Shown: positions 1 through 64,000 of the stretch, one piece after another | How the letters are laid out: every line of letters starts with the position of its first letter | Position numbering within the stretch: position 1 is the first letter of the stretch | Assembly: GCF_017813335.1 (NCBI RefSeq) | Contig: NZ_JAGIYY010000001.1 | Location: forward strand, 620,001-684,000 | Source of the DNA: Tianweitania sediminis | GTDB lineage: Bacteria; Pseudomonadota; Alphaproteobacteria; Rhizobiales; Rhizobiaceae | Direction: 5' to 3' | DNA: 64,000 nucleotides | Made by a program: the position numbers and the translations under genes | The notes under the pieces: generated by a model | Database searches by the model: none | Told to the model about the DNA's origin: nothing | Seen by the model: only the letters and a program-made list of their open reading frames with translations

Positions 1-260
1 GGGAGATCGCCGAAAACACGCCCTGGATCGTGGCCGCCTTCGCCAACATGGCACATGGCGAACATTACACCGGAGACACGATCCTCAACTCGATGTTCGA
101 CACGATCTTCGTGCTTGCGGGGTTTGGGGTCGCGTTGTCGCTGCCGCGTTTTACAACGATCGTGCTGGCTGTTGTTCTGGACGTTGCGACCTATGCCGCG
201 ATCGGGGACAGCCTGGCGGTCGGCACGCTGCGGTTTGCCGGATCCTTGGTTTCACCTTGA
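1..260 (+). CDS. DUF2585 / UPF0314 membrane protein, C-terminal part
   Basis: This is the 3' end of a gene that begins before the window; the reading frame is open from base 3. The visible 85 residues carry the features of the DUF2585 family: an ENTPW motif at the start, then YTGDTILNS, a hydrophobic segment ending at a Leu-Pro, and an IGDSL stretch near the end. Family members are small multi-pass inner-membrane proteins of Rhizobiales without an assigned function. Two hydrophobic stretches are visible here. A GTG at 30 could be mistaken for the start, but the homology extends upstream of it. The call rests on recalled family features and is fairly secure; function is unknown. Confidence 0.7.
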   Translation, partial: EIAENTPWIVAAFANMAHGEHYTGDTILNSMFDTIFVLAGFGVALSLPRFTTIVLAVVLDVATYAAIGDSLAVGTLRFAGSLVSP

Positions 261-432
261 CCGTGCCGGTGGAGAAAAGGCGCATCTCTCTTGCATCCAG
301 GACGACCGCCACCGGTTTGGTGAACAAAAACCAAACAACAAGGAAAGCAGAACCGCTTTAAACTGCAAGTATCCGTAAGACGTTTTTTAATCGGTGTCGG
401 CTAAGTTGTGCCTCAGACTTGGGGGCACATCC

Positions 433-2103
433 ATGATTGATTTTCTGAAGTCGAAGAGCGGAAACATCGCTCTTTCTGCAGCCGTGATGCTTCCTGCGCT
501 GGTTGGCGGCGTCGGGATGGCTATTGATTATTCCAGACTGACGGACGCCCGTTCCGTACTTCAGCAGTCAGCGGATGCTGCTGTTCTTGCGGCTGCCAAG
601 ATGCCGCACAACGACGCTCAGCGCCGTCAGGTCTTCGAACAAGTTCTTAGAACGAATTCAGGCGGCGATCTTAGGATTTCGAAGCTGGATCTGGCGATCA
701 GGGACACGCTGAACGAGGTTGAGCTGACCGGCACGGCGACCGCCGACGTGGACCTGATCTTCCTCCACCAGATGGGCCAGCACGCCGTGACGGTGAAGGC
801 GTCAGCCTATCAGGCGACCAAGAACATTGCGGTTTCGCTTGTGCTCGACAACACGGGATCCATGGGCCAGGCCGGCATCGACGCGCTGAAGAAAGCGTCA
901 CATGCTCTTGTCAGCGCGGTGGAAAGCAGCGCCGGCGACCGCACCGATATTCACATGAGCCTGGTGCCGTTCGTCACGGCCGTCAACATCAAGGCTGATG
1001 GGTTCGACGAAAGCTGGATCGATAAGGACGGGAAGTCGCTTTACAACGGCTGGACGTTCTTGAATCCAGCCTTGCGCGAGGCTCGCAGAAATGGCGAGCG
1101 GCTTGCCGCCCTTCCCGACAACTATGCCGATGAGATCAACGGCGTTGATCAGGCCTGCAACAACCAGGGTGAAGGGCAGCCGGCGATCGAAAAACGCGAA
1201 GCGTGCCAGAAGCGTGCGGACGCGAAGGTTTACCCACATGCGAGCAAACTGTTCGCGCTGTCCGGAACCACCTGGAAAGGGTGCGTGGAAGCCCGCCCCA
1301 GTCCGTACAACCTTTCGGTTGATGCACCGTCGGCGGCGAAGCCCGACACCTTGTTTGTACCTTATTTCGCACCCGACGAGCCCGGCGTCTCAACCTCGGC
1401 GGGCGGCAATGATGCTAACACGTTCAACAATTCCTGGCTGAACGACGCCATCACAGGCGCCGACTCGCTCGTGCAGCGCTCCACGCTGAAATATGTGCGT
1501 CCCGACGTGAAGACCATTCAAGAAGCCAAGGGCGTCACGCGTGGCCCCAATCGGTCGTGCCCGACGCCGGTGACGCCGCTCACCACCGACTTGTCCAAGA
1601 TCCGGGCGGGCATCGATGCCATGCAGTTCTGGAATGGTTCGGGCACCAACATTCCCGAGGGTCTTGCATGGGGCTGGCGCATGCTGACGCCGAACGCCCC
1701 CTTCCCGCAGGCTGAAGCGCTCCAGTTTGGCGACGTCACGAAATACATCGTTCTGATGACTGACGGACGCAACGTCGCTTATGGCGGAAAGAACACGATC
1801 AACAAGTCCGATTACAGCTCGTATGGCTTCCTTGCCTCGGAACGCATCGGTGGCACCACGGATCAGGGCAAGGCGGAAACCAAGCAGAACGAGTGGACGC
1901 TGCAGCTATGCGAAGCGGTGAAGAAGACGGGCATCCAGATCTTCACGGTTGTTTACAACGAAAAAGATCAAGGCGTGCAGAACATGTTCAAGAAATGCGC
2001 GACGCAGCCCACCAACTTCTTCATGGCCGATAACACAACTGCGCTTCAGGCCGTGTTCGCCCGCATCGGTGCCAACATGTCGGTGCTGCGCCTCACGCAG
2101 TGA
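433..2103 (+). CDS. TadG-like pilus/secretion protein with von Willebrand A domain (copy 1)
   Basis: A 556-residue protein. Residues about 1-50 form a TadE/TadG-type N-terminus: a short charged start (MIDFLKSKSGNIA), one hydrophobic segment, then a YSRLTDARSVLQQSADAA helix. A von Willebrand A domain follows, with a DNTGSMG metal-site motif (D139, S143) and a second LMTDG motif (D444). A long Cys-containing insertion separates the two. TadG proteins are anchored in the inner membrane and act with Flp/Tad pilus machinery; no tad operon is visible nearby. ATG 433 is preferred over GTG 394, because it starts exactly at the TadG-type N-terminus and follows a GGGGG run. The gene stands alone in its own orientation unit. 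Confidence 0.82.
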   Translation: MIDFLKSKSGNIALSAAVMLPALVGGVGMAIDYSRLTDARSVLQQSADAAVLAAAKMPHNDAQRRQVFEQVLRTNSGGDLRISKLDLAIRDTLNEVELTGTATADVDLIFLHQMGQHAVTVKASAYQATKNIAVSLVLDNTGSMGQAGIDALKKASHALVSAVESSAGDRTDIHMSLVPFVTAVNIKADGFDESWIDKDGKSLYNGWTFLNPALREARRNGERLAALPDNYADEINGVDQACNNQGEGQPAIEKREACQKRADAKVYPHASKLFALSGTTWKGCVEARPSPYNLSVDAPSAAKPDTLFVPYFAPDEPGVSTSAGGNDANTFNNSWLNDAITGADSLVQRSTLKYVRPDVKTIQEAKGVTRGPNRSCPTPVTPLTTDLSKIRAGIDAMQFWNGSGTNIPEGLAWGWRMLTPNAPFPQAEALQFGDVTKYIVLMTDGRNVAYGGKNTINKSDYSSYGFLASERIGGTTDQGKAETKQNEWTLQLCEAVKKTGIQIFTVVYNEKDQGVQNMFKKCATQPTNFFMADNTTALQAVFARIGANMSVLRLTQ

Positions 2104-2147
2104 TCGACGTCCAAGGCTCGGGATGAGCAAACATAAGGCATCGAGCG

Positions 2148-2175
2148 AAAAGCAGGCCGGGCGATTGTCGCCCGG
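2148..2175 (-). terminator. Intrinsic terminator behind tRNA-Ala, probably bidirectional
   Basis: Inverted repeat CCGGGCGA (2157-2164) / TCGCCCGG (2168-2175) with a 3-base loop. On the minus strand the stem is followed after five bases by TTTT, which fits termination of the tRNA transcript. On the plus strand it lies 53 bases after the TadG-like stop and could serve that gene too, but the downstream T-run is poorer. Confidence 0.6.
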
Positions 2176-2191
2176 TCATTTCGCTGGGAAC

Positions 2192-2267
<76 letters not shown>

Positions 2268-2285
2268 GATCCACCGACAGCCGGC

Positions 2286-2314
2286 ATCTAGGGCTCGCCC
2301 AAAGAACCTGTCAA
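2286..2314 (-). promoter_or_regulatory. Housekeeping promoter of tRNA-Ala
   Basis: On the minus strand a perfect TTGACA -35 box (2309-2314) is followed by a 17-base spacer and a CTAGAT -10 box (2286-2291). The predicted start, about seven bases on, lies roughly a dozen bases before the mature tRNA 5' end at 2267. This is one of the best sigma-70-type promoters in the window. Confidence 0.8.
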
Positions 2315-2400
2315 GCAGCGCTCGCGGAGTGCTGACTGCGGGGAGGCTTGTTCGCAACGGGGGCAATGGCTACATCTCGCTCGCCCAACAGGAGACCGGC

Positions 2401-2691
2401 ATGATTGCTTTGATCCAGACCCTCGTTCTCGTGCTTGATCTCCTTTGGTGGGTCATCATCCTTTCGGCCGTGTTTTCCTGGCTTTACGCTTTCAATGTCG
2501 TGAATTCGCGCAACCAGATCGTCAACACGATCGGCACCATGCTGTTTCGTGTCACGGAGCCGCTTCTGGCGCCGATCCGCCGCTTTCTGCCGGATCTCGG
2601 CGGCATCGATCTGTCGCCGATCGTGCTTTTGATCATCATCTTCTTTATTCGCACGTTCCTTCTCACCAGCGTTGCACCCGCGCTGATTTGA
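2401..2691 (+). CDS. YggT family inner-membrane protein
   Basis: A 96-residue protein with two hydrophobic segments (about 5-30 and 68-90) separated by a conserved amphipathic stretch containing [15 protein letters not shown], the YggT family signature. YggT proteins are small two-helix inner-membrane proteins linked in various bacteria to cell-division or envelope functions; the exact role here is unknown. ATG 2401 follows a GGAGA Shine-Dalgarno at 2391-2395; an in-frame upstream extension from 2329 lacks family similarity. The next gene starts 38 bases downstream in the same direction. Confidence 0.88.
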
Positions 2692-2729
2692 TCGCATCCT
2701 GTGCGCCGTCAGGCGCGAAGGAGTGGCAA

Positions 2730-3125
2730 GTGGAGCGTTTCACCGGCGGATGCCTTTGCGGCGATGTCCGCTTCACCGCGGTTGGCCGGCCTAATCGGGT
2801 CGGCCTTTGCCATTGCCTGGATTGCCGAAAGCATCATGGAGCGCTGTTTCATGGCTCCGCCATCTACCCTGCCGAGGCCGTGACGATCCACGGCGAGGTT
2901 CGGACGTTTCGCGACCGATCCTTTTGCCCGCAGTGTGGCAGTTCGGTGTTCGGCCAATTCGACCCAATGGAGATCGAACTCAGCCTCGGTGCCTTCGATG
3001 TTCCGGACCAGTTCCAGCCGACCTACGAGCTTTGGACCGTCAGGCGGGAAAGCTGGCTGCCGCCTTTCCCGTTGAAGCGGCAATACGAACGTGATCGCGG
3101 TCACGGCCGCTTCGAAGACGAGTAA
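2730..3125 (+). CDS. GFA-fold (glutathione-dependent formaldehyde-activating type) zinc protein
   Basis: A 131-residue protein starting VERFTGGCLCGDVRF. The zinc ligands typical of the GFA (CENP-V/GFA) fold are present: C8-x-C10 in GGCLCG, then CHCLDC, then FCPQCGS. Family members bind zinc and sometimes glutathione; most, probably including this one, have no proven substrate. GTG 2730 is chosen because a GAAGGAG Shine-Dalgarno lies at 2717-2723 and the GGCLCG motif sits where the family N-terminus expects it. It follows yggT closely and may share its transcript. Confidence 0.85.
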   Translation: MERFTGGCLCGDVRFTAVGRPNRVGLCHCLDCRKHHGALFHGSAIYPAEAVTIHGEVRTFRDRSFCPQCGSSVFGQFDPMEIELSLGAFDVPDQFQPTYELWTVRRESWLPPFPLKRQYERDRGHGRFEDE

Positions 3126-3155
3126 GTCGGTTCGCTGCAATTTTAGCAAAAGCTT

Positions 3156-3181
3156 GGAACGTCCAGGTCGCGTCCGACGTT
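3156..3181 (+). promoter_or_regulatory. Consensus EcfG (general stress sigma) type promoter
   Basis: GGAAC at 3156-3160, a 17-base spacer, then CGTT at 3178-3181. This matches the published alphaproteobacterial general-stress consensus GGAAC-N16/17-CGTT without mismatch. The predicted start near 3188 leaves a leader of about 24 bases before the transglutaminase-like gene. Position and orientation support function; direct evidence is absent. Confidence 0.65.
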
Positions 3182-3211
3182 GATCATAATCTTGATCCGC
3201 GGACAAACGAC

Positions 3212-4081
3212 ATGCTTATTCGCATCGGCTACGAGCTGGGCATCCAATGTCCCATGCCTACTCCCATCATCTCAGCACTGGAAGTGCGCCCGGAGCGACG
3301 GGTGGATCTGGTGCGCGAGCATCGGCCCCAACTGACGCCTGACACGCCCTCGACACTCTACCCCGACCAGTTAGGCAATCTATGCCGCCGCTTCACCGCA
3401 CCAGCCGGCGATCTCACGCTTCGCTATGATGCGGTGATCGCCGACAGCGGCGATTATGAACTGGTCAATCCGTTGATCCGCGAAGTTCCCATTGCCGAAC
3501 TCCCGGACGATGTCATGGTCTACATGCTGGGAAGCCGCTACTGCGACACTGACCTGATGATGGACGCCGCGTGGAACCTGTTCGGCCAGGTGGAGCCCGG
3601 CTGGCAGCGTGTGCAGGCGATTTGTGATTACGTGCATGATCGTATTTCGTTTGGCTATTCTTATGCGCGCTCCACGCGGACGGCCGGGCAGGCCTATGAC
3701 GAGCGGGTCGGGGTTTGCCGCGACTTTGCGCATCTAGCGATTACGCTTTGCCGCTGCATGAACATCCCGGCGCGCTATGTGAATGGTTACCTGGGCGACA
3801 TCGGCGTGCCGCGTGATCCGGCACCGATGGATTTTTCCGCCTGGTTCGAGGCTTATCTGGAAGGTGGCTGGTATACGTTCGACGCCCGCCACAACATCCC
3901 GCGCATGGGTCGCGTGGTGGTGGCCTATGGCCGGGATGCAACGGATGTGCCGCTGATCCACACCTTCGGGCCGCATCGCCTGACGACGTTCAAGGTTTGG
4001 ACGGACGAGCTTGCTCCGGAAGAAGCTCGTGCCATCTTGGCAGACAGCAGCATGCATGTTCCGGAACTGGAAGCGGCCTGA
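3212..4081 (+). CDS. Transglutaminase-like domain protein
   Basis: A 289-residue soluble protein with an N-terminal beta-rich region and a transglutaminase-like core from about residue 120. The nucleophile motif GVCRDFAHL places the catalytic cysteine at C169. The FDARHN motif supplies the acidic partner at D224. At the position where the classical family has DFHA, this protein has DFSAWFEAYL, so S209 stands in for the usual histidine; H227 is close by. Bacterial members act as cysteine proteases or amidases, or are of unknown activity. An EcfG-type promoter sits directly upstream, suggesting stress control. ATG 3212 has only a weak ribosome binding site. Confidence 0.83.
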   Translation: MLIRIGYELGIQCPMPTPIISALEVRPERRVDLVREHRPQLTPDTPSTLYPDQLGNLCRRFTAPAGDLTLRYDAVIADSGDYELVNPLIREVPIAELPDDVMVYMLGSRYCDTDLMMDAAWNLFGQVEPGWQRVQAICDYVHDRISFGYSYARSTRTAGQAYDERVGVCRDFAHLAITLCRCMNIPARYVNGYLGDIGVPRDPAPMDFSAWFEAYLEGGWYTFDARHNIPRMGRVVVAYGRDATDVPLIHTFGPHRLTTFKVWTDELAPEEARAILADSSMHVPELEAA

Positions 4082-4324
4082 GGCGATGTCCCGTTTTGGG
4101 GCGCAGGCGTTAACGGCTGTGCCCCAGTGGATCAGGCAGGTCCCGGCAGTTGCGATCCCGGCAGCCTGATTCGCAACGCGATCTTTACGGTTCGCTAACC
4201 GTCATCAACCAACCAGCCTAATCGGATCAAGGGCTTAGCTTGGCTCAACGCCGCTTGGCGCGCCTAGCCGGTTTTGTGGCAGCCAATCTGCACAGTGCTC
4301 ATCAAACGAGGAGCGCGGTTGCAG

Positions 4325-5686
4325 ATGGTTACCTTCAAGACATTCGCCAAAACCTGTCGGGCCTTTTCCGCACACAAGGGCGGCACCTTCGCCGTCGCCT
4401 TTGCCGGCGCCAGCGCCATGTTGCTGCTGGGCCTCGGCTACGCCGTCAATGTGGGGCAGATCTATAGCGCGAAGTCGGCGCTGCTGGCCTCGCTCGACAC
4501 GGCCGTGACTTCCACAGCCCGCGGCATCACGCTCGGGGATACGACCAAGGAGGAGGCCCCGGACCTGGTCCGCGCCTTCCTGGCCACCAATGCGCAGAAC
4601 TCTATGCTGCGCGGGCGAGACGTTCAGCTCACGAACCTCACCATCGACGACACAGCCAGAACCGTCAGCGCCACGGCGACCGTGGATCTCGCCATGCTGT
4701 TTCCCGTGTTCCAGTCTGGAAATACCCAGCATATCGAGGTCAGCTCGGCCGCCGTTTACTCAGACAAGAAGATCGAAGTCGTGATGATGCTGGATGTCAC
4801 CGGCTCCATGGCTGAGAAAAACAAGCTTCGAGATCTAAAGGTTGCTGCTTCGAACGCCGTGGATACCTTCTTTTCCATGCAGGACAAGAAGAAGGAGCGG
4901 ATCCGCATGGCAATGGTGCCATATTCCACCGCAGTCAACGCTGGCAGGCTTGCGCCGAGCTCGGTGTTCGTGGAGCGAAGCCTCGGAGACCGCCGGGGCG
5001 CGCCGAGCAACCGCGCACCACGCCTCGTCAGCAACACAGCTTCGGAAGGCACCTGTGCAACCGAGCGCAAGGGCCACTATGCCTTGAGCGATGTCGGTCC
5101 GGACGTGGCGATGGTGAACCGCGACTTCTTCTCCAAGTCCCGTGCCGGTGCCGAGTGCCCGTCAGTGGCGATCGTTCCGCTGACGACTGATAGCGCAAGC
5201 CTCAAGAAATCCATTAGAAAATTCGAGGCAGCAGGAACTACTGCCGGCCACATCGGCATCCAATGGAGCTGGTACCTCCTGTCCAGCAAGTGGAACAGCG
5301 TGCTGCTACAACCTGCCCAGCCATCGGCGTACGATACGAAGAAGACGGGCAAGATCGCAATTCTGATGACCGACGGATTGTTCAACGTTGAATATAGCGG
5401 GGCGAAGGAGGACGACGACGTGTTTGTCGACAACCCGAACAGCGGCCCCGCCCGCCGTTCCAAGCAAACGGCAAAGGCGCTTTGCGCGGCCATGAAAGAG
5501 CAGGGCATCGAAATCTTCACCATCGGCTTCGCCCTCACGAGTGACGCCAAGGACACGCTGCGCGATTGCGCCTCCGCCGACAGCGGCAAGACACGGCATT
5601 ACTTTGAGGCAGCCAATGGACAGGAGCTGGACGACGCCTTCCAGACGATCGCGCGCAACGTGGAGCGCCTTGCTCTCACCCGCTGA
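4325..5686 (+). CDS. TadG-like protein with von Willebrand A domain (copy 2)
   Basis: A 453-residue protein with the same architecture as the gene at 433: a positively charged start, one transmembrane segment (about residues 18-42), a TadE/G-type helix rich in Ala and Ser, and a von Willebrand A domain. The metal-site motif is DVTGSMA with D157 and S161, and a later LMTDG motif completes it. It ends with RNVERLALTR, close to the INSMSVLRLTQ-like end of copy 1. ATG 4325 is chosen because GAGGAG lies 11 bases upstream; the GTG at 4274 adds residues without family character. The two copies are separated by unrelated genes, so they are dispersed paralogues. Likely inner-membrane anchored with a periplasmic domain; role in Tad pili is inferred. 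Confidence 0.82.
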   Translation: MVTFKTFAKTCRAFSAHKGGTFAVAFAGASAMLLLGLGYAVNVGQIYSAKSALLASLDTAVTSTARGITLGDTTKEEAPDLVRAFLATNAQNSMLRGRDVQLTNLTIDDTARTVSATATVDLAMLFPVFQSGNTQHIEVSSAAVYSDKKIEVVMMLDVTGSMAEKNKLRDLKVAASNAVDTFFSMQDKKKERIRMAMVPYSTAVNAGRLAPSSVFVERSLGDRRGAPSNRAPRLVSNTASEGTCATERKGHYALSDVGPDVAMVNRDFFSKSRAGAECPSVAIVPLTTDSASLKKSIRKFEAAGTTAGHIGIQWSWYLLSSKWNSVLLQPAQPSAYDTKKTGKIAILMTDGLFNVEYSGAKEDDDVFVDNPNSGPARRSKQTAKALCAAMKEQGIEIFTIGFALTSDAKDTLRDCASADSGKTRHYFEAANGQELDDAFQTIARNVERLALTR

Positions 5687-5707
5687 TTGCGGGAGGCTGA
5701 CAACGAA

Positions 5708-5737
5708 AAAGCCGCTTCGCCTGAGCGAAGCGGCTTT
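5708..5737. terminator. Strong bidirectional intrinsic terminator
   Basis: Perfect 13-bp stem AAAGCCGCTTCGC / GCGAAGCGGCTTT with a CTGA loop. It lies 21 bases after the TadG-like stop. On the plus strand TTTCGTGTTT follows; on the minus strand the tail is TTTTTCG, which is stronger and would end a minus-strand transcript coming from the small gene at 5803-5874. Confidence 0.9.
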
Positions 5738-5802
5738 CGTGTTTCGTCCGTGGCGCGGTCTTTTCCCCGGGCGCTATCCAGCGCTCGTCCGCGCGTCACG
5801 CC

Positions 5803-5874
5803 TTAGCGGGAAGGCTGCTCCCCGCAGAGACGATCCGTCGAGACCACGCAACGAGAAACGAAATCACTCGACAT
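5803..5874 (-). CDS. 23-residue mini-gene with near-perfect Shine-Dalgarno
   Basis: On the minus strand the sequence AAGGAGGTGATC, fully complementary to the usual 16S rRNA 3' end, ends a few bases before ATG 5874-5872. The frame runs 23 codons to a TAA at 5805-5803, giving a peptide that begins MSSDFVSRCVVSTD and ends GEQPSR, with two cysteines and no membrane segment. A strong minus-strand terminator lies about 65 bases downstream and the typA terminator lies upstream, so it would be its own transcription unit. A weak TTGCGT-N17-CACATT promoter-like pair precedes it. It could be a small protein, a leader-type peptide or part of a dual-function RNA. I do not recognise the family. Confidence 0.5.
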   Translation of the reverse strand: MSSDFVSRCVVSTDRLCGEQPSR

Positions 5875-5943
5875 TCGATCACCTCCTTCCAATTTGTTGA
5901 ACACAAGCGGGAATGTGGGACCGATCTGCCTGGTACGCAAGAG

Positions 5944-5975
5944 AAAACCGGCTGACCTTGCGTCAACCGGTTTTT
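5944..5975. terminator. Terminator downstream of typA, bidirectional shape
   Basis: Inverted repeat AAAACCGG(C)TGAC / GTCA(A)CCGGTTTT around a CTTGC loop, with one internal mismatch. It lies 19 bases past the typA stop. The minus-strand tail reads TTTTCTCTT and the plus-strand tail TTTTT, so both directions could terminate. Confidence 0.78.
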
Positions 5976-5993
5976 AGTTAGGCTCAGATAGGA

Positions 5994-7814
5994 TCAGGCT
6001 GTCTTTGCCGATTTCTCGAAGCGCTTGCGTTCGTTCGGGTCGAGGTAAAGCTTGCGAAGGCGGATCGACTTCGGCGTCACTTCCACCAGTTCGTCGTCCT
6101 GGATCCAGGACAAAGCGCGCTCAAGCGTCATGCGGATCGGCGGCGTCAGCTTCACGGCTTCATCCTTGCCGGCGGCGCGAATGTTGGTGAGCTTCTTGCC
6201 CTTGAGCACGTTCACTTCGAGATCGTTGTCGCGGGAATGGATGCCGATCAGCATGCCCTGATAAACCTTCACGCCGGCGTCGATGATCATCGGGCCGCGG
6301 TCTTCCAGGTTCCACATGGCGAAGGCAACCGACTCGCCCTGGTCGTTGGAGATCAGAACGCCGTTGTTGCGGCCGGCGATCTCGCCTTTGTAGGGCTGAT
6401 AAGCGTGGAACAGGCGGTTCATGATTGCCGTGCCGCGGGTATCCGTTAGAAGCTCTGACTGATACCCGATCAAACCACGGGTCGGCGCGTAGAACACCAT
6501 GCGCACGCGGTTGCCGCCGGACGGGCGCAACTCGACCATCTCGGCCTTGCGCTCGCTCATCTTCTGCACGACCGTCCCGGAATATTCCTCATCGACGTCG
6601 ATGACGACTTCCTCGACCGGCTCCAGCTTCTCGCCGTTTTCGCCGTCCTTCATCACGACGCGCGGACGGGAAATCGAAAGCTCGAAGCCCTCGCGGCGCA
6701 TGTTCTCGATCAGAACCGCCAGCTGCAACTCGCCGCGACCCGATACGAAGAAGGAGTCCTTTTCCGTCGATTCTTCGATCTTCAGCGCGACGTTGCCTTC
6801 CGCTTCCTTGAACAGGCGGTCGCGGATGACGCGGCTCGTGACCTTGTCGCCTTCGGTACCGGCCAGCGGGCTGTCATTGACGATAAAGGACATGGTGACG
6901 GTCGGCGGATCGATTGGCTGCGCTTCCAGCGGCTGGCTGACCGAGGGATCGCAGAACGTGTCGGCTACCGTGCCCTTCTGGAGGCCGGCGATGGCGATGA
7001 TATCGCCTGCCTGTGCTTCGTCGATCGCCTGGCGCTCGATGCCGCGGAAGGCAAGGATCTTGGAAAGGCGGCCGTTTTCAAGAACGGTACCGTCCTGCGC
7101 CAGAACCTTGACGGCCTGGTTCGGCTTGATCGTGCCGGAGTGGATGCGGCCAGTGATAATGCGGCCAAGGAAAGGGTCTGCTTCGAGGATCGTGCCGATC
7201 ATGCGGAACGGACCTTCGCCCACCGTCGGCGCCGGCACATGCTGCAGCACGAGGTCGAACAAGGGAGCGAGACCCTGGTCCTGGGGACCTTCCGGCTTCA
7301 GCGCCATCCAGCCGTTGCGGCCTGAGCCGTAGAGGATCGGGAAATCGAGCTGCTCGTCCGTGGCGTCGAGATTGGCGAACAGGTCGAAAACCTCGTTCAC
7401 CACTTCCTCGTGGCGGCCATCGGGCCGGTCGATCTTGTTGATGGCAACGATCGGCTTCAGGCCGACTTTGAGCGCCTTGCCGACCACGAATTTGGTTTGC
7501 GGCATCGGGCCTTCGGCGGCATCAACCAGCACGATCGCGCCGTCCACCATCGACAGGATGCGTTCGACCTCACCGCCGAAATCGGCGTGGCCTGGCGTAT
7601 CGACGATGTTGATGCGCGTGTCCTTCCAGACAACCGAGGTCGCCTTGGCAAGGATCGTGATGCCACGTTCCTTTTCGATGTCGTTGGAGTCCATCATGCG
7701 CTCGGCGACGCGCTGGTTCTCACGGAAAGAGCCGGACTGCTTCAGCAGTTCATCGACAAGCGTTGTTTTGCCATGGTCAACGTGCGCGATGATCGCGATA
7801 TTACGAAGGTTCAT
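5994..7814 (-). CDS. typA: Translational GTPase TypA/BipA
   Basis: A 606-residue ribosome-binding translational GTPase of the EF-G superfamily. All G motifs are intact: AHVDHGKT (10-17), ERGITI (49-54), DTPGH (72-76) and NKID (126-129). They are followed by an EF-Tu-like beta barrel, two EF-G-like domains and the TypA-specific C-terminal domain. TypA helps ribosome assembly and stress adaptation, particularly at low temperature. Length and start agree with the family. It stands alone, transcribed away from the small exported protein gene at 7940, and ends at a good terminator. The Shine-Dalgarno upstream of ATG 7814 is weak. Confidence 0.97.
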   Translation of the reverse strand: MNLRNIAIIAHVDHGKTTLVDELLKQSGSFRENQRVAERMMDSNDIEKERGITILAKATSVVWKDTRINIVDTPGHADFGGEVERILSMVDGAIVLVDAAEGPMPQTKFVVGKALKVGLKPIVAINKIDRPDGRHEEVVNEVFDLFANLDATDEQLDFPILYGSGRNGWMALKPEGPQDQGLAPLFDLVLQHVPAPTVGEGPFRMIGTILEADPFLGRIITGRIHSGTIKPNQAVKVLAQDGTVLENGRLSKILAFRGIERQAIDEAQAGDIIAIAGLQKGTVADTFCDPSVSQPLEAQPIDPPTVTMSFIVNDSPLAGTEGDKVTSRVIRDRLFKEAEGNVALKIEESTEKDSFFVSGRGELQLAVLIENMRREGFELSISRPRVVMKDGENGEKLEPVEEVVIDVDEEYSGTVVQKMSERKAEMVELRPSGGNRVRMVFYAPTRGLIGYQSELLTDTRGTAIMNRLFHAYQPYKGEIAGRNNGVLISNDQGESVAFAMWNLEDRGPMIIDAGVKVYQGMLIGIHSRDNDLEVNVLKGKKLTNIRAAGKDEAVKLTPPIRMTLERALSWIQDDELVEVTPKSIRLRKLYLDPNERKRFEKSAKTA

Positions 7815-7939
7815 AAAGAGGCTCTCGGGAGTTGGCGCGCGCGAAAAGCGCCCGAAAAACGGTATTGCGCTCGGATTTGGGGCGCTCTTACCCGATTTTT
7901 CGCAGATGCGAAAGGGGTCAGCGGCAACGAGAGGGAACC

Positions 7940-8221
7940 ATGGGGCGGCTCGGCCGTTTTTTCGCCATGAAGACGCTCAGCCTTTCCACCTTGATTCTCA
8001 CTGCCGCTCTTGCCGCCACGGCTTTCCCGGCAGGTGCGGCCTCCCCTACTCTGTCAGCCGCAAAGGCGCCTGCTGACGGGGGCGATACGATCCGAGTCGT
8101 TCGCGCCGCTGCTGCGCCCAAGAGCGCCGATTGCGACAAGGCGACCTGGCCCTATATTCCGGCCGCCTGCCTGCAGCGCGAAACCGCGCCGCAGCCCTCA
8201 AACATCTCGCTCAACAACTGA
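7940..8221 (+). CDS. Small exported protein with conserved WPYIP-Cys motif
   Basis: A 93-residue protein with a typical Sec signal peptide: basic start, hydrophobic core around residues 13-26, and an Ala-rich cleavage region (FPAGAASP). The mature part is short and contains CDKATWPYIPAACL, a pair of cysteines flanking a WPYIP motif seen in many small periplasmic proteins of Rhizobiales. No function is known. ATG 7940 follows AGAGGGAA; an internal ATG at 7967 would give a more compact signal peptide and is a real alternative. Its last 24 bases overlap the 3' end of the convergent rsm22 gene. Confidence 0.7.
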   Translation: MGRLGRFFAMKTLSLSTLILTAALAATAFPAGAASPTLSAAKAPADGGDTIRVVRAAAAPKSADCDKATWPYIPAACLQRETAPQPSNISLNN

Positions 8222-9184
8222 GTGCGCCAGCGCGTCGCCCCAATCCGTGCGGCGCGCTTCCTTATATACCGCGCCTTCGCGTCGGGTGACCAGGCGCTCG
8301 CGCGCAAACCCATCCGCACAGCACAGTTTTAGCCCGACCTTGCCTGAGCTTTCGCGCGGCGGGGTGAGAATGCGCGCCGCAGGTTGCTGCACGGGCAGTC
8401 GCGACGCAGCGATGTAGATGTATTTCTCGTCTTCCCACGGCACAGCGCCGCGTTTCGTCATGCGATGCAGGCTTGAGCGCGCAACGCGCCGCGAAAAGTG
8501 GCACCAATCCGGTTCCACCAGTGGACATCGTGCATCGTGAGGGCAGGGGGCGACGAGGGTCGCGTCAGCCGCAATCAACCGGTCACGCGCGGCCAGAATG
8601 CGCTTCCACCCGGCGGGCGTGCCGGGTTCCACGACCACGAGCAGTCCCGCTGTTCGCGCCCACGCCTGATCGACCAGCGCAAGCTGCACGGCGGGCGCAA
8701 GCTCATCGAGAACATAGGCCAGCGTCACCAGATCCGAGCTGGTGTCCGGCAATGTGTCGCGAGCGATGTCAAAGGCCCGCCATTCCGTTGAAAGGCCGCT
8801 TGCTTCGCTGAAGCGTGAGCCGAGTGCCCGGATGGCCGGACTGGCGTCGAGCAACAGCGCCTGACCGAGGCTCGGCCAGCAATCGGCCGATGCCCACATC
8901 GCCGTTCCGGGGCCTGCCCCGACGTCGAGAAGGCTCCCTGGCCGGAAATCCGGCATCCGTTCAGCGGCATGCTCCAGAGCTGCCCGCACTGCTGCATAGG
9001 TCGCGGGCAGCCGCGCCGTCACATAGGCCAAAGCGGCAACGGGGTCGCCAAGGTGCAACTGCCCATCGAGTATCTCGCCACGATAGCGCTGCGTCAGGCG
9101 CTCGGACGCGCGTTGCAGGTCGGCCAGCGGAACGCCTGACAGTGCGGTGTCCACCGCTTGGCGCAGCCGGGGCGGGAGCTCCAT
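8198..9184 (-). CDS. Rsm22-family SAM-dependent methyltransferase
   Basis: A 328-residue protein of the small ribosomal subunit Rsm22 (mitochondrial METTL17-like) family. It has a class I SAM motif LLDVGAGPGTA around residue 86, a YVLDEL segment, and the characteristic cysteine cluster CPHDARCPL followed by DWCHFSRR that binds an iron-sulfur cluster or zinc in the family. Bacterial members are thought to act in rRNA modification or small-subunit assembly; the target is not established. It starts three bases after the downstream boundary of the M3 peptidase gene on the same strand, so the two are probably co-transcribed. Its 3' end overlaps the convergent gene at 7940-8221. Confidence 0.85.
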   Translation of the reverse strand: MELPPRLRQAVDTALSGVPLADLQRASERLTQRYRGEILDGQLHLGDPVAALAYVTARLPATYAAVRAALEHAAERMPDFRPGSLLDVGAGPGTAMWASADCWPSLGQALLLDASPAIRALGSRFSEASGLSTEWRAFDIARDTLPDTSSDLVTLAYVLDELAPAVQLALVDQAWARTAGLLVVVEPGTPAGWKRILAARDRLIAADATLVAPCPHDARCPLVEPDWCHFSRRVARSSLHRMTKRGAVPWEDEKYIYIAASRLPVQQPAARILTPPRESSGKVGLKLCCADGFARERLVTRREGAVYKEARRTDWGDALAHSVVERDV

Positions 9185-9187
9185 GGG

Positions 9188-11236
9188 TCAGGCGATGCCG
9201 CGCTTGGCCATCATGGCATCAGCCGAGGGCATGCGACCGCGGAAGGCCGTGTAGAGGGTTTCCGGCTCCTGGGTACCACCGGCTGCGTAGATGAAGTCGC
9301 GCAGCTTCTTTGCGGTTTCAGGGTCGAACGGATCGCCCGTTTCCTCGAAAGCCGCAAAGGCGTCGGCATCCAGCACTTCCGACCACATGTAGGAGTAATA
9401 ACCGGCCGAATAACCGTCACCCGCAAACACATGCTGGAAATGCGGCGTTCGGTGCCGCATGGCAATTCCCTCGGGCTTTTGGAGCGCCTTCAGCGTTTCC
9501 GCCTCAAAGGCAAGAGGATCGTCGGGCGCCTTGGACAGCGAATGATAGGCCATGTCGATCAAGGCCGAAGAGGTGAACTCCACCGTGGCGAAGCCGGCAT
9601 TGAAGGTCTTCGCCGCGTCCATCTTCTCGATCAGAGCCGGCGGCATCGGCTCGCCCGTTTTCGCGTGGCGGGCGTGCTTCTGCAGGATCTGCGGCACGGT
9701 CAACCAATGCTCGTAAAGCTGCGAGGGCAGTTCCACGAAGTCACGGCTGACCGATGTGCCGGACACGGAGGGCCAGGTCACATCCGACAGCAAGCCATGC
9801 AGGGCGTGGCCGAATTCATGAAACAGCGTGCGTGCTTCATCCAGCGACAGGAGCGCCGGCTGCCCTTGCGGCGGCCGGGCGAAGTTCATGATGTTGTAGA
9901 TGATCGGCTTTGAGCCAGCGCCCAGCCTGTAGCCACTCTGCAGACCACTCATCCACGCGCCGGAGCGCTTGCTTGGGCGGTTGAAGTAATCTGCCAGGAA
10001 GGTTCCGCGCGGGGAGCCGTCGGCATTTATCACGCTGAAGACGCGCACCTCGGGGTGCCAGGCCGCGATCCCCTTTTCTTCCTTGAAGGTAACGCCGAAC
10101 AGCCGGGTCGCCACATCAAAGCAAGCGGCAATCACATTTTCCAGCTGGAGGTATGGCTTCAGTTCCGCTTCATCAAAAGCAAAGCGCTCCACCCGCACCT
10201 TTTCAGCGTAATGGCGCCAGTCCCAGGCGGCGATCGGGTGGTTGTGGCCCTCACCGGCGGCAACAGCCTGCAGGCTTTCCTGATCCTGCGCGGCTTTCTC
10301 GCGTGCCTTGATCCAGACGGGTTCCAGCAACGCTTGAACAGCCGCTGGCGTTTTCGCCATGGTTTCTTCGAGCTTCAGCGCCGCATAGCTTTCATAGCCC
10401 AGCAGTCGTGCCTTTTCCGCCCTCAGTTCCAGCGTCCGGCGCACAACTTCGCTGTTGTCGGTGGCGCCACCATTCTGGCCGCGCATGGTGAAAGCGGTGA
10501 ACGCCTTTTCGCGCAGGTCGCGCCGCTCCGAGAAGGTCGTGAACGGCTCATAGATCGAGCGGGACAGCGTCACCGCATAGCGGCCGGGCTCGCCGCGCGA
10601 ACTTGCCGCTTCCGCCATGGCCGCCTTCAGGAACTCCGGCAAGCCATCGAGCTCACCAGCATCGAGCATCATCACCCAGCTCGATTCATCGGCCAGCACG
10701 TTCTGTCCGAAGGATGCGCCTAGTGCGGCCAGTTCCTCGTTGATCTTCGCCAGAGCTGCCTTGTCCTCGTCGGGAAGTTTCGCACCGGATCGCACATAGC
10801 GCCGCCAGGTTCTTTCCAGGACGCGGCGTGTTTCTTCGTCGAGATCAAGGTCGTCGCGGTGATTGAACAGGTTATCGATCCGAGCAAAGAGCTGCGGGTT
10901 CATGGATATCGCGGAAAAGTGCCGCGCCATCTTGGGCGAGATTGCCCGCTCGGCAGCTTGGATGCGCTCGTTGGTGTGCGCACCCGCAAACAACCAGAAC
11001 ACAGCGGACACACGATCCAGCGCATCGCCGCTCAGCTCGAGCGCCGCAAGCGTGTTTTCAATCGTCGGCGCGTCGTTGTTGGTGGCGATCGCCGCGATCT
11101 CGGCTGCATGCGCGGCCAGTGCGGCGTCGAAAACGGGCTCGAAATCAGCGTGGTCGATCGCGGCAAAGTCAGGTAGATCAAGCGCACCGGACCAGTGTGT
11201 GAGGGGATGCGTGGTGAGGTCGAGTGTCTGGGTCAT
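9188..11236 (-). CDS. M3 family zinc metallopeptidase (oligopeptidase A / peptidyl-dipeptidase type)
   Basis: A 682-residue cytosolic thimet-type oligopeptidase. The HEFGH zinc motif is at about residues 473-477 and is followed by the usual Glu-containing helix; the C-terminus has the GYSAGYYSYMWSEVLDAD substrate-pocket region typical of Dcp/PrlC. These enzymes degrade short peptides released by ATP-dependent proteases. The start is uncertain: ATG 11236 gives a standard N-terminus, while GTG 11260 adds eight residues and has a GGGAG further upstream. The gene is divergent from marR, with about 145 bases between, and is followed almost immediately by rsm22. Confidence 0.92.
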   Translation of the reverse strand: MTQTLDLTTHPLTHWSGALDLPDFAAIDHADFEPVFDAALAAHAAEIAAIATNNDAPTIENTLAALELSGDALDRVSAVFWLFAGAHTNERIQAAERAISPKMARHFSAISMNPQLFARIDNLFNHRDDLDLDEETRRVLERTWRRYVRSGAKLPDEDKAALAKINEELAALGASFGQNVLADESSWVMMLDAGELDGLPEFLKAAMAEAASSRGEPGRYAVTLSRSIYEPFTTFSERRDLREKAFTAFTMRGQNGGATDNSEVVRRTLELRAEKARLLGYESYAALKLEETMAKTPAAVQALLEPVWIKAREKAAQDQESLQAVAAGEGHNHPIAAWDWRHYAEKVRVERFAFDEAELKPYLQLENVIAACFDVATRLFGVTFKEEKGIAAWHPEVRVFSVINADGSPRGTFLADYFNRPSKRSGAWMSGLQSGYRLGAGSKPIIYNIMNFARPPQGQPALLSLDEARTLFHEFGHALHGLLSDVTWPSVSGTSVSRDFVELPSQLYEHWLTVPQILQKHARHAKTGEPMPPALIEKMDAAKTFNAGFATVEFTSSALIDMAYHSLSKAPDDPLAFEAETLKALQKPEGIAMRHRTPHFQHVFAGDGYSAGYYSYMWSEVLDADAFAAFEETGDPFDPETAKKLRDFIYAAGGTQEPETLYTAFRGRMPSADAMMAKRGIA

Positions 11237-11312
11237 GCCGGATCCGATTGTTGCCGTCACATCGCCGGTGGCGGTGCTCCCGATTTAGGCGCGGTGCCGA
11301 AGCGCCGCAACC

Positions 11313-11341
11313 TTGACGCTCACGGTCGTGCAAACTAAGTT
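11313..11341 (+). promoter_or_regulatory. Candidate promoter of the marR-MFS operon
   Basis: TTGACG at 11313-11318, a 17-base spacer, and TAAGTT at 11336-11341, placing a start about 33 bases before the marR ATG. Five of six -35 bases match the sigma-70 consensus; the -10 is weaker. Confidence 0.4.
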
Positions 11342-11380
11342 CCGCTTATTATCTGGCTTCCTTACAATTTGCGCTGATCT

Positions 11381-11857
11381 ATGCATTCCATTGATCCGGA
11401 CTCCTTCGGCTTTCTTGTCACCGACGTGGCACGGCTGCTTCGCAGCGAAACGGACCGCCGGATTGCCGAAGGCGGCTTTGACATGACGCATGGCGAGGGC
11501 CGTGCGCTCGCCCATGCGGCGCGCGCCGGTACAGTGCGGCAGAACGTTCTTGCCGAGCGCATGGGGGTGGAGGCCATGACCTTGTCAGGGCAGCTCGATC
11601 GCTTGGAAGCGCGTGGGTTGATCCGGCGGGTGCCAGATCCCACGGATCGGCGTGCCAAGCTGATCGAGTTGACCGACTGCGCGGATGCCATGCTGGTCGA
11701 GATCCAGCGTGTGGCCTCGGCCCTGCGCGACGAACTTACGACCAACTTTGCCGCGGAAGATTGGCAGCGCTTCATGGCCATGCTGAAAATCATTCGCGGA
11801 AATCTCAGCGCCTTGCGCGGCGGGGATGCGGCCTCGACCGGAGACAGCGCGTCTTGA
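11381..11857 (+). CDS. MarR-family transcriptional regulator
   Basis: A 158-residue winged-helix regulator. The recognition region lies at about 55-100 (LAERMGVEAMTLSGQLDRLEARG) and the wing contains the family signature DRRAK, preceded by RVPDPT. MarR proteins bind as dimers to palindromes in their own promoter and are usually released by small phenolic or toxic ligands. The TGA stop overlaps the TTG start of the downstream Bcr/CflA-type transporter, so the pair is translationally coupled; the regulator probably controls this exporter and possibly the divergent peptidase gene. Confidence 0.93.
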   Translation: MHSIDPDSFGFLVTDVARLLRSETDRRIAEGGFDMTHGEGRALAHAARAGTVRQNVLAERMGVEAMTLSGQLDRLEARGLIRRVPDPTDRRAKLIELTDCADAMLVEIQRVASALRDELTTNFAAEDWQRFMAMLKIIRGNLSALRGGDAASTGDSAS

Positions 11858-13119
11858 ACGTCCAGCCGCGCTTTGATCCCGCCGTGCAGCCGCTCATGAG
11901 CGAACGGCGTGTTGGCCTGCTTGGCGCGATGCTTGTTGCGCTCGGGCCATTGTCCATGGCGCTGTTTACCCCTGCCATGCCGGAGATCGTCACCGCGTTC
12001 GGCACCACCGAGCAGATGGTGAAGCTTTCGCTGTCGTTGTATTTCGCCGGGTTTGCGTTTGCCCAACTCGTCGCCGGTCCGCTGTCGGATGGCCTGGGGC
12101 GGAGGCCAGTGACGCTCGGCTTCATCGGGATCTATTGCGTCGCCAGCGCTGCGGCTCTCGTGGCGCCGAGCATCGAATGGCTGATTGCCGCGCGCTTTCT
12201 TCAGGGCATCGGGGCAGCGGTCGGGATTGCGATCTCGCGCGCTGTGGTGCGCGACCTGTTCACCCGCGAGCGCTCGGCGCGCATCATGAATCTGATCGGG
12301 CTGATCCTCGGCGTCGCGCCCGCACTGGCGCCAACCATCGGCGGTCTTACGCTCGAGTTCTTTGGCTGGCACGCCATCTTCCTCCTGATGTTCGTTGCAG
12401 GCGCTGTGATCGCGATCGTGATTCACCAGCAGCTGCGTGAAACGGTTGTGCGCGATCCATCGCGCATTCAGCCGCGCGCTCTTCTGGCCAGTTACGGGAA
12501 GGTTCTGCGCAGCCGCTATTTCCTGACGTCCGCAATCATCATCGGCGGCGCAACCGGCGCCCTTTACGCGCAGGCAACGGCGCTTCCCTTTATTTTGATG
12601 ACGCGTGTTGGCCTCAGCCCAAGCCAGTTCGGCATCGGCATGTTGATGCAGTCAGGCCTCTTCGTTGCGGGCAACCTCGTCGTTCGCCGGGCCCTGCACC
12701 GCCACAGCGCGACAAGCCTCGTGCCAGTCGGCCTGACCTTTACCGCAATCGGCGTCACCAGCCTGTTCTTCACCATGCACTTTGCCGCGCCCAGCTTCCT
12801 CAGCGTGATGCTGCCCTGTGCGGTTGCGACCTTCGGGTTGCCGTTCATCTTTCCAGCCATCTCGACAGCCTCGCTGGCGCCGTTTCCGCAAATGGCCGGG
12901 GCTGCCTCAGCCATGGCCGGCTTTTTCCAGATGGGCAGCGGCCTGCTTGGCGGCCTAGCCATTTCGCTTTTCTCGGACCCCGTCAGCGGGTTGGGAACCG
13001 TTATCCCCGTGATGGGCTGGATTTCGGTCGTGGCGTGGCTCTTGTGGCGCCGTTTGCCCGAGCCGGCCCTCGGCAAGATCAAGACCGGCCCTTTTGTGCC
13101 GGATGCCCCGCCGTCCTGA
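11854..13119 (+). CDS. Bcr/CflA-type multidrug MFS transporter
   Basis: A 421-residue protein with about 12 transmembrane segments. The GPLSDGLGRRPV motif between helices 2 and 3 is the MFS motif A, and RFLQGIGAAVGIAISRAVVRD matches the Bcr/CflA subfamily helix 4 region. It should export drugs or small toxic molecules by proton antiport. I chose TTG 11854 because it overlaps the marR stop (TTGA) and has GGAG 11 bases upstream; an ATG at 11896 lacks a ribosome binding site but would give a more usual N-terminal length. The neighbouring marR suggests ligand-induced export. Confidence 0.9.
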   Translation: MNVQPRFDPAVQPLMSERRVGLLGAMLVALGPLSMALFTPAMPEIVTAFGTTEQMVKLSLSLYFAGFAFAQLVAGPLSDGLGRRPVTLGFIGIYCVASAAALVAPSIEWLIAARFLQGIGAAVGIAISRAVVRDLFTRERSARIMNLIGLILGVAPALAPTIGGLTLEFFGWHAIFLLMFVAGAVIAIVIHQQLRETVVRDPSRIQPRALLASYGKVLRSRYFLTSAIIIGGATGALYAQATALPFILMTRVGLSPSQFGIGMLMQSGLFVAGNLVVRRALHRHSATSLVPVGLTFTAIGVTSLFFTMHFAAPSFLSVMLPCAVATFGLPFIFPAISTASLAPFPQMAGAASAMAGFFQMGSGLLGGLAISLFSDPVSGLGTVIPVMGWISVVAWLLWRRLPEPALGKIKTGPFVPDAPPS

Positions 13120-13122
13120 GGC

Positions 13123-13896
13123 TCATGCCCAGATCGCGATGCGCAGTCCGCGCTCGTCCGTGAGGGGCGGATCAGGATGGGAAACCGCTTCCCCGTACCA
13201 GATGCGCCGTGCCACCAGCATCAGAACCAGCGCATCGAGGCGATCGTCTTCCCCGGCACCTTTCGGAAGAGGCTCGGCGAAGAACGCTTCCGAAACTCCG
13301 GCTCGCAACAGTAGAGCCCGCCGTTCAGCAAGTCCGGGCAAATGCAAGCGGCCAGCCTTTTTCTTCGGGTGACGCATGGGCGTTCCCCCATTAAGCGTGG
13401 CAAAAGCGAGTTCCGGATGGGCTTCATGAACCCGGCTGGCGACGCGCCCATCTCGTGTCACGGCAGCGTCCACCTCGCGGATCTTCGCAAACAAGCCAAA
13501 CGCCTGAATGGAAACGGCGCGCGGCGGGTCGGATGTTTGCCGCGCTACCTCGCAAGCATAGCGATGCGCGCTCAAGCGGCCGGGGCCCGACGCTGGCATA
13601 TCCGCTCCGGCGAAGATTGCTGCACGGGACGGGACCGAAAACACGCTGCTGCGGCGACTGCCCAGCTTCAAACGAACAGCCTTCTCCGGACCGCGACCTT
13701 CCCGTCCGATTGTCGCGGGCAAACCGATCGGCATGTCGATGGCCACGATCGCGGTGTTGCCGGCAGCCGCAATCAAGGCTGGGAACGTTGGGAAAATTTC
13801 CACTCGGGGCGGGTCTTGCCCGTGGTCAGCAACGGCGATCCAGCCTCCACGGCAGCCGTCCACCCCCACAAAAACGGGTGCCTCGGCATCAGCCAA
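13123..13896 (-). CDS. DUF429 domain protein
   Basis: A 257-residue protein of the DUF429 family, an RNase H-like fold of unknown function. Diagnostic motifs are VGVDGCRGGWIAV at the start and IAIDMPIGLP at about residues 50-60, both holding conserved acidic residues; EDDRLDALV near the C-terminus is also typical. It is convergent with the MFS gene, with only three bases between stops. Its start overlaps by eight bases the end of a small membrane protein gene on the same strand, which indicates a two-gene operon. Confidence 0.85.
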   Translation of the reverse strand: MADAEAPVFVGVDGCRGGWIAVADHGQDPPRVEIFPTFPALIAAAGNTAIVAIDMPIGLPATIGREGRGPEKAVRLKLGSRRSSVFSVPSRAAIFAGADMPASGPGRLSAHRYACEVARQTSDPPRAVSIQAFGLFAKIREVDAAVTRDGRVASRVHEAHPELAFATLNGGTPMRHPKKKAGRLHLPGLAERRALLLRAGVSEAFFAEPLPKGAGEDDRLDALVLMLVARRIWYGEAVSHPDPPLTDERGLRIAIWA

Positions 13897-14134
13897 GAAC
13901 GAAGCCGCCGAGATAAAGAATCAGGCCGATAAACAGGAGAATGCCGATCGCGCGCCCGATCCTTGTCCCCCACACCTCGATCCAGTCGTCGGCGTCGGCG
14001 TCGCGGGCAGCGAAATGGTCCCTGCCGCGTTGTGCCGTGCGCTTCATGACCGCCATGGCTCCACCATCCGTTTGCGTGTTGGCGCGCGCGATGATGCGCT
14101 CGGCTTCCATCTGTCTTTGTTCGTCGGGGGTCAC
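13889..14134 (-). CDS. Small C-terminally anchored membrane protein
   Basis: An 81-residue protein whose first 50 residues are hydrophilic and charged, followed by one C-terminal transmembrane segment (GILLFIGLILYLGGFVLG). This tail-anchor-like layout leaves the N-terminus probably cytoplasmic. No known domain is recognised. GTG 14134 has GGAG about nine bases upstream. The 8-base overlap with the DUF429 gene and coding-like codon use support a real gene. A role linked to DUF429 is only inferred from the overlap. Confidence 0.7.
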   Translation of the reverse strand: MTPDEQRQMEAERIIARANTQTDGGAMAVMKRTAQRGRDHFAARDADADDWIEVWGTRIGRAIGILLFIGLILYLGGFVLG

Positions 14135-14310
14135 GCTTGGCCTGCTCCGTGTTTCCTCACCATAACAGCATCAAGCTACGAAGGCAGGCTGCCATTGGCG
14201 CAGCAGTGTCTCGCTTGTGAGTCCATCCGGCACCACCGCCCGGTTTTTCCAGGCCTTCTTTCTTGTTGCTGCTTTCCTTCCGGGCCGGTGGAGCCTATGG
14301 TTAAGAAATC

Positions 14311-14817
14311 ATGAAAACGGTGACGATCGATATCCGCCGAGCCGACCCCAGCGATGCTGACGCCATCGCCGAGGTTCATGCGAGCGCATGGCAGGGTGCC
14401 TATGCAGGCATCATCCCGCACCGTGCGCTGAACAACATGATCGGCCGTCGTGGCGGCAACTGGTGGGCAAACGCCATCCGGCGGGCGGCATCGGTGCTTG
14501 TGGTGGAGATCGGTGGCGACATCGCCGGCTATGCGACGCTCGGGCGCAACCGGGCTCGGGATCTTCCGCAGCAAGGTGAGATTTATGAACTTTACCTGCG
14601 GCCGGAGTGTCAGGGCATCGGGCTTGGCAGCCGATTGTTTGCCGCCGCGCGCCAGAAGCTGAGCGACCACGGACTTCAGGGCATGGTGGTTTGGGCCCTG
14701 GAAGACAATGGCGGCGCCGTGTCGTTCTACCGCGGTATCGGCGGACGCGACGTCGCCGAGGGCGTGGAAGTGTTCGACCACAAGGCGCTGCGCAAGGTCG
14801 CCTTCGTTTGGGAGTGA
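14311..14817 (+). CDS. GNAT-family N-acetyltransferase
   Basis: A 168-residue single-domain acetyltransferase. The acetyl-CoA pyrophosphate-binding motif A is visible as CQGIGLGSRLF (Q/R-x-x-G-x-G), preceded by the beta strand EIYELYLRPE, and followed by WALEDNGGAVSFYRGIGG, a typical motif B region. The substrate cannot be predicted. It is divergent from the DUF429 operon and precedes ppa by about 120 bases in the same direction. Confidence 0.88.
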   Translation: MKTVTIDIRRADPSDADAIAEVHASAWQGAYAGIIPHRALNNMIGRRGGNWWANAIRRAASVLVVEIGGDIAGYATLGRNRARDLPQQGEIYELYLRPECQGIGLGSRLFAAARQKLSDHGLQGMVVWALEDNGGAVSFYRGIGGRDVAEGVEVFDHKALRKVAFVWE

Positions 14818-14939
14818 CGGCGGCGACGGTTCGCCTGTTGCCCGATGCTTTCAGCCAGATCCCGGGCCGCTAGAAGCGTTGCTTATTGCCTGTTAACCGG
14901 CCGCGCGCTAAGCGCAGGACGATCAACGGAGACAACCCC

Positions 14940-15479
14940 TTGCGTATCGATGCTATCCCCGTGGGCAACAACCCACCGGAAGACGTCAACGTCATCATCG
15001 AAGTGCCGATCGGTGGCCAGCCCATCAAGTACGAAATGGACAAGGAAGCCGGCGTGCTGTTCGTCGACCGCTTCCTTTACACTCCGATGAGCTATCCCGG
15101 GAACTACGGCTTCGTGCCTCATACGCTGTCGGGCGACGGCGACCCGATTGACGTTCTGGTTTGCAACACGCGCGGTCTGGTGCCGGGTTGCGTGATCAAC
15201 GTCCGGCCAATCGGCGTTCTGATCATGGAAGACAATGCCGGCCAGGATGAAAAGGTGATCGCGGTTCCTTCGCCGAAGCTCACGCGGCGCTACGAGAATG
15301 TGCACGATTACATCGACCTGCCGGAAATCACCCGCATGCAGATCGAGCACTTCTTTACCCACTACAAGGATCTGGAACCCGGCAAGTGGGTGAAGATCGG
15401 TGGCTGGCACGATGCGGCCAAGGCGCGGCGGATGATCGTCGAGGCGATCGAACGCGCCAAAAATAACCCGGACGCTTGA
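14940..15479 (+). CDS. ppa: Inorganic pyrophosphatase
   Basis: A 179-residue family I soluble pyrophosphatase that hydrolyses PPi to two phosphates and pulls biosynthetic reactions forward. The active-site signature DGDPIDVLV with its three aspartates is intact, as are PGNYGF and the KWVKIGGW end region. The start is TTG 14940: the standard N-terminus (RIDAIPVG) begins there and GGAGA at 14928-14932 is seven bases upstream. The upstream in-frame ATG at 14886 would add residues unlike the family. A strong terminator follows. Confidence 0.96.
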
Positions 15480-15487
15480 TCCGGCAC

Positions 15488-15516
15488 AAAGGCGCATGGG
15501 GTTTCCATGCGCCTTT
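15488..15516. terminator. Bidirectional intrinsic terminator between ppa and the DUF1674 gene
   Basis: Perfect 12-bp stem AAAGGCGCATGG / CCATGCGCCTTT with a five-base loop, nine bases after the ppa stop and 17 bases before the end of the convergent DUF1674 gene. Flanking A and T runs allow use in either direction. Confidence 0.85.
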
Positions 15517-15532
15517 CGATCGCAACGGAGAT

Positions 15533-15769
15533 CTAGAAATCCGTTGCGATGCCCTTTTTCTCCCAATCGCCATAGCGGACTGGATCATGGCCGCCGCGCC
15601 CGCCGCGTTCGGCGGGCATGCCGGCTTCGAACGCGTCATAGGCAGCGCGACGCGCTTGCGCTTCGGCCAGTGCGCGTTCCGCTGCAGGCGTCAGCGGCCG
15701 CTTATCCTCCGCAGGTGCTTCTCCGGCCTTTTGCGCGACCTCAGCGCCTTCATTGTCATGGTCGATCAT
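15533..15769 (-). CDS. DUF1674 / SDHAF4-like protein
   Basis: A 78-residue protein whose C-terminus ([19 protein letters not shown], then ATDF) is the DUF1674 signature. The mitochondrial relative SDHAF4 assists maturation of the flavinylated succinate dehydrogenase subunit, so a similar assembly role is likely here, although no sdh gene is nearby. The N-terminal half is acidic, Ala-rich and probably disordered. ATG 15769 follows AAGGAA at a suitable distance; a longer upstream frame lacks similarity. Divergent from htpX. Confidence 0.82.
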
Positions 15770-15872
15770 TGAAGTCGTTCCTTGTGCTTCCCATGATAAT
15801 AGGTGCGGTGCGAGGCCCCTGGAAGGGGCGAGGCCGCACAAGAGCGAGCCGGCGCAAAGGAGGCGCCCGTTA

Positions 15873-16838
15873 ATGAACATGATCCGCACGGCGATGCTGC
15901 TGGCCTTCATGACCGCGCTGTTTATGGGCGTCGGTTACCTGATCGGAGGCACGAGCGGCATGGCGATTGCCTTCCTGTTTGCTGCCGGCATGAACCTGTT
16001 CAGCTACTGGAATGCCGACAAGATGGTGCTGCGCATGCAGCACGCGATGGAAGTGGATCGCGCTTCGGCGCCAGAATACTACGGCATCGTGGAAAACCTG
16101 GCGCAGCGGGCCAACCTGCCAATGCCGAAGGTCTACATCATCGACAACGACCAGCCGAACGCGTTTGCCACCGGTCGCAATCCGGAAAACGCTGCTGTTG
16201 CCGCGACAACGGGCTTGTTGCGCCGCTTGAACGCCGACGAGGTCGCCGGCGTGATGGCGCATGAACTGGCGCATGTGCAAAACCGCGACACACTCACTAT
16301 GACCATCACTGCGACGCTCGCCGGCGCGATTTCCATGCTCGGCAATTTCGCGTTCTTTTTCGGCGGCAACCGGGACAACAACAACCCCCTCGGGATCATC
16401 GGGGTGCTGGTTGCGATGATCGTGGCGCCCCTGGCCGCGATGATCGTGCAGATGGCCATCAGCCGGACGCGCGAATATTCGGCCGACCGGCGCGGGGCCG
16501 AAATCTGCGGCAATCCACATGCGCTGGCTTCGGCGCTCAACAAGATCGCGCGCGGTGCGCACCAGATCGTCAATGTCGATGCCGAGCGCAATCCGGCTAC
16601 CGCTCATATGTTCATCATCAATCCATTGTCCGGCCAGCGCATGGACAACCTCTTTTCGACGCACCCGGCGACGGAAAACCGCATCGCCGCTTTGCAGGCC
16701 ATGACCGACATCCAGCCGGGGCCACGCTTCGAGCGCGGAAGCTCGTTCAGCCGGCCCGCGGCCAACCCCTTTGGCGGTGGTTCCACCTCCGGGCCCTGGG
16801 GTGGCGCCCAGAAGCCGCCGCGTGGACCCTGGTCTTGA
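15873..16838 (+). CDS. htpX: Membrane zinc metalloprotease HtpX
   Basis: A 321-residue inner-membrane M48 protease that degrades misfolded membrane proteins. Two N-terminal transmembrane segments (about 5-45), the HELAH zinc motif at residues 130-134, two central transmembrane segments and the downstream zinc ligand region ([15 protein letters not shown]) are all present. The C-terminus is Gly/Pro-rich. ATG 15873 is set by a strong AAAGGAGG at 15856-15863. The rsmB start overlaps the stop codon, so the pair is co-translated. Heat or envelope-stress control is known for homologues but not visible here. Confidence 0.95.
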
Positions 16839-18214
16839 GGGCGCCGAACCAGGCTGGCGCTCATTCCGGCAAACAAACAAAGCAGCAGCACGAGCCGTCG
16901 TCCGTTGCGGGCCTGCCGGCGCGGCAAGCGGCAGCAAAGCTGCTGTCGGCAGTCGTGGATGCTCATACGTCGATGGATGGCCTCACCGACGAGGACAACG
17001 GCCATCCCGCCTACCGGGCGCTCGACGGGCGCGACCGCGCCCTTGTGCGGGCGATCCTCCTTTCAGCCCTGCGCCGCCGCGGTACGATTGCTGCGGCCAT
17101 TGCAGCGCAGCTTGAACGCCCGCTGCCCGGCAACGCGCTTGCCCTCGACCATCTGCTGCACGTCGCGGCAACGCAGATCCTGTTTCTTGACGTTCCGGAC
17201 CGGGCGGCCGTGGATCTTGCCGTGGAACAGGCGAAGGCCGACCCCCGCACGCGCCGTTTCGACAAGCTCGTGAATGGCGTGTTGCGTTCGATCGTACGGC
17301 AAAAGGCTGCGATCCTGGCGAGTCCTCCGGTTCCGGATGTGCCTGACTGGTTTGTTGCGCGCCTGGTCGAGGCTTACGGAACAAGCAAGGCCGAGGCGAT
17401 CCTTGAAGCGCACCGAACCGAGGCGCCGGTGGATTTCACGGTGAAAGCGGATCCGGAAGCCTGGGCCGAGCGCCTCGGCGGCATTGTTATGCCCACGGGC
17501 ACCGTTCGCGTGGCGCGGCCGGGAGGCCCCATCTCAACCCTTCCTGGATATGATGATGGCGCGTGGTGGGTTCAGGATGCGGCGGCGGCCCTCCCGGCGC
17601 GGCTGATGGGTGACGTGGCGGGACTGCATGTTGCAGACCTTTGCGCAGCACCCGGTGGCAAAACGGCGCAACTGATCCACGCGGGTGCCCGCGTCACCGC
17701 GCTCGACGTGTCGCGCAACCGGCTGAAGCGGCTTCGCGCCAACCTTGATCGGCTCGGCCTAGAAGCCACCGTTCTGGAAGCCGATTTGGCGAAGTTCGAG
17801 CCGGACCAGCTGTTTGATGCTGTTCTGCTCGATGCGCCCTGTTCGTCCACTGGAACGATCCGCCGCCATCCCGACGTGGCCTGGAGCAAGACGCCGGAGG
17901 AGATCGCAAAACTCGCTGCGGTGCAGGCGCGCTTGCTCGACCACGCCGTTCGGATGGTGAAACCCGGCGGCCACGTTGTGTTTTCCAACTGTTCCCTTCA
18001 TCCGCTCGAAGGCGAGCAACTGCTGCAAACGGTGCTTGCCGAACGCGACGATCTTGCGCTGGAGCCGATCGAACCCGCTGCCTTTCCGGAACTGGCATCG
18101 TTTATCACGGCGTCGGGCGCCGTGCGCACCACCCCGGCGGATCTGCCCCATGCCGACCCTGCCTTGAGCGGGATGGATGGATTTTTCGCCGCGCGACTGC
18201 GCCGGCTTGGTTAA
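16835..18214 (+). CDS. rsmB: RsmB/NOP-family 16S rRNA m5C methyltransferase
   Basis: A 459-residue protein with an N-terminal NusB-like RNA-binding domain (about 30-160) and a C-terminal SAM methyltransferase domain. The SAM site is [13 protein letters not shown]; the two catalytic cysteines are in [15 protein letters not shown] and SNCSLHP. RsmB methylates C967 of 16S rRNA in E. coli. The TTG start at 16835 overlaps the htpX TGA, indicating translational coupling. The first 25 residues are low-complexity and Gln-rich, so the start could be further in. Confidence 0.93.
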
Positions 18215-18305
18215 GAAACGGTTGCCCGGTCACTCGAAGACAAGCTTTGGTTAACCATTCCTTGGTCTAAGCTTCAGCAGCAATAATGCCGGAGCATATA
18301 ATCAG

Positions 18306-20018
18306 GTGAACGCAGCCGTGGAGGCGCCACAGCTTTGGGGTCTGGTCGCACGTGCCTTGTGGCGCAAGGCGCGCCGGCGCTTGCGCGCGGGACCGACTTG
18401 GCGGTGGCGCTATTCCGGTCGCACGCCGGACCGCATCCTGATTGCGCCGCCCGACCTGCGGCTTGCGGATCCCCAGATCGCCCAGGACATCTATTACGGC
18501 CGCTTTCCTTTTGCCGGGCAGGTGGTGGAAACCGCCGGCCGCTCTCCGTTCGAGATCAAGGCGGCCTCGCCGGAATGGGTGGACGCGCTGCATGCGTTTC
18601 GCTGGCTGCGCCACCTTCGTGCCGCCCAGACCGATCTGGCGGCCGCCAATGCGCGTGCCCTGGTGAGCGAGTGGATCACGCTGCATGGGCGCCGGATCGC
18701 TGGCCCCGCCTGGGAGCCAACGGTCACTGCCAAGCGCGTGATTGCCTGGCTGCAGCATTCAACGATCATTCTTCAAGGCGCGGAATTTCCGTTTTACCGC
18801 GCTTTTCTGAAGTGTCTGGCGATCCAGATCCGCTACCTGCGCAGTGCCGTGATCGAAATGCCCGATGGCGAGGACCGGCTGCGCGCCCGCATCGCCCTGG
18901 CGTTTGCGGCCTTGTCGCTTCCAACGCCCGCGATGGTGCTTCGCAACGCGACGCGCCAACTTGCGGAAGAACTCGACCGGCAGATCCTGCCGGACGGTGG
19001 CCACCTGTCACGCAGCCCTCTGGCGCTCCTGGAGCTGCTCGCGGACTTACTGCCGCTGCGCCAAACCTATGCCAACCAGTCCTCCACGCCGCCAGCCGCA
19101 CTCCTCGGCGCTGTGGACCGGATGCTGCCTGCCCTACGCTTTTTCCGCCATCAGGACGGTTCTCTCGCCCGCTTCAACGGGATGGGCGTCACGGTCCACG
19201 ACCGCGTCGCCTCCATCCTGCGCCATGACGATACGGGCGGCGCGTCGCTTCTGCAGGCACCGCATTCGGGTTTTGAACGGCTTGCGATGGGCGGTACAAC
19301 CGTTATTGCCGACGCAGGACCCGCGCCCACCATCGACCTGTCGGGCCAGGCGCATGCCGGTTGCCTGTCCTTTGAACTCTCCTCGTCGCGCCGCTGCTTT
19401 ATCGTCAATGCCGGTGTTGATACGTTTGGCTCGCGCGATTTCCGGCCTCTGGCCCGCGCAACGGCGGCGCATTCCACTGCCGTGGTGAACGACGCTTCAT
19501 CCGCGCGCTTCAACCTTGCTTCCGGCATGAATGGTCTTCTCGGCACCCCGTTGGTGGCAGGACCCCGGCAGGTCCGCTCGCGTCGGCTCGATGAAGGGCA
19601 GGACGAGGCCGCGATCCAGGGCTTCGTGGCAAGCCATGATGGCTACCTTTCGCGCTTCAACCTGTTCCACGAACGTCAGATGGTGCTTGCCAACGGCGGC
19701 ACTGCCTTGTTTGGCAATGACCGTTTCACGAAACCCGGCGGGCTTGCGCCGGGCGGCGACCACGTCGCGGTCCGTTTCCATCTCCATCCCGAAATCGATT
19801 TGCAGCAGGTTGGCGAGGAACTGCGTCTCGTGGCGCGGGATGGCGAAAGCTGGCGGTTCATCTGCGAAGCGGTTCCGCCGTTGGTCGAGGAGTCGATCTT
19901 CTTCGCCGGATTGGCCGGCCCCACCAAAACAAGGCAGATCGTGCTGCATTACCGCGCGTCCGATCATCCGGATCTCGCCTGGGCCATGCTGCGAAACGGC
20001 GGAAGCGATCTGCAATAA
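18306..20018 (+). CDS. Heparinase II/III-like protein
   Basis: A 570-residue protein with an N-terminal alpha-helical (alpha/alpha toroid-like) part and a C-terminal heparinase II/III-like beta domain beginning near residue 320. The beta domain includes HSGFERLAMGGTTVIADAG, an early HSTAVVND motif and SWRFICEAVPPLVEESIFF. No signal peptide is evident, and the start is Arg-rich. In Rhizobiales a homologue regularly sits between rsmB and purH; the substrate is unknown, and a role in polysaccharide turnover is only inferred from the fold. GTG 18306 has GGAG ten bases upstream. Confidence 0.85.
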   Translation: MNAAVEAPQLWGLVARALWRKARRRLRAGPTWRWRYSGRTPDRILIAPPDLRLADPQIAQDIYYGRFPFAGQVVETAGRSPFEIKAASPEWVDALHAFRWLRHLRAAQTDLAAANARALVSEWITLHGRRIAGPAWEPTVTAKRVIAWLQHSTIILQGAEFPFYRAFLKCLAIQIRYLRSAVIEMPDGEDRLRARIALAFAALSLPTPAMVLRNATRQLAEELDRQILPDGGHLSRSPLALLELLADLLPLRQTYANQSSTPPAALLGAVDRMLPALRFFRHQDGSLARFNGMGVTVHDRVASILRHDDTGGASLLQAPHSGFERLAMGGTTVIADAGPAPTIDLSGQAHAGCLSFELSSSRRCFIVNAGVDTFGSRDFRPLARATAAHSTAVVNDASSARFNLASGMNGLLGTPLVAGPRQVRSRRLDEGQDEAAIQGFVASHDGYLSRFNLFHERQMVLANGGTALFGNDRFTKPGGLAPGGDHVAVRFHLHPEIDLQQVGEELRLVARDGESWRFICEAVPPLVEESIFFAGLAGPTKTRQIVLHYRASDHPDLAWAMLRNGGSDLQ

Positions 20019-20085
20019 CGCCTTGCCATCCGGCGCCACCTTGGCCTAGGTCGCGGTCACTTTTTCCAGCGCCGAGATCTTTTCC

Positions 20086-21702
20086 ATGGCCGTTCCTTCC
20101 AAGAATATCCCTGCGCCTGATCGCGTTGCCCTGAAGCGCGCCCTTCTTTCCGTGTCGGACAAGACGGGCCTCCTTCCGTTTGCGCAGGCCCTGCACGACG
20201 CAGGTGTGGCCCTCCTGTCCACTGGCGGCACGGCCAAGGCTCTGGCGGAAGCCGGACTGCCGGTGACGGATGTGTCCGCCGTCACGAGTTTCCCCGAAAT
20301 CATGGACGGCCGGGTCAAGACTTTGCATCCCGGCGTCCACGGCGCCTTGCTCGCCATCCGCGATGATCCCCAACATCAGGAAGCCATGGCGGCCCATGGC
20401 ATTACGCCGATCGACCTTCTCGTGGTGAACCTTTACCCGTTTGAAAGCGTCCGGGCGTCAGGCGCCGACTACGCGTCGATCGTGGAGAACATCGACATCG
20501 GCGGGCCAGCCATGCTGCGAGCTGCTGCCAAGAACCACGCTTACGTGTCGGTGGTCGTGGATCCGACCGATTACGCGTCCGTTCTGGACGAGATGAAGGC
20601 GCAGGAGGGACATGTCAGTCTTCTGTTCCGTCAGCGTCTTGCCGCCAAGGCTTACGCCCGCACGGCCGCTTACGATGCGGGTATCGCGGCCTGGTTTGCT
20701 CAAGCCGTTTCTGGAACGAGCGCCACCTATCGCAGCCTGTCGGGCACGCTGGCCTCCGAAATGCGGTATGGGGAGAACCCGCACCAGATGGCGGGCTTCT
20801 ACCGAACCGGTGACCCGCGGCCCGGGGTCGCGACCGCGCGCCAGTTGCAGGGCAAGACCCTGTCCTACAACAACATCAACGACACGGACGCCGCCTTCGA
20901 GCTGGTGGCGGAGTTCGACTCCGCCGCCTTTGCTGCGGTTGCGATCATCAAGCACGCCAACCCCTGTGGTGTTGCCACGGGTGAAACGCTTCGTGACGCT
21001 TACGCCAAGGCCCTGGCCTGCGACCCGGTGTCGGCCTTCGGCGGCATCGTTGCGCTGAACCGAACCCTCGATGTGGCGGCGGCGGAAGAGATCGTGAAGG
21101 TCTTCACCGAGGTCATCATCGCGCCTGATGCGACGGAAGAAGCGCAGGCCGTCGTCGCCGCCAAGAAGAACCTGCGTCTCCTCGTCACCGGCGGATTGCC
21201 CGATCCGCGCGAACCGGGGCTTGCGTTCAAGACCGTGGCTGGTGGCTTCCTGGCTCAATCGCGCGACAACGGCGTCGTGGACGATCTCGACCTGAAGGTC
21301 GTGACGCAGCGCGCTCCCAGCGAAGGGGAACTGGCGGACATGCGATTTGCGTTCCGTGTCGCCAAGCACGTGAAATCGAACGCGATCGTTTATGTGAAGG
21401 ATGGGGCCACGGTTGGTATCGGCGCCGGGCAGATGAGCCGCGTGGATTCATCTCGCATTGCCGCAACCAAGGCGCAGGACGCTGCCGACGCCGCTGGCTT
21501 GCCCGTGTCGGCCACCAAAGGCTCCGTCGTGGCTTCCGACGCGTTTTTTCCGTTCGCCGACGGGCTCCTGGCGGCCGTTGAAGCCGGAGCCACGGCGGTG
21601 ATCCAGCCGGGCGGCTCGATGCGCGACGATGAGGTGATCGCGGCCGCCGACGCCCATGGGCTTGCCATGGTGTTCACGGGAATGCGGCATTTCCGGCACT
21701 GA
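20086..21702 (+). CDS. purH: Bifunctional AICAR transformylase / IMP cyclohydrolase
   Basis: A 538-residue bifunctional enzyme for the last two steps of IMP synthesis. The N-terminal MGS-like IMP cyclohydrolase domain (about 18-150) contains [11 protein letters not shown] and [15 protein letters not shown]. The C-terminal AICAR formyltransferase domain has KHANPCG with the catalytic Lys-His pair at K289-H290. Length matches the family. No riboswitch-like structure was found in the short 67-base leader. The last 29 bases overlap the 3' end of the convergent MFS gene. Confidence 0.98.
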
Positions 21703-23098
21703 GGCTTCTGAGCGGTGCTTTTGCGGGTGCCGCCGGATAAGGGGTGGTGGCCAGGATCCACAGCCCGCCGACAAAGAACAGGATGATCACCGCCATGCCA
21801 AGAGCGGGCGACCCGCTCGCGGCGGTGACCGTCGCCACCAGAAAAGGCGCAACGAAGCTCGTGGCGCGGCCGGCGAGCGCGTAAATGCCGAAATATCGGC
21901 CCGCCTCGTCCGGAGCGATGCTTCGCGCGAAATATGCACGCGATGACGCCTGCACGGGCCCGAATGCCATTCCGATCAACATGCCATAGAGGATGTAGGC
22001 TTTTTCAGCGGATGTGCCGAACAAGCCGCCGTTGTCGACGCCGTCCAGCGGCAACAAACCGAACAGCGTTCCGTCCGGCGCGGTGGAAACGATTCCAACC
22101 GTCGCAACGCAAAGCAGCAACAGACACACAACAACGATGCGCTTGGATCCGAAGGTTCTGTCGAGCCGGCTTGCAAGCAGGCAACTGGCAATGGCCACGA
22201 TGTTGAGGATGATGCCAAACAGGCCGATCTCCGTGACCGTCCACCCAAACATCAGCGCGGCAAATGTTCCGCCAAGCGCAAGCAGGGCGTTGACCCCATC
22301 CTGATAGATCATGCGAGCAACAAGAAAGCGCAGGATGCCAGGCTGGCCCCGGATCTCCCCTACCGTGCTTTTCAGTTCCGCCCATCCGTTGTGGACCGCC
22401 GTGCGCATCGGCACGCCCGTGTGGGTGTCGGGCGTGAACAGAAACATCGGCAGGATAAACAGGAGATACCAGACCGCGGTAAGCGGCCCAACGATGCGGG
22501 CGTCTTCGCCCTGGACCGGATCAAGCGGCAAAAGCGGCGGAATGCCAATCAGGGTCAATCCCGTTTGAGGGGAAGCGGCAAGAAAGGCGATCACAAAGAT
22601 CAGCATCAGCATGCCTCCCGCGTAGCCAAGCCCCCAGGCGAGATTAGAAATCTGTCCGATCTCGCTGGGCGTTGCCAGGCGCGGCAGCATCGCGTCGTTG
22701 AAGACGATGGAGAATTCCGCCGCCACCGTGGCGAGCGCAAACACCAGCAGCACCCAAAGCAGGCTTGATCCCGGCGCGGCAAACCACAGCAGCAGAAGGC
22801 AGGCAACCTTCAAGATCGCGAAACCGGCAATCCAGCGCTTGCGGTGGCCGGTCTGGTCGGCAAGGGCACCGAGCAATGGTGACAGTAACGCCATCATCAG
22901 TCCCGCGACGGCGATGCCGTAGCCCCAGGCCGCCTGTCCGGCAGCGGGATCATCGGCCATCCGCGACACAACGTAAGGGCCGAAGATGAATGTGGTCACA
23001 ACCGTGAAGAAGGGCTGTGCCGCCCAGTCGAAGCCCATCCAACTCCAGATGCCGATCCGACTGACTGGTTCCGCAGGTGCGAGGTGCGCGTCGCTCAT
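21674..23098 (-). CDS. UMF1/Atg22-like MFS transporter
   Basis: A 474-residue protein with about 12 transmembrane segments. The start ([27 protein letters not shown]) and [30 protein letters not shown] are the signature regions of the UMF1 family, related to yeast vacuole effluxer Atg22, which exports amino acids. Its ATG overlaps the stop of the NAD-glutamate dehydrogenase gene (four shared bases), so the two are translationally coupled. Transport of amino acids connected to glutamate breakdown is a reasonable inference, not shown. Its tail overlaps purH on the other strand by 29 bases. Confidence 0.9.
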
Positions 23099-26000
23099 TC
23101 TTGCGCGAGATCAGCCAGAACGCCGGCAGCAACGGTGAGTCGGGCAACGGTGAGGTCGCCGCTTTCCGTCAAGGCCTTCAGCCGATCGCGCGCTCGCAGC
23201 GCGTGTTGTTTCCTTGCGCTCACCCAACCCTCCACCGTGAACCCGCCGCTTGCATCGCCAAGCGCCGCAGCGGCAATGCGCCGGCGCGCCGCTCCTATCG
23301 TGTCCATGGCGCGTGCCAAAGCAAGCCCCTCATAATAGTCGGCCGCTGAAACAGATGCGGCGGCATCCTCGATCCGGCCAATCCGAAACGCTTCTGTTAC
23401 GGCGAAGAAGGCTTGTGCGGCTTGCAACAGCGGCGTTCCCGCCCGATCGGCGACCTGGAGGATTTCCGGCACGAGACGCAGGATCTCGAGCATGGCCAAA
23501 CGTTGTGCGAGGTCGTTGCCCGCGCCTGCCGCAGCATAGGTCCGGGCTGCCTCTGCCGTAGCGTCCTGCACGAAGCTCGGCATCAGGGCCTGCAACTGCG
23601 GTTCCAGCTCTGTGCGCGCTTTCTTCAGCGCGTCGATCTGAACCGCTAGCGGCTGCTTTGAGCCGCCGTCGTTGCGCAACTGCCAGCTGGTTGCCTGCCA
23701 GGCAAGGCGCGTGATTGCGCCATAAAGATCGAGCTGCGCGTCACCGCTGATCCTGGCATCCAGCGCGTTGACTTGGGCGTAGAGCGTGTCGAGTTCGAAC
23801 CCGTCCCGCACGAGAGTGTAGGCCTGCACGATTTCGGCTGGCGCAGCCCCGGTCAGATCCTGAAGGCGGGACACAAAGGTGGGCCCGCCGCGATCGATCA
23901 CGTCGTTCGCCAGTTCCGTTGCGATGATCTCGCGGCGGAGCCGATGGCTCAGAATCTCATCGCGATAGGCGACCTGCATTTGCGCCGGGAAATAACCGAG
24001 CAGCGTGCCTTCGTAGTGAGGCTCGTCAGGCAGGGCGGTCGCAACCAGGTCCCCAAACAGCGTCAGCTTGGCATAGGCCAGAAGGACGCCGAGTTCCGGA
24101 CGGGTGAGGGGAACGCCCCGCTGTTCGCGCTCCGCGATCGCGCTGTCACTCGGGAGGACCTCCACCACGCGATCCAGCAGGCCTCGCTCTTCCAGTCCCA
24201 GAATGAAGCGGCGCTGATGCGGCAGCTCCAGAAGGCCGCGCTGCTCGGCAAGCGACAGAGCAAGCGTTTGGCGATAGTTGTTCTTCAAAACCAAGGCCGC
24301 CACTTCTTCCGTCATCTGCGACAGAAGGACGTTGCGGTCATCCCGCGACAGGCTGCCACTGCGCATGGCGGATGCGAGGGCAATCTTGATGTTGACCTCG
24401 ACGTCGGACGAGTTCACGCCACCGGAATTGTCGATCGCATCGGAGTTGCACCGGCCCCCGTTCAAGCCGTACTCGATGCGGGCTCGCTGGGTGACGCCAA
24501 GATTGGCCCCTTCGCCAATCACCTTGGCCCCGATCTCGGGTGCGGTGATCCGGATCGCGTCGTTGGCACGATCCCCGACATCCGCATTGGTTTCCGTTGT
24601 TGCGCGGACATAGGTGCCGATGCCGCCAAACCAGAGCAGATCAACCGAAAGCCGCAGGATTGCCGTCATGATCTCATTGGGAGACGCGACGGTTTTGCCG
24701 ATCTGCAGGAGTTCAGCTGCTTCCGCCGACAAGGTGATCGCCTTCTGGCTGCGCGGCACGATCATGCCGCCTGGGGACAGAAGGGCCGCGTTGTAGTCCT
24801 GCCAGCTGGAGCGCGGCAGGTCGAACAAGCGCTGGCGCTCGGCAAAGGAGCGTGCGGCATCCGGCGAAGGGTCCAGAAATATGTCGCGGTGATCAAAGGC
24901 CGCCACGAGCCGGATTTCCCGCGACAAAAGCATGCCGTTGCCAAACACGTCGCCGGACATGTCTCCCACGCCCGCCACGGTGAAGGGCTGCGTTTGGATG
25001 TCGCGATCCATTTCGCGGAAATGCCGCTTCACGGCTTCCCAGGCGCCGCGGGCGGTGATGCCCATCTTCTTGTGGTCGTAACCGGCGGAACCGCCACTGG
25101 CGAAAGCATCATCAAGCCAGAAGTCGTGGCTTTGGCTAATGGCGTTGGCCGTGTCGGAGAAGGTGGCCGTTCCCTTATCGGCGGCCACAACGAAATAGGG
25201 ATCATCACCGTCGCGGCGCAGCACCCCGGCCGGCGGCACGACCGCGTCGCCCACGATGTTGTCGGTGATGGACAGGAGCGTCGACACGAAGGTCACGTAG
25301 GCCTGCTTTCCCGCAGCGAAGATTGCGTCGCGTGTTCCCCCCGTTGGCAGTTTCTTGGGGTAAAAGCCGCCCTTCGCGCCGACCGGCACGATCACTGCGT
25401 TCTTGACCTGTTGTGCCTTCACGAGCCCGAGAACTTCCGTGCGGTAGTCCTGTGCCCGGTCAGACCAGCGCAGACCGCCGCGGGCAACCGGGCCGAAACG
25501 CAGGTGAACGCCTTCGACATCCGCGCCATACACAAAGATTTCCCGCCACGGACGCGGTTCCGGGAGGAGGGTAATAGCGCGCGACTCAAGCTTCAGGGCA
25601 AGCGTGTCGCCCGTTGCACGACCGGGCACGAAATGGTTCGTGCGCAAGGTCGACTGCACGAGGTTGAGAATGCGGCGAAGGATGGTGTCGTCGTCAAGGT
25701 TCGGGACCTCATCGAGCTCTTTGAGGATCAGCGCCTCATGCCGGCTTTCCGCATCGGCGTCGCCGGCCTGCAAACGCGCGTTGAACAACCCCACAACATT
25801 GCGCGCGATCTCCGGATAGCGGTTCAATGCGGCCGCGATGAAATCCTGGCTCTGTGGAATGCCCGCCTGCTGCAGATAGCGGCCATAAGCGCGCAGCACC
25901 ACGATCTCATCGGGTTGAAGATCGGCCGACAGGGCCAGACCGTTGTAGCCGTCGTTGTCGGCTTTGCCGCGCCACACGGACAAAAACACGCTTTCCAGCA

Positions 26001-27855
26001 AGGCGCCCGCATCGTCCAGGTTCACGGCGCGGCCATTGGCAGGCTCCAGTTCCATGTCATGGACGAACACCACGTCGTGCTTTCCATCGCCGGGAACCTC
26101 GAAGGTGCGCTCGCTGATGACCCGGAAGCCCATCTGCTCCAGAACGGGCACCCGCTGCGACAGCGGCAGAGGCTGCGCCACATGATAGATCTTCAGCGAC
26201 AGGGCGCTGAGCGCCTGATCCTGGCGACGATAGAAATCGGCGTAGATCGGGTTGTTTTGCGACAACTGCCCGATTCGTTCGGCATCAACCAGTGCATCGG
26301 CCGGCGCAAACCCCTCGCGATAGGCTTCCGGCAAGCGGCCGGCGATCGCCAAGGCAGCCGGGCTCGGCTCGACCTCAAGCGCGACGTCGCGCAGCGCGTC
26401 ATCCCAGGTCCGCACGAGGCTGCGCACCGCGTTTTCCAGTTCGGCTTGCGAGGGCTGCGGGGTGACACCTTCCGAGCGGCCGATGATGAAATGGACGCGC
26501 GCGAGCGACCCTTCGGGAAAGGCAGGGTAAAAGGCCGACAGGTGGCCGTCATAGACGGCGCTCAGATATGCGCCGATCCGCTCACGAACGCGCGAATCGT
26601 AGCGGTCGCGCGGTACGAAAACAATGACGGACACGAAGCGGTCAAACTGGTCGGTGCGCGTGAGAACCCGCACCCGAGGTCGCTCGCCGAGCGCCATGAT
26701 CGCGGTCGCCTGATCCCGCAGCGTCGCTTGGCTGACCTGGAACAACTCGTCGCGGGGATAGGATTCCAGAACGTGGATGAGGGCTTTGCCGTTGTGATCG
26801 GCAGGGTCGAAGCCCAGTTCCGAGATGATTGCCCGCGCCCTGGAACTCAGAAACGGGATGTTCATCACCGAGCGGGTGTAGGCGGTGGATGTGAAAAGGC
26901 CGACAATGCGCAATTCGCCGGCGAGTTCGCCGTCAGGCGTATAGGTTTTCACCCCGACATAATCGAGATAAGCGCGCCGGTGGATGGCTGTTTTCGTGTT
27001 CGCCTTGGTGACGAGAAGCGGTTCAGGTCCATGCAGGAAGGCGCGGACCTCACGTGTTGCCACGACCGGCTCATTGCCGCGCCGCAGAACCCGCAGATCG
27101 GCATCGGCCAGAATTCCGAGCCCCGGCGCATCGATGCGCTCGAGCGCACCTTCGCTGGCGTCGCCGACATAGCGGAACTCACGCATGCCGAGAAAGATGA
27201 AGTTGTCGTCACGCAGCCATTCCAGGAATGCAACGGCCTCATCAGACTTGAGCTCGCCATTTCGGCCCGGCAGGGCCCGCAATCCGTCGATCGCCTGCTG
27301 CAGGCGATCGAGCATCGGGCGCCAGCCGGTGACGGCGGCGCGCACCTGTTCGAGGATCTGGTGCAGCCGCGCTGCCAAGGCCTCTGCGGCGTCGCTTGCC
27401 AGTCGCGGCACGTGGATCTGAATCAAGCTGACCTTGTGAACGGAGGCGACCGCTTCCCCCGAGCTCGCGCTTAAGCCGCTGAAGCGACCGGCCGGATCGG
27501 TTTCGACGCGCAGGACGGGGTGCATGACCAGCAGCGGCTCGCCCGCTTCTTCCGCCACTTCTCCTTGAACGGAGTCGAACAGAAACGGCATGTTGTCGTT
27601 GACCAGGGTGATCACGCTGACCGGCGACCCGGCGCCCATCGCGAGCGTGTCGATTGTCACGACCGCTTCACCGCGGCGGTGGCGCGCCAGCGCGGCCAAG
27701 GCGAGGTTCGCTGCAGTTTGCCGCTCTGCTTCGCCGTATTGCGCGAGATCTTCTGCAGGCGCGTGAGAAAAGAGGTGCGGCGCAAAGGTGGTTGCGTCCA
27801 AACCGGACGGGAGTGTCGCGAGGCTTTTTGCAGCCGTTCCAGGTGCTTCAGACAT
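23095..27855 (-). CDS. NAD-dependent glutamate dehydrogenase, large (about 180 kDa) type
   Basis: A 1,586-residue enzyme converting glutamate and NAD+ to 2-oxoglutarate, ammonia and NADH. The long N-terminal regulatory region holds ACT-like segments; the catalytic core near residues 790-850 contains GGLRWSDRAQDYRTEVLGL and NAVIVPVGAKGGF, both diagnostic for this class. A helical C-terminal region of about 400 residues follows. Length fits the family. The true start is ATG 27855 behind GGAGGG; a TTG directly before it is not needed. Coupled with the UMF1-type transporter downstream. A 1,233-codon open frame opposite is a compositional shadow. Confidence 0.97.
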   Translation of the reverse strand: MSEAPGTAAKSLATLPSGLDATTFAPHLFSHAPAEDLAQYGEAERQTAANLALAALARHRRGEAVVTIDTLAMGAGSPVSVITLVNDNMPFLFDSVQGEVAEEAGEPLLVMHPVLRVETDPAGRFSGLSASSGEAVASVHKVSLIQIHVPRLASDAAEALAARLHQILEQVRAAVTGWRPMLDRLQQAIDGLRALPGRNGELKSDEAVAFLEWLRDDNFIFLGMREFRYVGDASEGALERIDAPGLGILADADLRVLRRGNEPVVATREVRAFLHGPEPLLVTKANTKTAIHRRAYLDYVGVKTYTPDGELAGELRIVGLFTSTAYTRSVMNIPFLSSRARAIISELGFDPADHNGKALIHVLESYPRDELFQVSQATLRDQATAIMALGERPRVRVLTRTDQFDRFVSVIVFVPRDRYDSRVRERIGAYLSAVYDGHLSAFYPAFPEGSLARVHFIIGRSEGVTPQPSQAELENAVRSLVRTWDDALRDVALEVEPSPAALAIAGRLPEAYREGFAPADALVDAERIGQLSQNNPIYADFYRRQDQALSALSLKIYHVAQPLPLSQRVPVLEQMGFRVISERTFEVPGDGKHDVVFVHDMELEPANGRAVNLDDAGALLESVFLSVWRGKADNDGYNGLALSADLQPDEIVVLRAYGRYLQQAGIPQSQDFIAAALNRYPEIARNVVGLFNARLQAGDADAESRHEALILKELDEVPNLDDDTILRRILNLVQSTLRTNHFVPGRATGDTLALKLESRAITLLPEPRPWREIFVYGADVEGVHLRFGPVARGGLRWSDRAQDYRTEVLGLVKAQQVKNAVIVPVGAKGGFYPKKLPTGGTRDAIFAAGKQAYVTFVSTLLSITDNIVGDAVVPPAGVLRRDGDDPYFVVAADKGTATFSDTANAISQSHDFWLDDAFASGGSAGYDHKKMGITARGAWEAVKRHFREMDRDIQTQPFTVAGVGDMSGDVFGNGMLLSREIRLVAAFDHRDIFLDPSPDAARSFAERQRLFDLPRSSWQDYNAALLSPGGMIVPRSQKAITLSAEAAELLQIGKTVASPNEIMTAILRLSVDLLWFGGIGTYVRATTETNADVGDRANDAIRITAPEIGAKVIGEGANLGVTQRARIEYGLNGGRCNSDAIDNSGGVNSSDVEVNIKIALASAMRSGSLSRDDRNVLLSQMTEEVAALVLKNNYRQTLALSLAEQRGLLELPHQRRFILGLEERGLLDRVVEVLPSDSAIAEREQRGVPLTRPELGVLLAYAKLTLFGDLVATALPDEPHYEGTLLGYFPAQMQVAYRDEILSHRLRREIIATELANDVIDRGGPTFVSRLQDLTGAAPAEIVQAYTLVRDGFELDTLYAQVNALDARISGDAQLDLYGAITRLAWQATSWQLRNDGGSKQPLAVQIDALKKARTELEPQLQALMPSFVQDATAEAARTYAAAGAGNDLAQRLAMLEILRLVPEILQVADRAGTPLLQAAQAFFAVTEAFRIGRIEDAAASVSAADYYEGLALARAMDTIGAARRRIAAAALGDASGGFTVEGWVSARKQHALRARDRLKALTESGDLTVARLTVAAGVLADLAQE

Positions 27856-27959
27856 CAAGTCCCTCCGTTTCCGTCCCGATTTCTGCTCTACCTAGCGGAG
27901 AGCGCATCTTTTTCGACGCGCTTGGAACCGATTCTGGAGCAGACGGGAGTGAAGCGCCG

Positions 27960-28556
27960 ATGACGAAGCCGCAGAAGACCAAGAAAGTTTCGAGCCAACC
28001 GGCTGTGACGGCGCTGAACCTGCCGCAAGCCGAGCTGAGCGAGGGCACAAAGGCCTATTTCGCAAAAGCCAAGGAAAAGCTGGGCTTGCTGCCAAACGTG
28101 CTCGCTGCCTACGCCTTCGATGAAAAGAAGCTGCGCGCGTTTACCGACATGTACAACGACCTGATGCTGGGCGACTCCGGGTTGAGCAAGCTTGAGCGGG
28201 AAATGATCGCGGTGGCCGTTTCGTCCGTGAACCACTGCTATTACTGCCTGACAGCCCATGGCGCGGCAGTGCGGCAGTTGTCGGGAGATCCTGCTCTAGG
28301 CGAGATGATGGTGATGAACTATCGCGCCGCGGATCTCACCGAGAAGCAGAAGGCGATGCTCGATTTCGCGGTGATGCTGACGGAAAGCCCGTCCATGATC
28401 GAGGAAGCCGACCGCCAGGCGCTCCGAGATGTCGGTTTTTCCGATCGGGACATCTGGGACATCGCCGCCACGGCCGCCTTCTTCAACATGTCGAACCGCG
28501 TCGCAGCCGCCGTCGATATGCGGCCGAACGCGGAGTATCACGGGATGGCAAGGTAA
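27960..28556 (+). CDS. AhpD-like peroxidase-related protein
   Basis: A 198-residue carboxymuconolactone decarboxylase/AhpD-fold protein of the peroxidase-related type. The redox motif SVNHCYYCLTAHG gives C93-x-x-C96 with the downstream histidine of the AhpD active site. Homologues reduce peroxides or act as disulfide reductases; the physiological partner is unknown. The start ATG 27960 follows GGGAG at 27945-27949 and precedes a Lys/Thr-rich leader. Divergent from the gdh gene with 104 bases between; convergent with the flavin-dependent oxidoreductase. Confidence 0.9.
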   Translation: MTKPQKTKKVSSQPAVTALNLPQAELSEGTKAYFAKAKEKLGLLPNVLAAYAFDEKKLRAFTDMYNDLMLGDSGLSKLEREMIAVAVSSVNHCYYCLTAHGAAVRQLSGDPALGEMMVMNYRAADLTEKQKAMLDFAVMLTESPSMIEEADRQALRDVGFSDRDIWDIAATAAFFNMSNRVAAAVDMRPNAEYHGMAR

Positions 28557-28564
28557 CCAGATTA

Positions 28565-28585
28565 GGGCTGGCTTATCGCCAGCCC
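28565..28585. terminator. Hairpin spanning the stop of the convergent oxidoreductase gene
   Basis: Perfect 8-bp inverted repeat GGGCTGGC / GCCAGCCC with a TTATC loop, eight bases after the AhpD-like stop. The loop contains the TAA stop of the minus-strand gene. No T-tract follows on either side, so it is at best an inefficient or factor-assisted terminator. Confidence 0.35.
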
Positions 28586-29592
28586 AGCCCTGGTGCGACA
28601 TGCTTCAGGATCGCCTCGATAACGTGGGCGTTGTAGTCGACGCCGAGCTGGTTCGGAACGGTCAGAAGCAGCGTATCGGCTTCGGCGATCGCCTCGTCGC
28701 CCTTCAGCTGTTCCACCAGCACATCGGGCTCGGCCGCATAGGAGCGGCCGAAAACCGCCCGCTTGTTGGGCTCGATATAGCCGAAGTGATCGCTGGAACG
28801 ATCGTTCCCGAAATAAGTGCGGTCGCGATCGTCCACGAGAGCGAAGATCGAGCGGCTGACCGACACGCGGCCGGTTCGCTCGTGCCCTGCGGCCTTCCAG
28901 GCTTCGCGATAGGCACGGATCTGTTCAGCCTGCTGGACGTGGAACGGCTTGCCGCTTTCGTCGAACTTCAGCGTCGAACTTTGCAGGTGCATGCCGAGCT
29001 TTGCTGCCCACTCGGCCGTCGCATTGGTGGCTGCACCCCACCAGATGCGCTCCAGCAAGCCTTCCGAATGCGGCTCCAGGCGCAGAAGGCCGGGCGGGTT
29101 GGGGAACATCGGCTGCGGGTTCGGTTCGGCGAACCCCTTGCCTCGCAGCACCTGGAGGAAAACCTCCGTGTGCTGGCGCGCCATGTCGGCTTCGCTTTGG
29201 CCGTCCTGCGGCTGATATCCGAAGTAGCGCCAGCCATCGATCACCTGTTCCGGCGATCCGCGGCTCAGGCCAAGCTGCAGGCGGCCGCCGGCGATCAGGT
29301 CGGCCGACCCGGCGTCTTCGGCCATGTAGAGTGGGTTCTCGTAGCGCATGTCGATCACGGCGGTGCCGATCTCGATGCGCTTGGTTCTGGCGCCCACTGC
29401 CGCCAGCAGGGGAAAAGGCGAAGCGAGCTGGCGCGCAAAATGGTGGACGCGGAAATAAGCACCGTCTGCGCCGAGTTCTTCTGCCGCGACCGCAAGTTCG
29501 ATGGATTGCAGCAGCGCGTCGGCCGCCGAGCGGGTGCCCGAATGCGGCGAAGGGTTCCAATGACCGAAGGAAAGAAAGCCGATGTTTTTCAT
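28573..29592 (-). CDS. LLM-class flavin-dependent oxidoreductase
   Basis: A 339-residue luciferase-like (LLM) monooxygenase, predicted to use reduced FMN with the TIM-barrel bacterial luciferase fold. Typical regions are the first strand (KNIGFLSFGHW), ELGADGAYFRVHHFARQ, IEIGTAVIDMRYENPLYMAEDAGSAD and GGRLQLGLSRGSPEQV. The substrate is not predictable. It stands alone between the convergent AhpD-like gene and the lysE-type gene, with no obvious regulator. Confidence 0.9.
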   Translation of the reverse strand: MKNIGFLSFGHWNPSPHSGTRSAADALLQSIELAVAAEELGADGAYFRVHHFARQLASPFPLLAAVGARTKRIEIGTAVIDMRYENPLYMAEDAGSADLIAGGRLQLGLSRGSPEQVIDGWRYFGYQPQDGQSEADMARQHTEVFLQVLRGKGFAEPNPQPMFPNPPGLLRLEPHSEGLLERIWWGAATNATAEWAAKLGMHLQSSTLKFDESGKPFHVQQAEQIRAYREAWKAAGHERTGRVSVSRSIFALVDDRDRTYFGNDRSSDHFGYIEPNKRAVFGRSYAAEPDVLVEQLKGDEAIAEADTLLLTVPNQLGVDYNAHVIEAILKHVAPGLGWR

Positions 29593-29673
29593 GAGCCTCA
29601 GATAAGCCCCGCGCTCATGCTTTAACAGGCCTCAGAACGGCCACAGCGCTTCACACACTGTCTTCGAACCCGC

Positions 29674-30285
29674 TCATCGCGCGGCGATCGCAACGGCCGC
29701 ACCGCCCATCGCCATGGCACTCAAGCGATTGGCCAGCCGCATGGCGGAGGGGCTCTTCATCAAACGCCGCGCCTGCTGCGCAGCAAATGCCCAGCCGAGG
29801 TCGATGATCACCAGGACGATCACCATAGTTGCGACCAGCTCGGCCCAGCCCAGCATCGACACGCGGCTGAGGTCAATGATGGTGGGTAGAAGCGCCAAGT
29901 AGAACATCATGATCTTCGGGTTGCCAAGCGTCACGGCAATCCCAGCCGCAAACATGCGCCATGGGCGGTCAGCGCTGGGCAATGCTGCCTTCTCCGCGCC
30001 GACAGGTGCCGTCCACATTCTCCACGCGAGATAGACCAAATAGGCGACGCCCGCCCATTTGATCACGGTGAAGACCAGGTGGAAGCTTTGCGCTATAAAG
30101 GCTAGGCCAAACACGGCTAGCGACAGCCAGATCGCTTCGCCCACCCACATCGCCGCCAGAAACGGCAGCACGCTGCGCAAGCCGCCGGTGAGCACGCGCG
30201 CCACCAAAGCCGCGATGCTCGGCCCCGGCGAACCGGCCGCCACAAACAGCGCGCCGGCGAAGATCAGCAGCGAAGCGATGTCCAA
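29674..30285 (-). CDS. LysE/RhtB-family amino-acid exporter
   Basis: A 203-residue inner-membrane protein with about six hydrophobic segments. The start (MDIASLL...GSPGPSIAALVARVL) and GNPKIMMFYLALLP are LysE/RhtB family signatures; such proteins export amino acids or their derivatives. TTG 30285 is the likely start because it yields the family N-terminus directly; it lies two bases after the acs stop, so translation is probably coupled to acs. No dedicated regulator is adjacent. Confidence 0.88.
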   Translation of the reverse strand: MDIASLLIFAGALFVAAGSPGPSIAALVARVLTGGLRSVLPFLAAMWVGEAIWLSLAVFGLAFIAQSFHLVFTVIKWAGVAYLVYLAWRMWTAPVGAEKAALPSADRPWRMFAAGIAVTLGNPKIMMFYLALLPTIIDLSRVSMLGWAELVATMVIVLVIIDLGWAFAAQQARRLMKSPSAMRLANRLSAMAMGGAAVAIAAR

Positions 30286-30287
30286 GC

Positions 30288-32249
30288 TCAGGCCTTTTCT
30301 TTCTTGTTTTGCCGATTGGCGACGAGATCATCGACAACGGCCGGATCGGCAAGCGTCGAGGTGTCGCCAAGCGCACCGTAATCATCTTCCGCAATCTTTC
30401 TGAGGATGCGGCGCATGATCTTGCCGGAACGGGTTTTCGGCAGGCCCGGCGAGAACTGGATCTTGTCGGGCGACGCGATGGCGCCGATCTCCTTGCGAAC
30501 ATGGGCAACAAGCTCCTTGCGGAGCTCCTCGGAGCCTTGTTCGCCCGCCATTAGCGTCACGTAGCAATAGATGCCCTGGCCCTTCACATCGTGCGGATAA
30601 CCAACAACGGCCGCTTCGGAGACCTTCTCGTGGCTGACAAGAGCGGATTCCACCTCCGCTGTTCCCATCCGGTGGCCGGAAACGTTCAGCACATCATCGA
30701 CGCGGCCAGTGATCCAGTAATAGCCGTCCGCATCGCGGCGGCAGCCATCTCCGGTGAAGTATTTGCCGGCATAGGTCGAAAAGTAGGTTTGAACGAAGCG
30801 CTCATGGTCGCCGTAAACCGTGCGCATCTGGCCAGGCCAGGAGTCGATGATGCACAGGTTGCCATCGGCAGCGCCTTCCAGAACCTGACCTTCACTGTCC
30901 ACGAGCTTTGGCTTCACGCCAAAAAACGGACGCGTGGCCGAGCCGGGCTTGAGGTCGGTGGCACCGGGCAGCGGCGTGATCAGGATGCCGCCCGTTTCGG
31001 TCTGCCACCACGTGTCGACGATCGGGATGCGGCTTTCGCCGACCACCTTGTAATACCATTCCCAGGCTTCCGGGTTGATCGGCTCGCCGACCGAGCCCAA
31101 TACCTTGAGAGAACTGCGCGAGGTCTTTTTCACATAATCGTCGCCCGAGCCCATCAAGGCGCGGAGCGCAGTCGGTGCGGTGTAGAAGATGTTGACCTGG
31201 TGCTTGTCGACGATCTGCCAGAAGCGGGACTGGTCGGGATAGTTTGGCACGCCTTCAAACATAAGGGTGGTGGCGCCGTTTGCGAGCGGGCCATACAGCA
31301 GGTAGCTGTGGCCGGTGACCCAGCCGACATCGGCCGTGCACCAGTAGATATCGCCGTCGTGGTAGTCGAAGACGTACTGGTGCGTCATCGAGGCATAAAC
31401 CAGGTAGCCGCCGGTGGTGTGCAACACACCCTTCGGCTTGCCGGTCGAGCCCGAGGTATAAAGGATGAAGAGCGGATCTTCCGCGTTCATCGCTTCCGGC
31501 GGGCAATCGGGCGACAAATCCGCAACCGCGTCGCCATACCAGATGTCACGGCCATCGACCCAGCCGACCAGATTGCCGGTGCGCTTCACCACGACCACGG
31601 AACGCACAGCGACATCCGAGCGGGCGGCGATGTCGATCGCCTTGTCGGTGTTTTCCTTCAAGGGAATGGTCTTGCCGCCGCGGTAGCCTTCGTCCGCAGT
31701 GATCACGACGGTTGACTGGCAGTCGACGATGCGGCCTGCCAGGGCGTCCGGCGAAAAGCCACCGAAGACCACCGAATGAATCGCTCCGATGCGCGTGCAG
31801 GCGAGCATCGCGTAGGCTGCTTCCGGGATCATCGGCATGTAGATCGTGACGCGATCGCCACGCTTGACACCCTGCTGCTTCAGGAGGTTCGCAAAGCGGC
31901 CGACGTGCCCGTGCAGTTCGCGATAGGTGATCTTTTTGTCTTCGGCCGGATTGTCGCCTTCCCAGAGGATCGCGACCTGGTCGCCTTTGGTTTCAAGATG
32001 GCGGTCGACGCAGTTCACCGAGACATTGGTCTCACCGTCCTCGAACCACTTGATCGACACGTCACCCTCAAACGAGGTGTTCTTGACCCGGCTGAAGGGC
32101 TTCGACCACTGGATGCGCTTGCCGTGCTCTGCCCAGAAACTGTCCGGATCCGCCACACTCTTCTCGTACCAAGCGCGGTACGTCGCGTCGTCGATCAGCG
32201 CGCGCTCCTTCCACTCGGCCTGAACGGGATGAAGATGCGGTTCGGTCAT
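30288..32249 (-). CDS. acs: Acetate-CoA ligase (acetyl-CoA synthetase)
   Basis: A 653-residue AMP-forming acetyl-CoA synthetase that activates acetate through acetyl-AMP. The phosphate-binding loop [12 protein letters not shown], the WWQTETG motif and the C-terminal [11 protein letters not shown] motif are intact; K610 corresponds to the lysine acetylated in enterobacterial Acs, so post-translational control is likely. Length and start match the family. It is divergent from usg and followed directly by a lysE-type exporter. Confidence 0.97.
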
Positions 32250-32416
32250 GCGAGCCTCCCTGGCAGATGAGCTTTGCGGCGCTTCTTAGCAGCCGACTGT
32301 TTTGCGCCATATTAGACCTTGGCAGCGTCGGGTCCAGCCGCAGGGTCCCACAACCGTTCATTAACCAAGCCGGCTCAGGATCAGGCTGTTGGAGGAGCGT
32401 TTCGAACGAGGTTGCG

Positions 32417-32689
32417 ATGAGGAACCAAGCCGAACTTGAGATGATGTTGCGCGGATATGGGCTGACGACCGCCAACATCCTTTACCACATGCCCGACCAC
32501 CCACACATGCTGCAAACCTATATCTGGCAGGACTATGATCTCGCACCGCGCTTTCCGGTGCTGATGCAGTTTATCGAGTTTTGGAAGGAAAAGCTCGACG
32601 GCCCGCTTCATTCAGTCAGCTATTCGCACCACCGGCTGATCGGTCCCAACGAGTGGCGCAAGGTCGACGGCGAGTTCGTTCTGCACTGA
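32417..32689 (+). CDS. usg: Usg family protein
   Basis: A 90-residue protein with the alphaproteobacterial Usg-like signature: LRGYGLTTANILYHMPDHP, then YIWQDYDLAP and a LDGPLHSVSYSH segment. The family is well conserved in alphaproteobacteria and was named from a position near trp genes, but no function is known and no trp gene is visible here. ATG 32417 is about 20 bases after GGAGGAG (32391-32397) with a nearer, weaker GAACGAG, so the ribosome binding site is not decisive. The in-frame ATG at 32267 would add 50 residues without similarity. Confidence 0.88.
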   Translation: MRNQAELEMMLRGYGLTTANILYHMPDHPHMLQTYIWQDYDLAPRFPVLMQFIEFWKEKLDGPLHSVSYSHHRLIGPNEWRKVDGEFVLH

Positions 32690-32728
32690 ACACGAAGACG
32701 GCGCGCTTTCGAGCGCCGCTCCCCTTGA

Positions 32729-33775
32729 TCAGCCCTGCTGCTTGAACGGTTCGGGACGGCGCCCGGCCGTTTGGCGCTCCAGCATCCAGCCGGGATATTC
32801 GGGCGCCAGTGCGCTGATCTCGTCCAGTCGCGCCATGTCCTCTGCGTCGAGGGTGAGATCAACGGCGGCCAGGTTCTGCTCGAGCTGGTCCATGCGGCTG
32901 GCGCCGATGATCACGCTCATCGCGAAGGGCTTTGCGAGGATGTAGGCAAGGGCGACGGTTGCCACCTCGGCGCCATGCTTTTTCGCGATTTCGCGCATGA
33001 CCCCAACGATCGGCCAGGCCTTGTCGGTGTTTACCGGCGGGAAGTCGAACGTCTTGCGGCGGCCTTCCGCTTCGTTTGGAGCGCCCGGACCATATTTGCC
33101 CGACAAGAGCCCGCCGGCCAGCGGCGACCAGACCATCAGGCCAAGCTTTTCCTCGTTCATCAGCGGCACGATCTCGCGCTCGAGGTCGCGACCGGCGATG
33201 GAATAATAGGCCTGCACCGTTTCGAAGCGGGCGAAGCCGTTGCGCTCGGAGATGCCCAGCGCCTTGGCGATGCGCCAGGCCTGCCAGTTCGACACGCCGA
33301 TGTAGCGCACCATGTCGCTGGAAACGAGATCGTCCAGCGCCCGCAGGGTCTCGTCGATCGGCGTCACCGGGTCGGTGCCATGGAGCTGAAACAGGTCGAT
33401 ATGGTCGACCTGCAGGCGCTCCAGGCTTTGTTCCACCGAGTCCATGATGTGGCCGCGCGACGAACCCCGCTGGTTAGGCTTGTCGCCCATCTGGCCATGC
33501 ACCTTGGTGGCGATCACCACCTCATCGCGCGGCACGTCGAGATTGAGGAGCGACTGGCCGAGCAGTTCTTCCGAAGCGCCAAAGGAATAAACGTTGGCCG
33601 TGTCGATGAAGTTGACGCCGGCGGCGAGCGCGCGGCTGACAATCTGGTCCACGCCGTCCTGATCGAGGCTGGCGATCTGGCCCCACATGCCGCCCCCTGC
33701 TTCGCCGAAGGTCATGGTGCCAAGGCAGATTTCGGACACGAACATGCCGGTCCGTCCGAGTTGATTATACTTCAT
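32729..33775 (-). CDS. Aldo/keto reductase
   Basis: A 348-residue NADPH-dependent aldo/keto reductase of the YajO/Tas-like group with a TIM barrel. The catalytic tetrad is visible: Asp and Tyr in FIDTANVYSFG, Lys in VIATKVHG and His in DLFQLHGTDP. The C-terminal cofactor region contains SVIIGASRMDQLEQNLAA. It would reduce aldehydes or ketones; the physiological substrate is unknown. ATG 33775 has AGGAGA just upstream. Transcribed in the same direction as yggS, 98 bases downstream of it. Confidence 0.92.
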   Translation of the reverse strand: MKYNQLGRTGMFVSEICLGTMTFGEAGGGMWGQIASLDQDGVDQIVSRALAAGVNFIDTANVYSFGASEELLGQSLLNLDVPRDEVVIATKVHGQMGDKPNQRGSSRGHIMDSVEQSLERLQVDHIDLFQLHGTDPVTPIDETLRALDDLVSSDMVRYIGVSNWQAWRIAKALGISERNGFARFETVQAYYSIAGRDLEREIVPLMNEEKLGLMVWSPLAGGLLSGKYGPGAPNEAEGRRKTFDFPPVNTDKAWPIVGVMREIAKKHGAEVATVALAYILAKPFAMSVIIGASRMDQLEQNLAAVDLTLDAEDMARLDEISALAPEYPGWMLERQTAGRRPEPFKQQG

Positions 33776-33873
33776 GGGAGTATCTCCTGCTGCTCAAGGG
33801 AGCAAAACAGGAGCTTAGATGGACTTCAGGATGCGAAGCGCAACGCCATGTGCTCGAGAAAAGCGCGGCCTCG

Positions 33874-34548
33874 CTATGTGGGATAATCGCGCTGTCCGAA
33901 GATGGCGGAGCCAACGCGCACCGATGTTGCACCGAAGGCGATCGCCGTTTCATAGTCGCCCGACATGCCCATGGACAGCTTCTCCACGCCACATTCGCGG
34001 GCGAGCTTCTCCAGGAGCGCAAAATGGGGGCCGGGGTTCTCGTCGGCTGGCGGGATGCACATCAACCCTTCAATGGTGAGGCCGTGCACCTCGCGGCAGC
34101 ACTGCACGAAGGCAACGGCTTGCGTCGGCTCCACACCCGCCTTTTGCGGCTCCGAGCCAGTATTCACCTGCACATAACAGCGGGGCGAACGGCCTTGCCG
34201 GGCCATCTCCTTCGCCAGCTCGGCGGCGATCTTTTCGCGGTCCACCGTTTCAATCACGTCGAACAGGGCGACGGCATCCTTGGCCTTATTGGATTGCAGC
34301 GGGCCAATGAGGTGCAGATCGACGCCTTCGAACTCTTCCCTCAGGGCAGGCCATTTTCCTTGGGCCTCCTGCACCTTGTTTTCACCAAAGGTGCGCTGCC
34401 CCGCCAGAAGCACCGGACGGATGTCGTCGGCGTCAAACGTCTTGGACACCGCCACGAGCTTCGCCGAGCCAGCCGGCCGGCCGGCTTCCGCTTCAGCCGT
34501 GGCGATCCGCGCCTGCACTTCCTTCAGCCGTTCCGCCGTGCCTGACAT
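33874..34548 (-). CDS. yggS: YggS-family pyridoxal phosphate homeostasis protein
   Basis: A 224-residue PLP-binding TIM-barrel protein of the YggS/PROSC family. The PLP lysine is K36 in LVAVSKTF; FGENKVQEAQGKW, HLIGPLQSNKAK and the MGMSGDYETAI end are all family motifs. It has no classical enzyme activity and buffers PLP in the cell. It is divergent from leuS, a neighbour pair often conserved in Rhizobiales. Confidence 0.95.
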   Translation of the reverse strand: MSGTAERLKEVQARIATAEAEAGRPAGSAKLVAVSKTFDADDIRPVLLAGQRTFGENKVQEAQGKWPALREEFEGVDLHLIGPLQSNKAKDAVALFDVIETVDREKIAAELAKEMARQGRSPRCYVQVNTGSEPQKAGVEPTQAVAFVQCCREVHGLTIEGLMCIPPADENPGPHFALLEKLARECGVEKLSMGMSGDYETAIAFGATSVRVGSAIFGQRDYPT

Positions 34549-34665
34549 CGCTACCCCTGCTCACCCGTCGGGCCGGTCTGCACCGGCCGTGGTTGACGCT
34601 CCCCCGAAAGCATGGTGAAGGTCGCGCCGACTATCCTCACGGCCTTCTGAAGCGATTTTCCGGGC

Positions 34666-37266
34666 ATGGCAATCGAACGTTACAATCCGCGAGTGGCGGA
34701 ACCCAAATGGCGCGATGCCTGGGATGCAGCCAAGCTGTTTCAAACCGACAACAGCGATCCGCGTCCGAAATACTACGTGCTCGAGATGTTCCCGTATCCG
34801 TCGGGCCGCATCCACATGGGCCACGTCCGCAACTACACGCTGGGCGACGTGCTGGCCCGCTACAAGCGCTCCACTGGCTTCAACGTGCTGCACCCTTTTG
34901 GCTGGGATGCCTTCGGCCTGCCGGCCGAGAACGCCGCGCGCGACAAGAACGTCAACCCGCGCGAATGGACCTATTCCAACATTGAGACCATGAAGGGCCA
35001 GCTGAAGACGCTGGGTTTCTCATGGGACTGGACTCGCGAATTCGCGAGCTGCGATCCTTCTTATTACAAACACCAACAGAAGCTGTTTCTGGATTTCTGG
35101 CAGCACGGGCTGGTGGAACGGCGCGCCGCAAAGGTGAACTGGGATCCGGTCGACATGACCGTGCTCGCCAACGAGCAGGTGATCGATGGCAAGGGTTGGC
35201 GTTCCGGCGCTCTCGTCGAGCAGCGCGACCTGACGCAGTGGTTCTTCAAGATCACGTCCATGAGCCAGGAGCTGCTGGACGGTCTCGACACGCTTGAGCG
35301 CTGGCCCGACAAGGTCAAGCTGATGCAGTCGAACTGGATCGGGCGTTCGGATGGATTGGCCTTCGAGTTCGGGCTGGTCGGCGCGCCGGCGGGCTTTGAA
35401 AAGCTGCCGGTGTTCACCACGCGTGCGGACACCATGTACGGCCCGACGTTTGCGGCCATTTCGCCCGACCATCCGCTGGCGACCGAACTGGCCAAGAAAA
35501 ACCCGGAGGTGGTCGCCTTCATCGAAAAGTGCCATCAGCTCGGCACGTCGCTCGCCGAAATCGAAACAGCCGAGAAGATGGGCTTCGACACCGGCATCAA
35601 GGTGACGCACCCAGCTGACCCTACATGGACGCTGCCGCTCTTTATCGCGAACTTCGTGCTGATGGATTATGGCACCGGCGCCATCATTGGCTGCCCGGCG
35701 CATGACCAGCGTGACCTTGACTTCGCCCGCAAATATGACCTGCCGGTGATCGACGTCTTCAAGCCCCTCGATAGCGACGCGAGCGTCGGCGATGTTGCTT
35801 TTGTCCCCCCCAAGACGGAAACGGTCCGTTATGTGCAGTGGGGGGGCGAGCCCACCGTGCAAACTTGCCAGGAAGCGATGGAGCGCTCGCTGGCGCTGTT
35901 TGAGGAAGCTGGCTGGGGCCAGCGCAAGGTGCAGTATCGCCTCCGCGACTGGCTGATTTCGCGCCAGCGCTATTGGGGCTGTCCGATTCCGGTGATCCAT
36001 TGCGACGCTTGCGGCGCAGTGCCCGTTCCCGCCGACCAGCTGCCGGTGGAACTGCCTGCCGACGTGACCTTCGACAGGCCGGGCAACCCGCTCGACCATC
36101 ATCCGACATGGAAGCACACCGCTTGTCCGAAGTGCGGTCGCCAGGCGCGGCGCGACACCGACACGATGGACACGTTTGTGGACTCGTCCTGGTATTTCGC
36201 GCGCTTCACCGATCCCTGGAATGCGTCGGAGCCCACCACCCTGTCCGTGGTCGACGGCTCCACCGGCTGGCTTCCGGTCGCGCAATATATCGGCGGGATC
36301 GAACACGCGATCCTGCACCTGCTTTATTCCCGCTTCTTCGTGCGTGCGATGAAGAAGACGGGCCACCTGAACGTAGTGGAGGAGCCCTTTGAGGGTCTCT
36401 TCACGCAAGGCATGGTTGTTCACGAGACCTACAAGGGACCGGACGGCTGGGTCACCCCAGCGGAAATCAAGATCTCCGATGCCGACGGCAAGCGCACGGC
36501 ATCCCTGCTGGCCGACGGTTCGCCGGTGGAAATCGGCGGCATTGAGAAGATGTCGAAGTCCAAGAAGAATGTGGTCGATCCCGACGACATCATTGAAACC
36601 TACGGTGCCGACACGGCCCGCTGGTTCATGCTCAGCGATTCGCCGCCCGAGCGTGACGTGATCTGGACTGAAGCGGGTGCGGATGCCGCACATCGCTTCC
36701 TGCAGCGGATCTGGCGCCTCGTTGCGGAAGCCGCGGATGCCCTGCGTTCTGCTGAAGGCAAGGGAGCGGATGACGAGGCGATCGCCAAGGCTGCACACCG
36801 CGCCTTGAAATCGGTTGGCGAAGACATCGAGAAGCTTGCCTTCAACAAGGCCGTGGCCCGCTTGTACGAGCTGGTGAACGTGTTGGCGGCTCCCTTGGGC
36901 ACTGCCGCCGAAACCGGCAAGGCCAGCGCTGCCTTGCGGGAAGCGGTGGACTTCCTCATTGCCATGGTCGCGCCGATGATGCCGCATCTCGCGGAAGAAT
37001 GCTGGGCTGCGATCGGCGGAACGGAGATGATCGCCGCTCGGCCGTGGCCGCAATATGACCCGGCCTGGCTTGTGGACAATGACGTCACGCTGCCGATCCA
37101 GGTGAACGGCAAGAAGCGCGGGGATTTGACAATTTCGCGCGACGCTGACCAATCTGCCGTGGAAGCAGCGACTCTGGCGCTCGATTTCGTCCAGAAAGCG
37201 CTGGAAGGTCGCCAGCCGAAGAAGGTGATCGTGGTGCCGCAGAGGATCGTGAATGTCGTCGGCTGA
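34666..37266 (+). CDS. leuS: Leucyl-tRNA synthetase
   Basis: An 866-residue class I aminoacyl-tRNA synthetase charging tRNA-Leu. The HMGH (HIGH-type) signature is at residues 50-53 and KMSKS at 628-632. Between them lies the CP1 editing domain (about 230-420) with the zinc-binding region CDACG...CPKCG. Length is standard. The lptE start overlaps the last 14 bases, so the two genes are translationally coupled. Confidence 0.98.
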
Positions 37267-37909
37267 CGGTCGCAAGTTCCGGCAGGACCGCTTCCTGCGT
37301 GTGGCGCTGGTTTGCGCCACCAGCGTGCTCGTTCTGGCTGCCGCAGGCTGCCAGGTGCGGCCGCTTTACGGCGCGGGAGCCGTTGTTTTCAGCGCTTCCA
37401 CCGGCGAAGCGACGCCCCTGTCGTCGATCAGCATCCGGCCGGTGAACAACCGTCCGGCGCAGATCGTGCGCAACCAGATGATCTTCCTGTTCAACGGCGG
37501 CGCCCAGCCGCAAACACAGACGCGCTACACGGTGGCGCTCAACGTGACGTCGGAAACGGCGTCTGCTGCTTATGTGCAGGTGGCTGAGGAAGACGAGCCG
37601 ACCGCCGGAACCGTGACGATGCGCGGCGCTTACGAGCTGAGCGACAACCAAACCGGCGAGGTGATTCGCCGGGGCAGTCGCCAGGTGGTTGCTTCCTACG
37701 ATGTGTCCCGCCAGCAGTTTGCTGCCTTGCGGGCCGAACGGGACGCGCAGGAGCGGGCAGGCCGCGAACTCGCCGAGCTGCTTCGCCTCGCCATCGCCCA
37801 GGATCTTTCGCAGCCCGTTGGCTTCAACCGGAACTCCAGCGTTGCCCCGCCAGTTGCGGAAGTCACGCCGCGTCCCGGCGACCAGACGGACGGTCCGCTT
37901 GCGGACTGA
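37253..37909 (+). CDS. lptE: LPS-assembly lipoprotein LptE
   Basis: A 218-residue outer-membrane lipoprotein. The N-terminus has a signal peptide with lipobox AAAGC, placing the lipidated cysteine at C33, followed by the QVRPLYG motif found in rhizobial LptE proteins. LptE plugs LptD and delivers lipopolysaccharide to the outer leaflet. The C-terminal tail is Pro-rich and probably disordered. The start lies inside leuS (14-base overlap). In many Rhizobiales holA follows lptE; here the next gene is an acyltransferase. Confidence 0.9.
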
Positions 37910-38005
37910 AGGTCAGCGAAAACGAACCATGGCCAATGTTATGGCGTCGGCGTCATTTGCGCGTCATGCTCGTCAGCCAAACGGCTTCCCATGGGGCAAG
38001 GTGTC

Positions 38006-38899
38006 ATGACAGTGAGACCGTCGGTGACTACCGAGGTCGGCAATTTCTCCGGGGAGCTTTACGGAGCCTCCGACGTGCGTCACATCGTTGACCAGCTGAT
38101 CGACGAACGAACAACCAACCTGTCACGCCATCCGCTTTGGCCGGTGGCCAAGCCCGTGCTGTTTCGCTTGATGCATTATCATCAGGCGGTGCGCATGGCG
38201 GATCGGATCGCGCCCATGCCGGGCTGGGACGCGCTGGAATTCATCAGCCAGTTCCTTCAGCTCGACCTGACCGTGCGCGGCCTTGAGAATATTCCCGCAA
38301 GCGGCGGCTTCATTCTGGCTCCCAGCCACCCAACAGGGATCGCTGACGGGATCGCCGTGTTCGACCTTCTGAAGAAGGTGCGCCGCGACATCGCGATCTT
38401 CGCCAACCGCGATGCAGAACGGGTGGCGCCGCAGTTCCGAGACGTGATCATCCCCGTGGAATGGCGGGCCGGCGAAAAGAGCCATGCCAAGAGCCGCGAT
38501 ACGCTGGAGATGACGGCGCGGGCTTTCGGCGAGCAACGGGCGGTTGTGCTGTTTCCGGCCGGTCGCATCGCGTTCTGGAACGAGGGGCGGCTCACGGAGC
38601 GGCCCTGGCAGCCGTCGTTCGTAGCCCTCGCGCGCCGTTACAAGTTCCCAGTCGTTCCGGTGAACATCGCCGCCCGCAATTCCGGCCTGTTCTATTTCCT
38701 ATCCAAGCATTCCACCGAGCTTCGCGATATGACGCTGTTTCGCGAGCTTTTGAACAAGAAGGGGATGAAGTTCACCTTCCATGTGGGGCAGCCGATCGAT
38801 CCGGATCGGCTCGGCGGTGACCCGGCCGAGCTCACCGCGAAGTTGCAGGACTTCACGGTGGAGACGCTCAAGGCCGATCCCGAGGCGATCTTCATCTAA
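38006..38899 (+). CDS. PlsC-like lysophospholipid acyltransferase family protein
   Basis: A 297-residue protein of the glycerophospholipid acyltransferase superfamily. The expected active-site block reads PSHPTGIADG, giving H108 and D114, which is H-x5-D instead of the classical H-x4-D. A second block, LFPAGRIAFW, resembles the FPEGTR substrate motif. It may acylate a lysophospholipid or a related lipid; the target is unknown. ATG 38006 has an AAGG-type site close upstream; ATG 37991 is an alternative. A strong terminator follows 3 bases after the stop. Confidence 0.82.
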   Translation: MTVRPSVTTEVGNFSGELYGASDVRHIVDQLIDERTTNLSRHPLWPVAKPVLFRLMHYHQAVRMADRIAPMPGWDALEFISQFLQLDLTVRGLENIPASGGFILAPSHPTGIADGIAVFDLLKKVRRDIAIFANRDAERVAPQFRDVIIPVEWRAGEKSHAKSRDTLEMTARAFGEQRAVVLFPAGRIAFWNEGRLTERPWQPSFVALARRYKFPVVPVNIAARNSGLFYFLSKHSTELRDMTLFRELLNKKGMKFTFHVGQPIDPDRLGGDPAELTAKLQDFTVETLKADPEAIFI

Positions 38900-38901
38900 A
38901 C

Positions 38902-38930
38902 AAAAAAGCCCGGACGAGCCGGGCTTTTTT
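38902..38930. terminator. Perfect bidirectional terminator
   Basis: 12-bp stem AAAAAAGCCCGG / CCGGGCTTTTTT around an ACGAG loop, between the convergent acyltransferase and transaldolase genes. The A and T runs give a U-tract in both directions. Confidence 0.95.
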
Positions 38931-38948
38931 CTTGGTGTCGTTTGCCGA

Positions 38949-39602
38949 TTAGCCGATCTTCTGGCCGGTCTTTTCCCAATCCGCCAGGAACGTTTCCAGG
39001 CCCTTGTCCGTCAGCGGATGCTTTACGAGCGCCTTCAGGGTGGCCGGGGGCGCCGTCACGACATCGGCGCCGATCAGCGCGGCCTGCTTCACATGATTCA
39101 CAGTGCGGATCGATGCCGCGAGAATTTCGGTGTTGAAGTCGTAGTTGTCGTAGATCTGACGGATCTCCTGGATCAGTTCCATGCCGTCCAGTCCGATATC
39201 GTCCACGCGGCCGATGAACGGAGAAATGAAGCTCGCGCCGGCTTTTGCTGCAAGCAGCGCCTGGTTGGCCGAGAAGCACAGCGTAACGTTCACCAGCCGG
39301 CCGCTGGATGTGAGATCCTTGCAGGCTTTCAGCCCATCCAGCGTCAGCGGCAGCTTGATGCAGACATTGTCGGCGATCTTCGACAGGAAATCGGCTTCAC
39401 GCATCATCTCCTTGTATTCCACCGCCACAACTTCCGCCGAAACAGGCCCCTGAACGATGGAACAGATTTCCTTCGTCACCTCCGCGATGGAGCCGCCTGA
39501 TTTCAGAATCAGGGAGGGGTTGGTGGTGACGCCGTCGAGCAGACCGAGGTCGTTCAGCTCGCGAATGTCCTTTACATCGGCGGTGTCGACGAAAAACTTC
39601 AT
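38949..39602 (-). CDS. Transaldolase / fructose-6-phosphate aldolase family protein
   Basis: A 217-residue short-form transaldolase (TalC/FSA subfamily). The Schiff-base lysine is K83 in [27 protein letters not shown] and [11 protein letters not shown] are family signatures. In organisms with no long-form transaldolase these proteins carry the transaldolase step of the pentose phosphate pathway; distinguishing that from aldolase activity needs assays. ATG 39602 follows GGGAGA. Divergent from priA. Confidence 0.95.
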
Positions 39603-39709
39603 GGCCGTCTCCCTTGCAAAGGCGCGCCACGCAGCCGCGCCTGGGCGGGCGAAACGCCCGCGTTTGATCGGCCTTGCTCTAGCCGAAGAAAGCGGCAAGG
39701 TCACGCCCG

Positions 39710-41902
39710 ATGACGCAAGATTCGCTTGAACCGCGCGTGGTGCCGGTGCTTGTGCCGATGCCGGCGGAGGCTCCTTATTCCTATCAGGTTCCGCCGGGCA
39801 TGACCGTTGTGCCGGGCTCGGTCGTGCGGGTGCCCCTCGGACCACGGGAAGTGGCGGGCATCGTGTGGGACGGGGAGGGCGGCGGGGTGGACCCGCGCAA
39901 GCTCCGGCCGATCTCGGCTGTGTTTGATTGCCCGCCGATCACGGAGCGGATGCGGCGCTTCGTGGAATGGGTGGCGAGCTATACGTTGTCTGCACCCGGC
40001 ATGGTGGCGCGCATGATCCTGCGGGTGCCCACGGCCTTCGACCCCGAACCTCCGATCGACGGCCTGCTCTTCACGGCTACCAAGCCCGACCGGGTCACCC
40101 CGGCCCGCGCCAAGGTTTTGGCGATGCTTGCGGAAGACGGCGGAAACCTCGCCTGGAGCCGTTCAGGTCTGGCCCACGCGGCCGGCGTTTCGCTGACGGT
40201 GATCGACGGGTTGGCCGCTCAAGGCGTGTTGAAGCCGGTTCAGATCCCGGCTCCCGCTCTGGTTCCCGAGCCCGACCCTTCCTATGGCGCGCCGCAACTG
40301 ACGGATGGGCAGCGGAAAGCGGCCGAGGCGCTGAAGGGGAAGATCGGAGCGGAAGGCTTTTCCGTGTCGCTGATCGACGGGGTTACCGGCTCGGGCAAGA
40401 CGGAAGTGTATTTCGAGGCGATTGCTGCCGCACTTCAAAAAGGAAAGCAGGTGCTGGTGCTGGTGCCCGAAATTGCCCTGACCCAGGCTTTTCTCGACCG
40501 GTTTCACGACCGCTTCGGAGCCAAGCCGGCGGAATGGCATTCCGATCTCGCACCGCGGATGCGCGAGCGCGTGTGGCGCCAGGTTGCGGAAGGCCGCGTA
40601 CGGGTGGTGGCCGGGGCGCGATCAGCCCTCTTTTTGCCGTTCAAGGAGCTCGGCCTGATCGTGGTCGATGAAGAACACGATCCTGCCTACAAGCAGGAAG
40701 ACCGCGTTTATTACAACGCGCGCGACATGGCGGTGGTGCAGGGCAGGCTCGGGAGATTTCCCGTGTTGCTGGCTTCCGCAACCCCTTCGATCGAAAGCAA
40801 GGTCAACGCGCAAAGCGGACGCTACCATCTTGTGCACCTGCCGGCGCGGTTTGCCGAAGCGGCCATGCCTTCCATCGAGGCGGTCGACATGCGCCGTGTT
40901 CCACCAGCGCGCGGGCAGTTCTTGTCGCCGGTGCTGATCGACGCCGTTCGCGGCAGCGTGGAGCGCGGCGAACAAGCGCTGCTCTTCCTGAACCGGCGCG
41001 GTTATGCACCCCTGACCCTTTGTCGGTCCTGTGGCCATCGCTTCCAGTGCCCGCAATGCTCTTCCTGGCTGGTGGAGCACCGCTTCCGCGGCCAGTTGAT
41101 CTGCCACCATTGCGGTCATCACGAAGCGAAGCCTGAGGCCTGCCCGGAATGCGGCACATTTGACCACCTGGTCGCCTGCGGACCCGGGGTGGAGCGCATC
41201 GCGGAAGAAGTGGACGCCGCCTTTCCCGATGCACGCACGCTCGTGCTGTCGTCGGATCTTCTGGGCGGCACAAAACGGCTGCGGCTCGAGCTCGACGCCA
41301 TCGCGAAGGGGGAGGCCGATATCGTGATCGGCACGCAACTCGTCGCCAAGGGCCACAACTTTCCAGGCATGACCACGGTTGGCGTGGTGGATGGCGATCT
41401 CGGCCTCGCGAACGGTGATCCGCGCGCTGCCGAACGCACCTTCCAGCTTCTGAGCCAAGTGACCGGCCGCGCCGGGCGCACGGGCAAGGCAAGCCGCGGC
41501 CTGATCCAGACCTACCAGCCCGACCATCCTGTGATGCGCGCGCTGGTGTCCGGCCATGCCGAAACCTTCTACCACCAGGAGATTGCCGAGCGTCAACGTG
41601 GACAATTGCCGCCGTTCGGCCGGCTGGCCGCCATCATTGTCAGCGGCGAAACACGCGCCGAAGCCGAAGGGCATGCCCGCGCGATGCGCCGCGCCGCCGT
41701 TGCGCATGACCTCATCGACATCCTCGGTCCCGCTGAAGCGCCCATGGCCGTTGTGGCCGGGCGCCACCGGTTCCGGCTCCTGCTTCAGGGCGCGCGCAAC
41801 GCCGACATGCAGGGTTACCTGCGCATGCTTCTGGCGGCCTCGCCCAAGCCGCGCGGGTCGCTGCGCGTACAGGTGGACATCGACCCGCAGAGCTTTCTTT
41901 GA
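39710..41902 (+). CDS. priA: Primosomal protein N' (replication restart helicase PriA)
   Basis: A 730-residue superfamily 2 helicase that recognises stalled forks and reloads the replisome. The Walker A lysine is K230 in [11 protein letters not shown], and the Walker B box is DEEH at 320-323. Eight cysteines of the zinc-binding domain lie in the CRSCGHRF...CPQC and CHHCG...CPECG pairs. The N-terminal 3'-DNA-binding domain (1-105) is present. Position just upstream of the atp operon, with one small gene between, is common in Rhizobiales. Confidence 0.97.
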
Positions 41903-42006
41903 GCGTCGACCTGCTCACCCGCAAAGGCCGCTTTGCCCGGTTCGGGCGAAAACGGTAGGGAAGGCCTGGACATCCCACGCGATTCGCCAACCCTCTGGAA
42001 GCCCGC

Positions 42007-42402
42007 ATGAACATCGCATTTCCCTGGCCGGTGACCGATGGCGAATGGCTGGCCTTTCTTGCCGCGACGATCACGATCCTGTTTGGCCTGGCCTTCTTGA
42101 TTGCGCCCTACGCCAGCTTTCGCCTTTTGCGCCTGCAGCCAGCCCCGGGGCACCCTGCGGCCATTGCCGAAGGACGTTCACGCGCGGCCGGCTTTTACCT
42201 CGGCGTTGGCTTGTGCTGCCTGCTCACCGGCCAGTTTTGGATCTATCTCGCCCTAGGCTTTTCCTGGGCGTTCGCCGCGTTTGGTCGGCTTGTGGCGATC
42301 TTGTCAGACAAGGCGAGCACGCTGGCTAACTGGCTGTGGCTGGCGCTGGAAACTTTTCTGGCCTGCCTTGCGCTGGTGTACGCGCTTGGTCTCGTACCCT
42401 GA
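42007..42402 (+). CDS. Small four-helix membrane protein (DUF4345-like)
   Basis: A 131-residue protein with four predicted transmembrane segments (about 13-36, 58-75, 77-95 and 107-128) and a central EGRSRAAGFYLGVGL motif, which resembles DUF4345-type proteins. Function is unknown. It sits between priA and the atp operon with no clear terminator around it. Codon use and the strong hydrophobic periodicity support a real gene. Family assignment is from memory and moderate. Confidence 0.72.
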   Translation: MNIAFPWPVTDGEWLAFLAATITILFGLAFLIAPYASFRLLRLQPAPGHPAAIAEGRSRAAGFYLGVGLCCLLTGQFWIYLALGFSWAFAAFGRLVAILSDKASTLANWLWLALETFLACLALVYALGLVP

Positions 42403-42462
42403 TACGGCGGATGTTCTGAACAGCCTGCGACAAAACTCACCCCAAACGCGTCCCGCCGCGTG

Positions 42463-42491
42463 TTGCGGCACCCAATTGCCTGTGCTAGACG
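42463..42491 (+). promoter_or_regulatory. Possible promoter of the atp operon
   Basis: The 242-base gap before atpH contains TTGCGG (42463-42468), 17 bases, then TAGACG (42486-42491). A second candidate -35, TTGACC at 42503, has no good partner -10. Either could drive the operon; neither is convincing. Confidence 0.28.
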
Positions 42492-42644
42492 GCAATCGAC
42501 TTTTGACCGGGGGCGGTGGAAGCCTGCAGTTCCTGGTTGGGTTTTCTTCACAAGGTCAAAGATTTAGCCAGAGTTTTCCAGCTCGCGCCACAATCTGAGG
42601 CCGGTTAAGCATTCGGCCCTTCTGGCAGAGAGAAAAGACATCTC

Positions 42645-43205
42645 GTGGCTCAATCCACTTCGCTGATCGCTGGTGTTGCCGACCGCTACGCGGGCTCACT
42701 GTTCGACCTCGCGCGTGACACCAACAGCATCCCTGCTGTTGAAGCGGATCTTGGCCGTTTCGAGGCTCTGCTTGCCGAAAGCGACGACCTGACGCGCCTG
42801 GTGAAAAGCCCAGTGTTTTCTGCAGAAGAGCAGGAAAAGGCGATCGGCGCCGTGCTGAGCCGCGCCGGCATCACCGGGCTGGTGGCCAACTTCCTCCAGG
42901 TGGTCGCGCAGAATCGCCGCTTGTTTGCCGCGCCTGGCATGATCAAGGCTTTCCGCCGCATCGCTGCGGAACATCGTGGTGAAACCACCGCCGAGGTGAC
43001 AACCGCGCATCCGCTTACCGCGGAACAGGAATCCGAACTGAAGGCGACCCTGAAAAGCATCGCCAACAAGGATGTTGCAATCAACGTAACGGTTGATCCG
43101 ACGCTGCTTGGCGGCCTTGTGGTCAAGATGGGCTCGCGCCAGATTGATACGTCGCTCAAAACAAAACTCGCTTCGCTTAAGCTCGCACTGAAAGAGGTCG
43201 GCTGA
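42645..43205 (+). CDS. atpH: F1F0 ATP synthase delta subunit
   Basis: A 186-residue peripheral-stalk subunit linking F1 to the b subunits. The helical N-terminal domain begins [14 protein letters not shown], and the C-terminal [21 protein letters not shown] is the delta signature. The start is GTG 42645 after an AGAGAG stretch. The TGA overlaps the atpA ATG (TGATG), so translation is coupled. First gene of atpHAGDC. Confidence 0.97.
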
Positions 43206-44734
43206 TGGATATCCGCGCCGCGGAAATTTCCGCAATTCTGAAGGACCAGATCAAGAATTTCGGCCGTGAAGCCGAAGTCTCGGAAGTTGGTTCGGTTCTG
43301 TCCGTCGGTGACGGCATCGCTCGCGTTTACGGTCTCGACAACGTCCAGGCGGGCGAAATGGTCGAGTTCCCCGGCGGCATCCGCGGCATGGCGCTGAACC
43401 TCGAAAGCGACAATGTCGGCGTGGTTATCTTCGGCGCCGACCGTGACATCAAGGAAGGCGACACCGTCAAGCGCACCGGTTCCATCGTGGACGTGCCGGT
43501 TGGCCGTGGTCTGCTCGGCCGCGTTGTTGACGCGCTCGGCAACCCGATCGACGGCAAGGGCCCGATCGTGTCCGACGAGCGTCGCCGCGTGGACGTCAAG
43601 GCGCCTGGCATCATCCCGCGCAAGTCGGTGCATGAGCCGATGTCGACCGGCCTCAAGGCCATCGACGCGCTGATCCCGATTGGCCGTGGCCAGCGCGAGC
43701 TGGTGATCGGCGATCGCCAGACCGGCAAGACCGCCATCATCCTCGACACGTTCCTGAACCAGAAGCCGCTCAACGACGGCGACGACGAATCGCAGAAGCT
43801 TTACTGCGTTTACGTTGCTGTGGGCCAGAAGCGCTCCACGGTGGCCCAGTTCGTGAAGACGCTCGAAGAGCGCGGCGCGCTGGAATATTCGATCATCGTT
43901 GCGGCAACGGCATCTGATCCGGCTCCGATGCAGTTCCTGGCACCGTTTGCCGGCTGCGCGATGGGCGAATACTTCCGCGACAACGCCATGCATGCCGTGA
44001 TCGCTTATGACGATCTGTCCAAGCAGGCCGTTGCTTATCGCCAGATGTCCTTGCTGCTGCGCCGCCCGCCAGGCCGTGAAGCTTATCCGGGCGACGTGTT
44101 CTTCCTCCATTCGCGTCTTCTTGAGCGCGCTGCGAAGCTGAACGACGACAATGGCAAGGGTTCGCTCACTGCGCTGCCGGTGATCGAAACGCAGGCTAAC
44201 GACGTGTCGGCCTATATCCCGACCAACGTGATCTCGATCACCGATGGCCAGATCTTCCTGGAAACCAACTTGTTCTTCCAGGGCATCCGCCCTGCCGTGA
44301 ACGTGGGTCTGTCCGTGTCGCGCGTCGGCTCGTCGGCCCAGATCAAGGCGATGAAGCAGGTTGCGGGCTCCATCAAGGGCGAGCTGGCCCAGTATCGCGA
44401 AATGGCTGCCTTCGCGCAGTTCGGCTCCGATCTCGACGCCTCCACCCAGCGCCTGCTGAACCGCGGCGCACGCCTGACCGAACTCCTGAAGCAGCCGCAG
44501 TTCTCGCCGCTGAAGACGGAAGAACAGGTCGCCGTGATCTTCGCGGGCGTGAACGGCTACCTCGACAAGCTGCCAGTGAACCAGGTCGGCAAGTTCGAGC
44601 AGGGGCTGCTGTCCTACATGCGCACGGAAGGCAAGGGCGTGCTCGACACGATCCGCACCGAAAAGGCGCTGTCGGATTCAACCCGCGAAAAGCTCAAGGC
44701 GGCGATCGACGCCTACGCCAAGACCTACGCGTAA
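43205..44734 (+). CDS. atpA: F1F0 ATP synthase alpha subunit
   Basis: A 509-residue non-catalytic nucleotide-binding subunit of F1. The P-loop GDRQTGKT has its lysine at K175, the same number as in E. coli. The conserved [10 protein letters not shown] region containing the catalytic-site arginine finger is present. Start overlaps the atpH stop. Followed by atpG after 27 bases. Confidence 0.99.
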
Positions 44735-44761
44735 TCGACGAGCGAAGGACAGAGCCGCCGC

Positions 44762-47142
<2,381 letters not shown>

Positions 47143-47155
47143 TCTGAGACCAAGT

Positions 47156-47190
47156 GACCGGCGAACCCTCGCCGGTCGTTTCCGTTTTTT
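47156..47190 (+). terminator. Terminator-like hairpin between atpD and atpC
   Basis: Perfect 9-bp GC-rich stem GACCGGCGA / TCGCCGGTC (47156-47164, 47169-47177) with an ACCC loop, followed by GTTTCCGTTTTTT. Thirteen bases after the atpD stop and 10 bases before the atpC start codon. Fits a partial intrinsic terminator or an RNA stabiliser that sets the epsilon level. Confidence 0.65.
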
Positions 47191-47200
47191 GTGAGACGTC

Positions 47201-47599
47201 ATGGCTGAAGCCTACAAGTTCGAGCTCGTTTCGCCGGAACGCCTGCTGGTGTCGGAAAGCGTCGAGTCGGTCGTAATCCCCGCCACCGAGGGCGAGATGA
47301 CCGTTATGGCCAACCATTCACCGGTCATGACCACCATCAAGCCGGGCGTTGTGCGTGTGAAGACGGTGTCCGGCAAGGAAGACCGCTATGTGGTTTATGG
47401 CGGTTTTGCCGATATCCTGCCGGATGTCTGCACGCTGCTGGCCGAGTCTGCCGTACATGTCGACAGCTTCAACAAGAGCGATATCGCGACCCGTATCCAG
47501 GCGGCACGCGAGGATGTCGGCAGCGCGCCAGATGATCAGTCTAGAACCCGCGCGGAGGAATTCCTCCATCACCTCGCCGCGCTCGAAGACACAGTGTAA
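47201..47599 (+). CDS. atpC: F1F0 ATP synthase epsilon subunit
   Basis: A 132-residue subunit of the central stalk. The N-terminal beta sandwich (KFELVSPERLLVSESVESVVIPATEGEMTVMANHSPVMTTIKPG) is typical; the C-terminal helical part is present. It inhibits ATP hydrolysis in many bacteria. The Shine-Dalgarno is poor because the upstream space holds a terminator-like hairpin. A sugar-transferase-like gene starts 13 bases after its stop. Confidence 0.97.
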   Translation: MAEAYKFELVSPERLLVSESVESVVIPATEGEMTVMANHSPVMTTIKPGVVRVKTVSGKEDRYVVYGGFADILPDVCTLLAESAVHVDSFNKSDIATRIQAAREDVGSAPDDQSRTRAEEFLHHLAALEDTV

Positions 47600-47612
47600 A
47601 GGCGCGGACGCC

Positions 47613-48227
47613 GTGAGCGGTCGGGTGTTCGTTGTTGGCAACGGTCCGCTGCCGCGCGATCTCTCCGACGAGGTCGACAGCGCCGACTTTGTTCTGCGCT
47701 TCAATGAACCGAAGGCCTCGAAAGGCATGTCCGGCACGAAAACGGACATGCTGATGGTCAACAATTCCGGCAAGCCGATGCAACGGCGGCTGCGCGATCC
47801 CGGATACTTCCGGTCGGCCATCGTCCAGGCTGCCAAGGAAGTCGTTTTTCCCTACCACCCCCACACCATCCGCACCTGGCTGATCCAGCCGACGCTTTTG
47901 TCGCGCCTTCGCGGGCGGAAGTCGGACTGGACGCTGCAGGCACTGGAAAGCCTGGGTCAGGCGGGCAAGGAAGTGCGCATCATGCCACCTTCCTTTTATG
48001 AGGAGGCCTGCGCGGAGCTCGGCTTGACGCGCGAGCAGATGCGGGAAGTGTTTCCGAGCACCGGCTATCTCGGACTGAGGCACATCCTCCAGCATTTTCC
48101 AGCGCCCCAGTACAGGGTGGAACTGTGCGGCTTTTCGTGGGAAGGCTGGAAGCGGCACGCCTGGGCTGACGAGCGCAGCTGGGTGGAAAACAAGATCGCC
48201 AACCGCCTTCTGTTCACCATCGACTGA
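47613..48227 (+). CDS. GT29/sialyltransferase-like protein ('urease operon accessory protein' type)
   Basis: A 204-residue protein with an N-terminal VVGNGPLPRD nucleotide-sugar-type motif and DFVLRFNEPK, which together resemble the sialyl motif of GT29-type glycosyltransferases. Related rhizobial proteins are often annotated as urease operon accessory protein, a name without functional basis here. Later PSTGYLGLRHIL also fits GT29-like folds. GTG 47613 starts 14 bases after the atpC stop with AAAGG upstream. Donor, acceptor and cellular role are unknown. The closeness to atpC means it can be transcribed with the ATP synthase operon. Confidence 0.62.
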   Translation: MSGRVFVVGNGPLPRDLSDEVDSADFVLRFNEPKASKGMSGTKTDMLMVNNSGKPMQRRLRDPGYFRSAIVQAAKEVVFPYHPHTIRTWLIQPTLLSRLRGRKSDWTLQALESLGQAGKEVRIMPPSFYEEACAELGLTREQMREVFPSTGYLGLRHILQHFPAPQYRVELCGFSWEGWKRHAWADERSWVENKIANRLLFTID

Positions 48228-48359
48228 GGCCCGAGCCGGTGCTATGCCGGCAGGCAAGCCCACGCGGATGCCGCATCCGGTTCGCCCGCGCCAGCCAATC
48301 ACCGTCCCGGCCGCTTTTCTTCACCCCCCGCTGCCGGATCAAACCCGCAGGAATGGCCC

Positions 48360-49061
48360 ATGGAACAGTCGCTCGACATCTATATCGGTTGGGATTCACG
48401 CGAACCCATCGCCTACGACGTCGCGAAAAAGACGCTTGAAGATCACGCCAGCATCCCGGTGCGCGTGTTTCCGATCAAGGTGCAGGAACTCGTTGCCCAA
48501 GGCGCTTATACCCGTGACATCGACCCGCTCGCGTCGACGGAATTCACCTATTCCCGCTTCTTCGTGCCCTTCATGGCGGGCTACAAGGGCTGGGCGCTGT
48601 TTTGCGATTGCGATTTCCTGTTCCTGGATGACATTGCCGGGATCCTGCAATACCGCGATCCGTCATTGGCCGTTGCCTGCGTGAAGCACGACTACACGCC
48701 CAAGGCGACGGTGAAGATGGACGGCAAGGTTCAGACTAATTACCCCCGCAAGAACTGGTCGAGCTTCATGCTGTTTAACTGCGAGCATCCATCCACGCGC
48801 CAGCTGACGCCCGAACTCATCAACCGCGAAAGCGGCGCTTATCTCCATCGCATGCAGTGGGCGAAGGACGAGGAGATCGGGGAAATCCCGACACGCTGGA
48901 ACTGGCTGGAAGGCTGGAACGACAAGCCCGAGACCGGTTTGCCGGGCGCGGTCCATTACACGAACGGCGGACCGTGGTTCAAGGACTGGCAGAATGTCGA
49001 CTACGGCGATCTTTGGCGCGCCGAGGCCGACAAGGTTCAGCCCGGCTGGCAGCCGATCTGA
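48360..49061 (+). CDS. GT8-like glycosyltransferase
   Basis: A 233-residue protein with a GT-A-like layout: SLDIYIGWDSREPIAYDVAKKTL at the start, a FTYSRFFVPFMAGYKG segment, and FCDCDFLFLDD, which provides the D-x-D metal and nucleotide-sugar motif. VHYTNGGPWF near the end resembles the C-terminal His motif of retaining GT8 enzymes. The product may be a surface glycan; this is inferred from fold only. ATG 48360 is preceded by AGGAA. Follows the GT29-like gene by 132 bases and ends at a terminator. Confidence 0.7.
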   Translation: MEQSLDIYIGWDSREPIAYDVAKKTLEDHASIPVRVFPIKVQELVAQGAYTRDIDPLASTEFTYSRFFVPFMAGYKGWALFCDCDFLFLDDIAGILQYRDPSLAVACVKHDYTPKATVKMDGKVQTNYPRKNWSSFMLFNCEHPSTRQLTPELINRESGAYLHRMQWAKDEEIGEIPTRWNWLEGWNDKPETGLPGAVHYTNGGPWFKDWQNVDYGDLWRAEADKVQPGWQPI

Positions 49062-49078
49062 TTTGAATGACCCGAAAG

Positions 49079-49110
49079 GGCCCGCTGGTGGGCAGCGAGC
49101 CTTTTGTTTT
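49079..49110 (+). terminator. Intrinsic terminator after the GT8-like gene
   Basis: Stem GGCCCGCTG / CAGCGAGCC with one C-A mismatch and a five-base loop, followed by TTTTGTTTT. It closes the rightward transcript from the atp operon and glycosyltransferase genes before the convergent small-gene operon. Confidence 0.75.
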
Positions 49111-49134
49111 CGACTTCAGCCGACGGGAAGAGCG

Positions 49135-49362
49135 TCAGTCTTCGTTATAGTGGTTGGCTGAGTGATCCTGATGCTGCTCGGTCTGGATCTGCTTGCTGTC
49201 CAGACCGCGGGCGCTGGAATGCTGCGCCTTGTCGCGGTTCGAGAGGATCATGTTATCTCCAACCATGCCTTCGGGCATGGTGGTCATGGCGCCGGTGCCG
49301 GAGCCTTTGCCCTGCATTCCCTTGCCGCCAAACGTGTTCTTGCTACCGTGTCCTGTAGCCAT
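49135..49362 (-). CDS. Small hydrophilic protein A (75 aa), stress-type cluster
   Basis: A 75-residue protein rich in Gly, Met, His, Asn and Gln with no hydrophobic segment, so it is probably intrinsically disordered (MATGHGSKNTFGGKG start; DHSANHYNED end). No known domain. AAAGGAAA precedes ATG 49362 by a suitable distance. It is the last gene of a three-gene minus-strand operon that starts from the EcfG-type promoter at 49829-49853. Stress control is inferred from that promoter. Confidence 0.65.
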   Translation of the reverse strand: MATGHGSKNTFGGKGMQGKGSGTGAMTTMPEGMVGDNMILSNRDKAQHSSARGLDSKQIQTEQHQDHSANHYNED

Positions 49363-49385
49363 CGATGTTTCCTTTCGGGTTCTGC

Positions 49386-49595
49386 TCAGGCGGGGTGAGA
49401 ACCGCCGCCCTTCTTTTCCGAATGATGCGTGTGGTGGCTGTCCGGCTCTCCGCCGCCGCCCGAAACGTTGCTCCGGTTGCGCTGATCGGAGTCGGCACCA
49501 GGCTTCTTTGGATCAAGCGGATCCTTGGCATTTTCGTGCGATGCGCCTGGTCCACCTTGGCGGATGCTCGCCGGCGTTTTGCTGGATGTCGACAT
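49386..49595 (-). CDS. Small hydrophilic protein B (69 aa), stress-type cluster
   Basis: A 69-residue, strongly hydrophilic protein with SNVSGGGGEPDSHHTHHSEKKGGG in the C-terminal half, including a His-rich patch. Predicted disordered; no domain recognised. A strong AGGAGG Shine-Dalgarno lies about ten bases before ATG 49595. It sits 11 bases downstream of gene C and 23 bases upstream of gene A, so all three should be one transcript. Confidence 0.65.
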   Translation of the reverse strand: MSTSSKTPASIRQGGPGASHENAKDPLDPKKPGADSDQRNRSNVSGGGGEPDSHHTHHSEKKGGGSHPA

Positions 49596-49606
49596 TGCTG
49601 CGCCTC

Positions 49607-49792
49607 CTATCGGTCCTGCTGGTAACCCTGGTGCGTGGTGTTCACCTTGGAGTTGCCTTGTTGGCCTTGCTTGTCGGGATTTGCCGCTGAAGTTTGGCCG
49701 TGAATGGCGTCGTCGACCGAAACATTCTTAGCGTCACCGGGGCCGCTCTTGCTCTGGTTCTGCGGCGGAACAGGTGGTGGTTTGCCAGTCAT
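49607..49792 (-). CDS. Small hydrophilic protein C (61 aa), stress-type cluster
   Basis: A 61-residue Pro/Gln/Asn/Asp-rich protein without hydrophobic segments (MTGKPPPVPPQNQSK start; KVNTTHQGYQQDR end). First gene of the minus-strand operon. AAAGGAG lies nine bases before ATG 49792, and an EcfG-type promoter sits 37 bases upstream. Probably a disordered stress protein; function unknown. Confidence 0.62.
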   Translation of the reverse strand: MTGKPPPVPPQNQSKSGPGDAKNVSVDDAIHGQTSAANPDKQGQQGNSKVNTTHQGYQQDR

Positions 49793-49828
49793 GAGATGAC
49801 ACTCCTTTGCCCTTGAGGGTGCTTAGCC

Positions 49829-49853
49829 AACCGCGTGAGCGGGCGAAAGTTCC
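49829..49853 (-). promoter_or_regulatory. EcfG-type promoter of the three-gene small-protein operon
   Basis: Reading the minus strand: GGAAC (plus 49849-49853), 16-base spacer, GGTT (plus 49829-49832). This matches GGAAC-N18-TT, the general-stress sigma pattern, with G instead of C before GTT. Placed 37 bases before ATG 49792. Confidence 0.6.
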
Positions 49854-49878
49854 CGCCGAGCATCATGCGTGGGGCGCT

Positions 49879-49904
49879 GGAACAACGGGCAGTTTTCGTT
49901 GGTT
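49879..49904 (+). promoter_or_regulatory. EcfG-type promoter of the 49-residue gene
   Basis: GGAAC at 49879-49883, 17-base spacer, GGTT at 49901-49904, 34 bases before ATG 49939. Same -10 variant as the divergent promoter 25 bases away, so the intergenic region looks like a paired, outward-facing stress promoter. Confidence 0.58.
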
Positions 49905-49938
49905 CAGAAGCGTGAAGATCAATTGACGGAGCACTGTC

Positions 49939-50088
49939 ATGACCCCCACCCCGGACACAGCCCCCGCAAAGGACCAGCCTGATCAGGATCCCGCAGAAGG
50001 TTCGCGGGAAGTGATCGAGCGGCAGTTGAAAGAGGCGGACGAAAAGCCTGGCGGAAGCAACAACAAGGATCGACCGAAAGGCGGTTGA
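49939..50088 (+). CDS. Small hydrophilic protein D (49 aa), stress-type cluster
   Basis: A 49-residue charged protein (MTPTPDTAPAKDQPDQDP start; NNKDRPKGG end) with a central amphipathic EVIERQLKEADEK segment. No hydrophobic region. GGAG at 49928-49931 is seven bases upstream of ATG 49939, and an EcfG-type promoter precedes it. Similar short Asp/Lys/Gly/Asn-rich proteins are common in Rhizobiales stress regulons; the exact function is unknown. Divergent from genes A-C. Confidence 0.62.
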   Translation: MTPTPDTAPAKDQPDQDPAEGSREVIERQLKEADEKPGGSNNKDRPKGG

Positions 50089-50284
50089 TCCCGCCCCACG
50101 TCGGGTCGCTTAAACCGATGGGACGACAGGCTGCCTGGCCTCGACCGATTGCGCCTTTCATGCATAGTGGGGCTTTGCCGGAGCCTCTTTGCCTGATGCA
50201 GTCGATCGACAGCCTTTCTCTGAACCGCTTCCACAAGGAAGCCGTCAGACCGCACGGTCGCGCCTCCCCGCGGCTGCGCTGCGA

Positions 50285-51835
50285 ATGACGTCGACCTTTC
50301 GGCTGGACGGGCGCCGGCTTTCCATAGGTGATGTTGTTCGCGCGTCTTTGGGCCCGTCGAAACTCGAGGTGGCAGAGGACGTTCGGGCGCTTCTTTTTCG
50401 TGCCCGCGCTGTGGTGGAGCAGCATCTGGCAGCCGAAACGCCCGTTTACGGCTTGAACACGGGGCTTGGCGGCAATGTCGGGCATCGGTTAAAACAAGAC
50501 GAGATCCCCGCCTTCCAGGAGCAGACCGTGCGGGCCCGAGTGGCCGGCGTCGGCGAACCCTTGCCGCTGCCTGCCTGCCGGGCCGCCTTGTTCTGTCGTA
50601 TCGTCAGCCTGGCCAAGGGAGGAGCAGGGATCACGCCTGCGGTGTTCGACCTCCTCGTTTCCATGCTGGAGCGCGACGTTGTCCCGGTGATCCCATCGCG
50701 CGGTTCGCTTGGAACAAGCGACCTGATCATCCTGATGAGCATGGCCGCTGTCGCGATCGGTCGGGGCGATGCTTATTTCGAAGGCAAAATCCGGCCTGCC
50801 CGTGAAGCCCTGGCGAAGGCTGGACTCGCTCCCGTTCAGCTTGGTGCCAAGGATGGATTGGCGATCGGAAGCGCGTCGTCGGTCACACTGGCGACCGCAA
50901 CGCTTGCGCTGGAAAAGATCCGCCCGCTTCTGCTTGTCCATTTCGGCGCGGCGTCCCTTGCGCTGGAAGGCTATGGGGCCAATCCACGCGCCTTTGACCC
51001 CAGGCTGGCGCAGGCGCGGCCCGCAGCCCGGCAGGAAGCTGCTGCTGTGGCGTTTTCGCAGGCCCTGGCCGGCAGCAGCCTGCATGATGCGCCGCGTCAG
51101 GTTCAGGACGCCATCAGCTTCCGCACGCTGCCGCAAGTCACGGGCGTTGTCCTCGACTCCTACCTCGCGGCCTGCGCCGCCGTTGAAATCGAGCTCAACG
51201 GTGTTTCCGACAACCCTCTTGTTCTCCCCGCGGAAGGGGAGATGCACTCGGTTGCAAATTTCCACACGCCAGCCATTGCACTTGCCTTCGACGCCTTGGC
51301 GATCGCGATGACCCATCTCGCCACTGCGTCCGCTTACCGGTCGATCAAGCTGATGACCGGCCGCATGACGGGCCTGCCCAACTACCTCAGTCCGGTCGGC
51401 GGGGCCTCGGCAGGCTTCGTGCCGATGCAAAAGGCACTGGCAGCCCTTCATGCGGAGGTCCGCCTGAAGGCTACGCCCGCCAGCCTCGATGGGCTTGCGG
51501 TTTCCGACACGGTGGAAGACCTCGCACCGCAGACCGCGCTTTGCATCCGCAAGCTTGCGGAACAGGCGGACCTTGTTGCCTGGATGCTTGCCATGGAAGC
51601 GATGTTTGCCGCGCAAGCCGTGTCGCTGCGCCAAGCAAGCGGATCGCCGCACCGGTTGGGCGGCGCCGGGCAGTTCATGCAGGGCGTGATCCGCGCCGCT
51701 GTTCCGCCTCTGGAGGAAGATCGTGAAACAGGGCCGGACGCGGCCGTGCTGCGCGACGTTCTTTTCCGCCCCGACGTCATCGAGGGGCTGGAGCGGCTGT
51801 TTTCGCAAACGCTGCCCGAGCTCCAGCAATCCTGA
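50285..51835 (+). CDS. Histidine-ammonia-lyase-family protein with altered MIO triad
   Basis: A 516-residue protein of the aromatic amino-acid lyase family. The catalytic tyrosine loop PVYGLNTGLGG (Y55) is intact, as are the central ELNGVSDNPLV and QDAISFRTLPQV regions. The MIO-forming block, normally GSVGASGDLAPL, reads GSLGTSDLIIL: Thr144-Ser145-Asp146 replace Ala-Ser-Gly, so either the Gly is deleted or it is Asp. Such a protein may not build the usual cofactor and may have another activity. ATG 50285 has a weak ribosome binding site; an upstream in-frame TTG at 50189 is possible. A degraded regulator follows on the other strand. No other hut gene is present. Confidence 0.85.
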   Translation: MTSTFRLDGRRLSIGDVVRASLGPSKLEVAEDVRALLFRARAVVEQHLAAETPVYGLNTGLGGNVGHRLKQDEIPAFQEQTVRARVAGVGEPLPLPACRAALFCRIVSLAKGGAGITPAVFDLLVSMLERDVVPVIPSRGSLGTSDLIILMSMAAVAIGRGDAYFEGKIRPAREALAKAGLAPVQLGAKDGLAIGSASSVTLATATLALEKIRPLLLVHFGAASLALEGYGANPRAFDPRLAQARPAARQEAAAVAFSQALAGSSLHDAPRQVQDAISFRTLPQVTGVVLDSYLAACAAVEIELNGVSDNPLVLPAEGEMHSVANFHTPAIALAFDALAIAMTHLATASAYRSIKLMTGRMTGLPNYLSPVGGASAGFVPMQKALAALHAEVRLKATPASLDGLAVSDTVEDLAPQTALCIRKLAEQADLVAWMLAMEAMFAAQAVSLRQASGSPHRLGGAGQFMQGVIRAAVPPLEEDRETGPDAAVLRDVLFRPDVIEGLERLFSQTLPELQQS

Positions 51836-51855
51836 TTGCAGTTCCGGTTGCCTGA

Positions 51856-52200
51856 TCAGGAACGGCTGAAAACGAGCTCAATGCGGTCAGCCAGAACCTT
51901 GGTGCGGATGACCTGGATCGGGTGATCGTCCGCGTCGACATCAGTCGCCCGGCTGATCAGAACAATGGCATCGGATGCGCAACTGAGCACTCTGGATCGA
52001 GCGCGGGAACCCGTTCGGCGGTAAGGCGTGTTTCCAGCCGCCGGTAATGCAGCGGCGCGCCGACGCCAGCGCACAACGCCAGTCGCAGCAGAACCTTGAC
52101 GCAAGCTGGGAGTGCCTGCTCGAAGACATGGCGCACGGCAACAAGTCCGCCACTGAAGCCGGTGAGTGCGCTGAAGGCGAGATCTTCACCAGAGCTTCGC
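51856..52200 (-). pseudogene. Frameshifted remnant of a GntR-family regulator (UTRA domain)
   Basis: The 531-base gap between the lyase and the kinase gene holds a decayed reading frame on the minus strand. One frame, over about 52170-51957, reads a UTRA-like segment including AGVGAPLHYRRLETRLTAE. After a frameshift near 51975 a second frame ends DADDHPIQVIRTKVLADRIELVF, matching the C-terminal UTRA region of PhnF/HutC-type regulators. The N-terminal winged-helix half is missing and no start codon fits. It was probably the local regulator of the lyase gene. The rest of the gap, to 52366, shows nothing else I can support. Confidence 0.5.
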
Positions 52201-52366
52201 CGCTTCCGGCGAGCCGGGCGATTGGTCCATTCTGATCGTGCCGCAGGATACGCCAACCCAGACCGCCGACGCTCTCTTGAAATGCGACCAGTCCCTGCGG
52301 CGCCCACGGGGGACTGAGGCTCAGCGCGGTCAGTGATCAAAAGGTGGCGCTCGACGCTTGTTCGCG

Positions 52367-53452
52367 TCAGAGTTCTTCCGTGTGGCTCGGCAGGATGTTG
52401 GCGGTCGGACAGTGCAGATGCCAAACGATCTGCCCACTCGACCGGTCCAGGCTGGCGGTGCCACCCAAAGACTGCGGTGCGACCCGAAGAAGCACAACCG
52501 ACCCGAAGCCCCGGCGCTCGCCTTGGCGCGTTTCGCCGGTGAGCCCCGGTACCGTCTCTGTCCAGCGCAGGTCGAACTGAGAAGGCTCGGTATTCCCTCC
52601 CTGCGTGCTCCAGGTCACGGCGATTGTGCCGCCGTCGCGGGACAAGGCGCCGTATTTCGCCGAATTTGTTCCCAGCTCGTGGAAGGCCATACCGAGGTTC
52701 TGCACCGCAATGGGTGACAGCAAAATCGGTGGACCTTCCACCGAAATCCGTTCCTCGAGACCGTAAGGCGCGAGTTGGTGCAAAAGGAGCTCCGACAGGC
52801 TGGCCCCCGACCAGTCGGTGGAAACAAGGAGGTCGTGCGAGCGGGCAAGCGCAAGGATGCGATTGCGGACGGTGACCTCGAATTCCGCAGGATCCGTCGT
52901 GCTCTTTCTGGTTTCCCGGATGATGGAGTTGATCACCGCGAACTGGTTCTTCACGCGGTGGTTGATCTCGCGCAGCAAAAGGCGGATGCGGCGCTCGTTC
53001 TCCCGCGCCGCCGTGATGTCGCGCGCCACCTTGGAGGCACCCACAATCACACCGTGGCGATCCTTGATGGGGGACACGGTGATGGAGATATACACGGGTG
53101 TGCCATCCTTGCGACGACGCACCGTTTCGTAGCTTTCGACGCGGTCGCCGCGCTTGATGCGGCCGATGATCTCGTCTTCTTCCTGGATGAGATGGTCGGG
53201 GATCAGCATCGTGATCGAGCGCCCGACCGCTTCCTCGGCGGAATAGCCGAACAAGCGCGCCGCCGCCGGATTCCAGGTCTTGATGATGCTGTTCAGGTCT
53301 TTGCTGATGATGGCATCGAAGGAGGAGTCGACGATCGCCGCCAACCGCGCATGCGCGAGCGGGTCTGCGAGCTGCTCCAATCCCGCGACAAGCTCCGGGA
53401 CCGGGTTGTCGCTACGGAGCGGTTCTGCTTGCACGGCCACCGGATCGGTCAT
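52367..53452 (-). CDS. PAS-domain HWE-family sensor histidine kinase
   Basis: A 361-residue soluble kinase. A PAS domain covers about 35-150 (AIVDSSFDAIISKD, NPAAARLFGYSAEEAVGR, VSPIKDRHGVIVGASKVARDIT). The phospho-acceptor is H165 in REINHRVKNQF. The ATPase domain has HELGTNSAKYGALS (258-271) and the W-x-E motif at W297-E299 that defines HWE kinases. Such kinases often feed the PhyR-NepR-EcfG general stress pathway. No transmembrane segment. ATG 53452 is preferred since AGGAGA lies eight bases upstream; ATGs at 53506 and 53569 have no ribosome binding site. No partner response regulator is adjacent. Confidence 0.88.
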   Translation of the reverse strand: MTDPVAVQAEPLRSDNPVPELVAGLEQLADPLAHARLAAIVDSSFDAIISKDLNSIIKTWNPAAARLFGYSAEEAVGRSITMLIPDHLIQEEDEIIGRIKRGDRVESYETVRRRKDGTPVYISITVSPIKDRHGVIVGASKVARDITAARENERRIRLLLREINHRVKNQFAVINSIIRETRKSTTDPAEFEVTVRNRILALARSHDLLVSTDWSGASLSELLLHQLAPYGLEERISVEGPPILLSPIAVQNLGMAFHELGTNSAKYGALSRDGGTIAVTWSTQGGNTEPSQFDLRWTETVPGLTGETRQGERRGFGSVVLLRVAPQSLGGTASLDRSSGQIVWHLHCPTANILPSHTEEL

Positions 53453-53646
53453 GCGTCGCTTCTCCTGGATGATCTTGCTTCCATTATCTTCTTCTGAATC
53501 GCTCATCAGCGAAAGCAAGCCTTTTTTGCCGCCGTCGGAAGCAGCTGGATCAGCCGTGGCACTTGCCATGGGAATATAAGTGCGGCCGCGCGTGCATCCA
53601 TGACAGGCACGACCGCGTTTGCCTTGCTCCACGAAGGAGACCCATC

Positions 53647-53814
53647 ATGAGCACCGAGAATCCTGCCGCAAAGCCAAACGACGACAAGCTGAAAGACAGG
53701 CACCGCGATGTCACCAGCGCCAATGAGGACATGAAGCAAGACTTTCAACAGGATGATGACCAGCCGCCGCCCCATTCCGACAAGGTCGGTGGCTTGCGCG
53801 GCAATCCGAGCTGA
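53647..53814 (+). CDS. Small hydrophilic protein E (55 aa)
   Basis: A 55-residue strongly charged protein (MSTENPAAKPNDDKLKDR start, then SANEDMKQDFQQDDDQPPP) with no hydrophobic segment, similar in character to proteins A-D. AAGGAG at 53634-53639 lies eight bases before ATG 53647. It is divergent from the HWE kinase gene. No clear EcfG-type promoter is seen; a GGAAT element at 53571 is a poor match. After its TGA the same frame stays open for another 35 codons. Confidence 0.6.
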   Translation: MSTENPAAKPNDDKLKDRHRDVTSANEDMKQDFQQDDDQPPPHSDKVGGLRGNPS

Positions 53815-53922
53815 CCCATCGCGGACTTCAAATCCTGGTACTGGCGCAAGGAGCCGGGGCTGCCATCGCTGTGGCGTCCCGGCTTCTTCCTTTTCAAGCC
53901 TGAGCCGGACTGGCTCAGCTGA
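53815..53922 (+). other. In-frame open segment after the stop of protein E
   Basis: Directly after the TGA at 53812-53814 the same frame continues for 35 codons to TGA 53920-53922 with no ATG, GTG or TTG. It encodes a Trp/Phe/Pro-rich stretch (FKSWYWRKEPGLPSLW, FFLFKPEPDWLS) very different from protein E. It may be a remnant of another gene, a read-through extension or chance. Confidence 0.25.
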
Positions 53923-53951
53923 AGCGAGCCGCTGACTTGTTTCCCCTTACC

Positions 53952-55118
53952 TTAGGATTTTCTGCGCCGATTGACCGCGCTGAGCGCCAGGCTCGCCGGC
54001 AGCGCCAGGGCCAAGGTTCCCAGCGAGAAACGAGGTGGGTTCGGGCGCGACCGGCGCATTGCGGCATGGTAGCCAGCCTGCCATTCAGGGCTTTTCGATG
54101 CGAGATCGTGTTCCGACAGCGCGCCGCCGCGCGATCCGTTGCTGTCGTTGTTTGCGGTGGAACCGACCGTGTCTGCTGCAGTGGCGTCCCGCTGCCCCAG
54201 GCGATCGTCTTGACCTGTGGTGGAATCAACCTTCGTTTGGCGTTCGGCTTCGGCATTGAGTTCGGCGCCGCCAATCAGAACCGTCACAGAAATCCACATC
54301 CAGGTCAGCATCGCGATGAGGCCGCCGAGCGAGCCGTATGTTTCGTCGTAATTGGCGAAATTAGCCGCGTACCAGGAAAACAGGATGGAAATGATGATGA
54401 TGACCACGACGGACAGAACCGCACCGGGCGTGATCCACACCCACTTCGCATTCTGGCGGCTTGGCCCCCACCGATAAAGCGCGGCGATCGCCGTCATCAG
54501 GATGAGGGCCAGAACCACATAGGAGCCGATCTGCACCAGCCATTCCATGCCACTTCCAAGGCCGATCACGCTCAAGAGGATTGGAACCACCACCGCTGCG
54601 CCAATCAGGAGGATGCCGCCCACGAGGCCGGCAGCAATGAAGGCAAGCGCCACCAGGCTCAGCTTGATGTAGCCGCGCTTCTCCGTTTCGTCGTAAGCGA
54701 CATTCATGGCCTCAAACATGGTTTTCACGCCCGAGCTTGCGCTCCAAAGCGCGATCGCGAGCGAAACCAGAAGCGCGAAGCCGAGCTTGGTGCCCCCACC
54801 CGATGCAAGGCTGGTCACTTGCTCCTGAATGATGGACATTCCGCCTTCGGGAACGATCGCAGACAGCATGTTCAGATGGTCGCTGACGGTCGCAGGATCG
54901 GCAAACAGGCCGTAGACCGACACAAAGGCAGCCAAGGTCGGGAACATCGACAGCAAAAGGTAATATGTCACCGCTGCTGCGATCAGGGTCACGCGGTCAT
55001 TGCTGAACTCGTTGTAAGTGCGCCAAAGGATGTCCTTCCAACCGGCGGCGGGAACTTCAGCGGGCGATGTGGCGTGGCGACCGCGATCTGCAGTGTTGGT
55101 TTGGTTGCTTGAGGCCAT
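53952..55118 (-). CDS. YihY/BrkB-family inner-membrane protein
   Basis: A 388-residue protein with about six transmembrane segments between residues 45 and 290. Family motifs include RVTLIAAAVTYYLLLSMFPTLAAF, LWSASSGVKTMFEAMNVAY and the ETYGSLGGLIAMLTWMWISVTVLIGGAELNAE end block. The C-terminal 90 residues are hydrophilic and probably disordered, with one further short hydrophobic stretch near the end. The role of BrkB proteins is unclear. It may be stress-controlled (candidate promoter at 55157-55182). No Shine-Dalgarno of note at ATG 55118. Confidence 0.9.
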   Translation of the reverse strand: MASSNQTNTADRGRHATSPAEVPAAGWKDILWRTYNEFSNDRVTLIAAAVTYYLLLSMFPTLAAFVSVYGLFADPATVSDHLNMLSAIVPEGGMSIIQEQVTSLASGGGTKLGFALLVSLAIALWSASSGVKTMFEAMNVAYDETEKRGYIKLSLVALAFIAAGLVGGILLIGAAVVVPILLSVIGLGSGMEWLVQIGSYVVLALILMTAIAALYRWGPSRQNAKWVWITPGAVLSVVVIIIISILFSWYAANFANYDETYGSLGGLIAMLTWMWISVTVLIGGAELNAEAERQTKVDSTTGQDDRLGQRDATAADTVGSTANNDSNGSRGGALSEHDLASKSPEWQAGYHAAMRRSRPNPPRFSLGTLALALPASLALSAVNRRRKS

Positions 55119-55156
55119 GGCGGTGGACGGGTTCTCCGGATGGGCTGATCCTTGTG

Positions 55157-55182
55157 AACGACCGAAGCAGCGGCTTTGTTCT
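55157..55182 (-). promoter_or_regulatory. EcfG-like promoter candidate for the BrkB-family gene
   Basis: On the minus strand AGAAC (plus 55178-55182), 17 bases, CGTT (plus 55157-55160). One mismatch from GGAAC-N17-CGTT. It lies about 40 bases upstream of ATG 55118, a normal distance. Confidence 0.4.
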
Positions 55183-55335
55183 AGTCAACAGTGAAGATTC
55201 TATCGGTTTGTGACAGAGGAAGGCTCGTGAAGGCCGCCGCAGAACGCTAGGAAGCGACGGACCTGGTACAAAAAGATCCGACGCAGCCCGGTTCTCTGGT
55301 CGTCCTTAGCCGGACGCGGCGCGAGGCTATTTGTT

Positions 55336-56496
55336 TTACCAGGCGGCGCGGTAAATCGCGAGCGCGTCGGCTTCGGACACCGAGCGGGGATTGTTGACGA
55401 GCAGGCGCTGCTGCTTCATCGCGTCGCTCGCCATCTTCTTCAACGCATCCTCGCCGATGCCGACGTCGCGCAACCTGGGCTGCAGCCCAACACGCGCCGA
55501 AAGGGCAGTCAGTTCCTCGATAAACGCCGCACAGCGCGCTTGGCTGCCTTCTTCCATCGCGAGGTGCGGAAAAGCGTCGGCCGCGATCTCGGCATAAAGG
55601 TGCGCGGCTTCCGGCGCGTTGAAGCGCAGCACATGCGGCAGAACCAGCGCATTGGACAGGCCATGCGGGATATGGAACGTGCCGCCGATCGGATAGGCCA
55701 AGGCATGCACCGCAGCCACCGGCGAGTTGGCGAAGGCCTGGCCGGCAAGCATGGAGCCGAACAGCATCGCTCCACGCGCTTCGAGCTTGGAGCCGTCGTG
55801 AACCACCGCCTCGATGTTGGCACCGAGCAGCTGTAGCGCCTGACGGGCGAGCATCTTCGACAAGGGGTTGTTGTTGGCGTTCTTGGAGGCATAGGCCTCG
55901 ATGGCGTGAACCATGGCATCGATCCCCGTTGCTGCAGTGATCGAGGCTGGCAGGCCCACCGTCAGTTCCGGGTCGAGCAGGGCAATGTCGGGCAAGATGA
56001 TGGGGGAAGACACGCCGCGCTTTTCTTCTTCGCCCACTGTGATGATGGAAACGGGCGTCACCTCCGAACCTGTGCCGGCGGTGGTGGGAACCAGCACGAG
56101 CGGCAGCCGTGGACCCCTGGCCTGGGCGACACCCCAGGCGTCGTCCAGATCCTCGCCCGAACCGATCAGCAGCGCGGCCAGCTTGGCCACGTCGAGCGAC
56201 GACCCGCCGCCGAAGCCGACGACCCCTGTCGCGGCCGCCGCTTTGCCGGCTTCCACCGCCTTCATCAGCGTGGCGCGCGACGGGTCGGCTTCCACCGCGT
56301 CGAAAACCGAAACGGTCAGCCCGGCTTCTTGCAGAGAGGCCACCGCCCCGTCGCACAGGCCCAGCCGGCGCAGGCCGGGATCGGTCACGAACAGCACCGA
56401 ACCACCCAGCCGCTTGCCCGCGATTGCAGCCAGGCGCCGCGCCGCACCCGGCTCGAAGACGAGCGTGGGCGTGGTGTTGAAGGTGAATGGTGTCAT
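55336..56496 (-). CDS. Iron-containing alcohol dehydrogenase
   Basis: A 386-residue group III alcohol dehydrogenase. The NAD-binding motif GFGGGSSLDVAK, the PTTAGTGSEVTPVSII block and the metal ligands in DAMVHAIEAY and HALAYPIGGTFHIPHGLSNA are intact. The family oxidises alcohols or reduces aldehydes with NAD(P)H; the substrate is not predictable. It stands alone. The 228 bases before the next gene (plus-strand rhodanese) contain no clear promoter. Confidence 0.95.
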   Translation of the reverse strand: MTPFTFNTTPTLVFEPGAARRLAAIAGKRLGGSVLFVTDPGLRRLGLCDGAVASLQEAGLTVSVFDAVEADPSRATLMKAVEAGKAAAATGVVGFGGGSSLDVAKLAALLIGSGEDLDDAWGVAQARGPRLPLVLVPTTAGTGSEVTPVSIITVGEEEKRGVSSPIILPDIALLDPELTVGLPASITAATGIDAMVHAIEAYASKNANNNPLSKMLARQALQLLGANIEAVVHDGSKLEARGAMLFGSMLAGQAFANSPVAAVHALAYPIGGTFHIPHGLSNALVLPHVLRFNAPEAAHLYAEIAADAFPHLAMEEGSQARCAAFIEELTALSARVGLQPRLRDVGIGEDALKKMASDAMKQQRLLVNNPRSVSEADALAIYRAAW

Positions 56497-56724
56497 GATC
56501 GCTCCTCCGCTTCTCCGTCTTCAGGTGGTGGCGCTTCGCGCCGCCGCGGTCAAGGCGTGTCGACGATGCCGCGAACGAAGATCTTGCCGTTCTCCGTGAA
56601 GACGGTTTCGCGAAAGAGGATGCCTGTGATTTTGTTGCGATCTCTGCTTTCTTCGGCAGTTGAACCCTTTGCCCGTTATCGCGAGCATGCGGGTCAACGC
56701 CGATTTCACCAGATGGGAGTGCTG

Positions 56725-57138
56725 ATGGTGGCCAAGGGGTACAAGGAGATGCTGGCCGAAGCCGAAAGCGTCGTACAATCCGTGTCCGTGGCTGAAATGG
56801 CCGCCAAAGGCGAAGATGTCGTGCTGGTGGATATCCGCGATCCGCGCGAGCTGGAACGCGAGGGCACGATCGAGGGCGCGCTGCATGCGCCGCGTGGCAT
56901 GCTGGAGTTCTGGATCGACCCGGAAAGCCCTTATCACAAGCCGGTGTTTGCCGAGGACAAGACCTTTGTCTTCTTCTGCGCAGCCGGGTGGCGCTCGCTT
57001 CTGGCGGCACAGGTGGCGCAGGACATGGGCTTGAAGGCGCGCAGCATGCGCGGCGGCTTCGCCGAATGGAAAGAGGGTGGCCATCCCGTGGCGGAAAAGA
57101 AGCGCAGGGACGCCCAGGCCGTGGACAATCAGGGCTGA
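56725..57138 (+). CDS. Rhodanese-like sulfurtransferase
   Basis: A 137-residue single-domain rhodanese. The active-site loop CAAGWRS gives the catalytic cysteine C85 and the CxxGxR pattern. LVDIRDPRELEREGTIEGALHAPRGMLEFW is a standard rhodanese beginning. The substrate (thiosulfate or a persulfide donor) is unknown. ATG 56725 follows GGAG at 56716-56719; ATG 56713 is four codons earlier and possible. The acyl-CoA ligase starts 40 bases later with its own strong ribosome binding site. Confidence 0.88.
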   Translation: MVAKGYKEMLAEAESVVQSVSVAEMAAKGEDVVLVDIRDPRELEREGTIEGALHAPRGMLEFWIDPESPYHKPVFAEDKTFVFFCAAGWRSLLAAQVAQDMGLKARSMRGGFAEWKEGGHPVAEKKRRDAQAVDNQG

Positions 57139-57178
57139 GGCGGACTGCCCGATCAGACGAAAGGGAGGAGCAGGGGGA

Positions 57179-58828
57179 GTGACCGTGAACAAATATGAGC
57201 AGGGGCTCGAGCGCCGCGAAGCCAATCATCAGCCGTTGACGCCGCTGACCTTTCTGGAGCGTGCGGCGCGCACCTATCCCGACCACATCGCCGTGGTGCA
57301 TGGTCAAGCACGGCTTAGCTACCGTGACTTCTACCGCAACACCCGGCGGCTCGCCTCCGCCCTGGTTGGGCAGGGGATCGGCAAGGGCGACACGGTCACC
57401 GTGATGCTCTCAAACACGCCGCCCATGCTTGAAGCGCATTTCGGGGTGCCGTTTGCCCGCGGAGCCGTTCTCCATTCGCTCAACACCCGTTCGGATGCCG
57501 CCACCATCGCCTTTCAGCTTGACCATGCGGAGTCGCGCATTGTGATCGTTGATCGCGAATATTCGGCGGTGATGAAACAGGCGCTGGAACAGGCCAGCGT
57601 CAAGCCTGTCGTGATCGACTTTGACGATCCCGATTATCCCGCCGACGCGCCCGTTCCGAAGGGAGAGCGCATCGGCACGCTTGATTACCACGCGTTTCTT
57701 GAAAGCGGCGATCCGGACTTCGCCGTATCCATGCCCGATGACGAATGGGATGCGATCGCGCTGAACTATACGTCGGGAACCACCGGCAACCCCAAGGGCG
57801 TGGTGGTGCATCATCGCGGCGCCGCCCTGGCCGCTTACAGCAACATCATCCATTCCGGCATGAACCGGCATCCGACCTATCTCTGGACGCTGCCGATGTT
57901 TCATTGCAACGGCTGGTGCTTCCCCTGGACGCTGGCGATCCAGGCCGGCACTCATGTGTGTTTGCGCTGGGTGCGCGCCAGGGCGATGTATGATGCGCTG
58001 GCCGACCATGGCGTCACGCATCTGTGCGGCGCGCCGATCGTGATGTCGACGCTGATCAATGCAGCCGACGCGGACAAGCGGCCGTTTGAGCAAAGCGTAA
58101 CCTTCAACACCGCCGCAGCCCCGCCACCGGAAGCCGTTCTGCAGGCGATGGCGGAAGCAGGCTTCAACGTTACCCATGTTTATGGCCTCACCGAAACCTA
58201 TGGCCCGGCCGTGGTGAACGAGTGGCACGACCACTGGGATGTGCTGCCGGCGGCCGAACAGGCGGTGAAGAAAGCGCGTCAGGGCGTCAACTTCCTGGCG
58301 CTGTCGGAACTCGCCGTCCTCGACCCGCAAACCATGCAGCCGGTGCCGGCCGATGGCGAAACGCTGGGCGAGGTGATGTTTCGCGGCAATATCGTCATGA
58401 AGGGCTATCTCAAGAACGAGAAGGCCACGCAGGAAGCCTTTGCGGGCGGATACTTCCATTCCGGCGATCTCGGCGTGCTGCATCCCGACGGCTATATTCA
58501 GCTGAAGGACCGCTCGAAGGACATCATCATTTCCGGCGGCGAGAACATTTCCTCCATCGAGGTGGAAGACGCGCTTTATCGCCACCCCGATATCGCCTTT
58601 TGCGGCGTGGTGGCGATGCCGGACGAAAAGTGGGGCGAGCGGCCGGCAGCCTTTATCGAGCTCAAGCCTGGCCGGACCGCAACGGAAGCCGAGATGCTGG
58701 CCTTCTGCAAGGCCAACCTCGCGGGCTATAAGTGCCCGGCGCGGGTGATCTTTGCCGAGATCCCAAAAACCTCCACCGGCAAGATCCAGAAGTTCTCCTT
58801 GCGCAAGATGTTGGACAAGGGCAACTGA
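57179..58828 (+). CDS. Acyl-CoA ligase (AMP-forming), DmdB-like
   Basis: A 549-residue AMP-dependent synthetase. The P-loop NYTSGTTGNPKGVVVHH, the VYGLTETYGP motif, GYFHSGDLGVLHPDGYIQLKDRSKDII and PKTSTGKIQKF with its catalytic lysine are present. NKYEQGLERREANHQPLTPL is typical of the acyl-CoA ligase group that includes DmdB (methylmercaptopropionate-CoA ligase) and medium-chain acyl-CoA ligases. Substrate not determined. Start is GTG 57179, with AGGGAGGAG eight bases upstream; GTG 57185 is an alternative. Likely an operon with the rhodanese gene. Confidence 0.92.
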   Translation: MTVNKYEQGLERREANHQPLTPLTFLERAARTYPDHIAVVHGQARLSYRDFYRNTRRLASALVGQGIGKGDTVTVMLSNTPPMLEAHFGVPFARGAVLHSLNTRSDAATIAFQLDHAESRIVIVDREYSAVMKQALEQASVKPVVIDFDDPDYPADAPVPKGERIGTLDYHAFLESGDPDFAVSMPDDEWDAIALNYTSGTTGNPKGVVVHHRGAALAAYSNIIHSGMNRHPTYLWTLPMFHCNGWCFPWTLAIQAGTHVCLRWVRARAMYDALADHGVTHLCGAPIVMSTLINAADADKRPFEQSVTFNTAAAPPPEAVLQAMAEAGFNVTHVYGLTETYGPAVVNEWHDHWDVLPAAEQAVKKARQGVNFLALSELAVLDPQTMQPVPADGETLGEVMFRGNIVMKGYLKNEKATQEAFAGGYFHSGDLGVLHPDGYIQLKDRSKDIIISGGENISSIEVEDALYRHPDIAFCGVVAMPDEKWGERPAAFIELKPGRTATEAEMLAFCKANLAGYKCPARVIFAEIPKTSTGKIQKFSLRKMLDKGN

Positions 58829-58880
58829 GCGGCAACGGCGTCGGCGCTGGAATGACGGTCAACGTTGGCGAAGCTGGGCT

Positions 58881-59825
58881 TCAGCGTCCTCCCGTTGCTG
58901 CCGTCTCATTGGGCTGCCGCTGGGCACTGCCTTGAACGAAGGTTCGCTTCAGGGCGAGGATCGATCCGCCACCAAAAAGGACGCAGATCACCTCCACCAG
59001 CCAGCGCTTGGAGGCGCCGAGCGCAACATCGGGAAGACCCGAGGCAAGGCCTATTCCGATCAACGCCATGCTCGGGATCAGCGCCAGGGCGACCATCACC
59101 CCAGTGCCGAGCACCTTCATGCGCGACGAAACGATGACGCCGCCCGCAATCCCGGCAAGCAGCGAGGTTGCCACGCCGCTCGCCTGCACGCTGGACCAGT
59201 AGTTCACCCAATAACCGGCGGCGAGCTGATCGACGGCCTTGTTGTTGAGGAACAAGGCCAGCGGGGTCATGATCGCAGCAGAAAGGGCGAGCGCAAGATA
59301 GCCGTAGGCGTTGGATCTCAGACCGGCCATCATGCTGTGCCGATCCACCAGCGCTCCGAAAACAACGCGCAGAAGCGGCTCGAAGCCGGGCGCGATCAAC
59401 ATCGCTCCGACCACGACGTGGATCGTATCGGAAACGAGGCCAAACGCCGCCACGCCCCCCGCAAGGGCCATCAAGGCCAGGAAGTTGAACGAGGGATTGG
59501 TGTCCTGGCGCATCATTGCGCCTGTTTCTTCCCAGATGGCGTCATTGCCCTCTTCGTCGAGCGGTCCGGATGCGTCGGCGCGGATCGTCGCGTTGGGCTC
59601 ACTGATGCTGACAGCGCCGGTGCGGAGCAGGCCGTGTTCGCGCATCAGGTTGAGGATCTTGCCGCTTGCTTGGTTTGCGGCCTCCACCATCAGGACATCT
59701 CCTTCCGGTACTCTGGACGCGCCGGGCTGAAGGGTAATGCGCGCAACGCCTGGATGGTCGTGCAGCATGTCCAGCAGAAGGCTGCACTCTTCGGGAGAAC
59801 CTGAAAATTCGATCTGCCTCGGCAT
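58881..59825 (-). CDS. DUF389 membrane protein
   Basis: A 314-residue protein with a soluble ACT-like N-terminal part (1-105) and about six transmembrane segments from residue 113, including DTIHVVVGAMLIAPGFEPLL and a GIAGGVIVSSR segment. This layout is DUF389 (TIGR00341-type). Function unknown. The C-terminus is short and charged. It lies convergent with the acyl-CoA ligase, 52 bases apart. A possible stress promoter is located upstream at 59930-59954. Confidence 0.85.
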   Translation of the reverse strand: MPRQIEFSGSPEECSLLLDMLHDHPGVARITLQPGASRVPEGDVLMVEAANQASGKILNLMREHGLLRTGAVSISEPNATIRADASGPLDEEGNDAIWEETGAMMRQDTNPSFNFLALMALAGGVAAFGLVSDTIHVVVGAMLIAPGFEPLLRVVFGALVDRHSMMAGLRSNAYGYLALALSAAIMTPLALFLNNKAVDQLAAGYWVNYWSSVQASGVATSLLAGIAGGVIVSSRMKVLGTGVMVALALIPSMALIGIGLASGLPDVALGASKRWLVEVICVLFGGGSILALKRTFVQGSAQRQPNETAATGGR

Positions 59826-59929
59826 TTGTCTTTCGTGTTTGTTGCAGGGGTGTCAGGCTTGGCAAAACTGCAGGAGCGGTAGCTTGCGCGCACGTGAGAA
59901 CGGCCTACCGCCTTGCCGCCTGGCAGCCG

Positions 59930-59954
59930 AACCTTTCTTCGGCTGCTTAGTTCC
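59930..59954 (-). promoter_or_regulatory. Weak EcfG-type promoter candidate upstream of DUF389 gene
   Basis: On the minus strand GGAAC (plus 59950-59954) with an 18-base gap to TT (plus 59930-59931), preceded by GG. The predicted leader of nearly 100 bases is long. It overlaps a 9-bp hairpin (GCAGCCGAA / TTCGGCTGC, 59923-59946), so the match could be coincidental. Confidence 0.25.
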
Positions 59955-60072
59955 CGAAGTGGCTGCGCCGATGCAGGCGTGTTCGCCGGATAAGGCGCTG
60001 AGAGCGCTCCGGTGCAGGCGCGCTTGAATTAGTCCTTGCCCGTATTCCTTGCCGGCACCTCAGTCTGTCGCG

Positions 60073-60888
60073 TCAGCCGCGATCGACGGACCGGGCTATC
60101 TCCTGCCGTAGTTGGTCGACCTTTGCGCCTGCCCACTGCCGGGCGTCGTCGCCAAACACGAGCCGCGACGGCACTTCGTCATGCGACGCCAGCGCCACGA
60201 TCCGCGCGGCGAGCAGCTTCGGATCGCCGGGTTGATTGCCGTTGGCTTCTTCAACGAAGGCGCGATACCTCGCAATCGCCTCGGCATAGTCTGGAATGTC
60301 GATGCTGCCGAAGCTTGCCGACTTCTGGTCCATGAAGTCGGTCCGCAGCATTCCTGGCTCGACGAGAAGCGAGCGGACGCCGAACGGCGCCAATTCCTGT
60401 GCAAAGCCCTCCATCCACCCTTCCACCGCGAACTTCGAGGCCGAGTAGACCGCCCCACCGGCGTTGGAGACCAACCCGCTGACCGACGAGATGGTGACGA
60501 TGAGGCCTGAGCGACGCTCACGCATAGAGGGGGCAACCGCGCGCGCGACGTTCATCGTGCCGAACAGGTTGACCTCGAACTGACGCCGTACCGCAGCATC
60601 CGTAATGGTCTCGAAGAACCCGAGTTCCGCATAGCCGGCATTGTTGACCAGCACGTCAATTGCTCCAAACCTGCCGACGCTTTCAGCGGCGATCAAGCTC
60701 GCGGCTTTCGCGTCTGTGATATCGAGAGCGAGCGCATGCAGACGATCGTGCTCGCTTCCCAGAGCATCGCGCAGGGCCTCGGTGCGCCGCGCTGTTGCGA
60801 CAACCGTTTCGCCCGCATCCAGCGCTGCGCGCGCGATCTCGCATCCAAGCCCCCGGCTCGCGCCCGTCACCAACCAAACCTTACTCAT
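60073..60888 (-). CDS. Short-chain dehydrogenase/reductase
   Basis: A 271-residue classical SDR. The cofactor motif TGASRGLG (8-15), NNAGYAE and the active-site YSASKF (Tyr-x3-Lys) with a preceding serine are intact. The sequence layout with DVLVNNAGYAELGFFETITD is typical of oxidoreductases of unknown small-molecule substrate. ATG 60888 has AGGAG a few bases upstream. It is divergent from a LysR-type regulator and is very probably its target. Confidence 0.94.
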   Translation of the reverse strand: MSKVWLVTGASRGLGCEIARAALDAGETVVATARRTEALRDALGSEHDRLHALALDITDAKAASLIAAESVGRFGAIDVLVNNAGYAELGFFETITDAAVRRQFEVNLFGTMNVARAVAPSMRERRSGLIVTISSVSGLVSNAGGAVYSASKFAVEGWMEGFAQELAPFGVRSLLVEPGMLRTDFMDQKSASFGSIDIPDYAEAIARYRAFVEEANGNQPGDPKLLAARIVALASHDEVPSRLVFGDDARQWAGAKVDQLRQEIARSVDRG

Positions 60889-60932
60889 CGCCTGCTCCTT
60901 TTTCTTCCAATTGTCGGGAGCTAGGTAGTCAT

Positions 60933-60961
60933 GCTAATTAATGGTGATAACAGGCTAATTA
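60933..60961. promoter_or_regulatory. Direct repeat GCTAATTA, candidate LysR-type operator
   Basis: Two exact copies of GCTAATTA (60933-60940 and 60954-60961), 21 bases apart, i.e. two helical turns. Each contains the palindrome TAATTA. They lie in the 102-base gap between the divergent SDR and LysR genes. LysR-type regulators typically bind such regions and control the divergent gene. Confidence 0.55.
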
Positions 60962-60990
60962 GTAACGGGCCTTAGTAGCCGGGATCATCG

Positions 60991-61884
60991 ATGCGGCCGG
61001 ATCAGCTCGGCGACCTAGCCGTTTTTGCTGCGATCGCTTCCGACCGCAGCTTCACGCGGGCCGCAAAGCGCCTCGGCGTGACGCAGTCGGCGTTGAGCCA
61101 GACCATGAAGCGGCTGGAGAGCCAACTCGGTTTTCGCCTGCTTTCCCGCACAACACGCAGCGTCGCCCCGACCGCGGCGGGCGAGCGTCTGCTCGCCACC
61201 CTTGCGCCGGCACTCGCCGGGTTGGACGAAGAGATCCAGGCTTTATCCCAATCCCGCGGTGCAGCCATCGGCACCGTCCGGATCACCACGGGCAAACACG
61301 CCGCAGACACAGTGCTTTGGCCGATGCTTCCTTCCTTCATGCGCCGCAATCCCGGCGTCGAGGTGGAGGTGACCGTGGAGGGTGGGATGACGGACGTCGT
61401 GGCAAGCCGCTTTGATGCGGGCATCCGGCTCGGCGAGCGATTGGAGAAGGACATGATCGCGCTGGCCGTTGGGCCTCCGCTTCGCGTCGCCGTTGTCGCC
61501 GCCCCCAGCTATCTGAGCAACCACCCGCCACCGAGTGAGCCCGCCGACCTCACGGCACACCGCTGTATCGCCCACCGCGACGCGCAGGGCGACCTGTCTC
61601 CGTGGTCGTTTGAACGCGCGGGTCGTGCAGTGACGGTCACGCCAGGCCGCGGGCCGGTCTTCAATGACGGTGACCTGCTTGTGGCCACCGCCGTCGATGG
61701 GTTCGGCATTCTTTACATCCTAGAGGATCTGGTGGCGGGCCCAATTGCCGATGGCCGTCTCACGCGTCTGCTCGAGCCGTGGTGCGAGCCGTTCGCGGGC
61801 TACCACCTGTATTACCCTGATCGGCAGGGCACGACGGCCTTTGAACTGTTCAAGGAGGCCCTTCGCGCAAGCAGGGTCATGTGA
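60991..61884 (+). CDS. LysR-type transcriptional regulator
   Basis: A 297-residue regulator. The N-terminal winged helix-turn-helix (5-65; FAAIASDRSFTRAAKRLGVTQSALSQTMKRLE) and the C-terminal substrate-binding domain (about 90-290) are complete. The sequence KHAADTVLWPMLPSFMRRNPGVEVEVTVEG is typical of the LysR group controlling oxidoreductases. It is divergent from the SDR gene with a repeat-bearing region between. Autorepression is likely but not shown. Confidence 0.94.
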   Translation: MRPDQLGDLAVFAAIASDRSFTRAAKRLGVTQSALSQTMKRLESQLGFRLLSRTTRSVAPTAAGERLLATLAPALAGLDEEIQALSQSRGAAIGTVRITTGKHAADTVLWPMLPSFMRRNPGVEVEVTVEGGMTDVVASRFDAGIRLGERLEKDMIALAVGPPLRVAVVAAPSYLSNHPPPSEPADLTAHRCIAHRDAQGDLSPWSFERAGRAVTVTPGRGPVFNDGDLLVATAVDGFGILYILEDLVAGPIADGRLTRLLEPWCEPFAGYHLYYPDRQGTTAFELFKEALRASRVM

Positions 61885-61987
61885 GGGTCTGACAAGCGTC
61901 GGCGTCAATTTCTTTGATGATTGCGCGAGAGCACGGGGTAATGCCGCTTCGACGTCCCTGACGTTGAGCTTATGCTCTTACCAACTT

Positions 61988-62767
61988 TCAGCTCCGGATT
62001 GCCTCTGCATCGTGAAGGAAGTGAACCGTGTGCACCACCACGTTGTCCTGATCGATCAGGATCACGCCGTAGGCTGCGGGTTCGAGTGTGGTGCCGAAGC
62101 GGTCTTCGTTGAAGATCGCGGCTGCCTGGTGGCTTGTTCCTGAAAGCGTGTTGAACCCGATGCCGCGCCAGGAGCCGGAGGTTTGGCGGTGCACGTGGCC
62201 TGCAAAGATGTGGCGGACATTGCCGTGCCGCTTCAACCGCGCGTGGAACGCTTCGCTTAGGCCCAGCCCAATCCGGTCCAGCGCGGGCAGGTGGATGGCG
62301 AAGGGCGGGTGGTGCATGAAGATGAAGACGGGGCGTTCGCCAGCTTCAACAAGTGCCCTGTCGAGCCATTCCCCACGCTCAGGGCACAGCTCACCTTCGG
62401 TCCGACCATCCTGCAGCGTATCGAGCAGGATCACCCGCGTTGCGCCGACTTCAACAACCTCCTGCACGAAGCCCCGACGTACGGTGTAATTGGGGAACGC
62501 TGCGAAAAAAGCGCTGCGATCGTCGTGGTTGCCCATCAAAACACGCCACGGCACCGATGTTTGCTCCAGCCGCCGAGCGAGCGCTTCATAAGCAGGCGGT
62601 TCGCCATCATGGGTGAGATCACCTGAGATCACGAGAAGATCGGCGTCGCCGTGCTGCGCTCCGATATGAGACAGGCAGGCGTCGAGCCGCTCATGCGGAT
62701 CAAGTCCGAACAGATCTGTTCCCGGCACGGTGAGATGTGGATCGGTAACGTGGATCAGCTTGATCAC
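61988..62767 (-). CDS. Metallophosphoesterase (cyclic phosphodiesterase/GpdQ-like)
   Basis: A 259-residue calcineurin-like phosphoesterase with the five metal-binding blocks in order: D9-x-H11 in HVTDPHL, SGDLTHDG, GNHDD, FMHHPP and GHVHRQ. This pattern is shared by class III cyclic nucleotide phosphodiesterases (CpdA) and glycerophosphodiesterases (GpdQ); the substrate is not decidable. GTG 62767 overlaps the TGA of the upstream inositol-phosphatase gene (GTGA), so it is co-translated. AAAGGG lies about eight bases upstream. Confidence 0.9.
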   Translation of the reverse strand: MIKLIHVTDPHLTVPGTDLFGLDPHERLDACLSHIGAQHGDADLLVISGDLTHDGEPPAYEALARRLEQTSVPWRVLMGNHDDRSAFFAAFPNYTVRRGFVQEVVEVGATRVILLDTLQDGRTEGELCPERGEWLDRALVEAGERPVFIFMHHPPFAIHLPALDRIGLGLSEAFHARLKRHGNVRHIFAGHVHRQTSGSWRGIGFNTLSGTSHQAAAIFNEDRFGTTLEPAAYGVILIDQDNVVVHTVHFLHDAEAIRS

Positions 62768-63579
62768 GAGAAGGACCCTTTCGCCTCGCCTGAAACCAAG
62801 CCAAGAAGCTCCGAGCGCACCTGAGGTGCTCCGCCCATGGCCATGCCGCAGGCCTGCAGCCCGGCTTGCGAGGCGTCGAAAGCTTCGGTCCAACCGCCCG
62901 CTTCGCGGATCAGGCAGAGGCCCGCAAGACAGTCCCAACTGTTCATGCCCGGCTCGTAGTAGGCGATGAGCCGACCGCAGGCGACATGAGCCAGCATCAG
63001 GGCTCCGGAGCCGTTGCGGTAAAACATGCCGCCGGCAGCCAGCAACCGGTCGATGAAGCCCGAAATGGCGGTTGACGGAATGCGCAGATTGGCGCCGATG
63101 CCCACCAGACGATTTTCCACCGCGCCATCCTTGTCGACGCGCATTGGCTTGCCGTTGAGAAAAGCACCGCGTCCGCGGGCTGCGACAAACAGATCGCCGT
63201 TTGCGGGGTGCAGAATGAGGCCGAGCTCAGTTTCGCCATGCTTGACCAGTGCGATCGAGACACACCAGTCCGTCAGGCCGTGCAGAAAGCAGCTGGTGCC
63301 ATCAATGGGATCGACCACCCAGGTGAAGCCGCCTGAGCCTGCTTTGAGGCCGTTTTCCTCGCCAAGGAACCCATCATCGGGAAAGGCAGCTGCAAGACCT
63401 TCGCGGATCAGGTCTTCCACGGCGCGGTCTGCGGCCGAAACCAGATCCTGCCCATGCGATTTCTGTTCAACAGGAAGGCGCGCGAGATCGGCGCGAAAGG
63501 TGCTTGCCAGCGCGGCGGCCTCGGCAATCAGGCTGCGGACCGCGATGAAGCGGGGGAGATCGGGGAATTCGCAGGGCAT
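62764..63579 (-). CDS. Inositol monophosphatase family protein
   Basis: A 271-residue Mg-dependent phosphatase of the IMPase/FBPase/CysQ superfamily. The metal-binding blocks EEN (FLGEENG), DPIDGT and SWDCLAG are intact. It could hydrolyse inositol phosphates, sugar phosphates or PAP; the neighbours (LacI-type regulator, phosphoesterase) suggest sugar or polyol metabolism. ATG 63579 overlaps the stop of the upstream regulator (TGATG), and its own stop overlaps the phosphoesterase start, so three genes are translationally coupled. Confidence 0.9.
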   Translation of the reverse strand: MPCEFPDLPRFIAVRSLIAEAAALASTFRADLARLPVEQKSHGQDLVSAADRAVEDLIREGLAAAFPDDGFLGEENGLKAGSGGFTWVVDPIDGTSCFLHGLTDWCVSIALVKHGETELGLILHPANGDLFVAARGRGAFLNGKPMRVDKDGAVENRLVGIGANLRIPSTAISGFIDRLLAAGGMFYRNGSGALMLAHVACGRLIAYYEPGMNSWDCLAGLCLIREAGGWTEAFDASQAGLQACGMAMGGAPQVRSELLGLVSGEAKGSFS

Positions 63580-64000
63580 CAAAGGCTTTCAAAACGATCA
63601 GGTGAGGGCCTGAAACTGTTGCGCAGGATCAAGGGTGCCGGAACCCGCGCACGAACAGGCGGCACGAAAGGATCAGCCTGACGGCGATCAAGCATCTTGA
63701 TGGCCGCACTGGCGATCGCATCAGGGTCCTGACGAAAAGTCGTGAGATCATAAGCCTGCCAGGCAGCTTCCGGCACATCGTCGAACCCGACAACGGCAAG
63801 ATCCAAGGGCGTGGATTGGCTGGCAAGACTGCGCAGATGGTCGATGACACCAAAAGCCATCAGATCGTTGACGCAGAAGATGGCCTGCGGCAACGGCGCC
63901 TGCGCGAGAAGCAGGCGTGCGGCTTCCCGGCCGCCGCGGTAGTCCGTGTCGACGCCTCGAACAATGGATGCCTTCGCCCCGTGCTCCTGCGCGGCAGCAC
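63579..64000 (-). CDS. LacI-family transcriptional regulator, C-terminal part
   Basis: The gene enters from the right edge; the frame is open from base 64000. The visible 139 residues are the C-terminal half of the periplasmic-binding-protein-like domain of LacI/GalR regulators, with AIFCVNDLMAFG, LAVVGFDDVPEA and LTTFRQDPDAIASAAIKML. The DNA-binding N-terminus lies outside the window. Its TGA overlaps the inositol-phosphatase start. It probably regulates a sugar-uptake locus that continues to the right. Confidence 0.88.
   Translation of the reverse strand, partial: AAAQEHGAKASIVRGVDTDYRGGREAARLLLAQAPLPQAIFCVNDLMAFGVIDHLRSLASQSTPLDLAVVGFDDVPEAAWQAYDLTTFRQDPDAIASAAIKMLDRRQADPFVPPVRARVPAPLILRNSFRPSPDRFESL

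Follow-up and report, generated by a model that had tools for sequence, protein, structure and literature searches.

Two outward-facing sequences of the EcfG promoter type, set between four very small genes of Tianweitania sediminis, raise the question of whether this locus is a target of the general stress response and, if so, what its products do. We explored it in the window (the whole stretch of DNA analysed, 64,000 nucleotides of contig NZ_JAGIYY010000001.1) and at homologous loci in other genomes. The features concerned are as follows:

48360-49061, plus strand: flanking gene with a match to glycosyltransferase family 8 below threshold
49135-49362, minus strand: p1, 75 aa; NRDK and GLD conserved, within LSNRDKAQHSxxRGLD
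49386-49595, minus strand: p2, 69 aa; GGPGxSH and SGGGGExDxHH motifs conserved
49607-49792, minus strand: p3, 61 aa, the first gene of the putative operon; PPxP near the N-terminus and NTTHQGYQQDR at the C-terminus, both conserved
49853-49829, minus strand: predicted EcfG-type promoter for p3-p2-p1, GGAAC-N16-GGTT, exact pattern, GGAACTTTCGCCCGCTCACGCGGTT
49879-49904, plus strand: predicted EcfG-type promoter for p4, GGAAC-N17-GGTT, exact pattern, GGAACAACGGGCAGTTTTCGTTGGTT
49939-50088, plus strand: p4, 49 aa; a core like EQDPAEGSREIVDREL conserved
50189-51835, plus strand: flanking gene, aromatic amino-acid lyase

The four small genes are as described in the initial annotation, three on the minus strand and one on the plus strand. 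The ORF bounds left gaps of 11 bases between p3 and p2 and of 23 bases between p2 and p1, a spacing as in an operon. The outward pair of GGAAC-N16-GGTT and GGAAC-N17-GGTT described in the initial annotation was confirmed, with 25 bases between the two sites, 36 bases from the minus site to the ATG at 49792 and 34 bases from the plus site to the ATG at 49939. Scans for RNA folding (z -0.33) and for terminators (5 on the plus strand, against a mean of 2.0 in shuffles) were uninformative at this locus.

The two sites share the hallmarks of the alphaproteobacterial EcfG (RpoE2/EcfG1/SigT) regulon, namely a GGAAC -35 element, exact in both, a spacer of 16-17 bases and a GTT-type -10 element; the spacing GGAAC-N18/19-TT, under which the pattern had initially been described, is the same as N16/17-NNTT. 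Among 37 homologue promoters, collected in a search that admitted N16 and N17 only, 31 had the shorter and 6 the longer spacer. In contrast to the motif GGAAC-N16-CGTT described for R. etli (PMC3892343), both window sites have GGTT as their -10 element, and EcfG dependence is here a prediction; the base preceding GTT in the 37 homologue promoters was G in 21, C in 10, T in four and A in two.

We then considered whether the short ORFs are genes at all. Differences from the window copy piled up at the third codon position in p1 (2108, 1616 and 3449 at positions 1, 2 and 3), p2 (618, 751 and 1875) and p3 (1170, 935 and 2160), the three genes that this comparison covers; p4, for which there was no close enough pair, has homologues conserved across genera in sequence alignment. 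Being kept across genera and showing this surplus of third-position differences, p1, p2 and p3 are supported as real protein genes. The same surplus, together with conservation at the protein level, makes it extremely improbable that the ORFs are untranslated and that the transcripts serve as small RNAs induced by stress, even though R. etli is reported to have a non-coding RNA that depends on EcfG1 and carries the promoter motif (PMC3892343).

Short bipartite motifs arise easily by chance, and some of our tests left room for an explanation in which the GGAAC/GGTT pairs are fortuitous and a different sigma factor drives the genes. The window contains six matches to GGAAC-N16/17-NGTT; 300 first-order Markov surrogates contain 2.95 on average. 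In the position-weight scan proposed in the initial annotation, with a matrix built from the 37 p3 and p4 homologue promoters (own-genome copies excluded), the two sites did rank first (minus, 17.9) and second (plus, 17.3) in the window, but the single scores fell inside the range of the best scores of 60 surrogates (mean 15.8, maximum 20.9), so that the score of one site was dropped as proof. Genome-wide counts were dropped likewise, since the bare patterns do not exceed their reversed controls and are indeed rarer (85 against 157 for the CGTT pattern, 77 against 100 for the GGTT pattern). The divergent arrangement behaved differently: a pair within 60 bases occurred once in the window and in none of the 300 surrogates. 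Thus, either site alone is within chance, and the pair and its conservation are beyond it; because single-site scores and genome-wide counts prove nothing, it is position, pairing and conservation that carry the argument. The absence of a sigma-70-like site from 49000-50300 also speaks against a fortuitous pair, weakly, as only 0.2 would be expected there. With strict sites recurring at homologous loci in the numbers given below, we regard a chance origin as very unlikely.

Two further sites of this type, elsewhere in the window, were noted. A third GGAAC-N16-GGTT (59930-59954, minus), third-best by weight matrix, has its nearest long ORF starting 129 bases from the site start, without a clear ribosome-binding site. 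A GGAAC-N16-CGTT (7934-7958, plus) lies just ahead of a gene that may encode a small exported protein (84 aa, signal-like N-terminus); from the site start to the ATG there are only 33 bases, so that a transcript from this site, if made, would be nearly leaderless.

Conservation of the -35/-10 pairs at orthologous regions, on which the initial annotation had staked its interpretation, was explored in homologues deduplicated by protein sequence, leaving out hits without a plausible start and those with E > 0.001 (p2 from 69 to 68, p3 from 80 to 79, p4 from 23 to 20). A strict site, defined as GGAAC-N16/17-NGTT at 40-130 bases before the start, was present at 57 of the 79 distinct p3 homologues, which are not 57 independent events because the species are related and the named set (L065-L144) is mostly Bradyrhizobium and Methylobacterium, and at 17/20 distinct p4 homologues; 89 permuted motifs gave means of 2.09 and 0.31, with maxima of 40 and 10. 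Both maxima came from a motif that retains GGAAC and has TTG as its second element, which we interpret as this element shifted in register. In a second control, which retained the true -10 element, permuted the -35 element and used loci outside the named set, p3 had 24/41 real sites against a mean of 0.31 (maximum 6), and p4 17/20 against 0.17 (maximum 4). Sites at -88 and -75 precede the S. meliloti R14 and S. medicae copies.

The other 22 p3 homologues lack a direct strict site: seven have one ahead of an upstream p1, three have a relaxed site and twelve have none by either rule, eight of these twelve lying outside the named set. Beyond the order, no site was found at L224 and L225, the two examined of three class-level p3 homologues (L226 being the third). 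As expected for a downstream gene, p2 did no better than its controls, with a strict site at 1/68 homologues against a permuted mean of 0.12 and a maximum of 5, i.e. below its largest control. Strict sites lay directly upstream of 13/107 p1 homologues (permuted mean 0.60, maximum 7), and at 43 loci (not deduplicated) p1 had no site within 400 bases; p1 is thus not always EcfG-controlled. Its use as a general EcfG marker was dropped, a strict site being present within 250 bases at 9 of the 80 named loci (best 80 of 372).

Gene order around the sites varies (loci not deduplicated): p1 is often downstream of p3. Site-p3-p2-p1, site-p3-p2 and site-p1-p3-p2 are frequent, and in the last (seven p3 loci after deduplication) the site still heads the cluster although the order has changed. 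Relatives of the cluster in other soil and plant-associated bacteria often carry the same type of switch. At p4, p3, p2 and p1 loci of other genomes, sites again occur in opposite-strand pairs, as a raw occurrence without chance baseline, and the far-side partners that could be read were an SDR oxidoreductase (five p4 loci), Hva1_TUDOR (L198) and a hydrophilic protein with no family assigned (L025, L054). At L206, L208, L209, L211 and L215, divergent sites pair the p4 homologue with the gene of a 266 aa SDR oxidoreductase, for which the Pfam check covers residues 1-90 of the L206 copy. At L053, L198 and L212, the two opposite-strand sites overlap as one near-palindrome, an element that could serve both strands. 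In S. meliloti R14 (L063 3199-3741), the gene just before p3 encodes a protein of 160 aa that matches nothing in Pfam; an EcfG-type site of its own lies 60 bases upstream of it, and S. medicae has the corresponding site. No constant neighbour gene emerged in the few neighbourhoods inspected, and function from neighbours was dropped as an approach: SDR oxidoreductase, Hva1_TUDOR, DUF3008, glucan genes and DUF4142 each occurred in different genomes.

Control by EcfG presupposes that its regulators are present, and as in the known regulon they are encoded in the same genome: NepR (53.4 bits against a cut-off of 25.7), a PhyR family protein (381.9 against 240) and an ECF sigma factor of subfamily NF009199 (339.7 against 219), so that the general-stress switch is present. 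The genes are ordered nepR then sigma factor, with the PhyR family gene divergent, and it is from its position next to nepR and phyR that we call this sigma factor EcfG. The switch locus itself carries opposite-strand sites of the EcfG type, GGAAC-N16-CGTT preceding nepR and GGAAC-N16-TGTT facing phyR on the other strand. Close to the nepR-sigma locus, a third site of the EcfG type (L009 2724-3084) precedes a small protein, which we take to resemble membrane-anchored proteins of the DUF883/ElaB type.

A PAS-HWE histidine kinase gene lies in the window at 52367-53632 (minus), about 2.3 kb from the four small genes. Kinases of the HWE/HisKA2 type are reported to coordinate the general stress response (PMC12148442).

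Taken together, position, pairing, footprints at homologous loci and the presence of the regulators strongly support EcfG control of p3-p2-p1 and of p4 as a prediction. The initial interpretation of the locus as a stress module is likewise supported by the conservation of the sites, the test named for it in the initial annotation, and by the PhyR-NepR-sigma switch that the genome encodes.

What the products do was approached through families, composition and predicted structure. As the initial annotation had claimed, the four window proteins have no recognised domain: searched up to E = 1, Pfam yielded no family, not even the KGG repeat of YciG, and NCBIfam gave no match. Among the profile members (p2 homologues left out) there was a single chance-level family match, in one p4 member (E 0.07), and no solved structure was found for the p1 profile. 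Function from families or structures was dropped, there being no informative match.

Composition was more telling. Against the hydrophilin cut-offs of more than 6% glycine and a hydrophilicity above 1 (as given in PMC7448490; hydrophilicity computed here as the negative mean Kyte-Doolittle value), p1, p2, p3 and p4 all lay above, with 16.0, 15.9, 11.5 and 10.2% glycine and hydrophilicities of 1.13, 1.52, 1.45 and 1.72. Both cut-offs were passed by 103/106 p1 homologues (one of 130 aa or more excluded), 67/68 p2, 79/79 p3 and 11/20 p4 homologues, the other nine p4 homologues missing them, and by none of 45 mechanically picked long ORFs of the window. AlphaFold models had a mean pLDDT of 55.2 with a single 10-residue helix for p1 (alignment of 12 rows) and of 57.5 with nothing regular for p3 (8 rows); the alignments being shallow, these models are support for disorder rather than proof. 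Disorder of all four proteins, as first proposed, thus agrees with the models for p1 and p3, which have no confident fold, and for p2 and p4 would follow from composition alone.

The sequences are, at the same time, conserved in detail. An alignment of 13 p3 sequences has 17/61 invariant positions, which include the C-terminal QQDR, and one of 12 p1 sequences has 14 such positions. The conserved motifs (the p3 C-terminus, the p1 centre, GGGGE in p2 and PAEG in p4) suggest that these proteins do more than fill space. Such invariance, not obviously needed by bulk hydrophilins, would suit proteins that EcfG induces as specific adaptors or regulators, each motif binding one partner such as a protease, the ribosome or the polymerase. 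We consider this a tentative and rather doubtful account: nearly all p1, p2 and p3 homologues have hydrophilin composition, the distant p3 homologue at L225 lacks the QQDR end, and no constantly adjacent gene turned up in the few neighbourhoods inspected, although a partner need not be a neighbour.

We return to the reading that we consider the more plausible, with some reserve: the locus is probably a bidirectional general-stress target, consisting of an operon and a divergent gene for hydrophilin-like proteins. In the published scheme, a stressed sensor kinase phosphorylates PhyR, which draws NepR off EcfG, and RNA polymerase with EcfG transcribes genes behind GGAAC-N16-CGTT-like promoters (PMC3188799, PMC3892343). 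From the motif, the regulators present and the conservation of the sites, two outward promoters would then direct transcription of p3-p2-p1 leftward and of p4 rightward. The products, small, glycine-rich, very hydrophilic and predicted to have no stable fold, would most likely build up in stressed or stationary cells and may act as hydrophilins, which under drying or osmotic shock would shield membranes, proteins or nucleic acid. Given the invariant motifs in each family, each may in addition have its own binding partner. Protection of stressed cells by p1-p4 is what we infer from composition and regulation.

All four families recur, and they are far from universal. Counting the own genome in each case, single-protein searches found p1 in 20/199, p2 in 18/199 and p4 in 5/199 genomes of the family; profile searches found p4 in 20/397 and p3 in 36/397 genomes of the order, p3 in 4/250 genomes of the class, and p1 in 11/259 genomes of the phylum, all 11 within the same order. 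Named p1 carriers include Bradyrhizobium, Methylobacterium, Azospirillum, Mesorhizobium and Rubellimicrobium among others (best 80 of 372). Plasmid records carried p3 in 148 cases (typed consensus query) and p2 in 140, mainly in Sinorhizobium and Rhizobium. In the open-licence literature, none of the four families was named in a title or in the opening of an abstract among the matches listed, and an earlier report elsewhere is possible.

Small hydrophilins under a stress sigma factor are already a known kind, of which GsiB of Bacillus is a parallel case, and the locus adds to it recurrent small hydrophilin-like proteins with a predicted control of this sort. The Salmonella hydrophilin YciG, reported to be under RpoS control (PMC5437024), is alike in being very small, with glycine above 6%, hydrophilicity above 1 and a stress sigma factor (predicted here); it differs in that the sigma factor is RpoS and not EcfG, and no sequence relation was found (Pfam E up to 1). 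Rhizobia offer a further comparison, since rpoE2-dependent genes and new ORFs have been described in S. meliloti 1021 (PMC3616915) and the p3-p2 homologues of S. meliloti R14 and S. medicae have EcfG-type sites; in the same account, 150 of the 202 rpoE2-induced protein genes of S. meliloti have no predicted function (PMC3616915). The present locus singles out small unnamed families, with recurrent EcfG-type sites at p3 and p4 and with p2 and p1 alongside in the cluster. Proteins of this kind could matter for the survival of rhizobial inoculants on seed.
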